In this document: piece by piece, positions 1 to 64,000 of the stretch
Layout of the letters: each line of letters starts with the position of its first letter
How positions within the stretch are numbered: position 1 is the first letter of the stretch
Assembly: GCF_020883455.1 (NCBI RefSeq)
Contig: NZ_CP086615.1
Location: 1,860,001 to 1,924,000, forward strand
From: Spiribacter halobius
GTDB lineage: Bacteria > Pseudomonadota > Gammaproteobacteria > Nitrococcales > Nitrococcaceae
DNA length: 64,000 nt
Reading direction: 5' to 3'
Program-made: the position numbers and the translations under genes
The notes under the pieces: generated by a model
Told to the model about the DNA's origin: nothing
Databases searched by the model: none
What the model saw: only the letters and a program-made list of their open reading frames with translations

Positions 1-560
1 CGGCGCTGGTGCTGGAGCACGTCGGGCTCAATCCGACACGGACCGGGGTGATCGGAATCCTGCGGCGCATGGGGGCGGACATCGAGATCGAGGACCAGCG
101 CGAAGTGGGCGGCGAGCCGGTGGGACGAATCGCCGTGCGGCATGCGCCGTTGTACGGCATCGAGATTCCTCCGGAGCTGGTGCCGCTTGCCATTGACGAG
201 TTTCCGGCGATCTTCGTCGCCGCCGCCTGCGCCCAGGGCGAGACCCGGCTGGCCGGCGCCGAGGAGCTGCGGGTGAAGGAAAGCGATCGCATTCAGGTCA
301 TGGCCGACGGTCTCGCGGCCCTCGGCATTACGGCGGAGCCGCAGCCCGACGGCATCCGGATCCAGGGCGGCAGGCTCGGCGGCGGGCAGGTACGTGCCCA
401 CGGCGATCACCGCATCGCCATGGCCTTTGCCATGGCCGGACTGGCGGCCGAGGACGAGATCCTCATCGACGACTGCACGGAGGTGGACACGTCCTTCCCC
501 GGCTTCGTGGACATGGCACGGGATGCCGGGCTCGCCATCACCGTGGAGGCCGGGGCATGA
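1..560 (+). CDS. aroA: 3-phosphoshikimate 1-carboxyvinyltransferase (EPSP synthase), C-terminal part
   Basis: This is the 3' end of the gene; the open frame runs in from the window edge (codons in frame from base 3), so about 185 C-terminal residues are visible. EPSP synthase joins shikimate-3-phosphate and phosphoenolpyruvate in aromatic amino acid synthesis. Family motifs seen are GAEELRVKESDRI, HGDHRIAMAFAMAG and DDCTEVDTSFPGF near the end. It overlaps cmk by ATGA, so the two are translationally coupled, as is common in gammaproteobacteria. Confidence 0.95.
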   Translation, partial: ALVLEHVGLNPTRTGVIGILRRMGADIEIEDQREVGGEPVGRIAVRHAPLYGIEIPPELVPLAIDEFPAIFVAAACAQGETRLAGAEELRVKESDRIQVMADGLAALGITAEPQPDGIRIQGGRLGGGQVRAHGDHRIAMAFAMAGLAAEDEILIDDCTEVDTSFPGFVDMARDAGLAITVEAGA

Positions 561-1237
561 CGCCGGCACCGGTGCTGACCCTGGACGGCCCCGGCGGTGC
601 CGGCAAGGGCACCGTGGCGCGGGCGGTGGCCAGGGAGCTCGGCTGGCATCTGCTGGACAGCGGTGCGATCTACCGGCTGCTGGCGCTGGCGGCGGAGCGC
701 GCCGGTGTCGATGTGGACGACGTGCCCGGTCTGCTGCGGGTCGCCCGCGGCATGCGGCTCGAGTTCCGGCCGCGCGCGGATGGCGGCACCGAGGTCCGGC
801 TCGACGGCGAGGAGGTGAGCACGGAGATACGCAGCGAGGCCTGCGGCGAGCGGGCGTCGCGCCTCGCCGTGCTCCCGGCCGTGCGCGAGGCGCTGCTGGC
901 CCGTCAGCGCGACTTTCGCGAGCCCCCCGGACTGGTGGCCGACGGCCGCGACATGGGCACCGTGGTCTTCCCCGATGCCGAGGTGAAGGTTTTCCTCACC
1001 GCCTCCGCCGAGGAACGCGCCCGGCGGCGCCATAAGCAGTTGAAGGAGCAGGGTCTCGGTGGTAATCTCACCGACCTTTTACGGGAGATCACGGCGCGGG
1101 ACGAGCGCGACGCCAACCGTGAGGTGGCGCCGCTGGTGCCGGCCGGGGATGCCGTCACCATCGATACCACCGGCGTGCCGGTGGAAAGCGTGGTGGCGCA
1201 GGTCATGAGCCGGGTCCGCGAGCGGCTGGGCCGTTAG
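557..1237 (+). CDS. cmk: (d)CMP kinase
   Basis: 226 residues, the usual length. It phosphorylates CMP and dCMP to the diphosphates. The N-terminus carries the P-loop [11 protein letters not shown] right after the first strand, followed by LLDSGAIYR, which contacts the nucleoside monophosphate. [13 protein letters not shown] and the DERDANR stretch are further family motifs. The start ATG overlaps the aroA stop codon. The aroA-cmk-rpsA-ihfB order supports the call. Confidence 0.96.
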
Positions 1238-1337
1238 CGGGCGCGGAGACTCCGGGAGCGGGCAACGTCACGGCGACGACTGCCCATGTCAGCAGCAACC
1301 AAACGGATCGGTGACGGTCCGGGAATCCAGTGAACCC

Positions 1338-3020
1338 ATGAGCGAAAGCTTTGCAGAACTCTTCGAGGAGAGCCTCGCGCAGACCGATATGCGGCCGGGC
1401 TCGATCGTCACGGCCCAGGTCGTGGCCATCGACGGCGAGGATGTCATCGTCAACGCCGGCCTCAAGTCGGAAGCCATCATCCCGCTGCGCCAGTTCATGG
1501 ACGAGCAGGGCAACGTCGAGATCAACGTCGGCGACGATGTCGAGGTGGCCCTCGACGCGGTCGAGGACGGTTCCGGCGAGACCCGCCTGTCGCGGGAGAA
1601 GGCCAAGCGGGCGCGCGCGTGGAAGGTCCTCGAGACGGCGTACGACGCCGGCGAGACCGTCACCGGTCAGATCAGCGGCAAGGTCAAGGGCGGCTTCACT
1701 GTCGACCTCGGCCACATCCGTGCCTTCCTCCCGGGTTCGCTGGTGGATATCCGCCCGGTGCGGGATACCACCTACCTCGAGGGCAAGGACCTCGAGTTCA
1801 AGGTGATCAAGCTCGACCCCCGGCGCAACAACGTGGTGGTCTCCCGCCGCGCGGTGGTCGAGGAAGAGTACAGCGCCGAGCGCGAGGCTCTGCTCGAGAA
1901 GCTGCAGGAGGGCCAGCAGCTCAAGGGCATCGTCAAGAACCTCACCGACTACGGCGCCTTCGTCGACCTCGGCGGGATCGACGGCCTGCTGCACATCACC
2001 GACATGGCCTGGCGGCGGGTCAAGCACCCTTCCGAGGTGGTCAACGTCGGCGACGAGATCGAGGTCAAGGTCCTCAAGTTCGACCGCGAGCGCAACCGCG
2101 TCTCCCTCGGCCTCAAGCAGCTGGGCGAGGATCCGTGGGAGGCCATCGGCCGGCGCTACCCCGAGGGCAGCCGCGTGGTCGGCCGGGTGACCAACATCAC
2201 CGACTACGGCGCCTTCGTCGAGATCGAGGAGGGCGTCGAGGGTCTGGTCCACGTCTCCGAGATGGACTGGACCAACAAGAACGTCAACCCGGCCAAGGTG
2301 GCGGCCATCGGTGACGAGGTCGAGGTGATGATCCTCGACATCGACGAGGAGCGCCGCCGCATCTCGCTCGGCATGAAGCAGTGCCAGCCGAACCCGTGGG
2401 ACGAGTTCGCCGCGAAGTACAACAAGGGTGACCGCGTCGTCGGCGCTATCAAGTCGATCACCGACTTCGGCATCTTCGTCGGCCTCGAGGGCGGTATCGA
2501 CGGCCTGGTGCATCTCTCCGACCTCTCCTGGAGCGAGACCGGCGAAGAGGCCATCCGCGACTTCCAGAAGGGCGAGGAGGTCGAGGCAGTGGTGCTCTCG
2601 GTGGACCCGGAGCGCGAGCGGATCTCCCTCGGCGTCAAGCAGCTGGCCCAGGACCCGATCTCCCAGTGGGTGGCCAACAACCCCAAGGGCACGGTGGTCA
2701 CCGGCACGGTGACCGAGGTGGATGCCAAGGGTGCGGTCATCGACCTCGGCAATGACGTGCCGGGCTACATCCGTGCCTCCGACCTCTCCCGCGACCGGGT
2801 CGACGACGCCCGCAACGTGGTGAAGGAGGGCGACAGCGTCGAGGCGAAGTTCGTCGCCGTCGATCGCCGCAACCGGATGATCAACCTCTCCGTGCGTGCC
2901 AAGTATCAGCAGGACGACCGCGACGCCGTGGAAGACTACGGCCGGCCCGGCAGTGCCGGCACCACAACCCTGGGGGATCTGCTCAAGGAGCAGATGCAGA
3001 ACCGGGATCAGGACGACTGA
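1338..3020 (+). CDS. rpsA: 30S ribosomal protein S1
   Basis: 560 residues with six S1 RNA-binding repeats (roughly residues 20-90, 105-172, 190-260, 277-347, 364-434 and 451-520), as in enterobacterial S1. S1 brings mRNA to the small subunit. The start was placed at ATG 1338 because [13 protein letters not shown] matches the conserved S1 N-terminus; an in-frame GTG at 1311 would only add nine unconserved residues. It sits between cmk and ihfB, the standard arrangement. The leader of about 100 bases lacks a strong Shine-Dalgarno, as is often true of rpsA. Confidence 0.96.
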
Positions 3021-3033
3021 ATCCCGGGCGGGC

Positions 3034-3063
3034 GCACCGCCGGCCGCCAATGGCGGGCGGTGC
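3034..3063 (+). terminator. GC-rich hairpin after rpsA
   Basis: An 8-bp stem GCACCGCC/GGCGGTGC encloses further GC-rich pairing, 14 bases after the rpsA stop. There is no T-tract, so termination may be weak or partial, and the structure could also be an mRNA-stability hairpin. Confidence 0.4.
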
Positions 3064-3147
3064 ATGCCCACCCACCCGAATGCCACGTCCCATTGCAGAC
3101 CGATCCGGCTGGCGCCGCCAGCGGATTGCTTGTGCGGGTGTTGAGCG

Positions 3148-3450
<303 letters not shown>

Positions 3451-3512
3451 GCCGGCATCCCGCGTCGGCCTGCTAAACTAGCTCGCATTGCCTACCGGCC
3501 GGGAAGACTGAC

Positions 3513-3806
3513 ATGCGACGCCTGATTGCCCTCGTCATCGCCGTGCTCGTCGTGGCCCTGGGCCTGAGCTTCGCGATGCTCAATGCCGAGTCGGCGGAGC
3601 TGAATTTCTACTTCGGCCAGCTTTCCATGCCCATCTCGCTGTGGATGGTGATCGCCGTTGTCGTCGGCGCGGTGCTGGGTGTCCTCTCCTCCGTCGGTAT
3701 GGTTTTCCGCCAGCGTCGCCAGCTCGCGCGGTTGCGGCGGCAGATCGCCGACGCCGAAAAAGAGCTCTCGGAGCTGCGCAAGCTGCCGATCCGGAACAAT
3801 CCCTGA
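3513..3806 (+). CDS. lapA: LapA family envelope protein
   Basis: 97 residues with two membrane helices (about 4-24 and 42-63) and a charged coiled-coil tail RQRRQLARLRRQIADAEKE. This is the layout of LapA (YciS), a small inner-membrane partner of LapB in control of lipopolysaccharide synthesis. Its stop codon lies two bases before the lapB start, so the two are an operon. Confidence 0.9.
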   Translation: MRRLIALVIAVLVVALGLSFAMLNAESAELNFYFGQLSMPISLWMVIAVVVGAVLGVLSSVGMVFRQRRQLARLRRQIADAEKELSELRKLPIRNNP

Positions 3807-3808
3807 CG

Positions 3809-4978
3809 ATGCCCGAGCTGCTATGGCTGCTGCTCCCGGTGGCGGCCCTGTCCGGCTGGGTCATCGGGCGCCGCGACCGGCGCCGGAGGCAGGCCGAGCG
3901 CGAGCTGAGCGGCGACTACTTCCAGGGCCTTAACTACCTCCTCAACGAGCAGCCGGACAAGGCCATCGAGGTCTTCACCCGGATGGTGGAGGTGGACGAG
4001 GACACCGCCGAGACCCATCTCACCCTGGGCAACCTGTTCCGCCGCCGCGGCGAGGTCGACCGCGCCATCCGCATCCATCAGAACCTGATCGCGCGGCCCT
4101 CGCTGGAGCGCACCCAGCGCGGCTACGCACTGCTGGAGCTCGCCAAGGACTACATGAGCGCCGGGCTGCTGGACCGGGCGGAGAGCCTGTTCACCGAGGT
4201 GGTGGAGCTGGACGAGCACGCCGAGACGGCGCTCCGCCAGCTGCTCGACATCTACCAGCAGGAGAAGGAGTGGGATCAGGCCATTGCCGTGGCGGCGCGC
4301 CTGCAGAGCCGCAGCGGCGAGGACCTGCGCCCGGTGATGGCGCAGTTCGCCTGCGAGCAGGCGGAGGAGGCATTGCGCAACCACGCCGAGCCCGGACATG
4401 TGCGCAGTCTGATCAAGCGGGCGCTAGGCTACGACGGCCAGTGCGTGCGCGCCTCGATCCTGCGGGGTGATCTGGAGCAGCGCGAGCAGGCCTGGCGCGC
4501 AGCCATCAAGGCCTACCAGCGGGTGGAGAACCAGGACCTGGACTACATCCCCGAGGTGCTACCGCGGCTCGAGACCTGCTATCAGATTCAGGGCAACGAG
4601 GAGGGGTTTCTGCGCTACCTGCACCACCTGCTGAACCGCTACCCGGGTATGTCGGTGGTCATGAAGCTCTCCGAGCTGATCCAGGCCCATGAGGGCCGGC
4701 AGGCCGCGGTGGAGTTCATGGCCTCCCAGCTGCGCCGACGGCCCTCGGTGCGAGGCCTCAACCGCCTGATCGAGCTGAACATCGACGACAACGACCCCGA
4801 CCGCCGCCGCCAGCGGGACCTGCGCGTGCTGCAGGAGCTGTTCACCGCACTGCTGGGCGACCGCATGCCCTACCGCTGCCGCGAATGCGGCTTCGAGGCC
4901 CGCCAGCTCCACTGGCAGTGCCCGAGCTGCCGGCAGTGGGGGACGATCAAGCCGGTCAGGGGGCTGCAGGGGGAGTAG
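3809..4978 (+). CDS. lapB: Lipopolysaccharide assembly protein B
   Basis: 389 residues. An N-terminal membrane anchor (about 1-18) is followed by tetratricopeptide repeats and a C-terminal rubredoxin-like zinc site with CRECGF and CPSC motifs. LapB (YciM) links LPS transport with FtsH-dependent turnover of LpxC. The start is ATG 3809, two bases after the lapA stop. The last codons lie inside the left arm of a perfect 20-bp palindrome whose right arm follows the stop codon. Confidence 0.93.
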   Translation: MPELLWLLLPVAALSGWVIGRRDRRRRQAERELSGDYFQGLNYLLNEQPDKAIEVFTRMVEVDEDTAETHLTLGNLFRRRGEVDRAIRIHQNLIARPSLERTQRGYALLELAKDYMSAGLLDRAESLFTEVVELDEHAETALRQLLDIYQQEKEWDQAIAVAARLQSRSGEDLRPVMAQFACEQAEEALRNHAEPGHVRSLIKRALGYDGQCVRASILRGDLEQREQAWRAAIKAYQRVENQDLDYIPEVLPRLETCYQIQGNEEGFLRYLHHLLNRYPGMSVVMKLSELIQAHEGRQAAVEFMASQLRRRPSVRGLNRLIELNIDDNDPDRRRQRDLRVLQELFTALLGDRMPYRCRECGFEARQLHWQCPSCRQWGTIKPVRGLQGE

Positions 4979-5006
4979 GGCGCTTTGCGCCCTACTCCCC
5001 CTGCAG
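4964..5006. repeat. Perfect palindrome straddling the lapB stop codon
   Basis: Two 20-base arms (4964-4983 and 4987-5006) are exact reverse complements around a TTT loop. The lapB TAG stop is inside the left arm, so the right arm is an inverted copy of the gene's last codons. A transcript would form a very stable hairpin. There is no downstream T-tract. uvrB ends in the same way. Confidence 0.9.
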
Positions 5007-5110
5007 AGTTCAAAGTTGCAAGTTCAAAGTTCAAAGTTACCCGCCGCACCGCCATGCTGACCAATACCGCGCGGAGAAGGTCTTTGGACCTTGAACCTTG
5101 AACTTTGAAC
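5007..5110. repeat. Inverted pair of 7-bp tandem repeats (GTTCAAA type)
   Basis: Bases 5007-5040 hold about five tandem copies of a heptamer close to AGTTCAA. Bases 5087-5110 hold the inverse (ACCTTGA / ACTTTGA) in about three copies. The 46-base spacer shows no reading frame of note. The same arrangement follows uvrB at 12083-12234. Confidence 0.85.
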
Positions 5111-5184
5111 CCGCATCCATCGATGCCGCGAATCGGCCGGCCACCGGCGCCGTGACAGTCACCGTAACGAGGAAGCCCCCAACC

Positions 5185-5868
5185 GTGTCGCGCTTCATCA
5201 TCGCCCTCGACTTCCCCGACCCCGACGCCGCGCGGCGGCTGGTGGCGCGGCTGCCGGCGGGGCGGTGCCGGCTGAAGGTGGGCAAGGAGCTGTTCGTGCG
5301 CGGCGGGCCGGGGCTGGTGCGGGAGCTGGTGGATGGCGGCTGGGACGTGTTCCTGGACCTCAAGTTCCACGACATCCCGAACACCGTCGCCGGCGCCTGC
5401 CGGGCCGCGGCGGACCTCGGGGTGTGGATGGTCAACGTGCACGCCCTCGGCGGCAGCCGGATGCTCGCCGCCGCCCGTGAGGCCATCGGCGAGGGCGCCG
5501 AGCGGCCGCTGCTCACCGCCGTCACCGTGCTCACCAGCCACGACGAGGCGACGCTCGCCGAGCTGGGCCTCGCCGGTCCGCCGGCGGCCGCCGTGGACCG
5601 ACTGGCTGGACTTGCCATGGCGGCGGGGCTGGATGGGATGGTCTGCTCGGCGCAGGAGGCCCGCCGCCTGCGTGCCGCCTATCCTCGGGGCCGGCTGGTC
5701 ACCCCTGGTATCCGGCCCGCCGGCAGCAGCGCGGACGACCAGCGTCGGGTGATGACGCCGGCGGCGGCCCTTGCCGCCGGGGCGGATGATCTGGTGGTCG
5801 GACGCCCGGTGACCGCGGCGGCGGATCCGGCCGCGGCGCTGGCCGCGCTCGAGGCCGAGCTCGCCTAG
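5185..5868 (+). CDS. pyrF: Orotidine 5'-phosphate decarboxylase
   Basis: 227 residues. It decarboxylates OMP to UMP, the last step of de novo pyrimidine synthesis. The catalytic D-x-K-x-x-D array is seen as [12 protein letters not shown], with IIALDFPD at the N-terminus and [12 protein letters not shown] plus VVGRPVTAA at the phosphate-binding end. The GTG at 5185 was chosen because GAGGAAG lies about ten bases upstream and the homology begins there; the in-frame ATG at 5098 would start inside the heptamer repeat. Confidence 0.94.
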
Positions 5869-5912
5869 GAGCCTGCGCCGCAGCCGGGAGACGTTCTACG
5901 GCGCAGGCTCCT
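5867..5912. repeat. Palindrome starting at the pyrF stop codon
   Basis: Arms AGGAGCCTGCGCCG (5867-5880) and its exact complement (5899-5912) enclose 18 bases. The left arm begins in the pyrF TAG stop. It may serve as a terminator without a T-tract or be a mobile palindromic repeat. Confidence 0.75.
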
Positions 5913-5923
5913 GGCCCGCAGCC

Positions 5924-5949
5924 GCGAATCGGTGAGGGATGCGGGCTAG
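5924..5949 (+). repeat. 26-bp dispersed repeat, copy 1
   Basis: The motif begins GCGAATCGGTGAG and ends CGGGCTAG. Close copies lie at 33114-33139, 62752-62777 (inverted) and 62910-62935. This copy differs in the centre (GGATG instead of ATATC). Confidence 0.7.
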
Positions 5950-5951
5950 GG

Positions 5952-5979
5952 TTGACCTCGTTCACGGTGTTGCTAATCT
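5952..5979 (+). promoter_or_regulatory. Probable sigma-70 promoter for the ComEA-like gene
   Basis: TTGACC (5952-5957) and TAATCT (5974-5979) are spaced by 16 bases, about 80 bases before the ATG at 6058. Confidence 0.55.
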
Positions 5980-6057
5980 CTCAGCGTCCTGCCACGACGG
6001 CGGGGCGGTCCGCCCAGGCGGCGGGCCAGTCCATCAACCAGGGAAGGAGACTCTCCC

Positions 6058-6321
6058 ATGCGTATCCTGCGTCATCTGCTGGCGGGCCTGTGCCTCGCCG
6101 TCGCGTCCACCGCGGCCCTGGCGGCCGATCCCGTGAACGTCAATGCTGCCGATGCGGAGGCCCTGCAGACGCTGAACGGCGTCGGTCCGGCCACCGCCGA
6201 GGCGATCATCGAGGAGCGGGAGGCCAACGGCCCGTTCGCGAGCGTCGAGGAGCTGGTGCGCGTCAACGGCATCGGCGAGACCACCATGGAGCGTCTTCGC
6301 GACGCCGTCACCGTCGAGTGA
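6058..6321 (+). CDS. ComEA-type helix-hairpin-helix protein, exported
   Basis: 87 residues. A signal peptide (cut after the ALAA region, about residue 22) is followed by a tandem helix-hairpin-helix domain: VNVNAADAEALQTLNGVG and ELVRVNGIGETTMERL. Such short ComEA-like proteins bind DNA in the periplasm and can act in DNA uptake, though many members have no proven role. No other competence gene is nearby. An AAGGAGA ribosome site precedes the start. Confidence 0.85.
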   Translation: MRILRHLLAGLCLAVASTAALAADPVNVNAADAEALQTLNGVGPATAEAIIEEREANGPFASVEELVRVNGIGETTMERLRDAVTVE

Positions 6322-6409
6322 CGACACGCCGCTGGCGGGGCGCCTGACAGGGCCCCCGCCATCGGTTACGCTCCGGGGCGTTGATTAACCCGCTGGAGTG
6401 CAACGGACA

Positions 6410-7285
6410 ATGGCGAAACGCATCCGCAAGGCCGTGTTCCCGGTTGCCGGGCTCGGCACCCGCTTTCTGCCCGCCACCAAGGCCAACCCCAAGGAAATGC
6501 TGCCGGTGGTGGACAAGCCACTGATCCAGTATGCCGCCGAGGAGGCCGTGCGCGCCGGGATCGAGACCCTGGTGTTCGTCAACGGGCGCAACAAGCGCAG
6601 CATCCCGGACCACTTCGACAAGGCCTACGAGCTCGAGACCGAGCTCGAGAGCAAGGGCAAGCTGGATCGCCTGAAGGCGGTGCGCAACATCGTGCCGAGC
6701 AGCGTCGCCTGCGTGTACATCCGCCAGTCCGAGGCCCTGGGGCTCGGTCATGCCGTGCTCTGTGCCGAGCCGGTGGTGGGGGATGAGCCCTTCGCCGTGA
6801 TTCTCGCCGACGACCTGATCGACGATCCGGAGGGCCACGGCTGCCTGGCGCAGATGGTGGAGCAGTACGACAACCACGTCGCCAGCATGATCGGCGTCCA
6901 GCGTGTGCCCAAGGACCACACCGACCGCTACGGGGTGGTCAGCATCGATCCCGTGGACGAGCGCCTCGGGCGCATGCACGGCATCGTCGAGAAGCCAGCG
7001 CCGGAGAAGGCGCCATCGACCCTGGGCGTGGTCGGCCGCTACATCCTCAACCCCGCCATCTTCAACAAGCTGCGCCAGACCCGGCCCGGTGCTGGCGGCG
7101 AGATCCAGCTTACCGACGCCATTGCCGCCCTGATGAAGGACGAGGACGTCTTCGCCTACGAGTTCCGCGGCACCCGCTACGATTGCGGCGACAAGCTCGG
7201 CTACCTGCAGGCGACGGTGGAGTATGGCCTCAAGCACCCCGAGCTGGGGGCGGCCTTCCGCGAGTACCTAGCGGCGCGCGAGTGA
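6410..7285 (+). CDS. galU: UTP-glucose-1-phosphate uridylyltransferase
   Basis: 291 residues from ATG 6410. It makes UDP-glucose for LPS, exopolysaccharide and osmolyte sugars. The nucleotidyltransferase signature [20 protein letters not shown] is at the N-terminus, with [12 protein letters not shown], the metal-site LADDLID and GEIQLTDAI following. A GTG four codons upstream is possible, but [14 protein letters not shown] is the usual family start. Confidence 0.95.
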
Positions 7286-7304
7286 TCCTGCCATGGGGTG
7301 ACGA

Positions 7305-7332
7305 GCCGGGCCGCTGCGAGTTGCGGCCCGGC
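7305..7332. terminator. Hairpin between convergent galU and the surface-protein gene
   Basis: GCCGGGCCGC (7305-7314) and GCGGCCCGGC (7323-7332) form a perfect 10-bp stem with an 8-base loop. It stands between two converging genes and could stop transcription from both sides, although no clear T-tract follows. Confidence 0.55.
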
Positions 7333-7345
7333 TGCGTCTGACGTC

Positions 7346-8035
7346 TCAGGATAGAGAAGCGCCCCGGCGAGGTGACGAGCAGCGGGCACGCGCGGCGATG
7401 AGACCGAGCATGCCCATGGCAAGCAGCGGCGCGGTGCCGGGCAGGGGTACGGTGCCATTGTCGGGCACTGGCGCGGCGGAGGATATCGCGCCAACGGCGT
7501 CAATGTCTGCTCCGGCGTAGGTCACATTGCTGGTATTTTCGTTGGGATCGTCCTGAAGCCGGACATAGGAGAACTGCGTGAAAGGATCGATTCCCGCATC
7601 CGCCAGGAACGGGTCAATATCGATGCTGGACGTACTCCCGGTCACCGAGCCTACGCTCAGAAAGTTCTCGTTGTCGTCACTGATCCACACGAACGTATCC
7701 TCTACCAGAGGCCCCACCTCGAAGATATGAAGATCCGCCTGGTCGCTGTCACTCCCGGTGAGGGAGTTGTCCGTGAACCGGTAAGTGATGAAGCCACCCT
7801 GACCCAGCGAGTAGGCCGCCTCTCCGTCGTTCGGAGGGCCCAAGCTCGCCGCTGGATCAAAGTTACCGGCCGTCGGAGCAGGATCACCAACGATAACGTC
7901 AAGGTATTCATCCGCAAAGGAAACATCACCTGATGGGAAGGTGATCCCGTCATAGGTGGTCGCCGCGCTGGCGGCGTTAACCGCAAGCAGACTGCCTGCA
8001 AGAATGGCAAGGCATCCAGTATATCGAAGTCGCAT
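7346..8035 (-). CDS. Secreted protein with VPLPG/PEP-CTERM-type sorting tail
   Basis: 229 residues. A signal peptide (about 1-25, ending AASA) is followed by an Asp/Ser/Thr-rich, cysteine-free body suited to a secreted protein. The C-terminus has the tripartite sorting layout: VPLPGTAPLL near residue 196, a hydrophobic helix, then an Arg-rich end (ARARC). This resembles the VPLPA variant of PEP-CTERM, which exosortase cleaves and which is linked to exopolysaccharide and floc formation. No exosortase gene is in this window. ATG 8035 was chosen for its AAGGGGGAG ribosome site and signal peptide. The gene looks less GC-rich than its neighbours. Confidence 0.8.
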   Translation of the reverse strand: MRLRYTGCLAILAGSLLAVNAASAATTYDGITFPSGDVSFADEYLDVIVGDPAPTAGNFDPAASLGPPNDGEAAYSLGQGGFITYRFTDNSLTGSDSDQADLHIFEVGPLVEDTFVWISDDNENFLSVGSVTGSTSSIDIDPFLADAGIDPFTQFSYVRLQDDPNENTSNVTYAGADIDAVGAISSAAPVPDNGTVPLPGTAPLLAMGMLGLIAARARCSSPRRGASLS

Positions 8036-8071
8036 ATTTCTCCCCCTTGTTGTGCTTCGCAATGACTTCGT

Positions 8072-8088
8072 ATGCAAACTGCAGGCCA
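8072..8088 (-). promoter_or_regulatory. Candidate sigma-54 promoter of the surface-protein gene
   Basis: Read on the minus strand, TGGCCTGCAGTTTGCAT has the GG-N10-GC spacing of the -24/-12 sigma-54 promoter and the TTTGCA -12 element. It would start transcription about 25 bases before the ATG at 8035. PEP-CTERM genes are known to be RpoN-driven in several bacteria. Confidence 0.6.
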
Positions 8089-8314
8089 ATCAACTAATCG
8101 CGGGAAAAATCAGCGCGATGCGATTGGGTGCGCATGACAAGAGTGAGAATTTGTAAAGTATTTGAACACAGACTGCGCACAGGAGGGTGGAAGTCGCATT
8201 TATGCTTGCGGCGAGGCATGCCGGTAAGTTGGGTGGGTATTGATGCGCGCTGGGGCGGCCCCTTGGTTCGGAGTCCGGACTGCACGGCGGCGGTACGGCA
8301 ATATGACGCGCATG

Positions 8315-8342
8315 AAAAAGGCGCTTCCACTGGAAGCGCCTT
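8315..8342 (-). terminator. Rho-independent terminator of tRNA-Asn
   Basis: An 11-bp perfect stem (8318-8328 with 8332-8342) and 3-base loop are followed on the minus strand by five T residues. Confidence 0.85.
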
Positions 8343-8356
8343 CTCCGCATGCGAAT

Positions 8357-8431
8357 TGGCTCCCCGGGACGGATTCGAACCGCCGACCCAGTGGTTAACA
8401 GCCACTTGCTCTACCGCTGAGCTACCGGGGA
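8357..8431 (-). tRNA. tRNA-Asn (GTT)
   Basis: A 75-base cloverleaf with encoded CCA. The acceptor is TCCCCGG/CCGGGGA, the anticodon loop reads CTGTTAA with GTT anticodon, and the T-arm contains GGTTCGAATCC. Confidence 0.95.
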
Positions 8432-8442
8432 ATAGGCTGCGT

Positions 8443-8470
8443 AGTCTATCGGCTCTGCCGCTGCCGTCAA
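8443..8470 (-). promoter_or_regulatory. Promoter of tRNA-Asn
   Basis: On the minus strand TTGACG (8470-8465) and TAGACT (8448-8443) are 16 bases apart, with the expected start a few bases before the tRNA. Confidence 0.65.
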
Positions 8471-8504
8471 CCGGCGCCCCGCGGGCGCCGGTGGCGGTCA
8501 CGCT

Positions 8505-9695
8505 TCACTTGCGCCCGAACACGCCCTCTAGGCGATCCATTGCCTTCTGCAGGTTTTCCATGCTGGTGGCATAGGAGATTCGGACGTAACCCGCCAGGCC
8601 GAAGGCTGTGCCCGGCACCAGTGCCACGTTGGCCTGCTCGATGAGGTGCTCCGCGAGCTCGGTGTCGTTGCTGACCCCGTCCAGGGCATCGATGGCGCCC
8701 TTGACGTTCGGATAGCAGTAGAACGTGCCCTCGCAGGTGATGCACTCGACGCCGCGCATGCCGTTGAGCCGGCCGACGACGTAGTCATGACGCTCCTTGA
8801 AGGCCTCGACCATTGGACCGACCACCCCTTGGTCGCCGTCCAGCGCAGCGACGGCCGCCGCCTGGGAGACCGAGCTCGCCCCGGACGTGCTCTGGGACTG
8901 GATCTTCTTCATCGCGCCGATCACCCGTGCGGGACCTGCGGCATAGCCGATGCGCCAGCCGGTCATGGCGTAGGCCTTGGAGACGCCATTGACCACCACC
9001 GTGCGGTCCATGAGGTCCGGGCAGGCCATGACGATGTTGCAGAACGGCTCGCCCGCCCAGAGGATGTGCTCGTAGATGTCGTCGCTCGCGATCAGCACCT
9101 GCGGGTGGCGCCGCAGCACCTCGCCCAGGGCCTCCAGCTCGGCACGGCTGTACGCGCTGCCGGTCGGGTTGGAGGGGCTGTTCAGGATCACGATCCGGGT
9201 GCGGTCGGTAATGGCGGCGTCGAGCTGCTCCGGGGTGATGCGGAAGCGCTGGTCCTGGCCGGCCTCGATGATCTCCGGCACGCCGTCGGCGAGCAGCGCC
9301 ATGTCCGGATAGGACACCCAGAACGGCGCCGGGATCACCACCTCGTCGCCCTCGTCCAGCACCGCGGCCATGAGGTTGTACAGGCTCTGCTTGGCGCCGT
9401 TGGAGACGAGGATCTGGTTGCCCTCGTAGTCCAGGTCGTTGTCGCGCTTGAGCTTGTTGCGGATGGCCTGCTTCAGCGCCGGGGTGCCGTCCACCGCGGT
9501 GTAGCGGGTCTCGCCGTTGTGGATCGCCTCGATGGCGGCCGCCCTGATATGCTCCGGCGTGTCGAAGTCGGGTTCCCCCGCGCCGAGCCCGATGATGTCA
9601 TGTCCCGCCGCGCGCATCTCCGCGGCCCGCGCCGTGACGGCCAGCGTCGGCGACGGCTTTACCCGCTGAACGCGCTTCGCCAGTTGAATGTCCAA
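8505..9695 (-). CDS. Class I/II pyridoxal-phosphate aminotransferase (aspartate type)
   Basis: 396 residues, the family length. SKAYAMTGWRIGYAAG carries the lysine that binds PLP; NSPSNPTG and ASDDIYEHILW are further active-site motifs. It moves amino groups between aspartate and 2-oxoglutarate or similar acids. Its closest look is to the type Ib (AspC/AatA) enzymes of Gram-negative and thermophilic bacteria. It stands alone on the minus strand. Substrate cannot be fixed from sequence. Confidence 0.9.
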   Translation of the reverse strand: MDIQLAKRVQRVKPSPTLAVTARAAEMRAAGHDIIGLGAGEPDFDTPEHIRAAAIEAIHNGETRYTAVDGTPALKQAIRNKLKRDNDLDYEGNQILVSNGAKQSLYNLMAAVLDEGDEVVIPAPFWVSYPDMALLADGVPEIIEAGQDQRFRITPEQLDAAITDRTRIVILNSPSNPTGSAYSRAELEALGEVLRRHPQVLIASDDIYEHILWAGEPFCNIVMACPDLMDRTVVVNGVSKAYAMTGWRIGYAAGPARVIGAMKKIQSQSTSGASSVSQAAAVAALDGDQGVVGPMVEAFKERHDYVVGRLNGMRGVECITCEGTFYCYPNVKGAIDALDGVSNDTELAEHLIEQANVALVPGTAFGLAGYVRISYATSMENLQKAMDRLEGVFGRK

Positions 9696-9714
9696 GTGCG
9701 ACCTCCGATGACGT

Positions 9715-9982
9715 TACTAATCGTCTCGACAGTATTGTCAGGTCTCAGAGCCCCGGAGCGGGCCGGCGGCAAGGCGCGGGAGCGCCGGCGTGGTGATTCC
9801 ACGTCAAGCGAGCGCAACGCCGCCGCCGGCCCGCTCCGGGGCTCCCGCAGGGCGAGGCTGTGCGCCGCTGCGGACTGCGTTGCTCGCCGCTTATGTAGCT
9901 CGGCTACACTGCGCGACTCGCGCCTTGCCGCAGCGGCGCACAGCCTCGCTGAGACCTGACAATACTGTCGAGCCGATTAGTA
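9715..9982. repeat. 268-bp composite palindromic element with terminal inverted repeats
   Basis: The ends (9715-9748 and 9949-9982) are 34-base inverted repeats with one mismatch. Inside lie two perfect hairpin stems: 23 bp (9748-9770 with 9822-9844) and 22 bp (9852-9873 with 9928-9949). Each loop holds a related core: an AAGGCGCG box, a small hairpin, and a GAGC(GC)AACGC box, the second core inverted. It fills the space between the aminotransferase and uvrB. No transposase is encoded, so it looks like a non-autonomous element or a large REP/BIME-type structure. Confidence 0.85.
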
Positions 9983-10028
9983 TGCCGGCCCGTGATGATA
10001 CGGCAAAGGGTTGACCCTCTGAACCGCC

Positions 10029-12053
<2,025 letters not shown>

Positions 12054-12082
12054 CCGCGTCGCGGTCGGGCTCGCCAAAGGCG

Positions 12083-12234
12083 AGTTCCAAGTTCAAAGTC
12101 CAAGGTTCAAGGTTCGCGCGGTTCCGCCCGTGAGGCTTCTTGGCGGTGTGCGGGTTAAGCAACGTGGTCACTGTCGGTAAGGGCAAGGCCGTGCGGGGGC
12201 GGACTTTGAACCTTGAACTTTGAACCTTGAACTC
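12083..12234. repeat. Second inverted pair of 7-bp tandem repeats
   Basis: Five degenerate AGTTCAA-type heptamers occupy 12083-12117. Four inverse heptamers (ACTTTGA/ACCTTGA) plus a partial one occupy 12203-12234. The 85 bases between hold nothing recognisable. CTCGCC-AAA-GGCGAG (12070-12084) adds a small hairpin at the left end. Confidence 0.85.
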
Positions 12235-12256
12235 GCCGAGCTCGCCGCCGCGCCGG

Positions 12257-12285
12257 TTGCGCCTGTACCACCCGCTCGGTATAGT
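12257..12285 (+). promoter_or_regulatory. Promoter of tRNA-Val
   Basis: TTGCGC (12257-12262) and TATAGT (12280-12285) are separated by 17 bases, 14 bases before the tRNA. Confidence 0.7.
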
Positions 12286-12298
12286 CCGTCGTCGTAGA

Positions 12299-12375
12299 AG
12301 GCGCGTAGCTCAGCTGGTTAGAGCACCACCTTGACATGGTGGGGGTCGGTGGTTCGAGTCCACTCGCGCCTACCA
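12299..12375 (+). tRNA. tRNA-Val (GAC)
   Basis: A 77-base cloverleaf with encoded CCA. The acceptor is AGGCGCG/CGCGCCT, the anticodon loop TTGACAT carries GAC, and the T-arm has GGTTCGAGTCC. Confidence 0.95.
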
Positions 12376-12384
12376 GGATTCGGT

Positions 12385-12415
12385 AAAGCATCGCTTGTGC
12401 GATGCTTTATTTTTT
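12385..12415 (+). terminator. Rho-independent terminator after tRNA-Val
   Basis: A 10-bp stem AAAGCATCGC/GCGATGCTTT with loop TTGT is followed by ATTTTTT. It separates the tRNA from thrS. Confidence 0.88.
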
Positions 12416-12503
12416 CCGGCCGCCCTCGGGGCGGTCTTCTCCCGACCGGCGCGGCCGGCCATGCATGTGGCCTCTCGTATGGGTCACCACTGTGGAGCAT
12501 GTC

Positions 12504-14429
12504 ATGCCCGCAATCACCCTTCCCGACGGCAGCCGGCGCGATTACGCCGATTCCGTGTCCATCATGCAGGTGGCCGAGGACATCGGCCCGGGTCTCGCGA
12601 AGGCGACACTGGCCGGACGCGTCAACGGTGAGCTGCACGACGCCTGCGACCGGATCGAGGCCGACGCCGAGCTGCAGATCATCACCCCGAAGGACCCCGA
12701 GGGCCTGGAGATCATTCGCCACTCCTGCGCGCACATGCTCGGGCAGGCGGTGAAGCAGCTCTACCCCGAGGCGCAGATGGCCATCGGCCCGGTGATCGAG
12801 GACGGCTTCTTCTACGACATCCGCTACGACGCCGGCTTCACCCCCGAGGACCTGGAGCGCATCGAAGCGCGCATGGCGGAGCTGATCGAGCAGGAGTACG
12901 ACGTCATCAAGCGGGTGACGCCGCGGGAAGAGGTGCTGCGGATATTCCGCGAGCGCGGCGAGACGTACAAGGTCGAGCTGGTGGAGGCCATGCCCGAGGT
13001 GCGGGAGATGGCGCTCTACCACCACCAGGAATACGTGGACATGTGCCTCGGCCCGCACGTGCCCAACACCCGCTTCTGCAAGGCCTTCAAGCTCACCAAG
13101 CTGGCCGGCGCCTACTGGCGCGGCGACGCCCGCAACGAGATGCTGCAGCGCATCTACGGCACCGCCTGGGCGGACCGCAAGCAGCTCAGGCAGCACCTGG
13201 CCTTCCTCGAGGAGGCGCAGAAGCGCGACCACCGCCGCATCGCCCGCACCCAGGACCTCTTCCACCTGCAGGAGGAGTCACCGGGGATGGTGTTCTGGCA
13301 CCCGGCGGGCTGGCAGGTCTACACCGTGCTTCAGGACTACCTGCGTGGTCGCCTGCGGGCTCACGGCTACCAGGAGATCCGCACGCCCGAGCTGGTCGAC
13401 CGCAGCCTCTGGGAGCGTTCCGGACACTGGGAGAAGTTCCGCGAGGACATGTTCACCACCGAGTCCGAGAGCCGGGACTACGCCATCAAGCCCATGAACT
13501 GCCCCTGCCACGTGCAGGTGTACAACCAGGGCCTGAAGAGCTATCGCGACCTGCCACTGCGGCTCTCGGAGTTCGGCAACTGCCACCGCAACGAGCCCTC
13601 AGGCACGCTGCACGGGCTCATGCGCGTGCGCAATTTCGTCCAGGACGACGCCCACATCTTCTGCACCGAGGACCAGATCCAGTCAGAGGTGGCCGGGTTC
13701 CTGGAGCTGGCATCCGGCGTCTACCGGGACTTCGGCTTCGACGATGTCATCGTCGCCCTGTCCACCCGGCCGGAAAAGCGCGTCGGCGAGGACGCCCTCT
13801 GGGACAGGGCCGAGGCCGCCCTCGAGCGGGCCCTGGACGCCTGGGGCGTCGAGTGGACGCTGAACCCGGGGGAGGGCGCCTTCTACGGCCCGAAGATCGA
13901 GCTCTCCATGCGCGACTGCCTCAACCGCGTCTGGCAGTGCGGCACCATGCAGGTGGACTTCTCCATGCCCGGGCGGCTCGGCGCGCAGTATGTGGCCGAG
14001 TCCGGTGAGCGGGTGGCGCCGGTGATGCTGCATCGGGCCATCTTCGGCTCCTTCGAGCGCTTTATCGGCGTGCTCATCGAGCACTACGGCGGCAACTGGC
14101 CGGCCTGGCTCGCGCCCCAGCAGGCGGTGGTGATGAGCATCACGGACCGGCACGCGGCGTACGCGGCGGAAGTCGAAAAAGAGCTTGCAGAACACGGATT
14201 TCGCGCCTCAAGCGACTTGAGGAACGAGAAGATCGGCTTTAAAATTCGCGAGCACACGATTCGTCGCGTTCCCTATCTGCTGGTCGTGGGGGAGCGGGAG
14301 CGCGAGTCCCACACGGTGGCCGTGCGCACACGCAGCGGCGAGGACCTGGGCGCCATGCCTGTCGCGGAATTCCGCGAGCGCCTCGCCTCGGATGTCGCGC
14401 GGCTCGGCAGAACGCTTTCGGAGGACTGA
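12504..14429 (+). CDS. thrS: Threonyl-tRNA synthetase
   Basis: 641 residues. An N-terminal TGS domain (about 1-62), an editing domain with [11 protein letters not shown], and a class II core. The zinc-site cysteine is in MNCPCH, motif 2 in [15 protein letters not shown], and motif 3 near [13 protein letters not shown], with an anticodon-binding C-terminus. ATG 12504 was chosen for its GGAG site and because [10 protein letters not shown] is the family N-terminus; an upstream ATG in frame would start inside the tRNA terminator. It leads the thrS-infC-rpmI-rplT-pheST-ihfA block. Confidence 0.96.
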
Positions 14430-14432
14430 AGC

Positions 14433-14993
14433 ATCGCTATACGCAGAAAGCCAGGGGCACGGCGCCAGCAGCCCGGCGTCGGCGACAACCGCCGCGTCAA
14501 CGAGGACATTCAGGTCCCGCAGGTCCGCCTGATCGACCAGAATGGCGAACAGGTGGGCATCGTCGACACGGAAGACGCCATCCAGCGCGCCGCCGAGGTG
14601 AACCTGGACGTCGTCGAGCTCGACCCGAATGCCGACCCGCCCGTCTGCCGGGTGATGGACTTCGGCAAATGGAAGTTCGAGCAGTCGAAGAAACAGCAGG
14701 CGGCGAAGAAGAAACAGAAGCAGATCGAGGTCAAGGAAGTGAAGTTCCGCCCCGGCACGGACGAGGGCGACTACCAGGTCAAGCTGCGTAACCTGAAGCG
14801 CTTCCTCGACGACGGCGACAAGGTCAAGGTGACGCTGCGTTTCCGCGGCCGCGAGATGGCGCATCAGGAGCTCGGGCTGGAGCTGCTGGAGCGCGTGGAG
14901 CGAGACCTCGAGGAGTTGGCGACCGTCGACCAGCGCCCCCGTATGGAGGGCCGGCTGATGGTCATGATGATGTCCCCGAGAAAGGGTCGCTAA
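14433..14993 (+). CDS. infC: Translation initiation factor IF-3 (AUC start)
   Basis: 186 residues if translation starts at ATC 14433. The frame is open from just after the thrS stop; it encodes the conserved N-terminal stretch [19 protein letters not shown], which a start at the first in-frame GTG (14553) would remove. A GGAGG site (14420-14424) lies eight bases before the ATC. IF-3 represses itself in enterobacteria through a rare AUU start; an AUC start would allow the same control. The C-terminal domain has [16 protein letters not shown] and [11 protein letters not shown] downstream ATA at 14439 is the less likely alternative. Confidence 0.93.
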
Positions 14994-15022
14994 CGCGGCC
15001 CGCGGCCCTCGGGGCGGGTGAT

Positions 15023-15052
15023 CTCCCGGCCGCGGCCGGGAGTTCTTGTTTT
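15023..15052 (+). terminator. Hairpin with T-rich tail between infC and rpmI
   Basis: A 9-bp stem CTCCCGGCC/GGCCGGGAG with a 2-base loop is followed by TTCTTGTTTT. It may be a partial terminator or attenuator that sets rpmI-rplT levels. Confidence 0.6.
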
Positions 15053-15072
15053 GGGCAGCGGAGAATCGGTCA

Positions 15073-15270
15073 ATGCCGAAGATCAAGACCAACCGCGGCG
15101 CCGCCAAGCGCTTTACCAAGACCGCCTCCGGGCGGTTCAAGCGGGCGCACGCTTACCACAACCACATCCTGACCAAGAAGGATGCCAAGCGTAAGCGCAA
15201 GCTGCGGGCCAGCACGCTCGTCTCGGAGCAGGACACCGCCATGGTGCGGCGCCTGCTGCCGTACGCGTAA
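15073..15270 (+). CDS. rpmI: 50S ribosomal protein L35
   Basis: 65 residues, very basic, starting [14 protein letters not shown], the family signature. ATG 15073 matches the conserved start; the frame is open further upstream, but only through the T-rich tail of the preceding hairpin. It lies between infC and rplT as in other bacteria. Confidence 0.96.
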
Positions 15271-15298
15271 CGTTCACAACCACTAGAGGATTCTGAAG

Positions 15299-15655
15299 AT
15301 GGCCAGAGTCAAGCGCGGCGTCGAGGCACGCCGCCGCCACAAGAAGGTCCTCGGCAAGGCGAAGGGCTATTACGGGGCGCGGCGCAAGTCGTTCCGGATC
15401 GCCAATCAGGCGGTCACCAAGGCCGGCCAGTACGCCTACCGGGATCGCCGCGTCCGCAAGCGCGAGTTCCGCGCCCTGTGGATCCAGCGCATCAACGCCG
15501 CCGCCCGTCTCAACGGGCTGTCCTACAGCCGGCTGATGGACGGCCTCCGCCGGGCGGAGATCGAGGTCGACCGCAAGGTGCTGGCGGACATGGCGGTGCA
15601 CGACGCCGACGGGTTCGCCAAGCTCGCCGAGCGCGCCAAGGCCAGCCTGGGCTGA
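15299..15655 (+). CDS. rplT: 50S ribosomal protein L20
   Basis: 118 residues, the typical length. [18 protein letters not shown] and the [20 protein letters not shown] block are conserved. L20 is needed early in large-subunit assembly and represses this operon in enterobacteria. AGAGGATT lies just upstream of the start. Confidence 0.96.
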
Positions 15656-15698
15656 GCAAGCCGGGGGGCCGGGCGGGGCCCGGCCGATTCCGGTCGCG

Positions 15699-15733
15699 AA
15701 GGGGAAGGGTTGGCCGCATCCTTCCCCTTTTTT
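15699..15733 (+). terminator. Rho-independent terminator between rplT and pheS
   Basis: A stem AAGGGGAAGG/CCTTCCCCTT is followed by a run of T residues ending at 15733. It ends 20 bases before pheS. No Phe-rich leader peptide is seen, so classical pheST attenuation is not supported. Confidence 0.8.
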
Positions 15734-15741
15734 GTCGGTGA

Positions 15742-16773
<1,032 letters not shown>

Positions 16774-16785
16774 GGCACATCCAGC

Positions 16786-19164
16786 ATGAGGATCAGCGAG
16801 CACTGGCTGCGCGAATGGGTGGACTTCCCCGGCAGCACCGAGGAGCTGGCCCATCGCCTGACCATGGCGGGCCTCGAGGTGGACGCCATCGAGCCGGCGG
16901 CGCCCGCGTTCGAGGGCGTCGTGGTGGGGGAGATCGCCGCCTGCGAGCCGCATCCGGAGGCCGACCGGCTGAGCGTCTGCCGCGTGGTGGCCGGTGACGG
17001 CGATCCGCTGCAGGTGGTCTGCGGTGCGCCCAACGCCCGCGTCGGCCTGAAGGCGCCCTTCGCCCGCGTCGGCGCCACGCTGCCGGACGGCACCCGCATC
17101 GAGCGCGCCACGCTCCGCGGCACTGCCTCCGAGGGCATGCTCTGCTCCGCCCGCGAGCTCGGGCTCTCCGAGGACGCGGCCGGGCTCATGGCGCTGCCGC
17201 CGAGCGCGCCCGCCGGCGCCGACCTGCGCGAGTACCTGGCGCTGGATGACACTGTCATCGAGCTGGAGCTCACCCCGAACCGGGCGGACTGCCTGGGCAT
17301 GGCCGGCGTCGCCCGCGAGGTGGGCGTGCTCGCCGGGCGCGAGCCCGTCTGGCCCGGCGTGGAGGCGGTCCCGCCCCGGTGCGACGCGCAGTTCCCGGTC
17401 ACTCTCGAGGCGCCGGCGGAGTGCCCGCGCTACACGGGGCGGGTGATCCGGGACGTGGATACCAGCGCCGAGACGCCGGTCTGGATGCGCGAGCGCCTGC
17501 GGCGCGCGGGCGTCCGGCCGCTCTCGATCACCGTCGACATCACCAACTACGTGATGCTCGAGCTTGGCCAGCCTATGCACGCCTTCGACCTGGAACGGCT
17601 CGAGCAGGGCATCCGGGTGCGCTCGGCAACCAAGGGTGAGCGTCTGGCGCTGCTGAATGGCCAGACGGTCGAGCTGGAGCCCGGCACCCTGGTCATCGCC
17701 GACGCCGCCGGCCCGGTGGCCATGGCGGGCATCATGGGCGGCGAGCCGACGGCCGTCACCGAGGCCACGCGCCACGTCTTCCTGGAAGCCGCTTTCTTCG
17801 CGCCGGCGGCCATCGCCGGCCGCGCCCGCGCCTACGGCCTGCACACGGACTCCTCCCATCGCTTCGAGCGCGGGGTCGATCCGGAGCGGGCCGCCGTCGC
17901 CGTGGAGCGGGCCACGCGGCTGCTGGTGGGCATCGCCGGGGGCGACCCCGGCCCCACCGTGGTGACCGAGCGCGCCGAGCAGGTCCCGGTGGCGCCGGCC
18001 GTCAGCTTCCGGCCCGGGCGCTGCACGGCGCTCCTGGGGGCCGCAATCCCGCATGAGACGATGCGCGGGATCCTGGAGCGCCTGGGCATGGCGGTTGCCG
18101 CCGGCGCCGAGGCCTGGACCGTCACGCCGCCGAGCTGGCGGTTCGATATTGCCCGCGAGGTGGACCTGATCGAGGAGATCGCTCGCATCCACGGCTACGA
18201 TGCGCTGCCGCTCTCCCGCACCCCGGCGCCGCTCGCCATGCCGGCGCAGCCCGAGGCGCACCTGCCGCTGCGGCGCCTGCGACGGCTGCTGGTGGATCGT
18301 GGCTATCAGGAGGCGATTACCTACAGCTTCGTCGCCCCGGAGCTGCAGGCCAGCCTCGACCCCGAGGCCGAGACGCTGCCGCTGGCCAATCCGCTCTCCG
18401 CCGATCTCGCGGTGATGCGCAGCAGCCTCTGGCCGGGTCTCGTGCGCGCCCTGCAGCACAACCGCAACCGCCAGGCCGGCCGCGTGCGCCTCTTCGAGAG
18501 CGGGCTGGCGTTCCGCGGGCGACTTGAGAACCTGGAGCAGGCGCCGCGCGTCGCCGGCATCGCCGCCGGCCAGCGCCATCCGGAGCACTGGGACGCGCCG
18601 CGCACGCCACTCGACTTCTTCGACGTCAAGGGCGACGTCGAGGCGTTGCTCGCACTCACCGGCGAGCCCGAGCGCTATCGCTTCGAGCCGGCCGCGCATC
18701 CGGCCCTGCACCCCGGGCAGAGCGCCCGCGTCCGCCATGCTGACGGCCACGCCGGCTGGGTGGGGGCGTTGCACCCGGAGGTGCTGCGCAGGCTCGACCT
18801 GGACGGGCCGGTCTTCGTCTTCGAGCTCGATCTCGGCCGGATTACCGCCGCACGGGTGCCGGCGTTCCGGGAGATCTCACGCTATCCGGCGATCCGCCGC
18901 GACCTCGCGGTGGTGCTGCCGGAGGCCGTGAGTGCGGCGGAATTGCGCGCCACCGTGGTTGCGAGCGCGGGGGAGGCCCTGCGCGAGCTGATCCTGTTCG
19001 ACGTCTATCGCGGCAAGGGCGTGGCTGACGGTTTCAAAAGCCTGGCCATAGGCTTGATTTTACAGGACTCTTCGCGCACGCTTACCGATAGCGACGTGGA
19101 CGCGGTCGTTGCCCGAGTGGTGGAGCGGCTGCGCGCGGAACTCCAGGCAGAGTTAAGGGAGTAG
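16786..19164 (+). CDS. pheT: Phenylalanyl-tRNA synthetase beta subunit
   Basis: 792 residues with the full domain order: an N-terminal tRNA-binding OB-fold (about 39-150, [18 protein letters not shown]), B3/B4 editing domain, B5 domain, catalytic-like core and a C-terminal anticodon-binding fold. It follows pheS closely and precedes ihfA by 7 bases, the classical pheST-ihfA (himA) layout. Confidence 0.96.
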
Positions 19165-19171
19165 CATCCGA

Positions 19172-19474
19172 ATGGCACTGACCAAGGCCGATATGGCCGA
19201 GCGCCTGTTCGAGGAGGTCGGTCTCAACAAGCGTGAGGCCAAGGAACTGGTGGAGAGCTTCTTCGAGGAGATCCGCGCAGCCCTGGAGGAAGGCACCCCG
19301 GTGAAGCTCTCGGGGTTCGGCAACTTCGATCTGCGGGACAAGAACGAACGCCCCGGCCGCAATCCGAAGACCGGCGAGGAGATCCCGATCTCCGCCCGGC
19401 GCGTGGTTACCTTCCGCCCGGGCCAGAAGCTGAAGTCGAGGGTCGAGGCGTATGCTGGACACGTCAAGCAATGA
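19172..19474 (+). CDS. ihfA: Integration host factor subunit alpha
   Basis: 100 residues. [20 protein letters not shown] at the N-terminus and the DNA arm [14 protein letters not shown] are typical of IHF alpha. Position directly after pheT is diagnostic against HU. It overlaps the next gene by 23 bases. Confidence 0.95.
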
Positions 19475-19808
19475 CGAGCTGCCGGCGATCCCGGCAAAGC
19501 GCTACTTCACCATCGGCGAGGTCAGCGACCTCTGCGCGGTGAAGCCGCACGTCCTGCGCTACTGGGAGCAGGAGTTCCCACAGCTCAAGCCGGTCAAGCG
19601 CCGGGGCAACCGCCGCTACTACCAGCGCCAGGACGTCATCCTCATCCGCCAGATCCGGGCGCTGCTCTACCAGCAGGGCTTCACCATCGGCGGCGCGCGC
19701 CAGCAGCTCTCCGGCGAGCACGCCCGGGAAGACGTCAACCAGAGCCAGCAGATCATCCGCCAGCTGCGCACGGAGCTGGAGGACATCCTCGCCGGCCTCA
19801 AGCGCTAG
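19452..19808 (+). CDS. MerR family transcriptional regulator
   Basis: 118 residues. [24 protein letters not shown] is a MerR winged helix, with [13 protein letters not shown] as the wing. The helix after it is short and there is no obvious metal- or drug-binding domain. A MerR protein directly after ihfA is common in gammaproteobacteria, yet its target is unknown. The start overlaps ihfA, suggesting coupled translation. Confidence 0.9.
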
Positions 19809-19825
19809 CCGAGCGCGGATCGACG

Positions 19826-19854
19826 TTGGCCCGCGCGGGGCGCTGTTGTATCCT
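19826..19854 (+). promoter_or_regulatory. Promoter of tRNA-Pro
   Basis: TTGGCC (19826-19831) and TATCCT (19849-19854) have a 17-base spacer and precede the tRNA by 13 bases. Confidence 0.6.
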
Positions 19855-19867
19855 CTCGATTCGACAA

Positions 19868-19945
<78 letters not shown>

Positions 19946-19968
19946 ATTTTGGGAGGCGGGTCAGCTGG

Positions 19969-20304
19969 TTAGGGAATGACTGGCGGCCCGCCTCTTTCGC
20001 GTTGAAAGATCGTTGCAACGGAGTTGCGAAACCTCCCTTGTGCCACCCTGCGGCACGCCACCGCGATGCCCTCGCGGTGTCGTTGCCGGTAGAGCTTGCG
20101 CACGTCGTAGACCCGGAAGTTCGCCTCCCATACGCGGCGGACCTCGGCGTTGAGCCAGGCATCGCGGTTGGCCCGCGCAGGCAGCCACGCGGGATCGGTC
20201 TCCCGGGGCTTGTGCTCGTAGTACGCCGACGGGGCGATCGGCAGCAGCGCGCAGATCGACTCCACCCCGTGAACTATTCGATGGCGGTGGATGAACGCCA
20301 CCAT
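19969..20304 (-). pseudogene. IS3-type transposase orfB, truncated
   Basis: The N-terminal part is clear: MVAFIHRHRIVHGVESICAL, then PSAYYEH and VRRVWEANFRVYDVRKLYRQ, as in IS3 orfB. Homology fades after about residue 95, and the DDE integrase core, normally reaching about 280 residues, is missing. The protein is not functional. Confidence 0.85.
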
Positions 20305-20624
20305 GACTTCCCGTGGCGGTCGCGCTTTGCCTGGGCGAAGAAAGCCGACGCTTTGCGCAGGATCTCGTTGGCACGCTTGAGCTAGTAGTGCTCGTGCTCC
20401 ATCGCCTTCAACAGCCGGCGCCCCTCGGTGGTCAGCCCGGCACGCCGGCCGCTGGCACGCTCGCTCTGGCTCACCCACCGGCACAGCGTCTCCACGGTGC
20501 AGCCAATCTTGGCCGCAATCGAGGCGACAGCCGCCCACTGCGAGCCGTCGCTGTCCTGGTGCTTCAGCACCATCCGAACCGCGCGTTCCCGGACCTCGGC
20601 GGGGTATTTCACCGCAGTGTTCAT
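20274..20624 (-). pseudogene. IS3-type transposase orfA with internal stop
   Basis: MNTAVKYPAEVRERAVRMVL and the helix-turn-helix region VETLCRWVSQSER are typical of orfA. A TAG at 20382-20384 breaks the frame; beyond it the usual leucine-zipper text LKRANEILRKASAFFAQAK continues in the same frame. The nonsense mutation shows decay. Confidence 0.85.
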
Positions 20625-20880
20625 GACCTGATCCTCTCAAGGCTTCGGGTCTCCGGGAATCCGGGGCGGTTCACTCTGCAGCGTTGTCGCTTTCCCGCTG
20701 TCCCGGGGCGATATCGGGACCGAACCCGCTGGAAAGTACGAAAACTGGCCACGGAGAGACGCTCATCTCATGCTGACCGAATGGTGGTCTGGACGGCAGC
20801 AATGGTGGGGGCCTATGGTGGCGAGTGGCTTTGAGGATCGCGGGGCTAAGGCGATGTAAGGCCATCAGTACCCGCTCAAT

Positions 20881-23127
20881 ATGACGCTCTCTTGCCCCAC
20901 AAACCGGTGCGTGCTGGCTGTCTGTGGCCTCTATGCACTCGCCGGGCTCACGGCTATCCCGCTCATCGAGCTGATCGTTATCCAGATCTTTGGGGATGTC
21001 AGGCCGCTGTCACTGGCAGCCGGGCCAGGCCTGTTATTCGTCTCGGTCTCGGCGCCCGTACTTGCCTTGGGCGCATGGCGGCTCCACCGGGAGCATCTAG
21101 CGGTACGCCGTCGCTATGAGGCACTGGTTCAGCACAGTCTCGACGGGCTGCTCCTTACCGCTCCCGATGGTCGAATTCTCACCGCCAACCCGGCTGCCTG
21201 CCAGGCTCTCCGGTACACCGAACGTGAGCTGCAGGGCGCCGGTCGCGCCTCGGTTCTCGACGAGTCGGACCTCGCGGTGCAGGCGTTCCTGGCCGAGCGC
21301 GAGGCCAAAGGCCAGGCAAGAGGGGAATTCTGGGCGCGGCGCAAGGACGGACGTCGGATACGCGTGGAGGTGGGTAGCGCGCTCTTCCAGGCGGCTGGTG
21401 ACACCTTCACCTCGATGAGTTTTCGGGACATCACCGACAGAGTCGTCGAGACGTACCGCGCCCAACTTGCGGATGTCGCCTTCGATAAGACGTCGGAATG
21501 TATCGGCGTACTGGACAGCAAGCTGCGCATCATATGGGCCAATCCCGCCTTCGAGCGGGTAACGGGGTGGCGTCTCACCGAGATCATTGGCCAGGTGGCA
21601 CCCTTCTACCGATTGCTGGAGGCCGAGCCCGAAAGCCTGCGGGCCTTTGAGCATGCAATGGAAAGTCAGGGCTACTGGACGGGGGAGCTGACGTCTCGCC
21701 GCGCCAACGGGGAGCTTTACCCGTTGGCCGGTGCGGTGACGCGCGTAATCAACGACGTCACAGGGGAAGTGCAGTACGTGGCGACCTTCACCGATACCTC
21801 GCTCCTGGAAGAGTACGAGGCGCAACTCAGCCGCGCAGGCCGGCATGATGAGGCGACGGGCCTTGCCACGCGCTGGGCGTTCGAGGAGAGCTGCGAGACG
21901 GCCCTCGCCAAAGCCGATCCCCAACATGAGTCAGTGGGGCTATACCTGCTCAATCTTGACCATTTCGGTCACGTGAACCAGAGCCTGGGTCACGCAGCGG
22001 GGGACAGGTGCCTGCGGGAGGTGGCGAACAGGCTGGTTGAGGCCGACATCCCGGCTTCCGTCGTGGCCCGGCACGGTGGTGACAGCTTCCTGATCATGGT
22101 GCCCTCGCTACGGTCTCAGGAAGACACTGGCCTCATCGCACGACAGCTCAAGGCCGTGTTCGAGCAGCCGGTCGAGATCGATGGGTCGAGTATCGCGCTC
22201 ACCGCATCGATTGGCATCAGCGTGTTCCCGACAGATGGCATGACGGTCGACGCCATGCTGCGCGCCGCGGAGTCTGCGCTCGATAGTGCCAAGGCGGATG
22301 GTGGTGACGATTTCAGATACTACCGAGAAGGCGCCGAGGAGCGGGCGAGAGAGTTCGTTTCCAAGACGTCGGAGATTCGGGCAGGCATCCGGCGCCGGGA
22401 GTTTGCACCGTACTTTCAGCCCATTGTCGATGCGGTTACCGGAAGCGTGGAGAAGTTCGAGGTGCTGGCGCGCTGGAAACACCCAACCCGTGGTGTCCTG
22501 GGTCCAGCGGAATTCATCGGTGTCGCTGAGCGGTCAGGCCTTATTGGCGACCTCTCGCATATCCTGCTGGAAGAGGCGGCTCGTGAGATGTCGGGGCTCT
22601 GTGACCGCGTCCAGCGAAGGCTGGTCATCACGTTCAATCTATCAGCGCGCCAGTTGCGCCAGGAGATGATCGCTAACCATCTGCTGCAGGTCGTCATAGA
22701 TAACGGGCTTGCCGCGAATCAGGTCGTGTTCGAGATCACTGAGTCGACGATCATGGATGACCCTCCCACGACCCGGCGGATTCTCGAGGAGCTGCGCGGC
22801 TACGGGTTCCGCATCCTGCTGGACGATTTCGGAACCGGATACTCCTCGCTGAATTACCTGAGGCGGCTGCCCGTTGATGGCCTGAAAATCGACCGCTCTT
22901 TCGTTGCTCGCGTGGCCGATGATGTCACTGATGCCGCAATCGTTAAGGCGATCCTGGCTGTTGCCAGGGAGCTCAGGCTGCGGGTGGTCGCGGAGGGAAT
23001 CGAGGAAGAGCAGCAGGCGGAATGTTTGCGGCGGTACGGCTGCGACCAGCTTCAGGGATTCCTGTTTGCCAAGCCCATGCCGGGTGAGGAGCTCGAGCAT
23101 TACCTAACAGAGACGGCAGAGCGATAG
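20881..23127 (+). CDS. PAS-PAS-GGDEF-EAL signalling protein
   Basis: 748 residues. Two membrane helices (about 10-36 and 44-65) precede two PAS domains (about 80-190 and 200-315), a GGDEF domain (about 325-480) and an EAL domain (about 495-740). The cyclase motif reads RHGGDSF, so the glutamate is replaced and activity is doubtful. The EAL domain has FEVLARWKHP in place of EAL but keeps DDFGTGYSSLNYL, so it may be a phosphodiesterase. Codon use looks less GC-biased than in the flanking core genes, and it adjoins an IS remnant and a tRNA, suggesting transfer. No strong ribosome site is seen. Confidence 0.88.
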   Translation: MTLSCPTNRCVLAVCGLYALAGLTAIPLIELIVIQIFGDVRPLSLAAGPGLLFVSVSAPVLALGAWRLHREHLAVRRRYEALVQHSLDGLLLTAPDGRILTANPAACQALRYTERELQGAGRASVLDESDLAVQAFLAEREAKGQARGEFWARRKDGRRIRVEVGSALFQAAGDTFTSMSFRDITDRVVETYRAQLADVAFDKTSECIGVLDSKLRIIWANPAFERVTGWRLTEIIGQVAPFYRLLEAEPESLRAFEHAMESQGYWTGELTSRRANGELYPLAGAVTRVINDVTGEVQYVATFTDTSLLEEYEAQLSRAGRHDEATGLATRWAFEESCETALAKADPQHESVGLYLLNLDHFGHVNQSLGHAAGDRCLREVANRLVEADIPASVVARHGGDSFLIMVPSLRSQEDTGLIARQLKAVFEQPVEIDGSSIALTASIGISVFPTDGMTVDAMLRAAESALDSAKADGGDDFRYYREGAEERAREFVSKTSEIRAGIRRREFAPYFQPIVDAVTGSVEKFEVLARWKHPTRGVLGPAEFIGVAERSGLIGDLSHILLEEAAREMSGLCDRVQRRLVITFNLSARQLRQEMIANHLLQVVIDNGLAANQVVFEITESTIMDDPPTTRRILEELRGYGFRILLDDFGTGYSSLNYLRRLPVDGLKIDRSFVARVADDVTDAAIVKAILAVARELRLRVVAEGIEEEQQAECLRRYGCDQLQGFLFAKPMPGEELEHYLTETAER

Positions 23128-23174
23128 CGGCCCAGCATGCAATCGATTTGACCCGACTGCTCTGTTGAGTCGCC

Positions 23175-23624
23175 TCAGCCCGCTCCGCGCTGGCGGCGAA
23201 TGAGAAGCCTGCCGAGCGCCCAGAGGAAGACGGCGAACAGGGCATGGGGCACGAGCGCGCCCGGAATGAGGGCCGGGCTGACCCCGAGGCCGAGCATGCC
23301 CCAGCCGTTGATGGGGAAGAAGACCACCAGCGCGACGACCCACAGCAGCGCGGCGAGGGCAGCGGCGGTCGACAGGCGCAGCCGCGGATAGTCCCAGACA
23401 ACCCACACGGCCGACCAGAAAGTGACGTAGGCCAGGTGGAACAGCAGCCCGACCGGCATCGGCAACCCCTCGCCGAAGAGGGCCTCGGCGAACGCCAGGC
23501 TCGGCGGTTTCGGCATCGGCGGCAGACCGGCGACAAACGCCGGCACCATGATCAGCGACAACAGCGCGCCATTGGCGATGCCTAGGCCAAGCCCGCGAAC
23601 GATGACCTGGGGTCGTGCGTTCAT
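23175..23624 (-). CDS. Small integral membrane protein of unknown function
   Basis: 149 residues with four hydrophobic segments (about 9-30, 52-73, 79-102 and 115-138) and short loops. No family is recognised. Its start overlaps the stop of the ArsR gene by ATGA, so the regulator and membrane protein are co-translated; the membrane protein may be a target or partner of that regulator. Confidence 0.75.
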   Translation of the reverse strand: MNARPQVIVRGLGLGIANGALLSLIMVPAFVAGLPPMPKPPSLAFAEALFGEGLPMPVGLLFHLAYVTFWSAVWVVWDYPRLRLSTAAALAALLWVVALVVFFPINGWGMLGLGVSPALIPGALVPHALFAVFLWALGRLLIRRQRGAG

Positions 23625-23998
23625 GGTGTCTCCTGCTCGGCCTGTGAGTCGCTCCGGGCGCCAGGGCCCGCCGTGCCGGCGGCACAGATCGGCTGGCAAC
23701 GGCCCTCGCCCTCGGCATGGGTGCAGCACGTGTCAGTGAGGAAGTCGACCAGCTCGCGCATTTCCTCGAATCGCGCGCTGTAGCGGATTTCCCGGCCGAG
23801 TCGCCGGCGCCGGGCCAGGCCGGCGAGCCGCAGACGGTCGAGGTGAAAGGTGGCGGCGCTGGCCGCAAGCCCTGCCGCCCGGGCCAGCTCGCCGGCAGCC
23901 ACCCCGTCGACCCCGGCCGCCATCAGCAGCCTCATGACCTGGAGCCGTGCCGGATGCCCCAGCGCCGCGAGGCGTTCCGCCGCCTGTATTTCAATCAT
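23621..23998 (-). CDS. ArsR family transcriptional regulator
   Basis: 125 residues. The winged helix is plain: LAALGHPARLQVMRLLMAAG, then ELARAAGLAASAATFHLDRLRLAGL, where the second helix reads DNA. A cysteine cluster in the tail (DTCCTHAEGEGRCQPIC) may bind a metal or metalloid, although it is not the usual alpha-3 CVC site. It precedes the membrane protein with an ATGA overlap. A small AT-rich dyad covers the region just upstream of its start. Confidence 0.88.
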   Translation of the reverse strand: MIEIQAAERLAALGHPARLQVMRLLMAAGVDGVAAGELARAAGLAASAATFHLDRLRLAGLARRRRLGREIRYSARFEEMRELVDFLTDTCCTHAEGEGRCQPICAAGTAGPGARSDSQAEQETP

Positions 23999-24020
23999 AA
24001 TTGAAATATAGAAATCAATT
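23999..24020. promoter_or_regulatory. Candidate ArsR operator
   Basis: AATTGA (23999-24004) and TCAATT (24015-24020) form an inverted repeat with a 10-base AT-rich centre, directly before the ArsR start. Such dyads at the promoter are usual for self-regulated ArsR genes. Confidence 0.5.
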
Positions 24021-24115
24021 CCGGGTGCGTCAAAGCGTGACTGCCGCGTTCGATGGCGGGCATCGACGGCATCCAGGCCGGGGACCGGGAGCGGCCCTGC
24101 ACGCTGAGGGGGACG

Positions 24116-24628
24116 TCAGCGGTCTTGGGGCGCAACGCCGCGAATGGGCTCGGGCTCGAGATGAAGGCTCAGGTAAAGTGGATGCGCCGGCTCCCCAAAG
24201 CGGGTGAGGGCGAGGGCGTGAGGCACGACGCCAAGGCGCTGGATCCGCGCCAGCACGGTCCGGCCGCGGCCCCCGAGTCGGCCGTGATTGCCCCAGCCGC
24301 AGAGCACCCGGTGCGCGTCCCGGACACGGGCGCGCAGGACGCGATCGTTGTGCGGGCTCACCGGGTCATGGGCCTCATAGAGGGCTCGCGGATCGCGGGA
24401 ACGCAGGGCAAAGAGGTTGACCACTTCAAGGCCGCCGAAGCCAAGGCGTTCGGCGCGCCGGCGGCAGCGGGCGATGGTGGCGTCGTCGTGGTCGGCGTCC
24501 GCGGTGCTCGGATTGAGCATGATGAACAGCAGCGTGTCGCCTGCGCTCCAGCGCCGCCAGAGGCGGTATCGATAGCGTCCGCAGCGCGAGAACAGCGCGC
24601 CGGACTCGGGCGTGTTGCGACGGCTCAC
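24116..24628 (-). CDS. DUF1643 domain protein
   Basis: 170 residues. The signature LLFIMLNPSTADADHDD is followed by GFGGLEVVNLFALRSRDP and VLCGWGNHG, which define DUF1643, a domain of unknown function found in bacteria and phages. The GTG at 24628 overlaps the TGA of the upstream AraC-type gene (GTGA), so it is translationally coupled to that regulator. Function is unknown. Confidence 0.85.
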   Translation of the reverse strand: MSRRNTPESGALFSRCGRYRYRLWRRWSAGDTLLFIMLNPSTADADHDDATIARCRRRAERLGFGGLEVVNLFALRSRDPRALYEAHDPVSPHNDRVLRARVRDAHRVLCGWGNHGRLGGRGRTVLARIQRLGVVPHALALTRFGEPAHPLYLSLHLEPEPIRGVAPQDR

Positions 24629-25707
24629 TCGTTCGGTTCGGTTCCGGCGGCGGGAGGCGCCGCCTCCGGCGGCACGAAGCTGGTCGCCCCCACGGCGGCA
24701 TCGCCCACCGTGGGGGCGACCTGCGGATTCTGCAGCAGCCGCTGCCGGCGACGGCGGCGCTCCTCGCTCGGCGAGTGGCCGAAGTGGTCGTGATAGCACT
24801 TGGTGAAGTGCGGCGGCGAGACGAAGCCGCAGGCCACCGCAACGTCGGTAATGGGCATGTCGGTCTGCAGCAGGAGCTGGCGGGCGCGGGCCAGGCGCAG
24901 ATCCAGGTAGTAGCGCGTCGGCGGGCAGCCGAGATAGCGCTGGAACAGCCGCTCCAGCTGGCGGCGCGAGGTGTTGGCATGCTCGGCGAGCTCGTCCAGG
25001 GTCAGCGGCTCGTGGATGTTCGCCTCCATCAGAGTGACCACCTCCACCAGCTTGGGCTGGCTGGTGCCGAGGCGGACCCTGAGCGGTACGCGCTGGCGCT
25101 CGCTGAACTCGCGGATGCGCTCGTGCAGAAACTCCTCGGCGATGGACTCGGCCAGTTCCAGGCCCTGCTGCCGCGCGACCAGATTCAGCATCATGTCGAG
25201 CGGCGCTACGCCGCCGGAGCAGGTGTAGCGGTCGCGATCCATCACGAAGAGCTCGGAGGTGAAGACCGTCCCCGGGAACAGCAGCCCCTCGTAGATGCCC
25301 GAGATGTGCTCCCAGTGCAGCGTGCAGCGATACCCCTCCAGCACGCCGGCCTGGGCGAGCAGGAAGCTGCCTGTGCACACGGCCCCGAGAGTGACCTGGC
25401 GACGGGCCAGGCGCCGGATCCAGGCGAGGATGTCGCGCTCCGCCCGGGTCTCCACGTCCACCCCGGCGCAGACGATGGCGAGATCGGGCACGGGGGCGTC
25501 GGCCAGGGAATGGTCCACGGCGATTCGCGTGCCGTTGCTGGCGGCCACCGGCTCGCCATCCCGCGAGACCAGAGACCAGTCGTAGAGTTGCCGTTCGGAG
25601 AGCTGGTTCGCCATGCGCAGCGGCTCGATGCTCGAGGCGAATGCGAGCTGCGAGTAGCCGGGCACCAGCAGGAAGACCACCCGATGGGTATGCTGCGCCG
25701 CCGCCAT
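24625..25707 (-). CDS. GlxA/GbdR-like regulator: DJ-1/PfpI domain plus AraC helix-turn-helix
   Basis: 360 residues. An N-terminal DJ-1/PfpI-like domain (about 8-190; the nucleophile region reads GAVCTGSFLLAQAG) is joined to an AraC DNA-binding domain (about 220-325, ITDVAVACGFVSPPHFTKCYHDHFG). This is the build of GbdR and CdhR, which respond to glycine betaine or carnitine, and of GlxA. It stands divergent from a formate-THF ligase and formate dehydrogenase operon, so control of methyl-group catabolism (betaine to glycine) is a reasonable guess, not proven. Confidence 0.85.
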   Translation of the reverse strand: MAAAQHTHRVVFLLVPGYSQLAFASSIEPLRMANQLSERQLYDWSLVSRDGEPVAASNGTRIAVDHSLADAPVPDLAIVCAGVDVETRAERDILAWIRRLARRQVTLGAVCTGSFLLAQAGVLEGYRCTLHWEHISGIYEGLLFPGTVFTSELFVMDRDRYTCSGGVAPLDMMLNLVARQQGLELAESIAEEFLHERIREFSERQRVPLRVRLGTSQPKLVEVVTLMEANIHEPLTLDELAEHANTSRRQLERLFQRYLGCPPTRYYLDLRLARARQLLLQTDMPITDVAVACGFVSPPHFTKCYHDHFGHSPSEERRRRRQRLLQNPQVAPTVGDAAVGATSFVPPEAAPPAAGTEPNE

Positions 25708-25901
25708 TGAGCCTCCGCAGGGAGCGAACCGTTCATGGATTGTGGATGCTCGTCGGGGGTTTGCCCAGAGTCTTGTCTGCAGGCGACCTGCGTCTGCGCG
25801 TCCGCGCCAGCGCCTGCGCCACGCGCACGGCAGCTGTCGTTACTGCGGTGATCGGTGACGTGCACGGCAAAATGCTGCATCCCGGCGCCACCCATACTCC
25901 T

Positions 25902-25928
25902 TGCCAATCCGTCGCCCGACGGTTGGCA
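25902..25928. promoter_or_regulatory. Imperfect dyad before fhs
   Basis: TGCCAATCCGTCG (25902-25914) and CGACGGTTGGCA (25917-25928) are inverted with one missing base. It lies in the 244-base divergent space and about 25 bases before the fhs start, so it could be an operator of the adjacent regulator or a leader hairpin. Confidence 0.4.
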
Positions 25929-25951
25929 GATCAACAGAGTGAGGGTGGATT

Positions 25952-27679
25952 ATGGCGACGAGCCCGGAAGACGCGGTACCGGCGGCGTTGCCGAGCGATC
26001 TCGAGATCGCCCGGCAGGCATTCCTGAAGCCGATCGACGATATCGCCGCCCGCCTCGGGCTGCCGCCGGGGGTGGTCGAGCCCTACGGCCACCACGTCGG
26101 CAAGATCCCGCTGGAGGCTATCGAGCAGCTGGCCGAGCGGCCCCGGGCACGCTATGTGGTGGTCTCCGCGATCACGCCGACGCCCCTCGGCGAAGGTAAG
26201 ACCACCACCTCCGTCGGGCTCGCCCAGGGTTTCCACCATATCGGACGTACCGCGACGGTGGCCCTGCGCCAGCCCTCCATGGGCCCGACCCTCGGCATCA
26301 AGGGCGGTGCCGCCGGCGGCGGCTGGAGCCAGGTGGTGCCGATGGAGCGCATCAACCTGCACCTCACCGGCGATATCCACGCCGTGACCGCGGCCCACAA
26401 CCTGCTTGCCGCGGTCGTGGACAACCACCTCATTCAGCGCGACGGCGTCCCCATGGATCCGGCCCGCGTGGCGTGGCGGCGCGTGGTGGACATCAACGAC
26501 CGCGCCCTGCGCAACGTGGTGATCGGCCTCGGCGGGCCGGAGAACGGTATCCCACGGGAGACGGGCTTCGAGATCACGGCGGCCTCCGAGGTCATGGCCA
26601 TCCTGGCTCTGGCCGATTCGCTGGAGGACCTGCGCCGGCGCCTCGGGCGGATCGTGGTTGCCTGGACCCGGGACGGTGAGCCAGTGACGGCGGACGACCT
26701 CAAGGTCGCCGGTGCCATGGCGGTGATGTTGAAGGAGGCGATCAAGCCGAACCTCATGCAGACGCTGGAGAACACCCCGGCGCTGATCCACGCCGGCCCC
26801 TTCGGCAACATCGCCCACGGCAACTCCTCCATCCTCGCCGACCGGATCGGCATCCATGGCGGCGACTTCCTGGTGACCGAGGCGGGCTTCGGCGCGGACA
26901 TGGGTGCGGAGCGGTTCTTCAACATCAAGTGCCGCGCCTCGGGCATGACGCCGGACGCCGCGGTGCTCGTGGCCACGGTCCGCGGGCTCAAGCTCCACTC
27001 CGGACGCCACCGGGTGGTCGCCGGCAGGCCCCTGCCGAGCGGCATGCTGCGGGAGAGCCCGGAAGACGTTGCCGCCGGCGCCGACAACCTGCGCAAGCAG
27101 ATCGAGAACATCCGCCTGCACGGCGTCTCCCCCGTAGTGGCGATCAACGCCTTCCCCGGTGACTACCCGAGCGAGCACGCCGTCATCCGCGAGGTGGCCG
27201 AGGCCATGGGCGCGCGGGTCGCGGTCTGCACCCATGTGCGCGACGGCGGTGCGGGCGCTGCCGAGCTCGCCGAGGCGGTGGCCGAGGCGGCGGAGGAGCC
27301 CGGCGACTTCCGCTTCCTCTACGCGGCCGGGACGCCGCTGGAGGGCAAGATCGAGTGCATCGCGCGCGAGGTCTACGGCGCCGACGGCATTGACCCGTCC
27401 GCGCTGGCGCGGCGTCAGCTGAAGGAGTTCACTGCCCAGGGCTACGGCGAGCTGCCGGTGTGCATCGCGAAGACGCACCTCTCGCTGTCGTCGGATCCCG
27501 CGCTGCGCGGTGCCCCCCGGGGCTGGCGCATGCCGGTGCGCGAGGTCCGCCTTTCCGCGGGAGCGGGCTTCGTCTACGCCCTGTGCGGCGACATTCGCAC
27601 CATGCCGGGGCTGGGCGCGCAGCCGGCGGCGGCGGCCATGGATCTGGATGCCGAAGGCCGGATTCACGGCCTGTTCTGA
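25952..27679 (+). CDS. fhs: Formate-tetrahydrofolate ligase
   Basis: 575 residues. It interconverts formate, THF and ATP with 10-formyl-THF. The P-loop SAITPTPLGEGKTTTSVGL, RQPSMGPTLGIKGGAAGGG and EAGFGADMGAERFFNIKCR are strongly conserved. Followed ten bases later by a cyclodeaminase-like gene and then formate dehydrogenase, it can work in the direction formyl-THF to formate plus ATP, disposing of one-carbon units from methylated osmolytes; the reverse direction would be assimilation. Confidence 0.96.
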   Translation: MATSPEDAVPAALPSDLEIARQAFLKPIDDIAARLGLPPGVVEPYGHHVGKIPLEAIEQLAERPRARYVVVSAITPTPLGEGKTTTSVGLAQGFHHIGRTATVALRQPSMGPTLGIKGGAAGGGWSQVVPMERINLHLTGDIHAVTAAHNLLAAVVDNHLIQRDGVPMDPARVAWRRVVDINDRALRNVVIGLGGPENGIPRETGFEITAASEVMAILALADSLEDLRRRLGRIVVAWTRDGEPVTADDLKVAGAMAVMLKEAIKPNLMQTLENTPALIHAGPFGNIAHGNSSILADRIGIHGGDFLVTEAGFGADMGAERFFNIKCRASGMTPDAAVLVATVRGLKLHSGRHRVVAGRPLPSGMLRESPEDVAAGADNLRKQIENIRLHGVSPVVAINAFPGDYPSEHAVIREVAEAMGARVAVCTHVRDGGAGAAELAEAVAEAAEEPGDFRFLYAAGTPLEGKIECIAREVYGADGIDPSALARRQLKEFTAQGYGELPVCIAKTHLSLSSDPALRGAPRGWRMPVREVRLSAGAGFVYALCGDIRTMPGLGAQPAAAAMDLDAEGRIHGLF

Positions 27680-27688
27680 GGCGCTGCC

Positions 27689-28264
27689 ATGCCACGGGCC
27701 CAGGCAGTCGCACCGCCGCGGGAAGGCTACGCCGCCGAGTCGGCCGCGGGGCTGCTGGAGCGGCTGGCCTCGCGCCACGCAGTGCCGGGGGGTGGCGCCG
27801 GCGCCGCCCTCGCGGTGGCGTCGGGGGCTGCGCTGGCCGCCATGGCGGCAAGGCTTGCCGGCGCCCGTATCCCGGATTCCGGGCTGCTGGTGCAGCGCCT
27901 CGACGCCCTGCGCCGGCATGCCCTCGGCCAGATCGACGCCGATGCCGAGGCGGTGACGGCGATGCTGGCGGGTGGCCCGGCGGCCCGGGCCCGGATCTGC
28001 GATACCCCGCTGGCCCTCGCCGAGAGCGGCGCGGAGATCGCGGAGACGGCGGCCCGGCTCGTGCGCGAGGGCAATCCGCGGCTTGCGGGCGACGCCCATG
28101 CGGCGTTGCTGCTGGCGGAGGCGGGCGTGCGCGTGGCCCGCGCCCTGCTCGAGGACACGCTGGCGGCACGCCCGGCCGACCCCCGCCGGGCGCGCGTCGG
28201 CCGCCTCGCCGATCGGGCCCGCGTCGCCGTGAGCGCGGCGCAGGGCTCGCGAGGGTCAGGCTAA
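27689..28264 (+). CDS. Cyclodeaminase/cyclohydrolase family protein (FchA-like)
   Basis: 191 residues. The motif VPGGGAGAALAVASGAAL is the folate-binding signature of formiminotransferase-cyclodeaminases and methenyl-THF cyclohydrolase FchA. An all-helical, Ala-rich fold is evident. Placed between formate-THF ligase and formate dehydrogenase it most likely hydrolyses methenyl-THF to formyl-THF, supplying the ligase. A formimino-THF cyclodeaminase role is possible, but no formiminotransferase is nearby. Confidence 0.85.
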   Translation: MPRAQAVAPPREGYAAESAAGLLERLASRHAVPGGGAGAALAVASGAALAAMAARLAGARIPDSGLLVQRLDALRRHALGQIDADAEAVTAMLAGGPAARARICDTPLALAESGAEIAETAARLVREGNPRLAGDAHAALLLAEAGVRVARALLEDTLAARPADPRRARVGRLADRARVAVSAAQGSRGSG

Positions 28265-28267
28265 GCC

Positions 28268-29971
28268 ATGGCCCGGGCCGACAGTACGCCGGAGGCGCGG
28301 TATGCTGAGGCCTACGGCCACGCCCAGGCGCGGGCGGCCGGCGAGGAGGCGAGCATGCGACTGCTGGAGCGGCTCGAGGCGATTCAGGCGCGCGGCGGCG
28401 CCGTGACGGACGCCGACCTGCAGGCGCTCGCCCGCGACACCGGAACGCCGCTCTACCATCTCGAGGGCCTGCGCAGCTTCTACCCTGTCTTCCGGGAAGC
28501 GCCGGGGCCGGTGCATCGTGTTCAGGTCTGCCGCGATGCCGTGTGCCGGCTGGCGGGTGCCGAGCCCGCCGTCGCCGCCCTGGAGGCGGCGCTCGCCGGC
28601 CGGGACGACGTCGCACTGGAGCGGGTCTCCTGCCTGGGGCTCTGCGACTGCGCGCCGGCGGCGAGCCTGGACGAGGCGCCCGGCGCGCTGCCCGCGCCGG
28701 AGCGCCTCAGCGCCTGGCTGGACGGCGGCGAGCGGCCCCCTGCCGCCACGGCCGCCGGTGGGCCGCTGCCCACCGACCCGTATGCCGGGCGCCACGAGCA
28801 CTACGCCACGGCCGCCCGCTGGCAGGGCGCCGACCCCGAGGCGGTGATCCGGGCGCTGGACGAGGCCGGCCTGCAGGGACTCGGCGGCGCGGCCTTCCCC
28901 ACCGCGCGCAAGTGGGCCTTCACCCGGGCCGCCCAGGGCGCGCCGCGCACCGTCATCTGCAACGCCGACGAGAGCGAGCCCGGCACCTTCAAGGACCGGC
29001 TCATCCTCGAGGCCGCACCGCACCTGGTGATCGAGGGCATGGTCATGGGCGCGCGGGTGATCGGCGCCGGCCACGGCATCATCTACCTGCGCCACGAGTA
29101 CCAGCGGGCGCGCGAGTCGATCGCGGCGGCGCTGGCCGACGCACGCGGCCGCGGCCTGCTCGGCGAGGGCTTCGACATCGAGCTGTTCGTCTCCCCGGGC
29201 GGCTACATCCTCGGCGAGGAGACGGCGCTGCTGGAGGCCCTCGAGGACCGCCGCGGCGAGCCGCGCAACAAGCCGCCGTTCCCCACCAATGTCGGCCTGC
29301 ACGGCGGCCCGACGCTGATCAACAACGTCGAGACCCTGGCGGCGGTGACCACCATCCTCGCCCACGGCCCGGAATGGTGGCGCGCCCAGGGCAGCGGCGG
29401 CTACTCCGGGCTCAAGTACGTCAGCGTCTCCGGGGACGTCGTCACCCCGGGAGTGCACTGCCTGCCCTGGGGCACGCCGGTGCGGGAGGCCATCGAGCGC
29501 TGCGGCGGGGTGATGGAGGGCCGAGGGGTACTCGCCTTCTCCCCCGGCGGCGCCTCGACGCCGTTCCTGCCCGGGTCGCTGCTGGACACCCCCCTCGCCT
29601 TCGAGACCCTGCGCGAGGCGGGCAGCGGGCTTGGCACCGGCGCGCTGGTGGTGGTGGCCGAGGGCCGTGACCTCGCCGACGTGCTGCTCGCCCAGGCCCG
29701 GTTCTTCCGCAACGAGTCGTGCGGCAAGTGCGTGCCCTGCCGGGTTGGCTCGCGCAAGGGCGTGGCCCTGGCCGAAGCGGCGGCTGCAGGCGAGGTCGCC
29801 CCGGGCGTGGCCGAGGCGCTGCGCACCCTTCATGGCACGCTCGCACGCACGTCCATCTGCGGCCTCGGCCAGGTGGCCCTGCTGCCGGTGGTGGACGCCC
29901 TCGAGCGCTTCGCCGACGAGCCTTCCGTCCAGCGACTGCGGGGAGAGGTCCCATGGGCGACGTCACCCTGA
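28268..29971 (+). CDS. NAD-dependent formate dehydrogenase, fused gamma-beta (NuoE-NuoF-like) subunit
   Basis: 567 residues. The N-terminal part (about 25-150) is NuoE-like with a [2Fe-2S] ligand set C88, C93, C122, C126. The C-terminal part (about 175-560) is NuoF-like: GLQGLGGAAFPTARKW (NADH/FMN site), CNADESEPGTFKDR, and the [4Fe-4S] motif SCGKCVPCRVGS with a last Cys in TSICGLG. It takes electrons from the catalytic subunit to NAD. In Cupriavidus-type enzymes these parts are separate (FdsG, FdsB); here they are one chain. Confidence 0.9.
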   Translation: MARADSTPEARYAEAYGHAQARAAGEEASMRLLERLEAIQARGGAVTDADLQALARDTGTPLYHLEGLRSFYPVFREAPGPVHRVQVCRDAVCRLAGAEPAVAALEAALAGRDDVALERVSCLGLCDCAPAASLDEAPGALPAPERLSAWLDGGERPPAATAAGGPLPTDPYAGRHEHYATAARWQGADPEAVIRALDEAGLQGLGGAAFPTARKWAFTRAAQGAPRTVICNADESEPGTFKDRLILEAAPHLVIEGMVMGARVIGAGHGIIYLRHEYQRARESIAAALADARGRGLLGEGFDIELFVSPGGYILGEETALLEALEDRRGEPRNKPPFPTNVGLHGGPTLINNVETLAAVTTILAHGPEWWRAQGSGGYSGLKYVSVSGDVVTPGVHCLPWGTPVREAIERCGGVMEGRGVLAFSPGGASTPFLPGSLLDTPLAFETLREAGSGLGTGALVVVAEGRDLADVLLAQARFFRNESCGKCVPCRVGSRKGVALAEAAAAGEVAPGVAEALRTLHGTLARTSICGLGQVALLPVVDALERFADEPSVQRLRGEVPWATSP

Positions 29972-30624
29972 CCATCGACGACCGGACCGTCACGGTGCCT
30001 GCCGGCACCAGCGTCTGGGAGGCGGCGGCCCGGCTCGGCATCGACATCCCCGTGCTCTGCCACGATCCGCGCCTGCGGCCGGTGGGTGTCTGCCGGGTCT
30101 GCGCTGTGGACACCGGCGAGCGGACGCTGCCTGCGTCCTGCGTGCGCGAGGTGCAGGAGGGCATGCAGGTGCGCACCGATACCGACGAGGTGCAGGCGCA
30201 CCGCCGCGTGCTCACGGAGCTCCTGCTTGCCGACCAGCCACCGGTGAGCCGCCGCGAGGCCACTACCGGCCATGACCAGCTCTATGCCCTGGCGCGCAGG
30301 CTCGGCGTGGGGACGATCCCCTGGCCGGATGGCGCCGAGGGTCATCCCCGCGGCGAGGACTGGAGCTCGCCGGTGATCGCCGTCGACCACCAGGCCTGCA
30401 TCCTCTGCGACCGCTGCGTGCGCGCCTGCGACGAGATCCAGCACAATGACGTCATCACCCGCAGCGGCAAGGGCTACGCCACCCGCATCGCCTTTGACCT
30501 GGACGCCCCCATGGGCGAGAGCAGCTGCGTGTCCTGCGGCGAGTGCGTCGCGGTGTGCCCGACGGGGGCGCTCACCCACCGGGCGCTGCCCGCTGCCGCG
30601 GCGGGGGAGGGAAGCCAGCCATGA
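29953..30624 (+). CDS. Formate dehydrogenase iron-sulfur subunit (NuoG N-domain/HoxU-like)
   Basis: 223 residues. A plant-type [2Fe-2S] domain (C36, C47, C50, C63) is followed by two [4Fe-4S] motifs, CILCDRCVRAC and CVSCGECVAVC. It would link the molybdenum subunit to the FMN subunit. In FdsA these clusters form the N-terminus of the catalytic protein; here they are a separate gene. The start ATG 29953 overlaps the upstream gene by 19 bases behind a GGGAGAGG site, and the end overlaps the next gene by ATGA. Confidence 0.9.
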   Translation: MGDVTLTIDDRTVTVPAGTSVWEAAARLGIDIPVLCHDPRLRPVGVCRVCAVDTGERTLPASCVREVQEGMQVRTDTDEVQAHRRVLTELLLADQPPVSRREATTGHDQLYALARRLGVGTIPWPDGAEGHPRGEDWSSPVIAVDHQACILCDRCVRACDEIQHNDVITRSGKGYATRIAFDLDAPMGESSCVSCGECVAVCPTGALTHRALPAAAAGEGSQP

Positions 30625-32801
30625 AGCGTTTCGACGCCGGCGCCGCTGCCCCGGCACTGGACGACATCCGCGAGGTGCCGACCCTCTGCCCGTACTGCGG
30701 GGTGGGCTGCGCCCTCGCCTACGGGGTGGACCGCGAGGGCATCATCCACTATGCCCGCGGCCGGGACGGCGCCTCCAACGCCGGGCGGCTCTGCGTGAAG
30801 GGCCGCTACGGCTTCGACTACGCGAGCCACCCCCAGCGCCTGACCCGCCCGCTGGTGCGCCGGGACGAGGCCTACCCGCGGGGCCCGCTGTCCGCGTTCT
30901 CCCGCCCGGGCGCCAGCGGGCCGCGCAAGCCCGGCGGCATCGTCGACTATGCCGAAGTGCTGCCGCACTTTCGCGAGGCGAGCTGGGCAGAGGCGCTGGA
31001 TCGCGTCGCCGCCGGGCTGGCCGGCGTGCGCGACCGTCACGGCGCGGACGCCGTGGCCGGGTTCGGCTCCGCCAAGGGCTCCAACGAGGAGGCCTACCTC
31101 TTCCAGAAGTTCATTCGCGCGGTGATCGGCACCAACAACGTCGACCACTGCACCCGCCTCTGTCACGCCTCCTCGGTGTACGCACTGATGGAGGGCATCG
31201 GCTCCGGGGCGGTGACCAACGTCGTGCGTGACGTGGAGAACGCCGAGGTGGCGGTGATCGCCGGCTGCAATCCCACCGCCAACCACCCGGTGGCCGCGAC
31301 CTTCATCAAGCAGGCGGCGGCCGCGGGCACGAAGCTGCTGGCGGTGAACGTGCGCCGCCCCGGGCTCGCCGACTACGCGCAGCAGTACTGCCAGATCCGA
31401 CCCGGCACCGACGTCGCCTTCTACAACGCGGTGATGCACGTGCTCATCGACGAGGGCCTGCACGATCGCGCTTTCGTCGCCGAGCGCACCGAGGGCTTCG
31501 AGGCCCTGCGCGAGGTGGTGGCCCGCTACAGCCCGGAGGCGGTGGCCGGGATTACCGGCGTGCCGGCGGACGAGATCGCGGGCTTTGCGCGCACCCTCGG
31601 GCGGGCGGGCTCGGCGATGTTCTTCTGGGGCATGGGCATCAGCCAGCATGTGTTCGGTACCGACAACGCCCGCTGCCTGATCGCCCTGGCACTGCTTACG
31701 GGCAATATCGGCCGTCCCGGCACGGGCCTCCATCCCCTGCGCGGGCAGAACAACGTCCAGGGCGCCTCCGATGCCGGGCTCATCCCCATGTACTACCCGG
31801 GCTATCAGAAGGTGGCGGACGCGACGGTGCGGGCGCGCTTCGAAGGGCTCTGGGGCGTGCCGCTGTCGCCGGAGCCGGGGCTCACCACCGCCGAGATCAC
31901 CCACGCCGCACTGGAGGGGCGGATCCGCGCCCTGTACTGCATGGGCGAGAACCCGTTCCTCTCCGACCCGGACGTGAACCGGGTGCGCGAGTCCCTCTCG
32001 AGCCTGGAGTTCCTGGCGGTGCAGGACATCTTCCTCACCGAAACCGCGGAGTTCGCGGACGTCGTGCTGCCGGCGAGCTCGTTCATGGAGAAGCGCGGCA
32101 GCTACACCAACACCGACCGCCGCGTGCAGCTTGGCCGCCCGGTGCGCGAGCCCCCCGGCGAAGCGCGGGAGGACTGGCGCATCATCGCGGCCCTGGCGCG
32201 CCGGCTCGGGCATGACTGGGACTACGCCGACGAGGCGGCGATTTTCGACGAGCTGGTGGCGGCAGCGCCGCTCTATGCCAACCTCAGCCACGAACGGCTC
32301 GGCGACAATGGGCGCTGGTATCCCTGCCCGTCGCCGGAGTCCGACGGCGAACGGCTACTCTTCACGGAGCGCTTCCCCATCGGCCGCGGCCGTTTCGTGC
32401 CGGCGGAGCTCGGCGAGGCGCCGGATCTGCCGGACGCCGAGTACCCGCTGGTGCTCAACACCGGGCGGCAGCTGGAGCACTGGCACACGGGCGTGATGAC
32501 GCGGCGCTCGCGGGCGCTGGACGCCCTGGCCCCGGAGGCGCGGGTGGAGGTGCACCCGGACGATGCCGGGCGCCTCGGCATCGCCGACGGCGACTGGACG
32601 CGCCTCACCTCCCGGCGCGGCAGCGTGCAGGTGCAGGCGAAGGTCACCGATGACGTCGCCCTGGGCACGCTGTTCCTGCCGATGCACTTCCGCGAGGCCG
32701 CCGCCAACCTCCTTACCAGCCCGGAGCTCGACCCCTACGGCAAGATCCCCGAGTTCAAGATCTGCGCCGTGCGCCTGGAGCGGTTGCCGGAGCCGGAATA
32801 A
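30621..32801 (+). CDS. Formate dehydrogenase catalytic (molybdenum) subunit
   Basis: 726 residues. A [4Fe-4S] site (C23, C26, C30, C58) opens a bis-MGD molybdopterin protein of the DMSO-reductase family. HCTRLCHASSV carries C181 followed by His, the place of selenocysteine in E. coli FdhF, so this is a Cys-type formate dehydrogenase. GRQLEHWHTGVMTRRS and YGKIPEFK are near the cofactor-binding end. It is the last gene of the operon; fdhD, needed for sulfuration, is not in the window. Confidence 0.93.
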   Translation: MKRFDAGAAAPALDDIREVPTLCPYCGVGCALAYGVDREGIIHYARGRDGASNAGRLCVKGRYGFDYASHPQRLTRPLVRRDEAYPRGPLSAFSRPGASGPRKPGGIVDYAEVLPHFREASWAEALDRVAAGLAGVRDRHGADAVAGFGSAKGSNEEAYLFQKFIRAVIGTNNVDHCTRLCHASSVYALMEGIGSGAVTNVVRDVENAEVAVIAGCNPTANHPVAATFIKQAAAAGTKLLAVNVRRPGLADYAQQYCQIRPGTDVAFYNAVMHVLIDEGLHDRAFVAERTEGFEALREVVARYSPEAVAGITGVPADEIAGFARTLGRAGSAMFFWGMGISQHVFGTDNARCLIALALLTGNIGRPGTGLHPLRGQNNVQGASDAGLIPMYYPGYQKVADATVRARFEGLWGVPLSPEPGLTTAEITHAALEGRIRALYCMGENPFLSDPDVNRVRESLSSLEFLAVQDIFLTETAEFADVVLPASSFMEKRGSYTNTDRRVQLGRPVREPPGEAREDWRIIAALARRLGHDWDYADEAAIFDELVAAAPLYANLSHERLGDNGRWYPCPSPESDGERLLFTERFPIGRGRFVPAELGEAPDLPDAEYPLVLNTGRQLEHWHTGVMTRRSRALDALAPEARVEVHPDDAGRLGIADGDWTRLTSRRGSVQVQAKVTDDVALGTLFLPMHFREAAANLLTSPELDPYGKIPEFKICAVRLERLPEPE

Positions 32802-32841
32802 CCGCGAAGGCGCGAAGGACGCCAAGGCGGGAGGAAGGCGG

Positions 32842-32876
32842 GTAGGTCGTGCGCGGCTGCAGGCCGCGTGCGACAT
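32842..32876. repeat. GTCGTGC palindromic repeat, copy 1
   Basis: An imperfect hairpin GTCGTGCGCGGC-TGCAG-GCCGCGTGCGAC flanked by GTAG and AT. A second copy lies after narI at 50124-50157. Between it and the formate dehydrogenase stop are short GCGAAGGCGCGAAGG-like direct repeats. Confidence 0.7.
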
Positions 32877-32901
32877 GGGCGGTGGCGTTCCTGCCGCGCG
32901 G

Positions 32902-33058
32902 GGATAAAACACAACGGCACAACGGGCACAACGTTTCACCACGACGGAGATTTGGGAGAGGGGGCGACTTGCCAACTTGGCCGATTGGTTCCTGTGTCGC
33001 CCGTCGGCTCGTTATCGCCTCCGGAAGCGTTGTGCCCGTTGTGTCGTTGTGTTTATCC
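32902..33058. repeat. Inverted pair of ACAACG tandem repeats, locus 1
   Basis: Bases 32902-32933 hold about three 8-9-bp units of the ACACAACGG type; 33028-33058 hold the inverse with one substitution and one indel. The pair encloses about 95 bases with no gene. A second locus of the family is at 53401-53515. The whole space 32802-33135 (334 bases) holds only this, the GTCGTGC palindrome and a 26-bp repeat. Confidence 0.85.
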
Positions 33059-33113
33059 AGCCTGGCTGGCGCAGGGAGAAACGCAACGCCCGGCCCCGGT
33101 GCGCGTCCTGTCT

Positions 33114-33139
33114 GCGAAACGGTGAGATAGGCGGGCTAG
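33114..33139 (+). repeat. 26-bp dispersed repeat, copy 2
   Basis: GCGAAACGGTGAGATAG to CGGGCTAG. Its CTAG end supplies the TAG stop codon of the converging EAL-GGDEF gene. Confidence 0.75.
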
Positions 33140-34905
33140 GGCAGGCAGGCGAGGGTTACGTCCGCGCCGTCCGCCTTGGCCTGCTGTTTGAGGTCGGCCA
33201 GCAGCTGCATGAGGGCCGCGTCGTCGCGCTGCCGCGACTGCGGAGCGAGGACGGCGGTCGCGGCGCAGGCCGCGAGCAGCGGGAAGCGTCGCACCCTGCC
33301 GCGGCGGTCGACACCGCGCAGATAGCCGGCCCTGCGATGGGCCTCTTCGTAGAACGCGCGCACGTCTTCTCGGAAGCTGTCGAGAATGCCGCCAAGCGTT
33401 CGGGGCAGAAGGCGGCCATCATCGCCGGGCAGGCCGACGAAGAAGTCATCGCCGCCGATATGGCCGACAAAGGCATTCTGATCGCTCAGTCGCTTGCTGA
33501 GCAGCTCCGCCAGCAGACGCAGCACGCGGTCGCCCTGGCGGAAGCCGTAGTGGTCGTTGTAGGCCTTGAAGTGGTTGAGGTCCACGTAGGCCATGGTGGT
33601 GGGCTCGGAGACGTGCAGCCGCTCGCCGATGAAGCGCTGGATCATGCGGTTGCCCGGCAGCTGGGTCAGCGGGTTCTGGTCCCGGGCCTGCTCGAGGCTG
33701 CGCTTGTGCATGGCGAGCAGCAGCGCCTCGGCGTGCAGCATGCCGTGGTAGCGGCCGTCACGGGTGAGGAGCACGCCCTCCCCGCCGCCGGCAGCGGTGT
33801 ATGCCTCCAGCAGCGCCTCGACGGGGGTGCCGAGCTCGGCTCGCAGGGCCGGGTGGACAAACTGGCCGAAGCAGTCGCCGAGCCGCTTGCGGGATAGCAG
33901 GTCGCGGCCGCAGGCGGAGTAGATGTAGGCCTTGAGGTCGCGCTCCCGAACCAGGCCCCGGGGCCCGCCCTCGACGCCGACGAAGGGGAAGGCGCGGCGC
34001 TCGGGATTGCGCCGGAACATCTCGAATACGTCTGCCATGCGCATGTCCGCATTGACAGTAGGCGCCTGGTCCACCTGCTCCTCGGCGCAATCGGCATCGT
34101 CGCGCGAGCGGCGGCGCTCCCCGGCGTGCAGCTCGGTGACCCGCTCGCAGTGGCAGCGCATGCGGTGGGCATCCAGTGCCGGCGCTCCGGTCCAGTAACC
34201 CTGCACCCGATCACAGCCGATCTGCTCGCAGGTGCGGAACTCCTCGGCGGTCTCCACGCCCTCGGCGATCACCTGGATCCCGAGCGTCTTGGCGAGCTCC
34301 ACGGCATGCGCCGCGAACACCCGCTTGCGCGGATCGGCATCGATGTTGGCGATGAAGTAGCGGTCCAGCTTGATGAAGTCCGGATGCAGGTCGTAGAGGA
34401 GCGAGAGGCCTGAATAACCGGTACCAAAATCGTCGAGGGCGATCTGCACCCCGGCGTCGCGGTAGCGGGTGAGTCGCCTCTGCAGGGTCTCCAGATCCCG
34501 GATCTCCCGCCGCTCGGAGACCTCGATGACCACCGACAGCGGCGAGACGCCCCGCTCGCGTATGGCATCCAGCCAGTTCTCGGGGCTGTCGGCTGAATCC
34601 TCGAGCACGCGGTTGTCCACGTTCAGGAACAGCGTGAGCTCGTCCGCCTTGTCCAGCTGCCGGAAGGCGGCGAGCGCGCCCTGGCGGAGCAGGTTCTCCA
34701 GCAGTCGCAGACGCCCGCTGCCGGCGGCGGTTTCCAGCATCTCCGGCACCGAGGCGAAGCCGATCCGGTCCACGCCGCGGGTCAGTGCCTCGACGGCGAC
34801 ACAGCGGCCGCTGCGGATGCCGACAATGGGCTGGAACGCGAACTGGAGATGCTTCTGCGCCAGGCCGAAGGGAAACTCCGGCACCGCCTCGATGTGGCTC
34901 GCCAT
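33136..34905 (-). CDS. EAL-CBS-GGDEF cyclic-di-GMP protein
   Basis: 589 residues in an EAL-first order: EAL domain (about 20-250, FQPIVGIRSGRCVAVEALTRG and DDFGTGYSGLSLL), a CBS-pair region (about 285-405) and a C-terminal GGDEF domain (about 425-570) with HIGGDDFF as the cyclase loop. This layout resembles GGDEF/EAL/CBS proteins of Pseudomonas and Xanthomonas, where the EAL part is active and the GGDEF part senses nucleotide. ATG 34905 was chosen for its GGGGG site; ten further codons upstream are open. The stop lies in a dispersed repeat. Confidence 0.88.
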   Translation of the reverse strand: MASHIEAVPEFPFGLAQKHLQFAFQPIVGIRSGRCVAVEALTRGVDRIGFASVPEMLETAAGSGRLRLLENLLRQGALAAFRQLDKADELTLFLNVDNRVLEDSADSPENWLDAIRERGVSPLSVVIEVSERREIRDLETLQRRLTRYRDAGVQIALDDFGTGYSGLSLLYDLHPDFIKLDRYFIANIDADPRKRVFAAHAVELAKTLGIQVIAEGVETAEEFRTCEQIGCDRVQGYWTGAPALDAHRMRCHCERVTELHAGERRRSRDDADCAEEQVDQAPTVNADMRMADVFEMFRRNPERRAFPFVGVEGGPRGLVRERDLKAYIYSACGRDLLSRKRLGDCFGQFVHPALRAELGTPVEALLEAYTAAGGGEGVLLTRDGRYHGMLHAEALLLAMHKRSLEQARDQNPLTQLPGNRMIQRFIGERLHVSEPTTMAYVDLNHFKAYNDHYGFRQGDRVLRLLAELLSKRLSDQNAFVGHIGGDDFFVGLPGDDGRLLPRTLGGILDSFREDVRAFYEEAHRRAGYLRGVDRRGRVRRFPLLAACAATAVLAPQSRQRDDAALMQLLADLKQQAKADGADVTLACLP

Positions 34906-35061
34906 GGTGCCCCCGTTTTGATAACCCCTGTACAAAGCTTAAGCAAGGATTGTCCCAACCGTCCTTACCGAATGATGACAGTTGGACGGGCGGCGCAACC
35001 GGGGGCTCCATGGTGCCGGAACGGCACTCCGGCCGGCAGCTCGACCGACGGCGCCGCAGGT

Positions 35062-36225
35062 TCAGGCCAGGGCGTCGGCCCGTGGCCGGACCAGGATGGG
35101 CAGGTAGGTGACGGCGTAGGTCAGAAATGCCAGGGCCCAGGCGAGGCCCGCGAGTGCCTGCAGGCTGGCAGTGGGGAGCGGGGTGTAGGCGCCGAGGCGC
35201 AGCGCGGCCGCGATCAGCATCAGCCCGAATGCGGCGACCATCGGCCTCGGCGCGCGCATGGGCCGGCCAGTGTGGCCGAGGGCGACGCGGGCCATCATGC
35301 CGAGGGCGAGCAGTCCGAGTGCGCCGGCGGTGAGAGCATGCGCACCGGCGCTCCAGGGTATGCCGGCCCCCAACAGATTCGCGGCCTGCAGCGCAAAGCC
35401 GACAGGCAGAAACCAATAGCCCGCATGCAGCACCCAGAGCATGGGCTCGCCCAGGGTGCGCCACGGCTGCCAGGTGAGCCAGCGGGCCAGCGTCAGCGCC
35501 GCTGCCGCCAGCAGCACCGCCGCGAGCAGGGCGCTGCGTCCGCTCACGAGCCAGGCGATTGGTATCGTGGCGGTTGCCAGTGTCGCCGCCCAGGCGAGCC
35601 AGGGGCGTGGCGGGATGCGCACCGCCGCCAGCCGGCGCTCGGTGAAGAAGGGGATGACGCGACCGCCCATGAAAGTCAGCAGCAGGGCGACCAGCCAGAC
35701 CGACAGGGTGAGCGCCGGGTAGGCGGCCCCCGGTGCGATCCCCAGCCAGTCCGCGTGAAACCCGGCGTTGAGGGCGGTAAAGGCCGCCAGCAGCGGCACG
35801 AACACGTAGTTGCGCCGGTTGCCCGCACGCCAGAGAACCCGCCCCAGGGCGAGGGCGAGCGCCGGCAGGAAGGCGAGGTCGAGCAGCGCCAGCGCCCACG
35901 CTGGCAGGAGGCCCGGCAGCAGGAAGCCGAGCCTGGCCGCGAGCCAGAGCAGGAACAGCGCCCCCAGCCCCCGGGGCCCGATGGGCCGAAGCCCGGTCCA
36001 GTTGCCCACGGCGGTGAGGCAGAAGCCGGCGATCACCGCGCTGGTGAAGCCGAAGAGCAGCTCGTGGGCGTGCCAGTACACCGGCACCATACCGGCCGGC
36101 AGCGGCACGTGTCCGGCGAGGAAGCCGACCCAGACCAGCAGCAGCACCGGCGCCAGACAGGCGGCACCGAGGAAGAAGGGCCGGAAGCCCACGGAGAAGA
36201 ACGGCAGGGTGCAGACGTTTTTCAT
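35062..36225 (-). CDS. nnrS: NnrS family membrane protein
   Basis: 387 residues with about twelve hydrophobic helices. The family motifs seen are FSVGFRPFFL at the start, WHAHELLFGF, and ALTAGALGLLALGMMARVALGHTGR. NnrS is a heme- and copper-containing membrane protein that protects cells from nitric oxide. It follows a Dnr-type regulator gene and MobB on the same strand. A second family member is at 59389-60558. The frame is open upstream, but MKNVCTLPFFS fits the family start. Confidence 0.9.
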   Translation of the reverse strand: MKNVCTLPFFSVGFRPFFLGAACLAPVLLLVWVGFLAGHVPLPAGMVPVYWHAHELLFGFTSAVIAGFCLTAVGNWTGLRPIGPRGLGALFLLWLAARLGFLLPGLLPAWALALLDLAFLPALALALGRVLWRAGNRRNYVFVPLLAAFTALNAGFHADWLGIAPGAAYPALTLSVWLVALLLTFMGGRVIPFFTERRLAAVRIPPRPWLAWAATLATATIPIAWLVSGRSALLAAVLLAAAALTLARWLTWQPWRTLGEPMLWVLHAGYWFLPVGFALQAANLLGAGIPWSAGAHALTAGALGLLALGMMARVALGHTGRPMRAPRPMVAAFGLMLIAAALRLGAYTPLPTASLQALAGLAWALAFLTYAVTYLPILVRPRADALA

Positions 36226-36277
36226 AGCGCTGGCAGCATGGACGCTCAGGGCGCCGCAGTGCCTTGATCTGGGGCAA

Positions 36278-36967
36278 CTACTCCCCATCCCGGCGCAGCC
36301 GCTCCGGCGCGTGAATGGTGACCGCGCGGCCGCGCAGGCTGAGGATGCCGGCCTCGGTGAGCTGGGCGAAGCTGCGGGAGAGCGTCTCCGGGCTCACCGA
36401 CAGCCGCGCCGCGATGGTCTGTTTCGGGACGGGCAGGGTCAGGGTGGTGCCGGCGGTCGCGCCCTCGGGCAGCAGCGCGAGCAGGTAGTCCGCCAGGCGC
36501 TCGCGGGCGCTGCGCAGGGTCAGCCGCTCGATCTCCGCGACGCGGGCGTGCAGATGCATGCTGAGATCCCCCAGCAGCTCCAGGCAGGCTGTGTTGTCGG
36601 CGGCGAGGATCTCGCGGTAGGCGGCATTGCCGACGGCAAGCAGGCGGGCGTCGGTGACCGCGGTGGCGTCCACCGGATAGCAGGCGATGTCCATGAACAT
36701 CACCGCCTCGGCGAAGGCCTGTCCTGGGCCGAACAGCTCGATGATCTTCTCGTGGCCGGTGCGCGAAGTGCGCGAGAGCTTGATCTGACCCGCCTCCACC
36801 AGAAAGAAGCGCTCGCACGGGTCCCCCTGGTGGAACAGCGGCTCCCCGGCGGCTAGCGCGACCTCCCGGGTGGCGCCGGCGAGCTGCAGCCGCTGGGCGG
36901 CGGAGAGGGGGCGGAACAGCGCATGCCCTGCAAGCCGCGCGGCGATGCCCTCGCGGATATCATTCAT
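36278..36967 (-). CDS. Crp/Fnr family regulator (Dnr type)
   Basis: 229 residues. A cyclic-nucleotide-like sensor domain (about 12-135) is followed by a winged helix (about 150-222) with the DNA-reading helix in AARLSVSPETLSRSFAQL. The E-SR residues match the FNR group that binds TTGAT-N4-ATCAA. The N-terminal cysteine cluster of oxygen-sensing FNR is missing, so it is nearer to Dnr/NnrR, heme-based NO sensors. A matching site lies before narK1 (40349-40362). The gene overlaps the end of mobB and lies just upstream of nnrS. Confidence 0.88.
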   Translation of the reverse strand: MNDIREGIAARLAGHALFRPLSAAQRLQLAGATREVALAAGEPLFHQGDPCERFFLVEAGQIKLSRTSRTGHEKIIELFGPGQAFAEAVMFMDIACYPVDATAVTDARLLAVGNAAYREILAADNTACLELLGDLSMHLHARVAEIERLTLRSARERLADYLLALLPEGATAGTTLTLPVPKQTIAARLSVSPETLSRSFAQLTEAGILSLRGRAVTIHAPERLRRDGE

Positions 36968-37556
36968 TCTGCGGGGCTCGCGGTTGCCTAACCTCCTCGA
37001 GCCAGCGGCGGATGAACGCGGCCACCGATTCCGGCTGATCCAGGGCCAGCACCGGGAGCCGGGTATCGACCTGCTCCGGGCTGTCCGTGACCACGGCGAG
37101 GATGTGAGCGTCCCCGGGGTAGAGCGGCGGCTCACCCCGGGCGGCGCGCCAGACCTCGAGCTTGGGGATGGGCGCATGGCGGAACCCCTCTACCAGCACC
37201 AGGTCGTTCCGCTGCCGGTCCACCCGGGCCAGCTCCTCCTCCAGCACCGGATCGCGCGGCTCGGCACGCTCGACGATGCGCACGTGGCGCCGGGCGGAGG
37301 TGATCAGTACCTCACGGGCGCCGGCCTCACGCAGCCGATGGCTGTCCTTGCCGGGGTGGTCCACGTCGAAGCGGTGATGGGCGTGCTTGACCAGGGCAAC
37401 CCGCAGCCCCGCCGCCGTGAGCCGTGGTATGACGGCGGCGAGCAGGGTCGTCTTGCCGGCGCCGCTCCAGCCGGCGATACCGAGGACAGGGGCTGGCTGT
37501 GCAGCGGAGGCCGGTTGCGCGGTCACGCTGGGTCCTGGGAATGGCGGCCGGGACAA
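36960..37556 (-). CDS. mobB: Molybdopterin-guanine dinucleotide biosynthesis adaptor MobB
   Basis: 198 residues. The P-loop GWSGAGKTTLLAAVIP, HAHHRFDVDHPGKDSHRLREAGA and LVLVEGFRHAPIPKLEVWR are characteristic. MobB supports MGD cofactor formation, needed by both NarG and the formate dehydrogenase in this window. About 25 N-terminal residues are low-complexity Pro/Ala. Its 3' end overlaps the Dnr-type gene by eight bases, tying cofactor supply to the nitrogen-oxide regulator. Confidence 0.92.
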   Translation of the reverse strand: MSRPPFPGPSVTAQPASAAQPAPVLGIAGWSGAGKTTLLAAVIPRLTAAGLRVALVKHAHHRFDVDHPGKDSHRLREAGAREVLITSARRHVRIVERAEPRDPVLEEELARVDRQRNDLVLVEGFRHAPIPKLEVWRAARGEPPLYPGDAHILAVVTDSPEQVDTRLPVLALDQPESVAAFIRRWLEEVRQPRAPQNE

Positions 37557-37802
37557 TCATGATGCCTGTGCGCTCTGCGGCGGGCCAGTGGGCGATGTCG
37601 GCCGGCTTCCACCTGGGCGGATGGGTTGCGCGCAGCATGGGTGCGCTCCCCCCGGGGGATTCGCGGCGGGGGCGCAGCTTCGACGCGTTGCGTGCCGGGA
37701 CCGCCAGCGGACGAAAGCCCTGGGAGGCGCGCCCTCGCGCCGAAGCCGGCGGCCGCGGACAGATGGAAGCGCAGGCGGGCGAGGGGCCTGGACCCACCCG
37801 GC

Positions 37803-38444
37803 CTACTCGATGCCGTGCTGCACGGCCCACACGGCCGCCTCCACCCGCGAGCGCAGCCCCATCTTGCGCAGCAGATTGCGGACGTGGACCTTCACCGTGC
37901 CCTCGCTCACTTTCAGCTCACTGGCGATGCGCTTGTTGCTGAGGCCACGGGCAAGGCAGCCGAGCGCCGCTCGCTCCCGGGGTGTCAGCTGTTCCAGGCC
38001 CTCGCTGCCCGGATCGCGACCCTGCACGGCACGGGCGAGCACGCCGGTGAGGCGCTCGCTCAGCACCATCTCGCCCTCGGCAGCCTCGCGGATGCTCTCC
38101 TGCAGGGCCTCGGGTTCCATGTCCTTGAGCAGGTAGCCGTCGGCGCCCGCCCGTAGCGCCGCCACCACATGCTCGTCACTGTCGGAGACCGTGAGCACAA
38201 CGATGCGGCACTGCACGCCGGCGCTGCGCAGGGCGCCGATGGCGGCAAGTCCGTCCATGCCGCGCATCCGCAGGTCCATCAGGATGAGGTCGGGCTCGTC
38301 GTTCTTCACCGCGGCCAGGGCCTGCTCGCCGTCGCTGGCCTCACCGGCGCAGGCGAGCCCCGGCGTGAGCTCGAGCAGCTGGCGTACTCCGCGGCGAAAG
38401 AGCGGATGGTCGTCGACGATGAGCACCGTGGTTGGCGTGCTCAT
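37803..38444 (-). CDS. narL: Nitrate/nitrite response regulator NarL
   Basis: 213 residues. A receiver domain (about 5-125; LIVDDHPLFRRGV, phosphoacceptor Asp in LILMDLRMRGMDG) is joined to a LuxR-type helix-turn-helix (about 148-210, LTPRERAALGCLARGLSNKRI). It activates nar genes when phosphorylated by NarX. Its start overlaps the narX stop (ATGA). A NarL-type 7-2-7 site lies upstream of narK1. Confidence 0.94.
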   Translation of the reverse strand: MSTPTTVLIVDDHPLFRRGVRQLLELTPGLACAGEASDGEQALAAVKNDEPDLILMDLRMRGMDGLAAIGALRSAGVQCRIVVLTVSDSDEHVVAALRAGADGYLLKDMEPEALQESIREAAEGEMVLSERLTGVLARAVQGRDPGSEGLEQLTPRERAALGCLARGLSNKRIASELKVSEGTVKVHVRNLLRKMGLRSRVEAAVWAVQHGIE

Positions 38445-40261
38445 GGGACGTCCTCCGTTTCACGGGTGGCCTGGGGCCGGAAGCACACCTGTACGCGGGT
38501 CCCGCCCTCCGGGCGCCGGGTGAGCTCGAGCCGGCCGCCGAGGGTCTCCGCCCGCTCGCGCATGATGACCAGGCCATAGTGATGATCGGGCTCACCAGCC
38601 GGCGGGCCGATACCATCGTCATCCACTGTCAGGCACAGCCGCCCCTGGGCGTCAGTGGCAAGGCGCACCTCGCAGTGTTTCGCTTCGGCATGCTGGGTAA
38701 CGTTGGCCAGCGCCTCGCGGGCGATCTGCACGAGATGCAGCTCCTCGTTGGCGGTCAGCGGCGGCTCCGCGCCGGCATGATACAGCGACACGCGAACGCC
38801 ACCACGCTCGGCACTGTCGCTGACTGCCGCCTCCAGGGCAGCACCGAGCCCGCCCTCGGTGAGCCGCAGACGGAAGGTGTCCAGGAGCTCGCGTAGCTGG
38901 CGGTAGGCATCGGCCAGGCCCGTGCGCAGCTCCTCCAGCACGGCCCGTGCCTCTTCCCTGCCGTCCTCCTCCAGCGCCGCCTGCATGCGAGTGGTCTGGA
39001 TCCGCAGGTATGACAGCGACTGCGCCAGCGAGTCGTGCAGCTCGCGGGCGATGACGGCGCGCTCCTCCGCCAGGGCCAGCCGCCGGCGCTCGGCCTCGCG
39101 CTCCCGCTGCCCCAGGGCGCCGGCGAACTGTCCGGCGATGGACTCGGCGAGGCGGATCTGCCAGCCGGCGAGCGGTCGCCCGGGGGGGTGGGCGATGCGC
39201 AGCGTGCCGTAGCGGTGGCCGGCCTCGCTCAGCCGCAGATCGAAGACACCGCTCTCGCCGTGGGGCGGCGGCGGGCAGCTCGGTACCGCCGGGCCATTGC
39301 CCGCCAGCGGACCCGCGGCGACGAGCTGGCGGTAGGGCTGACGGTGGCCGGGCCGTGTCAGGCACAGGCTCGCCGGGCCAACGTCCAGCACCGCCGTCAG
39401 ATGCTCCAGCACCTCCTGGAAGTCGGCGACGGCCGGTGCCTCGCGGCCGAGTCGCCGGGCACCCTCGTAGAGCAGCTGCAGCGCCCGATTGCTCTGGGTC
39501 AGCCGAGCGGTGCGGTCCGCTACCAGCGTCTCCAGGCGGTGGGTCATGCCCTGCAGGCTCTCGGCCATGCGGTTGAAGGTCATGGAGAGCAGGCCGATCT
39601 CGTCGTCCTCACGGTAGCGGGTGCGGGCCGCGAGATCGCCGGCACGAACCTGCTCCACGGCCGCGAGCAGCTGCCGCAGCGGGGGCAGGATCTGCGTGCT
39701 GAGGCGATACATGGCGTAGAACACCAGCGCCAGTGTCGCGAACAGAGCTATGCCCTGGAGCGTGCGCAGGAGCTGGATCTTGGCCTCCGCCTCGCGCTCG
39801 AGCCCGGTCACCAGCTCGTCCACCCTGGCAACAAAGGGGCCGACCACCTCCAGGTAGTCGCGCACTGCCTGGCTGTCGCCGCTGCTGGCTCGCCGAGCCA
39901 GCGGCTCCAGTGCCAGGGACCACTGCACGGTGACCGTGCTGTAGGTGACGCGAACGGGGTGGCCGTCGGCGCCTGGCAGCACGCGGGTAAGCGCCGGTGC
40001 CTCCAGGTCGTCCCTGAAGCTGGCCAGGGCACCGTCGACCTCAGCCCTGGGAGCGCCCTGCTGCAACAGGCTGGCCAGCCGCCAGGCCTGCATGCGCAAC
40101 GTCCCGGCATGGTTGATGGCGGCCGCATCTCCCGCCGCGGTCTGCGCCACGATCACCGAGGACAGCAGGCCCAGCAGCGCCAGCGCGACGATGGCCCCGA
40201 GCACCACCCCGAGCTGGGCGAGCAGGGATCGCTTCGGAGTCGGGTACGTGCTGGCAGCCAT
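38441..40261 (-). CDS. narX: Nitrate/nitrite sensor histidine kinase NarX
   Basis: 606 residues. Two membrane helices (about 13-40 and 168-190) flank a periplasmic sensor domain that begins with a P-box-like stretch NHAGTLRMQAWRLASLLQQG, the nitrate-binding signature. HAMP, a GAF-like central region and a HisKA_3 kinase follow; the phosphorylated His is in ARELHDSLAQSLSYL and the ATP site in DDDGIGPP. It forms an operon with narL and is divergent from narK1. Confidence 0.94.
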   Translation of the reverse strand: MAASTYPTPKRSLLAQLGVVLGAIVALALLGLLSSVIVAQTAAGDAAAINHAGTLRMQAWRLASLLQQGAPRAEVDGALASFRDDLEAPALTRVLPGADGHPVRVTYSTVTVQWSLALEPLARRASSGDSQAVRDYLEVVGPFVARVDELVTGLEREAEAKIQLLRTLQGIALFATLALVFYAMYRLSTQILPPLRQLLAAVEQVRAGDLAARTRYREDDEIGLLSMTFNRMAESLQGMTHRLETLVADRTARLTQSNRALQLLYEGARRLGREAPAVADFQEVLEHLTAVLDVGPASLCLTRPGHRQPYRQLVAAGPLAGNGPAVPSCPPPPHGESGVFDLRLSEAGHRYGTLRIAHPPGRPLAGWQIRLAESIAGQFAGALGQREREAERRRLALAEERAVIARELHDSLAQSLSYLRIQTTRMQAALEEDGREEARAVLEELRTGLADAYRQLRELLDTFRLRLTEGGLGAALEAAVSDSAERGGVRVSLYHAGAEPPLTANEELHLVQIAREALANVTQHAEAKHCEVRLATDAQGRLCLTVDDDGIGPPAGEPDHHYGLVIMRERAETLGGRLELTRRPEGGTRVQVCFRPQATRETEDVP

Positions 40262-40296
40262 GCGCCGAGACTCTCATCCAATGGCTGGCCGGTGTC

Positions 40297-40312
40297 TACC
40301 TAAAAAGAGGTA
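40297..40312. promoter_or_regulatory. NarL 7-2-7 binding site
   Basis: TACCTAAAAAGAGGTA: two inverted heptamers with a 2-base gap. The right one reads TACCTCT on the minus strand, a full match to the NarL consensus TACYYMT; the left one has one mismatch. It lies between narX and narK1, about 52 bases upstream of the FNR-type box. Confidence 0.75.
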
Positions 40313-40348
40313 GGCAGTTGATATCCTTGGAACATCTCCAGGGTGACC

Positions 40349-40362
40349 TTGATCCGCATCAA
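40349..40362. promoter_or_regulatory. FNR/Dnr box of the narK1K2GHJI operon
   Basis: TTGATCCGCATCAA matches the FNR/Anr/Dnr consensus TTGAT-N4-ATCAA exactly. Its centre lies about 41 bases before a likely start of transcription near 40397, the usual class II activator position; TAGCCT (40384-40389) could be the -10. Confidence 0.85.
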
Positions 40363-40428
40363 GGTTATCCCGCTGACCCTCCGTAGCCTCGGCTCCAACG
40401 ACAAAGCCATTGGCAACCGGAGGGCGTC

Positions 40429-41808
40429 ATGTCTCAACCACCAGAGGGCGTACAACGCCCCGAGCAATACCGGGCACTGACCCTGAGCACCGTCGCCTTC
40501 ACCGTCTGCTTCGCGGTGTGGACGATCTTCTCGATCATCGGTGTGCGCATCCAGCAGGATCTGGGCCTCTCCGAGACTCAGTTCGGCCTCCTGGTGGCCA
40601 CACCGGTGCTCACCGGCTCCATCAGCCGCATCTTTCTCGGCATCTGGACGGAGCAGTTCGGCGGCCGGCTCGTGTTCACCATCCAGATGCTGCTCACGGC
40701 CCTCTGCGTGTATCTGCTCTCGTTCGTGCAGACCTACGAGCTTTTCCTGCTCGCCGCGCTGGGCGTGGGGCTTGCCGGCGGCTCGTTCATCGTCGGCATC
40801 GCCTACACGTCGGCCTGGTTCGAGAAAGAGAAGCAAGGCACGGCCCTCGGCATCTTCGGCGCCGGCAACGTGGGCGCGGCAGTGACCAACTTCGGCGCAC
40901 CGTTCCTGCTGGTGGCGCTCGGCTGGGAGCAGACCGCCGTCGTCTACGCGACGGTGCTCGCCATCATGGCCGTAGTGTTCTTCATCTTCTCCAAGGAGGA
41001 TCCGGCCACCGCGCGGCGCAAGCGCGAGGGCCGCAAGCCGAACAGCGCCCTGATGCAGCTCGAGCCGCTGAAGTACCTGCAGGTCTGGCGCTTCTCGCTG
41101 TACTACTTCTTCGTCTTCGGGGCGTTCGTGGCGCTGGCGTCCTACCTGCCGCGCTACTACGTCGGCGCCTACGGCGTGGATATCGCGCTGGCCGGCACCT
41201 TCGCCGCGCTCTACTCGCTGCCCGGCAGCGTCTTCCGGGCCCTGGGCGGCTGGCTGTCCGACGTCTACGGCGCCCGGGCGGTGATGTACTGGACCTTCAT
41301 CGCCTCGCTGGTCTGCCTGTTCTTCCTCTCCTATCCGGAGACCCGCTACGTGGTCCAGGGCAAGGACGGGCCCATCGAGTTCAGCATGGCGTTACCGCTG
41401 TGGGGGGCGGTGCTGTTCACCGTGGTGCTCGGCTTCTTCATGTCGCTGGGCAAGGCCGCCGTCTACAAGCACATCCCCGTGTACTACCCGAACCACGTGG
41501 GTTCGGTGGGCGGCCTGGTCGGCATGATCGGCGGCCTCGGGGGCTTCTTCCTGCCCATCGCCTTCGGGATGGTGCTCGATTTCACCGGCATCTGGACCAG
41601 CTCCTACATGGTGCTGTTCGTGCTGGTGGCTGTCTCGCTCACCTGGATGCACTTCGCCATCCGGCGCATGGAGCGGCGCAAGTTCCCGGGCCTGGAGAGC
41701 GAGGAGAGCTTCCGTTACCTGCCGGAGATCCAGGACCTCCCCGGCACCGCCCGGCCGCCCGAGCGGGCGACCGGTCCCCAGTCACAACCCCAGGGCAGCG
41801 GCGCCTGA
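40429..41808 (+). CDS. narK1: Nitrate/nitrite transporter NarK1
   Basis: 459 residues with twelve predicted membrane helices, major facilitator superfamily. The nitrate signatures GLAGGSFIVGIAYTSAWF and GGLVGMIGGLGGFFLPI are the two Gly-rich helices of the NNP family, and the conserved Arg residues that bind nitrate fall in ISRIFLGIW and GSVFRALGGW. It is thought to act as a proton-nitrate symporter. It opens the nar operon behind FNR and NarL sites. Confidence 0.93.
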   Translation: MSQPPEGVQRPEQYRALTLSTVAFTVCFAVWTIFSIIGVRIQQDLGLSETQFGLLVATPVLTGSISRIFLGIWTEQFGGRLVFTIQMLLTALCVYLLSFVQTYELFLLAALGVGLAGGSFIVGIAYTSAWFEKEKQGTALGIFGAGNVGAAVTNFGAPFLLVALGWEQTAVVYATVLAIMAVVFFIFSKEDPATARRKREGRKPNSALMQLEPLKYLQVWRFSLYYFFVFGAFVALASYLPRYYVGAYGVDIALAGTFAALYSLPGSVFRALGGWLSDVYGARAVMYWTFIASLVCLFFLSYPETRYVVQGKDGPIEFSMALPLWGAVLFTVVLGFFMSLGKAAVYKHIPVYYPNHVGSVGGLVGMIGGLGGFFLPIAFGMVLDFTGIWTSSYMVLFVLVAVSLTWMHFAIRRMERRKFPGLESEESFRYLPEIQDLPGTARPPERATGPQSQPQGSGA

Positions 41809-41847
41809 CGGCGCCCCCCGCTACGGATTCCCGGGAGGAACCTGACC

Positions 41848-43245
41848 ATGGCTACCATCGCCACCCCTGGCAACAGACACCTGATCACGGACTGGCGTCC
41901 CGAGGATGCCGAGTTCTGGGAGAGCTACGGCAAGCGGGTTGCCACCCGCAACCTCTGGATCTCCATCCCCTGCCTGCTGCTGGCCTTCTCGGTGTGGATG
42001 GTGTTCAGCGCCGTCGCCGTGCGCCTCAACAGCATCGGCTTCACCTTCACCGACAACCAGCTGTTCTGGCTCGCCGCGCTGCCCGGGCTCTCCGGAGCGA
42101 CGCTGCGCATCTTCTACAGCTTCATGGTGCCGATCTTCGGCGGCCGGCGCTGGACGGTGATCAGCACCGCCTCGCTGGTGATCCCGGCGCTGGGCATGGG
42201 GCTGGCGGTGCAGAGCCCGGACACGCCCTACTGGGTGTTCATCGTCCTCGCGCTGCTTTGCGGCTTCGGCGGCGGCAACTTCGCCTCCAGCATGGCCAAC
42301 ATCAGCTTCTTCTACCCGAAGAGCCAGCAGGGCACGGCCCTTGGGCTGAACGCCGGGCTCGGCAACCTGGGCGTGTCGGTGATGCAGTTCGTGGTGCCGG
42401 CGGTGATCACCACCGGCGCCTTCGCCGCCGTGTTCGGCGGGCCCCAGGAGCTCTCCGACGGCGGGCGCCTGTGGCTGCAGAACGCCGGCTTCATTTGGGT
42501 GCCGTTCATCCTGCTGTTCACGGTGCTCGCCTGGTTCGGGATGAACGATCTTGCCACCGCGCAGGCCTCGTTCCGGGATCAGGCCGTCATCTTCAAGCGC
42601 AAGCACCAGTGGCTGATGACCTATCTCTACATCGCCACCTTCGGCAGCTTCATCGGCTACTCGGCGGGCTTCCCACTGCTGATCAAGACCCAGTTCCCGG
42701 ACGTGGACCCGCTCCAGTACGCCTTCCTCGGGCCGATGGTGGGCGCGCTCATCCGCCCGGTCGGCGGCTGGATGTCCGACAAACTGGGCGGTGCCCGGGT
42801 CACTTTCTGGAACTTCGTGGTGATGATTGCAGCGGTCTTCGGTGTGGTCTATTTCCTGCCGGTGCTGGGCACGGAGGGCAATTTCTGGGGCTTCTTCGGC
42901 ATGTTCATGCTGCTGTTCATCACAACCGGCGTGGGCAACGGCTCCACCTTCCGGATGATCCCGGTGATCTTCCGCAACATCCACGAGCGCGGTGCCGAGG
43001 GGCAGGGCGAGGAGGCCCGGCTCGCCGCCATCAAGGCCGCCAACAAGGAGTCCGCGGCGACGCTGGGGTTCAGCTCGGCGATCGCCGCCTACGGCGCGTT
43101 CTTCATCCCCAAGGCGTACGGCACCTCCATCGCCGTGACCGGCGGGCCGACGGCGGCGCTGTATGCCTTCGCCATCTACTACCTGACGTGCATCGCCGTG
43201 ACCTGGTGGTTCTACCACCGCCGCGGCGCGGAGGCGCCGTGCTGA
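41848..43245 (+). CDS. narK2: Nitrate/nitrite transporter NarK2
   Basis: 465 residues with about twelve membrane helices, a second NNP-family transporter. Signatures are GATLRIFYSFMVP, FGGGNFASSMANISFFYP and GALIRPVGGWMSDKLGG. In denitrifiers NarK2 is the nitrate/nitrite antiporter. It follows narK1 by 39 bases with an AGGAACC site, and precedes narG by 76 bases. Confidence 0.93.
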   Translation: MATIATPGNRHLITDWRPEDAEFWESYGKRVATRNLWISIPCLLLAFSVWMVFSAVAVRLNSIGFTFTDNQLFWLAALPGLSGATLRIFYSFMVPIFGGRRWTVISTASLVIPALGMGLAVQSPDTPYWVFIVLALLCGFGGGNFASSMANISFFYPKSQQGTALGLNAGLGNLGVSVMQFVVPAVITTGAFAAVFGGPQELSDGGRLWLQNAGFIWVPFILLFTVLAWFGMNDLATAQASFRDQAVIFKRKHQWLMTYLYIATFGSFIGYSAGFPLLIKTQFPDVDPLQYAFLGPMVGALIRPVGGWMSDKLGGARVTFWNFVVMIAAVFGVVYFLPVLGTEGNFWGFFGMFMLLFITTGVGNGSTFRMIPVIFRNIHERGAEGQGEEARLAAIKAANKESAATLGFSSAIAAYGAFFIPKAYGTSIAVTGGPTAALYAFAIYYLTCIAVTWWFYHRRGAEAPC

Positions 43246-43321
43246 GCGCGCGGCGCGACCCATTCGCCGGGGCGGCGGCCTGCCGCCCCGGCCTCGTGGC
43301 AACCAGCGGAGCGAGAGAGCG

Positions 43322-46300
43322 ATGAGCCACTTCCTCGACAGACTCACCTTCTTCAAGCGGGTGCAGGACACCTTCTCCGGCGATCTGGGGCAGACCACCC
43401 TGGAGGACCGCTCCTGGGAGAAGGCCTACCGCCAGCGCTGGCAGCACGACAAGATCGTGCGCTCCACCCACGGCGTGAACTGCACCGGGGCCTGCTCCTG
43501 GAAGATCTACGTCAAGGACGGCCTGGTCACCTGGGAGACCCAGCAGACCGACTACCCGCGCACGCGGCCCGGTCTGCCCAATCACGAGCCCCGGGGCTGC
43601 GCCCGCGGTGCGAGCTACTCCTGGTACATGTACAGCGCCAACCGCCTGAAGTACCCGATGGTGCGCGGGCGGCTGCTGCGGCTGTGGCGCGAGGCGCGCA
43701 AGGTCCACGACGACCCGGTGGCCGCCTGGGAGTCCATCGTCTCCATCCCCGAGAAGGCCGACGAGTACAAGCGCAAGCGCGGGCTGGGCGGCCTGGTGCG
43801 GGCGGACTGGGACGAGGTCGAGGAGATGATCGCCGCGGCCAATGTCTACACAGCCCGCGACTACGGGCCGGACCGCATCATCGGCTTCTCGCCGATCCCG
43901 GCCATGTCCATGGTCTCCTACGCCGCGGGTGCGCGTTACCTGTCCCTGATCGGCGGGGCCTGCCTGTCTTTCTACGACTGGTACTGCGACCTGCCCCCGA
44001 GCTCGCCCATGACCTGGGGCGAGCAGACGGACGTCCCCGAGTCGGCGGACTGGTACAACGCCAAGTTCCTGATGATGTGGGGCTCCAACGTGCCGCAGAC
44101 GCGCACGCCGGACGCCCACTTCATGACCGAGGCGCGCTACAACGGCACCAAGACCGTGGTGGTCTCCCCCGACTACGCGGAGGCCACCAAGTTCGGCGAC
44201 CTGTGGCTGTCGCCGAAGCAGGGCACGGACGCCGCCCTCGGCATGGCCCTCGGGCACGTGATCCTCAAGGAGTTCCACGTCGACCGCCAGGAGCCCTACT
44301 TCACCGACTACTGCCGGCGCTACACGGACATGCCGCTGCTGGTGGAGCTGGAGGAGACCCCGCGCGGTACCGCCCCCGGGCGCTTCCTGCGCGCCAGCGA
44401 CCTGGAGGACGGCGCCGGGCAGAAGCAGCACACCGAGTGGAAGACCCTCGGCATCGACGGCAAGTCCGGCGACATCGTCTGCCCGCGGGGCTCGATCGGC
44501 TTCCGCTGGGACGAGAGCGGGCGCTGGAACCTGGAGCAGAAGGAGGGCGGCGGCAAGGGCCGCAACGTCGAGCTGGTGCTCTCGCTGGCCGACGGCCACG
44601 ACGAGCTCGCCACCGTGGCCTTCCCCTACTTCGGTGGCATCGAGCACGAGTACTTCACCGCCAACGAGCAGCAGGACGTGCTCGAGCGCAAGGTGCCGGT
44701 GCGCCGGCTCACGCTGGCCGACGGCCGCGAGGTGAAGGTGGCCACGGTGTTCGACCTCATGGCCGCCCACTACGGCGTCGACCGCGGCTTCGAGGGTGAC
44801 GACGTCCCCAAGTCCTACGAGGACGACAAGCCCTATACGCCGGCCTGGCAGGAGCGCATCACCAGCGTGCCGGCGGAGCACGTGATCCGGGTGGCCCGGG
44901 AGTTCGCCGACAACGCCGCGAAGACCAACGGCAAGTCCATGGTCATCCTCGGCGCCGGTCTGAACCACTGGTACCACATGGACATGAACTACCGCGCCAT
45001 CATCAACATGCTGGTGATGTGCGGCTGCATCGGCCAGAGCGGGGGCGGCTGGGCCCACTACGTCGGCCAGGAGAAGCTGCGCCCGCAGACCGGCTGGCTG
45101 CCGGTGGCCTTCGCCCTGGACTGGGCGCGCCCGCCACGGCACATGAACGGCACCTCCTTCTGGTACGCGCACTCCGATCAGTGGCGCTACGAGAAGCTCG
45201 AGGTCTCCGAGATCCTCTCGCCGCTGGCCGATCCCAAGGACTGGGGCGGCAGCATGATCGACTACAACGTCCGCGCCGAGCGCATGGGCTGGCTGCCCTC
45301 GGCTCCCCAGCTTGGACGCAACCCGCTGCAGGTCGCCCGGGACGCCGCGGCTGCGGGCATGGAGCCGAAGGACTACGTGGTCGAGCAGCTCAAGAGCGGC
45401 GAGCTGCGCATGGCCTGCGAGGACCCGGACAACCCGGCCAATTTTCCGCGCAACCTCTTCATCTGGCGCTCAAACCTGCTCGGCTCGAGCGGCAAGGGTC
45501 ACGAGTACCTGCTCAAGCACCTGCTCGGCACCGACGATGGCGTCCAGGAGCAGGACCTCGGCGACGAGGGCTTCCAGCGTGCCGAGGAGGTGGTCTGGCG
45601 GGACGAGGCCCCCCGCGGCAAGCTCGATCTGCTGGTGACCCTGGACTTCCGCATGTCCACCACCTGCCTGTACTCGGACATCGTCCTGCCGACGGCGACC
45701 TGGTACGAGAAGAACGACCTCAACACCTCGGACATGCACCCGTTCATCCACCCGCTCTCCGAGGCCACCGATCCGGCCTGGGAGGCGCGCAGCGACTGGG
45801 ACATCTTCAAGGGTCTCGCGCGCAAGTTCTCGGAGGTGGTGCCGGGGCATCTCGGGGTGGAGAAGGACGTGGTCACCGTGCCGCTGCTCCACGACACCCC
45901 GGGGGAGCTCGGTCAGCCCTTCGACGTCAAGGACTGGAAGCGGGGCGAGTGCGATCCGGTGCCGGGCAAGACCATGCCCAACCTGGTCGTCGTGGAGCGG
46001 GACTATCCCAACACCTACGAGCGCTTCACCAGCGTCGGGCCGTTGCTGGACAAGCTTGGCAACGGCGGCAAGGGCATCAGCTGGAACACCGAGTCGGAGG
46101 TGGACTACCTCGGCCGGCTGCACGGGCGCCACAACGGCAACGGCAGCGATGCGCGTCCGAGCATGGACACGGCCACCCAGGCCGCGGACACCATCATGTC
46201 CCTCGCCCCGGAGACCAACGGCCATGTGGCGGTCAAGGCGTGGGAGGCGCTCGGCAGGTTCACCGGGCGCGATCACCGGCACCTGGCCCTGTCCAAGGAG

Positions 46301-47074
46301 CACGAGCACATCGGTTTCCGCGACATTGTCGCCCAGCCGCGCAAGATCATCTCCTCGCCCACCTGGTCGGGCATCGAGTCGGAGGAGGTCTGCTACAACG
46401 CCGGCTGGACCAACGTCCACGAGCTGATCCCCTGGCGCACCCTCACCGGGCGCCAGCAGTTCTACCAGGACCACTCCTGGATGCGGGCCTTCGGCGAGGG
46501 CTTCGTGAGCTACCGCCCGCCGGTGAACACCAAGACCTGGAAGCAGCTCGAGGGCCGGCGCTCCAACGGCAATCCGGAGCTGGTGCTGAACTGGATCACC
46601 CCGCATCAGAAGTGGGGCATCCACAGCACCTACAGCGACAACCTGCTGATGCTCACGCTCTCGCGGGGCGGGCCCTGCATCTGGATCTCGGAGGTGGACG
46701 CGAAGAAGGCCGGCATTGAGGACAACGACTGGATCGAGGTCTTCAACGTCAACGGCGCGGTGGTGGCCCGGGCGGTGGTTTCCCAGCGCGTCCGCGAGGG
46801 CATGGCGATGATGTACCACGCCCAGGAGCGGATCGTGAACACGCCCGGATCCGAGATCACCGGCAAACGCGGCGGCATCCACAACTCCGTCACCCGGGCG
46901 GTGCTCAAGCCGACCCACATGATCGGCGGCTATGCCCAGCTCTCCTACGGCTTCAACTACTACGGGACGGTGGGCTCCAACCGCGACGAGTTCGTGGTGG
47001 CCCGCAAGATGTCCCGGGTCGACTGGCTGGAGGGCGATGACGAAAGCATCCTGGCACAGGAGTACACGCGATGA
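43322..47074 (+). CDS. narG: Respiratory nitrate reductase alpha subunit
   Basis: 1250 residues, full length. The N-terminal FS0 site is HGVNCTGACSW with a fourth Cys far downstream; its first ligand is His, as in E. coli NarG. TDYPRTRPGLPNHEPRGC and YSANRLKYPMVRGRL bracket the Mo-bis-MGD site. It reduces nitrate to nitrite on the cytoplasmic side of the membrane. The stop overlaps narH by ATGA. Confidence 0.96.
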   Translation: MSHFLDRLTFFKRVQDTFSGDLGQTTLEDRSWEKAYRQRWQHDKIVRSTHGVNCTGACSWKIYVKDGLVTWETQQTDYPRTRPGLPNHEPRGCARGASYSWYMYSANRLKYPMVRGRLLRLWREARKVHDDPVAAWESIVSIPEKADEYKRKRGLGGLVRADWDEVEEMIAAANVYTARDYGPDRIIGFSPIPAMSMVSYAAGARYLSLIGGACLSFYDWYCDLPPSSPMTWGEQTDVPESADWYNAKFLMMWGSNVPQTRTPDAHFMTEARYNGTKTVVVSPDYAEATKFGDLWLSPKQGTDAALGMALGHVILKEFHVDRQEPYFTDYCRRYTDMPLLVELEETPRGTAPGRFLRASDLEDGAGQKQHTEWKTLGIDGKSGDIVCPRGSIGFRWDESGRWNLEQKEGGGKGRNVELVLSLADGHDELATVAFPYFGGIEHEYFTANEQQDVLERKVPVRRLTLADGREVKVATVFDLMAAHYGVDRGFEGDDVPKSYEDDKPYTPAWQERITSVPAEHVIRVAREFADNAAKTNGKSMVILGAGLNHWYHMDMNYRAIINMLVMCGCIGQSGGGWAHYVGQEKLRPQTGWLPVAFALDWARPPRHMNGTSFWYAHSDQWRYEKLEVSEILSPLADPKDWGGSMIDYNVRAERMGWLPSAPQLGRNPLQVARDAAAAGMEPKDYVVEQLKSGELRMACEDPDNPANFPRNLFIWRSNLLGSSGKGHEYLLKHLLGTDDGVQEQDLGDEGFQRAEEVVWRDEAPRGKLDLLVTLDFRMSTTCLYSDIVLPTATWYEKNDLNTSDMHPFIHPLSEATDPAWEARSDWDIFKGLARKFSEVVPGHLGVEKDVVTVPLLHDTPGELGQPFDVKDWKRGECDPVPGKTMPNLVVVERDYPNTYERFTSVGPLLDKLGNGGKGISWNTESEVDYLGRLHGRHNGNGSDARPSMDTATQAADTIMSLAPETNGHVAVKAWEALGRFTGRDHRHLALSKEHEHIGFRDIVAQPRKIISSPTWSGIESEEVCYNAGWTNVHELIPWRTLTGRQQFYQDHSWMRAFGEGFVSYRPPVNTKTWKQLEGRRSNGNPELVLNWITPHQKWGIHSTYSDNLLMLTLSRGGPCIWISEVDAKKAGIEDNDWIEVFNVNGAVVARAVVSQRVREGMAMMYHAQERIVNTPGSEITGKRGGIHNSVTRAVLKPTHMIGGYAQLSYGFNYYGTVGSNRDEFVVARKMSRVDWLEGDDESILAQEYTR

Positions 47075-48636
47075 AGGTCCGCGCGCAGATCGGCAAGGTC
47101 CTCAACCTCGACAAGTGCATCGGCTGCCACACCTGCTCGGTGACGTGCAAGAACGTCTGGACCTCGCGGGAGGGCATGGAATACGCCTGGTTCAACAACG
47201 TCGAGAGCAAGCCCGGCATCGGCTACCCCAAGGACTGGGAGAACCAGGCCCGCTGGCGTGGCGGCTGGGAGCGCACCGGCAACGGCAAGGGCACGCTGCG
47301 CCCGAAGCAGGGCGGCAAGTGGCGGCTGCTCGCCAACATCTTCGCCAACCCGCACCTGCCGGAGATCGACGACTACTACGAGCCCTTCAACTACGACTAT
47401 CAGCGCCTGCACACCGCTCCCGAGTCCAAGGCGCAGCCCACGGCGAAGCCCTACTCGGCCATCACCGGGCTGCCCATGGACAAGATCGAGTGGGGCCCGA
47501 ACTGGGAGGAGATCCTCGGCGGCGAGTTCGAGAAGCGCTCCCAGGACTACAACTTCCAGCAGGTGCAGAAGGAGATCTACGGGCAGTTCGAGAACACCTT
47601 CCTCATGTACCTGCCGCGGCTCTGCGAGCACTGCCTCAACCCCACGTGCGTCGCGAGCTGCCCGAGTGGGGCAATCTACAAGCGTGAGGAGGACGGCATC
47701 GTCCTGATCGACCAGGACAAGTGCCGCGGCTGGCGGATGTGCATCTCCGGCTGCCCGTACAAGAAGATCTACTACAACTGGCAGTCCGGAAAGTCCGAGA
47801 AGTGCACCTTCTGCTACCCGCGGATCGAGGCGGGTCAGCCGACGGTGTGCTCGGAGACCTGTGTCGGCCGCATCCGCTACCTGGGTGTGCTGCTCTATGA
47901 CGCCGACGCCATCGCCGAAGCGGCCGCCACCCCCAACGAGCAGGACCTCTACGAGGCGCAGCTGCGGGTATTCCTCGACCCCAACGACCCGGAGGTCATC
48001 GCCCAGGCCCGCAAGGACGGCGTGCCGGACTCCTGGCTGGAGGCGGCCAAGGTCTCGCCGGTGTGGAAGATGGCCATGGACTGGAAGGTGGCCTTCCCGC
48101 TGCACCCCGAGTACCGGACGCTGCCCATGGTCTGGTACGTGCCGCCGCTCTCGCCCATTCAGTCGGCGGCGGATGCGGGCAACGTCGGCATGGACGGGCT
48201 CATCCCGGACGTGAAGTCCCTGCGCATCCCGCTCAAGTACCTCGCCAACATGCTCACCGCCGGCGACGAGCGCCCCGTCGCCCACGCCCTGGAGCGCATG
48301 CTCGCCATGCGCGTGTACAAGCGCGGGCAGACCGTGGACGGCGTCGAGCACACCGAGGTGCTGGAGAACGTGGGCCTGACCCCGGCGCAGCTTGAGGACA
48401 TGTACCGCATCATGGCGCTCGCCGACTACGAGGACCGCTTCGTCATCCCCACGGCGCACCGCGAGCTCTCCACCGAGGATCCGTACGGGGATCGCAGCGG
48501 CTGCGGCTTCAGCTTCGGCGACGGCTGCAACACCACCGGTGTCACCAGCCCGAACCTGTTCGGCTCGAAGAGCCCGCGCAAGCGGAAGTTCCCCAACCGC
48601 GACGAGCTGCTGGCCCGCGCGAAGCAGGTCTCGTGA
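47071..48636 (+). CDS. narH: Respiratory nitrate reductase beta subunit
   Basis: 521 residues with four iron-sulfur sites: CIGCHTCSVTC, CEHCLNPTCVASCPSGA, CRGWRMCISGCPYKK (Trp in place of one Cys, giving the [3Fe-4S] cluster) and CTFCYPRIEAG with CSETCVGR. It passes electrons from NarI heme to NarG. Confidence 0.96.
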   Translation: MKVRAQIGKVLNLDKCIGCHTCSVTCKNVWTSREGMEYAWFNNVESKPGIGYPKDWENQARWRGGWERTGNGKGTLRPKQGGKWRLLANIFANPHLPEIDDYYEPFNYDYQRLHTAPESKAQPTAKPYSAITGLPMDKIEWGPNWEEILGGEFEKRSQDYNFQQVQKEIYGQFENTFLMYLPRLCEHCLNPTCVASCPSGAIYKREEDGIVLIDQDKCRGWRMCISGCPYKKIYYNWQSGKSEKCTFCYPRIEAGQPTVCSETCVGRIRYLGVLLYDADAIAEAAATPNEQDLYEAQLRVFLDPNDPEVIAQARKDGVPDSWLEAAKVSPVWKMAMDWKVAFPLHPEYRTLPMVWYVPPLSPIQSAADAGNVGMDGLIPDVKSLRIPLKYLANMLTAGDERPVAHALERMLAMRVYKRGQTVDGVEHTEVLENVGLTPAQLEDMYRIMALADYEDRFVIPTAHRELSTEDPYGDRSGCGFSFGDGCNTTGVTSPNLFGSKSPRKRKFPNRDELLARAKQVS

Positions 48637-48649
48637 GGAGGGCAGGGTC

Positions 48650-49339
48650 ATGCATACGTTCAAGGTGATCGGCCTGCTGCTGCACTACCCGGACGAGCAG
48701 CTCGTGGCCCATACCCGCGAGCTCGGCGAGGCCCTCGATGTGGAGGGCCTGGTGGCCGGCCGCTGCCGGGAGGGCTTCGAGCGGCTGCTGGAGCGGCTGC
48801 GCGCCCGGGATCTGCTCGATCTGCAGGCGGAGTACGTGGAGACCTTCGACCGCGGCCGGGCCCGGTCGCTGCATCTCTTCGAACATGTGCACGGCGAGTC
48901 GCGGGACCGCGGCCAGGCCATGGTGGACCTGCAGCAGGTATACCGGGAGAACGGCTTCCAGATCGCGAGCCGGGAGCTGCCCGACTACCTGCCGCTGTTC
49001 CTCGAGTTCCTGTCGACGCTGGAGCTGGAGGCCGCGGCGGCCTGGCTGGAGGAGACCGGGCCACTGCTCGCCGTCCTCCACGCCCGGCTCGCCGAGGACG
49101 GCAACCCGTACGCGGTGGTCTTCGAGCCGCTGCTGGCGCTCGCCGGCTGTGAGCCGGAGGACGCCGAGCTGCGGGCGCGGGTGGCGGCGCAGCCGCCGGA
49201 CAACACGGCCGAGGCGCTGGACCGGGTCTGGATGGAAGAGCCGGTGACCTTCGGACCCGAGGGCGGCTGCCCCTCGGCCCGGCCCCAGCGCAAGACCACG
49301 CCCATCCAGTGGGCGGAGCGCCGCCAGCAGGCCCGCTGA
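48650..49339 (+). CDS. narJ: Nitrate reductase assembly chaperone NarJ
   Basis: 229 residues, helical and acidic. MHTFKVIGLLLHYPDEQL, EYVETFDRGRARSLHLFEHVHGESRDRGQAM and LPDYLPLFLEFLS are NarJ landmarks. It inserts the molybdenum cofactor into NarG and is not part of the final enzyme. ATG 48650 follows a GAGGAGGGCAGG site, 13 bases after narH. Confidence 0.95.
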   Translation: MHTFKVIGLLLHYPDEQLVAHTRELGEALDVEGLVAGRCREGFERLLERLRARDLLDLQAEYVETFDRGRARSLHLFEHVHGESRDRGQAMVDLQQVYRENGFQIASRELPDYLPLFLEFLSTLELEAAAAWLEETGPLLAVLHARLAEDGNPYAVVFEPLLALAGCEPEDAELRARVAAQPPDNTAEALDRVWMEEPVTFGPEGGCPSARPQRKTTPIQWAERRQQAR

Positions 49340-49393
49340 GGCGGGCCGGCGCGCGGTAACGATTGAGCTGATCCACAGGCGGAGATCCCGACC

Positions 49394-50080
49394 ATGGAAT
49401 TCCTGAACAACCTTCTCTTCGGCTACTTCCCGTACGTCGCCGGAACCGTGTTCCTCGCCGGGAGCCTGGTGCGCTTCGACATGAGCCAGTACACCTGGAA
49501 GACCAACACCAGCCAGCTGCTGGACTCCAGCCGGCGCTTCCAGATCGCCAACAACCTGTTCCACGCCGGGATGATCCTGCTCTTTTTCGGGCACTTCTTC
49601 GGCATGCTGACCCCGCCGGCGGTCTACCACGCCATCGGCATCAGCACCTCGTTCAAGCAGGTGGCCTCGATGACGGCGGGTGGCCTGTTCGGCATTCTGG
49701 CGCTGGTCGGTGGAGCCTTCCTGCTGCACCGGCGGCTGACCAACCCACGGGTGCGGCGCACGAGCTCCCAGGGCGACGTGTTCATCCTGGTGCTGCTCTA
49801 CGTCCAGCTCATCCTCGGCATGGGCACGATCTTCGTCTCCGTGGACCATCTGGACGGCTCGACCATGCTGCTGCTCACCGGCTGGGCGCAGAAGATCGTG
49901 ACCTTCCAGCCGGGCGCGGCGGAGATGATTGCGGGCGTGCACTGGATCTACAAGCTGCACATCTTCCTGGGGCTGGTGGTGTTCCTGGTGTTCCCGTTCA
50001 CCCGGCTCGTGCACATCTGGAGCGTGCCCTACACCTACATCGCGCGTCGCTACCAGATCGTGCGCCAGCGCAGCGCGTGA
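49394..50080 (+). CDS. narI: Respiratory nitrate reductase gamma subunit (cytochrome b)
   Basis: 228 residues, five membrane helices. Heme-binding histidines appear in FHAGMILLFFGHFFGM and KLHIFLGLVVFLVFPFTRLVH. It oxidises quinol at the periplasmic side and anchors NarGH. Spacing from narJ is 54 bases. Confidence 0.95.
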   Translation: MEFLNNLLFGYFPYVAGTVFLAGSLVRFDMSQYTWKTNTSQLLDSSRRFQIANNLFHAGMILLFFGHFFGMLTPPAVYHAIGISTSFKQVASMTAGGLFGILALVGGAFLLHRRLTNPRVRRTSSQGDVFILVLLYVQLILGMGTIFVSVDHLDGSTMLLLTGWAQKIVTFQPGAAEMIAGVHWIYKLHIFLGLVVFLVFPFTRLVHIWSVPYTYIARRYQIVRQRSA

Positions 50081-50100
50081 GCGGGAGCCGTCGCACCCCT

Positions 50101-50157
50101 GCCGTGCACGCCCTACCCCTTGCGTAGGTCGTGCACGGCCAAGGGCCGTGTGCGACA
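50101..50157. repeat. GTCGTGC palindromic repeat, copy 2, with alternative stems
   Basis: The repeat proper (50124-50157) folds as GTCGTGCACGGCC-AAG-GGCCGTGTGCGAC. Its left part also pairs with GCCGTGCACG (50101-50110) and CCTAC just upstream, giving two mutually exclusive hairpins between narI and the isomerase gene. The sister copy is at 32842-32876. Confidence 0.7.
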
Positions 50158-50199
50158 TCCCGCCCGGGAATACCGCCGGCAATGAGGACCGAGGCCGCC

Positions 50200-50958
50200 A
50201 TGCCCATTACCGTCAATGGCGTCGAGATCAGTGACCACGCCGTCAACGTCGAGTCCGCCCACTACGAGGGCGGGGACATCCGCGAGCGCCAGCACCAGGC
50301 CGCCGTGGCCCTGGTGGTGCGCGAGCTGCTGCGCCAGCGGGCCGACGAGCTCGGCCTGCCGCAAGAGGAGGACGAGGAGCGGCGCCTGGATGCGCTGCTT
50401 GCCGAGGACGCGCCCGTGCCCACCGCCGACGAGGCGGCCTGCCGCGCCTACTACGACAAGAACCCGGAGCGCTTCACCACCTCGCCGGTGCTGGTGGCGC
50501 GTCATATCCTGCTGCCCGCCCACCCGGACGACCTGGAGGAGCAGGACCGCCAGCGCGACCTGGCCGAGCGCCTGATCGCCAGCCTGCAGACGGACCCCGA
50601 GGCCTTCCCGGCGCTCGCCCGGGAGCACTCCGCCTGCCCGTCGCGGGAGGAGGGCGGCTACCTCGGCCAGCTCGAGCGCGGCTCCACCGTGCCCGAGCTC
50701 GACGAGGTGCTGCTGCGCCAGCCCGAGGGCCTGTGCACCCGGCCGCTCGGCAGCCGTTATGGCTGGCACGTGGTAGAGGTGCTGCAGCGCGCCGAGGGCC
50801 GCCAGCAGCCCTACGACGCGGTGCGCGCACGGATCGCGGAGTACCTCACCGAGCGCACGCGGCGGCGGGCGATACGCCAGTACATCGCGGTGCTGGCGGG
50901 GGCAGCGGAGATCGAGGGCATCGAGCTGGAGACAGCGGACTCGCCCCTGGTGCAGTGA
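50200..50958 (+). CDS. Peptidylprolyl isomerase, parvulin (PpiC) type, of the nar operon
   Basis: 252 residues. A helical N-terminal part (about 1-100) is followed by a rotamase domain (about 100-205; VARHILLPAH, SACPSREEGGYLGQLERG, GTRYGWHVVEV-like). No signal peptide is seen, so it acts in the cytoplasm. NifM/PpiC-like isomerases end the narK1K2GHJI operon in Pseudomonas and related bacteria and may aid reductase folding. An alternative in-frame ATG at 50182 would add six residues. Confidence 0.9.
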   Translation: MPITVNGVEISDHAVNVESAHYEGGDIRERQHQAAVALVVRELLRQRADELGLPQEEDEERRLDALLAEDAPVPTADEAACRAYYDKNPERFTTSPVLVARHILLPAHPDDLEEQDRQRDLAERLIASLQTDPEAFPALAREHSACPSREEGGYLGQLERGSTVPELDEVLLRQPEGLCTRPLGSRYGWHVVEVLQRAEGRQQPYDAVRARIAEYLTERTRRRAIRQYIAVLAGAAEIEGIELETADSPLVQ

Positions 50959-51112
50959 CGGGCTGGGAGTCTCCGCCGTACCGGGGTGCACGCCCCGGCA
51001 GGGCGCCCCGGCTGCCCGCCGTTTACCTGCCCAGGCGATGGCCGGGGAGTGGTTCGAGGCATTCCGGTGCTACCCTATGGCGCGTCTTCAGTCGCGCCAT
51101 CAGGAGGGGGGA

Positions 51113-51709
51113 ATGCCGCAACCGATCCACCGAGTCACCTTTTTCCAGGGGTTTCTGCGCAACCCGAAGCAGGTGGGCTCGATCATCCCCAGCTCCCGCT
51201 TCCTCGAGCGGCGCATCGTGCGCACCACCGCCGCCAGTAGCGCAAGAACGCTCGTGGAGCTCGGCCCGGGTACCGGCGGGACCACCCGTGCCGTGCTCGA
51301 CGCCATGCCTGCGGACTCACGTCTGCTGGCCATCGAGGCGAATGCCGAGTTCGCCCGCGTGCTCGAGGAGTTCGACGATCCGCGACTGATCCCGCACCAC
51401 GGCAGCGCCGAGGACATCGCCGACATCCTGCGCGAGCACGAGCTGCCCGCTCCGGAGGTGGTCTTCTCCGGGATCCCGTTCTCCACCATGCCGAAGGCGG
51501 TTGGGCAGGGCATTATCCGCGCCGTCTGGGATTCCCTCGCCGAGGGTGGCCGCTTCGTCGCCTATCAGTTCCGCGACCAGGTCATGGTGCTGGGCCGCGA
51601 GCTGCTGGGGGACCCGGAAGTGGAGCTCGAGCTGCTCAACGTCCCGCCCATGCACTTCTACAGCTGGCACAAGCCGAACGGCGCCGCCGGCAACGGCCAC
51701 GCCGTGTGA
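51113..51709 (+). CDS. SAM-dependent methyltransferase (phospholipid N-methyltransferase-like)
   Basis: 198 residues. FFQGFLRNPKQVGSIIPSS followed by LVELGPGTGGTTRAVLDAM (SAM-binding motif I) and LLAIEANAEFARVL is the pattern of PmtA-like enzymes, which methylate phosphatidylethanolamine, and of related rRNA adenine dimethylases. HFYSWHKPNG at the end fits the PmtA-like group. ATG 51113 follows an AGGAGGGGGGA site. The GMC oxidoreductase gene lies 49 bases downstream. Confidence 0.8.
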   Translation: MPQPIHRVTFFQGFLRNPKQVGSIIPSSRFLERRIVRTTAASSARTLVELGPGTGGTTRAVLDAMPADSRLLAIEANAEFARVLEEFDDPRLIPHHGSAEDIADILREHELPAPEVVFSGIPFSTMPKAVGQGIIRAVWDSLAEGGRFVAYQFRDQVMVLGRELLGDPEVELELLNVPPMHFYSWHKPNGAAGNGHAV

Positions 51710-51758
51710 GCTGAGCCGAGGGCGTCCAGGCCCTGGCGCGAGGGGAGGAGACCGAGGC

Positions 51759-53378
51759 ATGGGGGCCACGCGCGAGCTCGGCCGGTTCGACTACATCATC
51801 GTCGGCGCCGGCACGGCTGGCTGCCTGCTGGCCAACCGCCTCAGCGCCAACCCGCAGAACCAGGTACTGCTGCTGGAGGCGGGCGGCGCGGATCGCTACC
51901 TCTGGATCCACATCCCCGTGGGCTACCTCTACACCATGAACAACCCGCGCACCGACTGGTGCCTGCGCACCGAGCCCGATCCCGGGCTCAACGGCCGCAG
52001 CCTCGGTTATCCGCGCGGGCGGGTGCTCGGCGGTAGCAGCGCCATCAACGGCATGATCTACATGCGCGGCCAGGCCCAGGACTACGATCACTGGCGCGAC
52101 CTCGGCAATCCCGGCTGGGGCTGGGAGGAAGTGCTGCCCTACTTCCTGCGCCATGAGGATCACGCCTTCATTCACAACGAGTGGCATGCCCAGGGCGGCG
52201 AGTGGCGCGTGGAGCGACAGCGCCTCTCCTGGGAGATCCTCGAGGCCTTCCGGGATGCCGCCGAACAAGTGGGCATCCCCAGGACCGACGACTTCAATAC
52301 CGGCGACAACAACGGCTGCGGCTACTTCCACGTCAATCAGCGCCGCGGCGTCCGGGTGAGCGCGGCCAGGGCGTTTCTCCACCCCGTTCGCCGCCGCCGC
52401 AATCTCACCGTCGTTACCGGCGCCCAGGCAGAGTGGCTGGAGCTGGCCGAGGGGCGCGTGCGCGCGATTCGCTTGCGCCGAGACGGCGAGCGGCAGCGGG
52501 CCGAGGCCAACGCCGAGATCCTGCTGGCCTCCGGCTCCGTCGGCTCACCCTGCCTGCTGCAGGCATCGGGCATCGGCCCCGGGGAGACGCTGCAGCGCCT
52601 CGGCATCGAGGTGGCGCGTGCGCTGCCTGGCGTGGGCGAGAATCTGCAGGATCACCTGCAGATCCGCACCGTGTTCCGGGTTCAGAACACGGTCACCCTC
52701 AATCAGCGGGTGAACAGCCTCTGGGGCCGCATCGCCATGGGCATGGAGTACGCCCTGCGCCGTTCCGGCCCGCTGTCCATGGCCCCGAGCCAGCTCGGCT
52801 GCTTCACCTACAGCGACGACCGCGAGACCCGGCCGAACCTCCAGTACCACGTGCAGCCGCTGAGCACGGACAAGCTTGGCGACCCGCTGCATCCGTTCCC
52901 GGCGCTCACCGCCTCGGTCTGCAACCTGCGCCCCGAGAGCCGGGGTCGCGTGGTGCTGCGCGACCCCGATCCGCGCAGCGCACCGAGCATCTTCACGAAC
53001 TATCTCAGCACCGAGCGCGACCGCGAGGTGGCGGCGAGCGCCATCCGTGTCACCCGCCACATCCTCGCCGCCCCGGCGCTGCAGGCTTTCTCCCCGGACG
53101 AGCTGCTCCCGGGCGCTGGGGTGCAGAGCGACGACGAGCTGGCAAAGGCCGCCGGCGACATCGGAACCACCATCTTCCACCCGGTCGGCACCTGCCGCAT
53201 GGGCCCGGCGAGCGAGCCGGACGCGGTGGTCGACCCCCGCCTGCGCGTCCACGGCGTCCCCGGCCTGAGAGTGGTGGACGCCTCGGTGATGCCCACCATC
53301 ACCTCCGGCAACACCAACTCCCCCACCCTCATGATCGCCGAGAAGGCCGCCGAGATGATCCTGGAGGACAATCGGTAG
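51759..53378 (+). CDS. GMC family FAD-dependent oxidoreductase
   Basis: 539 residues. The FAD-binding FDYIIVGAGTAGCLLANRL is at the N-terminus, GRVLGGSSAINGMIYMRG is GMC signature 1, GSVGSPCLLQASGIGP is signature 2, and HPVGTCRMG with TSGNTNSPT near the end hold the catalytic His and Asn. It oxidises an alcohol to an aldehyde. Choline dehydrogenase belongs to the same family, but betB and betI are absent and the sequence looks more like the AlkJ-type alcohol dehydrogenases; substrate is open. Confidence 0.9.
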   Translation: MGATRELGRFDYIIVGAGTAGCLLANRLSANPQNQVLLLEAGGADRYLWIHIPVGYLYTMNNPRTDWCLRTEPDPGLNGRSLGYPRGRVLGGSSAINGMIYMRGQAQDYDHWRDLGNPGWGWEEVLPYFLRHEDHAFIHNEWHAQGGEWRVERQRLSWEILEAFRDAAEQVGIPRTDDFNTGDNNGCGYFHVNQRRGVRVSAARAFLHPVRRRRNLTVVTGAQAEWLELAEGRVRAIRLRRDGERQRAEANAEILLASGSVGSPCLLQASGIGPGETLQRLGIEVARALPGVGENLQDHLQIRTVFRVQNTVTLNQRVNSLWGRIAMGMEYALRRSGPLSMAPSQLGCFTYSDDRETRPNLQYHVQPLSTDKLGDPLHPFPALTASVCNLRPESRGRVVLRDPDPRSAPSIFTNYLSTERDREVAASAIRVTRHILAAPALQAFSPDELLPGAGVQSDDELAKAAGDIGTTIFHPVGTCRMGPASEPDAVVDPRLRVHGVPGLRVVDASVMPTITSGNTNSPTLMIAEKAAEMILEDNR

Positions 53379-53400
53379 GCAGCGGTTCAGCGAAGCCCCC

Positions 53401-53515
53401 GATTAAACACAACGACACAACGGACACAACGGAACACAATGCCAGGAAGTTATCTTTCAGCGCAGTAAGAAACCTCTTCCGATGTGATTCGTTGTGTCCG
53501 TTGTGTCGTTGTGTT
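53401..53515. repeat. Inverted pair of ACAACG tandem repeats, locus 2
   Basis: Bases 53401-53440 carry about four ACACAACGG-like units and 53490-53515 the exact inverse of about three. Where locus 1 (32902-33058) has GGGCAC in both arms, this one has GGACAC in both arms, so the two arms of each locus agree with each other. Confidence 0.85.
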
Positions 53516-53564
53516 GAACAGCAAGGCCCGAATCGCTTGCCGGCGGCGCACAGGAATCGTTCGA

Positions 53565-53837
53565 TTACCCGCGAGCCCGGCGGTTGCCGGAGCCGCCGGT
53601 GGGGGGTGGGGTCCAGACATTGCGGATGGGCTGGCGGGCGCGCTCGGGGACGTCGCGGGAGAACTTCAAGCGCCGCGCGCTGCGCAGGCCCACGCCGCGC
53701 ACCGTGCCGCTGCGGATGTCGTAGAGCCGGGCGATGTCGTCGCAGGCGTCGACGAAGCCCGGGGGTGGCTGGCCGCGCCGCCGCCGGGCACGACCGTTGT
53801 CGAACTCCACCTCGAACTGCGTCGTCCCGCCGAGCAT
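53565..53837 (-). CDS. Small uncharacterised protein, DUF3634-like
   Basis: 90 residues. FEVEFDNGRARRRRGQPPPGFVDACDDIAR, RSGTVRGVGLRSARRLKFS and the end QPIRNVW resemble DUF3634 proteins of gammaproteobacteria, which lack a known function; here the usual membrane helix is missing. ATG 53837 was chosen because the homologous part begins there. The C-terminus is Pro/Gly/Arg-rich. The 180 bases between it and the osmC gene hold nothing recognisable. Confidence 0.6.
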   Translation of the reverse strand: MLGGTTQFEVEFDNGRARRRRGQPPPGFVDACDDIARLYDIRSGTVRGVGLRSARRLKFSRDVPERARQPIRNVWTPPPTGGSGNRRARG

Positions 53838-54017
53838 TCCGGTCCCCTGGCTGCTGCCCGCATGATACCGCCTCGGCCCGCCGAGCGGCAGGCGCGACCC
53901 TGCTGGGCGGATGCGCACCGCGACGGCCTGCAGGCAAAACCGGTGCCGGGCCGTGCCCGTCAGCGCGTGTGGGGGGCGCCCGCCAGGGCACCCTTCACAC
54001 ACGCTCCGTTCAGCCGG

Positions 54018-54452
54018 TCAGCCGGAGCCGAGCTCCGCCCTGGTCAACGTGACGTTGGTGCCGGCCAGGGCACGCGAGACCGGACAGAAGCCCTTGGCCT
54101 CCTCCGCGATGCGCTCGAACTCGGCCGCATCGATGCCTTCGACCCGGCCGCTGACGCTGAGCTCGGAGCCAGTGATGGTCGGGCGGCCATCCACCTCGTC
54201 GATGGTGACCTCCGCCTGCGCATCGATGCGCTCGACCCGGTAGCCCTTCTGGCCGAGCAACAGGGAGAACGCCATCGCATAGCAGGAGGCGTGGGAGGCA
54301 CCAATGAGCTCCTCCGGGTTGGAGCCGTCGCCGTCTTCGAAACGGGACGGGAACGAGTACGCCGCCGACAGCGCCCCGGACTGGGTCGTCACCTCGCCGG
54401 TGCCACCGGGAACCGCCCCGTGCCATGTCGCCTTGCCGTTTCTCGTAGGCAT
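54018..54452 (-). CDS. osmC: OsmC family peroxiredoxin-like protein
   Basis: 144 residues. NPEELIGASHASCYAMAFSLLLG contains the first reactive Cys and AKGFCPVSRAL the second, the two thiols that reduce organic hydroperoxides. The OsmC subgroup is induced by salt and oxidative stress, in line with a halophile. It starts at ATG 54452 with a GGAGGAT site and lies downstream of the MFS gene on the same strand. Confidence 0.93.
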   Translation of the reverse strand: MPTRNGKATWHGAVPGGTGEVTTQSGALSAAYSFPSRFEDGDGSNPEELIGASHASCYAMAFSLLLGQKGYRVERIDAQAEVTIDEVDGRPTITGSELSVSGRVEGIDAAEFERIAEEAKGFCPVSRALAGTNVTLTRAELGSG

Positions 54453-54489
54453 TGTCGATCCTCCTGTTTGAAGAAGTATTATGGTTACA

Positions 54490-55665
54490 TCAATAGTCCC
54501 GAATTGCCACAGGCGCCGGCAGCCTCAGCGTCAGCGCCAGCGTGGCGGCGACATAGGCGAGAATCGGCCAGAGCGCGGCCGTGGGGCGCCCGAGGGCGTC
54601 GGCCAGGGCGCCCCCGAGTAGCGGGACCAGGAAGGCAATGCTGTAGCCCACGGTGAACATGCCGGCGGAGAGTGCCGCGGTGCCGTCATTGCCCGCATAG
54701 AGCGGTGGCAGTGCCACCAGCAGTATCAGCAGCACCCCGGAGCAGAAGCCCACCAGCGCCGCGGCGCTCAGCCCCGCCCAGCCCGGCAGCACGAGGAAGC
54801 CCGCGAGACCGATGCCGCCGAATACGGAGAGCCAAAGCAAGGGTTGCGGCCGGCCCACCCAGTGCCGGGCGACCCGCAGCATCAGCAGCGAGGAGGCGAC
54901 CTGGCTGCCGTTCAGCATGATCAGCCCGGTGGCCAGCCAGTCGGTTTCGCCACGTCCGCCGAGCACGGAGCCGAGATAGGCGTTGGTGCCGAAGAACAGG
55001 CAGGCGGTGGCGCCGAGCAGGGCACCGAGGCGCCAGACCAGCGGATCGCGCCAGCGCGGCATCCAGGCGCCGCCACTGGGGCCGGGGTGGTCATCGTCCC
55101 GGCGCAGCAGCAGACCGGCGGCCAGCAGCACTGCAGGCGCCGACCAGGCCACCAGCACGAGGCGCCAGTCATCGCCGAGCAGCGGCATGAGCACGGGGAG
55201 GGTGAGCCCGGCGCCCGCAATCTCGCCGAGGAGCATGCCGTTCATGTAGACGGCGGTGCCCAGTGCAATGCGCTCCGGGCACCAGCGGGTGAGCAGGGTA
55301 GGCAGGCCCGGCTGCAGGGTGGCGACACCGAGCCCCATGACCGCGGTGGCGGTGAACAGTGTCAGCGCCCCCGGTGCGAGGCTGCGCGCGGCCGAGCCCA
55401 GCGCGATCACCAGCAGGGCCAGCGCCACGGCCCGGCGGGGGCCGAGTCGCGCGATCACGAAGGCCGCGGCCACGGAGGCCAGCGCCAGGGCCAGTACCGG
55501 AATCGTCGTGAGGGCGCCGGTGCCGGCCTGGCTGAGCCCCAGATCCGCGGCCATGCGCGGCGCCAGCGGCGGCGCCACGAGCACCGTCAGCCGGAGGTAG
55601 AGCCCCGCACACCAGAGCAGAACGAGTGCGACGGGCAGGCTGGGTGCGGTGCGTGACTCGGTCAT
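54490..55665 (-). CDS. MFS transporter, CynX/NimT type
   Basis: 391 residues with about twelve membrane helices. LRLTVLVAPPLAPRMAADLGLSQAG and the internal repeat match the CynX (cyanate) / NimT (2-nitroimidazole) group of the major facilitator superfamily. The substrate is unknown; cynS and cynT are absent. It is divergent from the GNAT-nitrilase-transglutaminase cassette, so they may share a regulatory space and perhaps a nitrogen-containing substrate. ATG 55665 has GGGGGGAGCC upstream. Confidence 0.85.
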   Translation of the reverse strand: MTESRTAPSLPVALVLLWCAGLYLRLTVLVAPPLAPRMAADLGLSQAGTGALTTIPVLALALASVAAAFVIARLGPRRAVALALLVIALGSAARSLAPGALTLFTATAVMGLGVATLQPGLPTLLTRWCPERIALGTAVYMNGMLLGEIAGAGLTLPVLMPLLGDDWRLVLVAWSAPAVLLAAGLLLRRDDDHPGPSGGAWMPRWRDPLVWRLGALLGATACLFFGTNAYLGSVLGGRGETDWLATGLIMLNGSQVASSLLMLRVARHWVGRPQPLLWLSVFGGIGLAGFLVLPGWAGLSAAALVGFCSGVLLILLVALPPLYAGNDGTAALSAGMFTVGYSIAFLVPLLGGALADALGRPTAALWPILAYVAATLALTLRLPAPVAIRDY

Positions 55666-55789
55666 TGGCTCCCCCCGGGGCAGGGCGCGCAGTGTCGGCC
55701 CTCCGCGGGGCGCCCGGCAAGCACCGTACTCGACAGTCCCGGACGGGCGCGTCACCCTGTCGCCCATACTCGGCACGGGACCACGGTTC

Positions 55790-56389
55790 ATGACCCCGGT
55801 ACGGCTCGAAGCGCACACCGGTGCCTCCCTCGAGGCGCACCTGGACACCCTCGCTGCCCTGCGGATCCGGGTGTTCCGGGATTTCCCCTACCTGTATGCG
55901 GGTGACGCCGACTACGAGCGGCGCTATCTGCGTACCTATGCCGAGGCCCAGGGCGCGGTGGTGGTGCTGGCGCTTGCCGGCGATCGGGCGGTGGGGGCGG
56001 CCACCGGCATGCCGCTGGCGGAGGAGACGGAGAACCTGCGCGCGCCGTTCCGGTCCGCCGGCTTCGATCCCGCTCAGGTATTCTACTTTGGCGAGTCGGT
56101 GCTGGAGCCGGCGTGGCGCGGGCAGGGCATCGGCGTGTCGTTCTTCGACGCCCGCGAGGCCCATGCCCGCGGTCTCGGTGGCTTCCAGTGGACCGCGTTC
56201 TGTGCGGTGGAGCGCCCGGCGGATCATCCCCGACGGCCGCCGGGCTACACGCCGCTGGATGGCTTCTGGCGGCGCCGCGGCTACCGCCGGCGCGACGATC
56301 TGCGTGCGCGCATGGCCTGGCGGGATCTCGACCACAGCGAGGAGACGGACAAGCCCATGGTGTTCTGGCTGAAGGCCCTGCAGCCGTGA
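55790..56389 (+). CDS. GNAT family N-acetyltransferase
   Basis: 199 residues. The acetyl-CoA site is seen in VFYFGESVLEPAWRGQGIGVSFFDAREAHA (the RGQGIG loop). GFWRRRGYRRRDDL near the end is the last part of the fold. Its stop codon overlaps the start of the nitrilase gene (GTGA). GNAT domains fused to nitrilases are known elsewhere; here the same pair is two coupled genes. The acceptor amine is unknown. Confidence 0.85.
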   Translation: MTPVRLEAHTGASLEAHLDTLAALRIRVFRDFPYLYAGDADYERRYLRTYAEAQGAVVVLALAGDRAVGAATGMPLAEETENLRAPFRSAGFDPAQVFYFGESVLEPAWRGQGIGVSFFDAREAHARGLGGFQWTAFCAVERPADHPRRPPGYTPLDGFWRRRGYRRRDDLRARMAWRDLDHSEETDKPMVFWLKALQP

Positions 56390-57300
56390 GCGGGCGCTGG
56401 CGCATCGCGGCGGCCCAGTACGACATCCGCCGCCCCGCGGATTGGGATGGCTACGTCCGGCGCATCGGTGACTGGGTGACCGAGGCGGCCGACGCCGATG
56501 CGAGCCTGCTGGTCTTCCCCGAGTACGGGGGGCTGGAGCTGGCCGGCCTGGATGAGCGGGAGGCGCTGACAGCGGCGGACGGCTTCGCCGTGGTGCACGA
56601 GCACCTGGCGGCGTTCAAGGCGCTGTTCCACGACCTCGCCCGCGGACATGGACTGCATATCCTCGCCCCCAGCGTGCCGGTGCGGGCCCGCGGCGGGCGC
56701 TACCGCAACCGCGCCATGCTCTTCGGCCCCCACGGCCGGCTCGGCTGGCAGGACAAGCTGCGCCTCACCCGCTTCGAGACAAGCCTTGACCTCCTCGAGC
56801 CGGGCGAAGGGCTGACCCGCTTCGCCACCGCGCTCGGCGGCCTCGGCATCATCACCTGCTATGACAGCGAGTTTCCGGACGTCGCCCGTGCCCTGGTGCG
56901 CGCGGGGGCGGACACGCTGCTCGCGCCAAGCTGCACGGAGAGCGTCACGGGCTTCAACCGCGTGCGCATCGGCTGCCGCGCCCGGGCGCTGGAAAACCAG
57001 TGCTATACGGTGCAGGCCTCGCTGGTGGGCCAGGCGCCGTGGATGCCCGTGATCGACGTCAACCACGGCGCCGCCGGGGTGTTCGGGCCGCCGGAGCCCG
57101 GCCTGCCTGGAGACGGCCTGCTGGCGAGCGGACGCGAGGACGAGCCGGGCTGGGTCTATGCGGACCTGGACACCACCGTGCTGGCGGAGATTCGCCGGCA
57201 TGGCGAGGTCGGTCTGCACGAGGAGTGGACCTGCGCCGAACCCGGCCTGCCTGACGTGCGCCAGCGCGGCGGCCGCGCCACGCCAGGAGGTGGCGGGTGA
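56386..57300 (+). CDS. Carbon-nitrogen hydrolase (nitrilase superfamily)
   Basis: 304 residues. The catalytic triad is visible: Glu in LLVFPEYGGLEL, Lys in WQDKLRLTRFE and Cys in IITCYDSEFPDVARAL. It hydrolyses an amide or nitrile. The GTG start overlaps the GNAT stop, and its own stop overlaps the transglutaminase start, again by GTGA, so the three are made together. Confidence 0.88.
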   Translation: MSGRWRIAAAQYDIRRPADWDGYVRRIGDWVTEAADADASLLVFPEYGGLELAGLDEREALTAADGFAVVHEHLAAFKALFHDLARGHGLHILAPSVPVRARGGRYRNRAMLFGPHGRLGWQDKLRLTRFETSLDLLEPGEGLTRFATALGGLGIITCYDSEFPDVARALVRAGADTLLAPSCTESVTGFNRVRIGCRARALENQCYTVQASLVGQAPWMPVIDVNHGAAGVFGPPEPGLPGDGLLASGREDEPGWVYADLDTTVLAEIRRHGEVGLHEEWTCAEPGLPDVRQRGGRATPGGGG

Positions 57301-58100
57301 GCGGTGACGACAGCCTGTGGCTCACGACCCACTGCCGGATCGATTTCCAGGTCGGCCTGCCGACGCCGTTCATCTTCATGCTGAGGCCCGGCAGCGATGA
57401 TCGCCAGTGGGTGGCCGAGGACGCGCTGAGTGTGGAGCCGGCGGTCCCCGTCACCGAATACCGGGACACCTTCGGCAACCGCTGTCAGCGTCTTGTCGCC
57501 GACCCGGGGCCCTTCAGCATCGATGCCCGGGCCCGCGTGCGGACCGCCGCGAGCGCGGCGACGGCCCCGGGCGCACCGTTCGTGCCGGTTCCGGATCTGC
57601 CGGCCTCGCTGCTGGGTTACCTCATCGCCAGCCGCTACTGCGAGGCCGACCGCCTCGGCGACCGCGCCCGGCATCTGGTGGCGAACGAGTGGCCCGGCTA
57701 CGACCAGGTGCGCCGCATCAACGACTGGATCCGCGCCGAGATCGCCTACCGGCCGGGGACCAGTAACGTCCCGGTGTCGGCGCTGGAGACGCTGGCGCGG
57801 GGGCAGGGGGTATGCCGGGATCTGGCCCATCTCGGGGTCGCCCTCTGCCGGGCGCTGACAATCCCGGCGCGGCTCGTGGTGGGCTATCTGCACGGGCTCG
57901 AGCCGATGGACATGCATGCCTGGTTCGAGGCCTGGGTAGGGGGGCGCTGGTACGCCTTCGATCCGACGCAGGCCGAACCCCGGGGCGGGCGGGTCGCCAT
58001 CGCCTACGGTCACGACGCCGGAGACGTCGCGCTGTTCACGCAGTTCGGGCCTTCTCTGGCGCCCACGGCCATGACCGTAAGCGTGGAGCGCTGCGACTGA
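57297..58100 (+). CDS. Transglutaminase-like cysteine peptidase family protein
   Basis: 267 residues. An N-terminal beta domain precedes the catalytic core with Cys in GQGVCRDLAHL, His in MDMHAWFEAWVGG and Asp in WYAFDPTQ. Bacterial members act as peptidases, amidases or transglutaminases. There is no signal peptide. It ends the cassette; an 11-bp hairpin follows. What the three enzymes do together is not known. Confidence 0.88.
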   Translation: MSGDDSLWLTTHCRIDFQVGLPTPFIFMLRPGSDDRQWVAEDALSVEPAVPVTEYRDTFGNRCQRLVADPGPFSIDARARVRTAASAATAPGAPFVPVPDLPASLLGYLIASRYCEADRLGDRARHLVANEWPGYDQVRRINDWIRAEIAYRPGTSNVPVSALETLARGQGVCRDLAHLGVALCRALTIPARLVVGYLHGLEPMDMHAWFEAWVGGRWYAFDPTQAEPRGGRVAIAYGHDAGDVALFTQFGPSLAPTAMTVSVERCD

Positions 58101-58101
58101 G

Positions 58102-58129
58102 AGCTGCCGGCGGCGGTGCGCCGGCAGCT
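58102..58129. terminator. Bidirectional hairpin between converging genes
   Basis: AGCTGCCGGCG (58102-58112) and CGCCGGCAGCT (58119-58129) form a perfect 11-bp stem with a 6-base loop between the stops of the transglutaminase gene and the opposite periplasmic-protein gene. Confidence 0.6.
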
Positions 58130-58134
58130 GCGGC

Positions 58135-58515
58135 TCACTCGTCCTGGCCGGCGAGCATGCGGGCCTTGCGCAGGTACCGGGGGCCGTGCTCGCGCAGCGT
58201 CTCCCGGTCCAGGCGCTCGGAGGCGAGGTGCACCTCCTCGAGGTTCACCGCCATGCCCTCCACCTCGGTGTTGAACCGGGCAAGGGCGTTCTCCAGCGTG
58301 TAGGTGAGCTGGTGGATGGCGTCGAGATCGTCGGGGGTGAGCTCATCCTTTTCCATGATGGCGCTCAGCCGGTCGTTGTACTCGGCCAGGTTGGTCAGCG
58401 CCTCCTCCAGGGTGCGCGAGGGCTGGGCCTCGTAGTGATCGACCTCGTCGGCGACAGCCGCACCGGAGGCAGCGAGCAGGCCGGCGAGCGCGAGCGCAGA
58501 CAGCAGGTGGCGCAT
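58135..58515 (-). CDS. Small periplasmic helical protein of unknown function
   Basis: 126 residues. A signal peptide (MRHLLSALALAGLLAASG, cut near residue 22) is followed by an acidic, fully helical body with regular heptads around LEEALTNLAEYNDRLSAIM, so a helical bundle is likely. No cysteine and no catalytic motif is seen. It resembles an uncharacterised family found in halophilic and sulfur-oxidising gammaproteobacteria (perhaps DUF6746). It is divergent from the peroxiredoxin gene. Confidence 0.75.
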   Translation of the reverse strand: MRHLLSALALAGLLAASGAAVADEVDHYEAQPSRTLEEALTNLAEYNDRLSAIMEKDELTPDDLDAIHQLTYTLENALARFNTEVEGMAVNLEEVHLASERLDRETLREHGPRYLRKARMLAGQDE

Positions 58516-58617
58516 CGGGAATCCCTCCTGTAACTGTAATGCACCTGATTCGCATATCGAATCTAGCAGCCGAAGCGGCCACGGGCAACACCGGCACGGG
58601 TGTTGCAATGAATATGC

Positions 58618-58632
58618 AGAAGATATACTTCT
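58618..58632. promoter_or_regulatory. Dyad upstream of the peroxiredoxin gene
   Basis: AGAAG-ATATA-CTTCT is a perfect inverted repeat in an AT-rich spot 35 bases before the start. A separate 8-bp hairpin (58585-58606) lies next to it. The dyad may bind a regulator; it has only a loose likeness to NsrR sites. Confidence 0.4.
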
Positions 58633-58667
58633 TACGCGTATGTCAGCGGCCCGGCGGGAGGGCGGCC

Positions 58668-59348
58668 ATGGCACTGAGACTGGGCGTGATGGCGCTGCGT
58701 ATCGGCGACGAGGCGCCCGACTTCACCGCTGAGACCACCGTGGGCGAGCTGGCCTTTCACGACTGGCTGGGACACCACTGGGGCATGCTGTTCTCGCACC
58801 CGGGGGATTTCACGCCCGTCTGCACCACCGAGCTGGCGGCTGTCGCGCGCCTGGCACCGGAGTTCGAACGTCGTCGCACCCGGGTGATTTCGCTCTCGGC
58901 GGATGCCCTGGCAAGCCACCACCAGTGGTCGCGCGAGATCGCCGCGAGCGAGGGTATCGCACCCAACTTCCCGATGATCTCCGACCCTGAGCTCGAGATC
59001 GCCCGCGCCTACGACATGCTGCCCGCCGCCGACATCAGCGCGCCCGGCTGCGGTCCGGCCCTGGACCGCGTCGCCGGGCGCTCGGTGGTCATCGTCACGC
59101 CGGGACACCGGGTGGCCGCCATGCTCTCCTATCCGCTCGCCTGCGGGCGCAACTTCCACGAGGTCCTGCGCCTGCTGGACGCACTCCAGCTCACGGACCG
59201 GCATCCGGTGGCGACACCGGCCGACTGGGTGCCGGGCGAGCCCGTGCTCGCCAGTCCGGTACCGGCGCCGGGCACACGGGGGTTGAATCGCCCTGGGGAG
59301 CGCGCGGTGAGCAAGCCCTATGTGCGCCGCATCCGCCAGCCGTTGTGA
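58668..59348 (+). CDS. 1-Cys peroxiredoxin (Prx6 type)
   Basis: 226 residues. The peroxidatic Cys52 is in SHPGDFTPVCTTELAAVARL; the long C-terminal extension (NFHEVLRLLDALQLTD, then ATPADWVPGE) places it in the Prx6 class. It reduces peroxides and can reduce peroxynitrite, which suits its place beside NO-response genes. ATG 58668 follows GGGAGGG; the second Met at 58689 is also possible. Confidence 0.9.
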   Translation: MALRLGVMALRIGDEAPDFTAETTVGELAFHDWLGHHWGMLFSHPGDFTPVCTTELAAVARLAPEFERRRTRVISLSADALASHHQWSREIAASEGIAPNFPMISDPELEIARAYDMLPAADISAPGCGPALDRVAGRSVVIVTPGHRVAAMLSYPLACGRNFHEVLRLLDALQLTDRHPVATPADWVPGEPVLASPVPAPGTRGLNRPGERAVSKPYVRRIRQPL

Positions 59349-59388
59349 GCCCGGCTCCCCGGCGCCCCCTCCGAACTGCACGGCGCGA

Positions 59389-60558
59389 TCAGGGACGTCC
59401 CGGCGCCCGTCTTCGGGCCTCCCCGCTGGCGCGGGCCGCGCGCCTCCGACCGTGGGGAACGCGCAGGAAAAGTCCGAGCAGCACCAGGTAGGCCAGCGCC
59501 CAGAGGGCCGCGGCCGCGAGTAGCGCCGGCTCGCTGCCGGGCTGCAGCAGCCGCAGCGCCGCTGCGCCCGCGAGCAGCAGCGTGCCGATGACCGGTTCGG
59601 GTGCCGCCGCGGGATCGGCGCCGGCCTTGACGAGCCAGATGCGCGCCATCACCGATACGGTGAGCGTGCCCATGGCGCCGACGGTGATCGCGTGCACGGC
59701 CTCGCCGCGGCCAGGTACCCCGAGCAGGGCGCTCGCGCCCCAGAGCAGCAGGCCGACAGCGAGCCACGCGTAGCCGGCGCCGAGGCAGAGCAGGTCCGGG
59801 CGGTGGCGACTCCACCACAGACGCCAGCGGGCGAGGCGCACAGCCGCGACCGCGCCCGCGAGCACCAGCGCGGTGCCGCCCGCGACCCTCGCGCCAGGTA
59901 TCAGCATGGCCACCAGGGCGATGGCCATGAGCAGCAGCAGGGCAGCCTCCAGACGCGGCTGCACGCGCGCCTCCAGGTGATGCCCGGCCTGCCGGGCGGC
60001 ACCGGCCGCGGCCGGCGCGATGATGCGTCCCGCCATGAAAAGCATGAGCACCGCGAATAGCAGCACGCCGGCATGCACGGCCGCATAGCGCGCCGGTATG
60101 CCAAGGCTGGCTCCGGCGGCGTGGAAGGCCGTTGCGGCCAGGCTGATGGCGATCAGGATGGGGGCGAAGGTCTGGTTGCGGAGCTTCTTCGCCGCGCTCA
60201 GGAACCGTGGCGCGGCCACCGCGGCGACGAGCAGCGCGAAGCCGCTGCCGGCGAGAGCGGCAACGGGCCCCGCGGGAGCCACCAGGGTGGCGGTGCGCGC
60301 CAGCAGCCAGAAGCCGAGCAGCAGCGCGAGCACAGCCGGCCGCTCGCGGCTCAGCAGGAATCCGGCCGCCACCAGGAGGCCGAAGCCGAAGAGCAGCTCC
60401 TGGGCGTGCCCCCACGGCGTCGCCAGAGGGGGCAGGGGCGCCATGCCGTGCAGGGCCAGTACGGAGACCGGCAGCGCAATGGCCCCATAGGCCGCGGCGA
60501 CCGGAAAGAACACCGGGTAGGCCGGGTGCCGCCGCGAGCCGCCTGTCAGCTTGCCCAT
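59389..60558 (-). CDS. NnrS family membrane protein, second copy
   Basis: 389 residues with about twelve hydrophobic helices. WGHAQELLFGFGLLVAAGFLL and HAITVGAMGTLTVSVMARIWL correspond to the conserved NnrS motifs, although it is diverged from the copy at 35062-36225 (Gln for one His in the WHAHE motif). It is likely an NO-resistance membrane protein. A small gene ends directly before its start. Confidence 0.85.
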   Translation of the reverse strand: MGKLTGGSRRHPAYPVFFPVAAAYGAIALPVSVLALHGMAPLPPLATPWGHAQELLFGFGLLVAAGFLLSRERPAVLALLLGFWLLARTATLVAPAGPVAALAGSGFALLVAAVAAPRFLSAAKKLRNQTFAPILIAISLAATAFHAAGASLGIPARYAAVHAGVLLFAVLMLFMAGRIIAPAAAGAARQAGHHLEARVQPRLEAALLLLMAIALVAMLIPGARVAGGTALVLAGAVAAVRLARWRLWWSRHRPDLLCLGAGYAWLAVGLLLWGASALLGVPGRGEAVHAITVGAMGTLTVSVMARIWLVKAGADPAAAPEPVIGTLLLAGAAALRLLQPGSEPALLAAAALWALAYLVLLGLFLRVPHGRRRAARASGEARRRAPGRP

Positions 60559-60837
60559 TCAGTCATGCCCGCCCCGGCGCGCCGGCGGCGGCGATCCGGA
60601 CCCGTTTTCCGGCCCGGGATTCAGGTAGTGTCTGAGGTAGCAGTAGGAGCCGATCAGGCGCAGGCGATACACTGGCTCGGCGGCCGGGGCCGAGCGGTTG
60701 AGCACTGCCCGGCGGTAGATCCCGCGGGTGCGCCGCGCGAACGCCTGCGCCTCCCCAGGACTGCGCGTGCGCTCGAGAAAGCGGACACGCTCGGCCTCTA
60801 GCTCCTGACTCCTCGCGAGTTCCTGCCTAATGTCCAT
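60559..60837 (-). CDS. Small soluble protein of unknown function
   Basis: 92 residues, basic and helical at the start (MDIRQELARSQELEAERVRFLERTR), with a Tyr-rich middle (RLRLIGSYCYLRHYLNPG) and a Pro/Gly end. No signal or membrane segment. It abuts nnrS on the same strand, so an NO-related role is inferred from context only. Confidence 0.65.
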   Translation of the reverse strand: MDIRQELARSQELEAERVRFLERTRSPGEAQAFARRTRGIYRRAVLNRSAPAAEPVYRLRLIGSYCYLRHYLNPGPENGSGSPPPARRGGHD

Positions 60838-60956
60838 CGGACCTCTCCTGGGCTGGCTTCCGGTCGGGTGGCAGTAGGCGCGGTAACTAGTAAACTGAGT
60901 ACTAATATATGACGCCCGATCACTGCGCTGGGCGCGGACGCCTGGAGGAATCCATC

Positions 60957-61274
60957 ATGGATCGCAGCTTTCCCCGGATCATTCCCGAAACTGCCCCGCT
61001 TGCCCGGGTCTTCTGGCTGTATGGGGTCATTCCGAGCAACGTGCTCTGGATCGTGTTGCTGGCCATGCTCTGGGCCGGCTCGTCGGCGGCGCTCATCGCG
61101 GCCCTGGGCGCGGTCCTGCTGGTCTACACCGGCTGGATCGTCGTGGCCGTCTGGGCTGCGGCGGACAACGTGCAGAAGGAGCTCTACGGGGTGCTGGCGC
61201 GCTGGCTGACAGTGGCCTGGGCCTTGAATACGGTCCTTTTCCTCGGGTTCCTGCTGGTGGACCTCGGCGCCTGA
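60957..61274 (+). CDS. Small membrane protein of unknown function
   Basis: 105 residues with three hydrophobic segments (about 16-38, 39-62 and 82-103) and little else. ATG 60957 follows a TGGAGGAA site. It is divergent from the 92-residue gene, with an AT-rich space (60880-60915) that probably holds both promoters. No family is recognised. Confidence 0.7.
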   Translation: MDRSFPRIIPETAPLARVFWLYGVIPSNVLWIVLLAMLWAGSSAALIAALGAVLLVYTGWIVVAVWAAADNVQKELYGVLARWLTVAWALNTVLFLGFLLVDLGA

Positions 61275-61364
61275 AGAGCGGCCGGGAGCGACCGGGCGCC
61301 TGCGTCCGCAGTCCACAGCGGCAGTGCCGGGAAGTGCCGCGTCTCCCGGCGCCGACGGGTGGCG

Positions 61365-62537
61365 TCATTCCAGCCGCAGGGGGACGAACGCGAAGCCGCT
61401 GGCCGGATAGGCAGCAGGCTGGGGCGTCGCCTGCGGTTGCGGCGCCAGCCCGGCGACGTCCAGCAGCGCCCGCACCGCGATCTGGAGCTCGAGCCGCGCC
61501 AGCGGCGCGCCGGGACAGACGTGCAGGCCCTCGCCCCAGAGCAGGTTGCGGGACTGATCCCGCTCCGGGCGGTAGGCTAGGGGGTCGCTGAAGGCCGCCG
61601 GATCCCGGTTGGCGGGCACCCAGAGCAGCGTCACGCGATCCCCGGCGGCGACCGGCTGGCCGGCGATGGTCGTGTCCCGGGTGACGCGGCGGCGATTGGC
61701 GAGCAGCGGCCCGTGCAGGCGCAGGATCTCCTCGATGGCGTCGGGGACTGCGGCCGGGTCTGCGCGCAGGCGTTCCTGCTCCGCCGGGTGTCCGGCAAGG
61801 AAGGCGCCGATGATGCCGAGGGAGGCCGCCAGGGTGCCGACCTCCCCCATGGTCCAGTTGCGCAGGATGCTGACGATCTCCGCGTCCGTGAGCCGCCGTC
61901 CGTCCACCTGCTCATGGAGGAGCCGTGTCGTGCGGTCCGGCGGTGCGTCGTCCCCAAGGGCGCGGCGCTCGTCGAGCAGTGCCACCACCAGGGCATCCAG
62001 CTCGGCGGCGATCTCGGCCAGGGCCTGGCGGTCCTGCTCCCGGGTAGCCGCCTCGTTGCGCCGCGCCCATTCCGCAAGCCGCGCCTCCACCGAGCGCGGC
62101 CAGCCGAGGAAGGCGCACTGGGCGCGGACTGCGAAGGGTTCGCAGAAGTCACTGACGAGGTCCACATCCCCCGCGCCGCGTGCAGCCTCGGCCAGCTCGC
62201 GGGCGATGCCGTCGAGCTCGGGCTCCAGTCCGGCCACCTCGGCGGGCTCGAAGTAGCGCTCGACGAGGCGCCGGAAGGGCGTGTGCTGGGGTGGATCCAT
62301 GCCGTTCGGCACCGACAGGTGCCGCGAGACCGAGTTGCTGAAGGTCTCCGGGTCTTGCAGCACCGCGCGGATGCCGGCGTTGTCCGTCAGGGTCCAACCG
62401 AGCAGCCCGCTCCATGCCATGGGGCAGCGCGCGCGCAGTCCGTCGTAGGCGGCGAGTGGATCGCGGATCACGTCATCGCTGCGTGGGTCCCAGTCCTGCG
62501 GGCATTGTGGGGTCACGATGGGCGCCTCCGAGGCCAT
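61365..62537 (-). CDS. Cytochrome P450
   Basis: 390 residues, the usual bacterial length. The heme-ligand loop reads LLWGEGLHVCPGAPLARLEL with Cys341; the first residue of the classical FxxGxxxCxG is replaced by Trp/Leu. The ExxR helix is EEILR. The I-helix region NWTMGEVGTLAASLG lacks the usual acid-Thr pair for oxygen activation in its standard form. It is set between NnrS-type genes and a hemerythrin-NsrR pair, so an NO-related function is possible; the substrate is unknown and no dedicated ferredoxin is adjacent. Confidence 0.88.
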   Translation of the reverse strand: MASEAPIVTPQCPQDWDPRSDDVIRDPLAAYDGLRARCPMAWSGLLGWTLTDNAGIRAVLQDPETFSNSVSRHLSVPNGMDPPQHTPFRRLVERYFEPAEVAGLEPELDGIARELAEAARGAGDVDLVSDFCEPFAVRAQCAFLGWPRSVEARLAEWARRNEAATREQDRQALAEIAAELDALVVALLDERRALGDDAPPDRTTRLLHEQVDGRRLTDAEIVSILRNWTMGEVGTLAASLGIIGAFLAGHPAEQERLRADPAAVPDAIEEILRLHGPLLANRRRVTRDTTIAGQPVAAGDRVTLLWVPANRDPAAFSDPLAYRPERDQSRNLLWGEGLHVCPGAPLARLELQIAVRALLDVAGLAPQPQATPQPAAYPASGFAFVPLRLE

Positions 62538-62751
62538 GGTGCGTTGTATCCAAAGCAGTATAGTGATTGCTTGTTCTGTGAGGCGTACGGTACAGATGCC
62601 ACGGCGACGCGTCATGGCGTGAGGCGCCAAGGTGTTGTGACCGGCGGGCAGCGGGGGGGAGCGCAAGTGCGCTGGGTTCCCGGTGCGCGGGCGCGGGGCG
62701 CCAGCCCGTCGTATCGGCGGGGCTGGCGCCCGGGGCTCGGGTGAACGGTCG
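62538..62751. other. Upstream region of the P450 gene with a GC-rich hairpin
   Basis: An AT-rich patch (62548-62585) with TATACT on the minus strand likely holds the P450 promoter. A perfect 12-bp stem GGGCGCCAGCCC/GGGCTGGCGCCC (62696-62707 and 62720-62731) may end transcription coming from the hemerythrin gene. No gene is seen. Confidence 0.5.
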
Positions 62752-62935
62752 CTAGCCCGGATATCTCACCGATTCACGGCTGCGGGCGCGGATCTGGCGG
62801 GCAGGCCCGCGTTGCGCTCGGCCCGGGTGCTCGACGTACTGTCGAGTACGCCTGCGCGCCCGAGCTCTCCCGCGCCTTGTCCTGCCCGCCATCTCCACGC
62901 CCTCGCTGCGCGAATCGGTGAGATATCCGGGCTAG
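62752..62935. repeat. 184-bp composite palindromic element bounded by 26-bp repeats
   Basis: Inverted 26-base copies (62752-62777 and 62910-62935, one mismatch) enclose a 10-bp stem (62796-62805 with 62881-62890) and a central hairpin CTCGAC-GTACT-GTCGAG (62830-62846). The loop contains GCGTTGCGCTCG (62809-62820) and CTCCCGCGCCTTG (62867-62879), the same boxes as in the 9715-9982 element. It ends three bases before the hemerythrin stop. Confidence 0.8.
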
Positions 62936-62938
62936 TCG

Positions 62939-63547
62939 TCAGTGGCCGTCGCAGACGGGGCAGCGTTGCGCGGCGTCGACCCCGACTGGCCAGAGGCCGC
63001 CGGCCTCGTGCACGATCCGCCGTCGTAGCACAGCGTACTCGGACCGCTCCGGGTTCACCTCGGTGAGGCCGCAGTGCCAGTGGCAGGCGGTCACCAGCTC
63101 GAGCCAGTCGCGCGTACGGAGATGCTGCTCGAGTGCGGGGAACACCGCCGTCTCCTCGCGGGCAATGAGCGCCTGATAGCCGTGGACGTAGCGCAGCCCG
63201 AGCCGGGTCAGGCGCTGTCGCGGGACCATCAGTCCGTCGAGCACCTCGCTCACCATGCGTTGCAGCTTGCGCCCGGCGGTGACGACGCGCCCGCGTTCCC
63301 GGTTGAGTGCCGCGGCGGCGTTGGCGAGATGCGGCGCCCGCTCGCCGAGTCGCTCGAGCAGCCGGGCCTCCAGCGGGTGGTGATGGCGCTCGGGCTCGTC
63401 ACCGAGGTAGTCCAGCAGCTCCGCCATGACCTCGAAGTCCGGCGAGCCGCCGTCGTGGGTGCTGAGGAGCTGGCGCTCGAGGATGGTGAGGAGCCCGTGC
63501 AGCTCGCGGTGCTCCTCGCGCAGCCCGTCAAGGGTGTTGTGCGGCAT
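62939..63547 (-). CDS. Hemerythrin-like domain protein
   Basis: 202 residues. Iron-ligand motifs of the HHE fold are visible: REEHRELH, ERHHHPLEARLLERL and AREETAVFPALEQHL. A Cys pair (RCPVCDGH) ends the chain and may bind metal. Hemerythrins in NsrR regulons bind O2 or NO or help repair iron-sulfur centres. The start is ATG 63547 because GGGAGG lies eight bases upstream; an ATG five codons earlier would use up that site. Confidence 0.85.
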   Translation of the reverse strand: MPHNTLDGLREEHRELHGLLTILERQLLSTHDGGSPDFEVMAELLDYLGDEPERHHHPLEARLLERLGERAPHLANAAAALNRERGRVVTAGRKLQRMVSEVLDGLMVPRQRLTRLGLRYVHGYQALIAREETAVFPALEQHLRTRDWLELVTACHWHCGLTEVNPERSEYAVLRRRIVHEAGGLWPVGVDAAQRCPVCDGH

Positions 63548-63650
63548 GGTGGGGCCTCCCATTCATCACATAAGTAGTATAGCAAATAAATGTTAAATGT
63601 CGCAGGCCATGAGGCGGGTTGCGGATGGGTGCGAGGCAAGGGCAGGGGGC

Positions 63651-64000
63651 TCAGGCGAAGCTGATCGTCTTCAGCTGGTCGGCAAGCTGCCGCCGGGGTG
63701 CGATGAGATCGGCCAGGGTGTAGCGGTCAAGCACCTCGAGAAAGGCGCGCAGGGCCTCGTCGAGGGCGCCGCGCAGCACGCACACCGGGGCCAGGCAGCA
63801 GGTGTTGTCGCTGCCGAAGCACTCCACCAGCTCGAGGCTCGTCTCCGTGCGCCGCACCAGCTCGCCGACATTGATCTCCTCCGGTGCCCGCCGCAGCCGG
63901 ATGCCGCCGCGCTTGCCGCGCACCGTTTCGATGTAGCCGATGCGCCCGAGATCGAAGACCACCTTCATGACATGGTTGCGCGAAATGCCGTAGGCCTCGG
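63651..64000 (-). CDS. nsrR: Rrf2 family NO-sensing repressor NsrR, N-terminus cut by window edge
   Basis: About 116 C-terminal residues are present; the frame runs off the window end. EAYGISRNHVMKVV is the recognition helix, RGKRGGIRLRRAPEEINVGE the wing, and CFGSDNTCCLAPVC contains the iron-sulfur cysteines, all as in NsrR. It senses NO through its cluster and represses NO-defence genes. It sits upstream of the hemerythrin and P450 genes, which are likely targets. Confidence 0.93.
   Translation of the reverse strand, partial: EAYGISRNHVMKVVFDLGRIGYIETVRGKRGGIRLRRAPEEINVGELVRRTETSLELVECFGSDNTCCLAPVCVLRGALDEALRAFLEVLDRYTLADLIAPRRQLADQLKTISFA

Follow-up and report, generated by a model that had tools for sequence, protein, structure and literature searches.

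What is a 268-bp nest of inverted repeats doing between two genes of Spiribacter halobius, and how should it be regarded: as a mobile element, as a source of structured RNA, or as both? The question is raised by positions 9715-9982 of the window (i.e., the whole stretch of 64,000 nucleotides that was analysed), where an element assigned to neither strand fills most of the gap between an aspartate aminotransferase-like gene (start at 9695, minus strand) and uvrB (start at 10029, plus strand), both named from a reading of their translations. A preliminary description had seen in it a nested structure that no gene explains, and this observation has been confirmed as real: only mechanical open reading frames cross the 268 bp, and the arms of the 34-bp terminal inverted repeats (9715-9748, plus strand, and 9949-9982, minus strand) pair in 33 of their 34 bases. 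Inside these outer repeats lie two hairpins spanning 97-98 bp, namely hairpin A (9748-9844, plus strand), with arms of 23 bp (9748-9770 and 9822-9844), and hairpin B (9852-9949, minus strand), with arms of 22 bp (9852-9873 and 9928-9949), the arms being 100% complementary in both. Each hairpin carries a head with the boxes CAAGGC and AACGC (AAGGCGCG...GCAACGC in both), read on the plus strand in A and on the minus strand in B; the head of B is thus reversed relative to that of A, and the related loop cores are set head to head, just as they had first been described. The covariance model presented below matches them at 9754-9840 (70.9 bits) and 9857-9942 (70.5 bits), respectively. The spacer between them, CCGCAGG (9845-9851, neither strand), forms a mini-hairpin with a GNA loop on the plus strand and a UNCG-type loop on the minus strand. 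Folding of the whole element gave z = -16.3 as RNA and z = -16.4 as DNA, and in neither case did any of 200 shuffles do as well, which excludes chance for this fold.

On the uvrB side, the right end of the element forms a promoter-like site aimed at that gene (CTGACA-16-TAGTAT, 9956-9983, plus strand), which is a consensus match only. The same gene is preceded by a degenerate element (L086, about 1455-1695 of G030:C6; 27.9 bits) in a genome from another family of the order, with TACTAACC ends that are similar to those of the window element, the right one lying directly against the uvrB start codon. Either this element has been kept from an ancestor or the site has been struck twice.

Is the element a mobile one? 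It had been proposed as a possible non-autonomous transposable element, an idea that would have failed if no further copies had been found. Copies were observed: on its single contig of 4.17 Mb, the genome has six near-full ones at 93-100% identity (five measure 267-268 bases, and the sixth is matched along 256), together with many partial copies. Beyond it, 19 of the 59 genomes searched (its own included) match the window family at E 0.001, several of them through short pieces only, and an exact piece of the window-family end occurs in 33 named stretches, eight of which are labelled Ectothiorhodospiraceae; the pattern comprised 16 fixed bases, and other stretches among the 33 may be due to chance. 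Some copies with window-family ends have no core: three of them (L071, L072 and L074), of about 62-80 bp, carry no head, which implies that the heads are unnecessary for movement. In two other places (L059 and L070, in G000 near 819.5 kb and 2868.5 kb), the same ends surround a REP-like inverted repeat, GGGAGCGG...CCGCTCCC. No match to the window family was found on plasmids or phages, and a plasmid search with the terminal inverted repeats alone gave just weak matches beyond the plasmids already known.

The terminal repeats and the copies thus support the transposable nature of the element, as do the empty sites of a sister family. A sister element (L153, in genome G074) is absent from three congeners. 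In two of them (G325 and G326) the flank alignments overlap by 2 bases and one TA stands where the filled site has two (GGTACTG when empty, GGTA-element-TACTG when filled), while in the third (G221) the overlap is of 3 bases in the first alignment, the second stops short of the joint, and the empty sequence reads GTTACTG. Because the filled right side has an extra T, the exact end of L153 is uncertain by a base. Target-site duplication, for which a check had been proposed, is observed as TA for the sister family, and for the window family it is at most inferred: TA stands at both ends in four of the six full copies, and no empty site is available. In the window element itself, the TA at 9715-9716 and that at 9981-9982 are a likely target duplication by the rule taken from the sister family, and, if they are one, the element proper comprises positions 9717-9980. 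TA also precedes 53 of the 63 examined ends of family D (see below), and among 18 further copies with printed ends several have TG/CA or mixed flanks rather than TA/TA. The idea that the hairpin arms are inverted target copies made at insertion, which had been prompted by a 76-bp core-free copy, was rejected, since the empty sites show the TA duplication only.

Which enzyme would move these elements is less clear. An IS630 origin, suggested by the TA target, was discarded after PF13358 (DDE_3) gave no match in the window's genome. Neither did DUF4096 (PF13340), which we take to be an IS5-type transposase, match in that genome; it did so in 7 of the 12 genomes searched, above the cut-off in six. 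A DUF4096 match that stays under the cut-off begins just inside ends GGGCCTGTTAACAC in G265; another, with a stop codon, begins inside AGGCCTGTTGACAT in G074; and the ends of an IS present in five copies in G326, GGTTCTGTTGACGTTTC, resemble those of L320, a relative with other ends. No transposase with window-family ends was found in profile searches of the genome that covered DDE_3 and DUF4096 only. Our best guess is that DUF4096-type enzymes serve some sister families, and no mover has been identified for the window family. The part of the literature available on IS5-type MITEs (PMC3189936) describes, for instance, MITEPsy1, a MITE marked 'IS5?' with CTAG or YTAA as target. As far as that part of the source goes, the window element is likewise small and non-coding and has terminal repeats, and the broken or short DUF4096 transposases of two other genomes lie just inside ends equal or similar to those of one sister family; however, the window-family ends look different, the duplication seen here is TA, and a conserved double-hairpin fold, common to several kinds of ends, is found inside.

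That fold reaches well beyond one family. A genome-wide search by the loop boxes, as the preliminary description had envisaged, revealed two further families with other ends in the same genome: family C (L251), with ends TAGGGAAGCGCTGATCAATTC and two heads, and family D, with ends TAGCCCGCATATCTCACCGATT and one head on a long stem, with 40 scored places. A copy of family D lies within the window at 62753-62934 (one head, 27.7 bits, TA on both flanks), and single matches to D ends occur there at about 33117 and 5927. Across the class, the box pattern was found in 42 of 274 sampled genomes (own included), the reversed control giving none among the matches listed; at least 4 of the 30 pattern loci fetched look like coding DNA without arms (L137, L141, L147 and L162) and, as probable chance matches, were not counted as members. 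At least eight kinds of ends surround the heads, mostly next to TA in the copies read: CTAAYC-like, GGGAARCRCTGAT, GCCCGCATATC, GGGCCTGTTAACAC, GAGCCTGTCTGTG, GTGCTCTATCAA, GGGTCTGTTGACG and GGGGGCGTTCTCAATTAG. Some of these are similar among themselves (the CTGTT group), others are not. The covariance model finds matches in 145 of the 398 genomes sampled from the phylum, the window's own among them (E 1e-4, strict filters). The best E is 1e-10 or lower in 85 of these 145, of which 39 belong to the class and 46 lie beyond it; a single family accounts for 38 of the latter. L320 matches four plasmid records, two from Azotobacter, one from Pseudomonas aeruginosa and one from Halomonas, and the phage collection gave no match with either of the two queries (the window family and L320). 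Identity to an already named repeat family would also have undone the preliminary description, and within the scope of Rfam no credible match emerged: the window element gave only hairpin matches to microRNA families, far below the gathering threshold, and the loci of nine other members gave none up to E 0.1. No description of these heads was recognised in the literature, which does not establish their absence from print, supplements and most subscription papers being outside the scope of the search.

What, then, is a head? The 49 non-redundant heads share one layout: an arm comes first, then CAAGGC and a 7-bp helix (P2), followed by a small loop, a hairpin (P3), P2', AACGC and the second arm. 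The invariance of the boxes is largely built in, since they were part of the search, and P2 positions 3-7, P3 and the arms lay outside the search pattern. The arms pair in at least 12 of 14 positions in 138 of 151 unique heads, against 201 of 2997 mismatched combinations, under a rule that counts G-T as a pair. Covariation of P2 and P3 in the 49 heads was strong: the observed score was 0.577, whereas shuffling gave a mean of 0.191, with none of 500 shuffles reaching the observed value, and sliding gave no more than 0.149; the slid control matters more because relatedness can inflate the shuffled one. The covariance model across copies, which had been put forward as a check, separates well: in an even 400-kb sample of the genome, ten matches reach at least 29.6 bits and the next best is at 20.1. 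Ten heads in such a sample suggest, as a rough guess, about a hundred copies in the genome.

In 99 loci selected as holding, or possibly holding, elements, 168 model matches were observed, 36 of which stand alone; the 66 adjacent pairs comprise 65 that are head to head, one in tandem and none tail to tail. The gap is of 20 bases or less in 61 of the 65 head-to-head pairs, and in 45 of these 61 close pairs the spacer is CC(TNCG)GG or its complement CC(CGNA)GG. A mini-hairpin of this type has high stability, in RNA form on one strand and in DNA form on the other, a general property that was not computed here.

Are these palindromes kept for the sake of the double strand or of one of its strands? 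If they were corrected by template switching, or selected as double-stranded DNA, G-T and A-C should be equally frequent on a given strand. In the arms of 50 non-redundant hairpins (strand-symmetric score), the strand that reads the boxes was observed to carry 39 G-U and 4 A-C (p 3e-8; 26 hairpins against 3). The strictest threshold, used for this count, was set from mismatched arms that include relatives, with 112 rows passing and 89 failing; when the threshold was loosened the counts were 79 to 8 and 92 to 9, the 89 rows that failed, in which real and false ones are mixed, had 145 to 28, and a filter counting G-T as a pair led to 79 to 7. Separated by position, G-U exceeds A-C by 48 to 9 in left pair members (45 hairpins), 47 to 7 in right ones (41) and 67 to 9 in single heads (31), counts that are weaker evidence than that of the 50 hairpins because the model slightly favours G-U. 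Given that left and right members lie on opposite strands of one element, a mutation bias due to the direction of transcription or replication does not explain both. As a control of the method, the same count was made on outer repeats, where neither strand is the sense strand, and 44 two-head elements gave 50 to 52; an even count is expected for two-head elements, and it shows only the absence of a method bias. Moreover, P2 of the 49 heads contains G-A or A-G in 62 cells and C-T or T-C in 3. Based on these two excesses on the box-reading strand, the target of selection seems to be the sense strand in its folded state, as inferred from pairing statistics alone. The folded form is most likely RNA, because wobble pairs cost least in RNA, and this too is an inference that does not exclude single-stranded DNA. 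The wobble pairs are also lopsided: across the 50 hairpins, from several families, 32 place U in the 5' arm with G opposite it in the 3' arm and 7 have the reverse arrangement, an excess that pairing alone does not explain and that counts against the explanation preferred here.

That explanation, which we favour with some confidence and without regarding it as settled, is that of a non-autonomous MITE moved in trans, whose payload, the head, is selected as a folded single strand, the two facing heads serving either direction of transcription. A transposase that recognises the ends of the element would insert it at TA, and RNA is the likeliest form of the folded strand on which selection would act. 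With one sense head directed inward at each end, an entering transcript would meet a correctly oriented head first, whichever the orientation of the element. The head might then act on incoming host transcripts through a host protein, by 3'-end processing, protection or termination, making insertions tolerable in either orientation; this last step, with a conserved host factor as the reader, is inferred without any expression data and remains rather doubtful. The suggestion that the element is a source of structured RNA has gained indirect support only, from the covariation and the strand-biased pairs. On a larger scale, the heads might constitute a mobile RNA motif common to the phylum, a single conserved hairpin read by a host factor of an age that would let much of the phylum share it, and captured by, or persisting through, transposon families with different ends, often mounted one per strand so as to work in either orientation of the element, a proposal that we consider tentative and to which we would give a little less than even credence. 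It is common practice to classify bacterial MITEs by their ends and to regard them as remnants of transposons, whereas here it is the inside that is conserved, under several kinds of ends and in genomes outside the class, and it bears a strand signature that ballast would not be expected to leave. If this is true, the motif, a structured RNA (or single-stranded DNA), is widespread and has no credible counterpart in Rfam, and the head is a concrete bait for finding the host factor.

The rival that survives best takes the heads for single-stranded DNA signals read by a structure-specific enzyme or by a fork process, for example as a second transposase recognition site per end. G-T and tandem G-A pair in DNA too, and the DNA fold of the window element has z = -16.4. 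The one inward head at each end of a two-head element resembles a subterminal binding site, yet family D, with a single head and 40 scored places, has multiplied well, and core-free copies exist; in addition, the variety of ends points to more than one transposase, and still the head is shared. The location of the D copies bears on the same issue. In 29 placed copies, no orientation preference with respect to genes was found (between tandem genes, 4 sense and 6 antisense; 8 copies are convergent, 4 divergent and 7 unclassified, with rough gene calls), which does not favour a role of the RNA in cis. The D sense heads lean against the replication fork in 28 of 40 places (p about 0.017 with the terminus set at 2.4 Mb, and 0.006 to 0.039 under other terminus settings, the skew being drawn from 20 stretches), a lean that is more readily predicted by a DNA model and could point to single-stranded DNA; nevertheless, this is a weak test, and only one of several. 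All in all, we regard a single-stranded DNA signal as unlikely, without being negligible.

It is less probable still, and in our opinion a poor prospect, that these are ordinary MITEs in which template switching keeps the long palindromes perfect, with heads that are functionless inherited ballast. Palindrome correction is expected to give perfect arms of differing sequence, and the ends of one sister family do match those beside a DUF4096-type transposase fragment. Nonetheless, such correction should be strand-symmetric, and the sense strand has 39 G-U against 4 A-C and 62 G-A against 3 C-T; left and right pair members are biased alike on opposite strands; and the direction of the pairs is fixed in 65 of 66.

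The element reads as a MITE, and what distinguishes it within that class is a head shared between families, the constant head-to-head arrangement of the pairs, and its strand signature. Correia/NEMIS and ERIC are also elements with terminal inverted repeats, able to carry promoters or RNase sites and to fold as RNA (PMC10969869), and the portion of that source at hand does not mention such heads or a head-to-head order; the sequences were not compared. According to the accessible part of another report (PMC2718517), the Pseudomonas fluorescens repeats R6 (177 bp, inverted repeats of 34 bp) and R200 are, like the window element, intergenic repeats, some with long inverted repeats, and here again sequences were not compared.

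Finally, that these are REP/BIME-type repeats mobilised by a RAYT (a Y1 tyrosine transposase), a link that the preliminary description had considered, can practically be dismissed: head-to-head hairpins resemble REP dimers, as far as the consulted part of the source describes them (PMC3733652), and the genome has three Y1 matches, but no head scores, and none of the ends of the three families appears, in the 3-kb loci around those matches, and the sister-family insertion goes with a TA duplication. REP dimers, BIMEs and REPINs are inverted hairpin pairs present in many copies, as is the case here, judging from the available parts of two papers (PMC3733652, PMC3116915). REPs, in the partial view that the first of them affords, measure 20-40 bp, have a GTAG or CGTC tag and are often accompanied by a RAYT; in contrast, the hairpins described here span 97-98 bp inside outer repeats and have the conserved boxes CAAGGC and AACGC, and that definition is not met (PMC3733652). 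As an observation apart, two Y1-type (RAYT-like) matches lie side by side at G000:C1:445187-446140 with equal scores, likely as a tandem duplication, and a REP-like match, which is not a head, is found near them.
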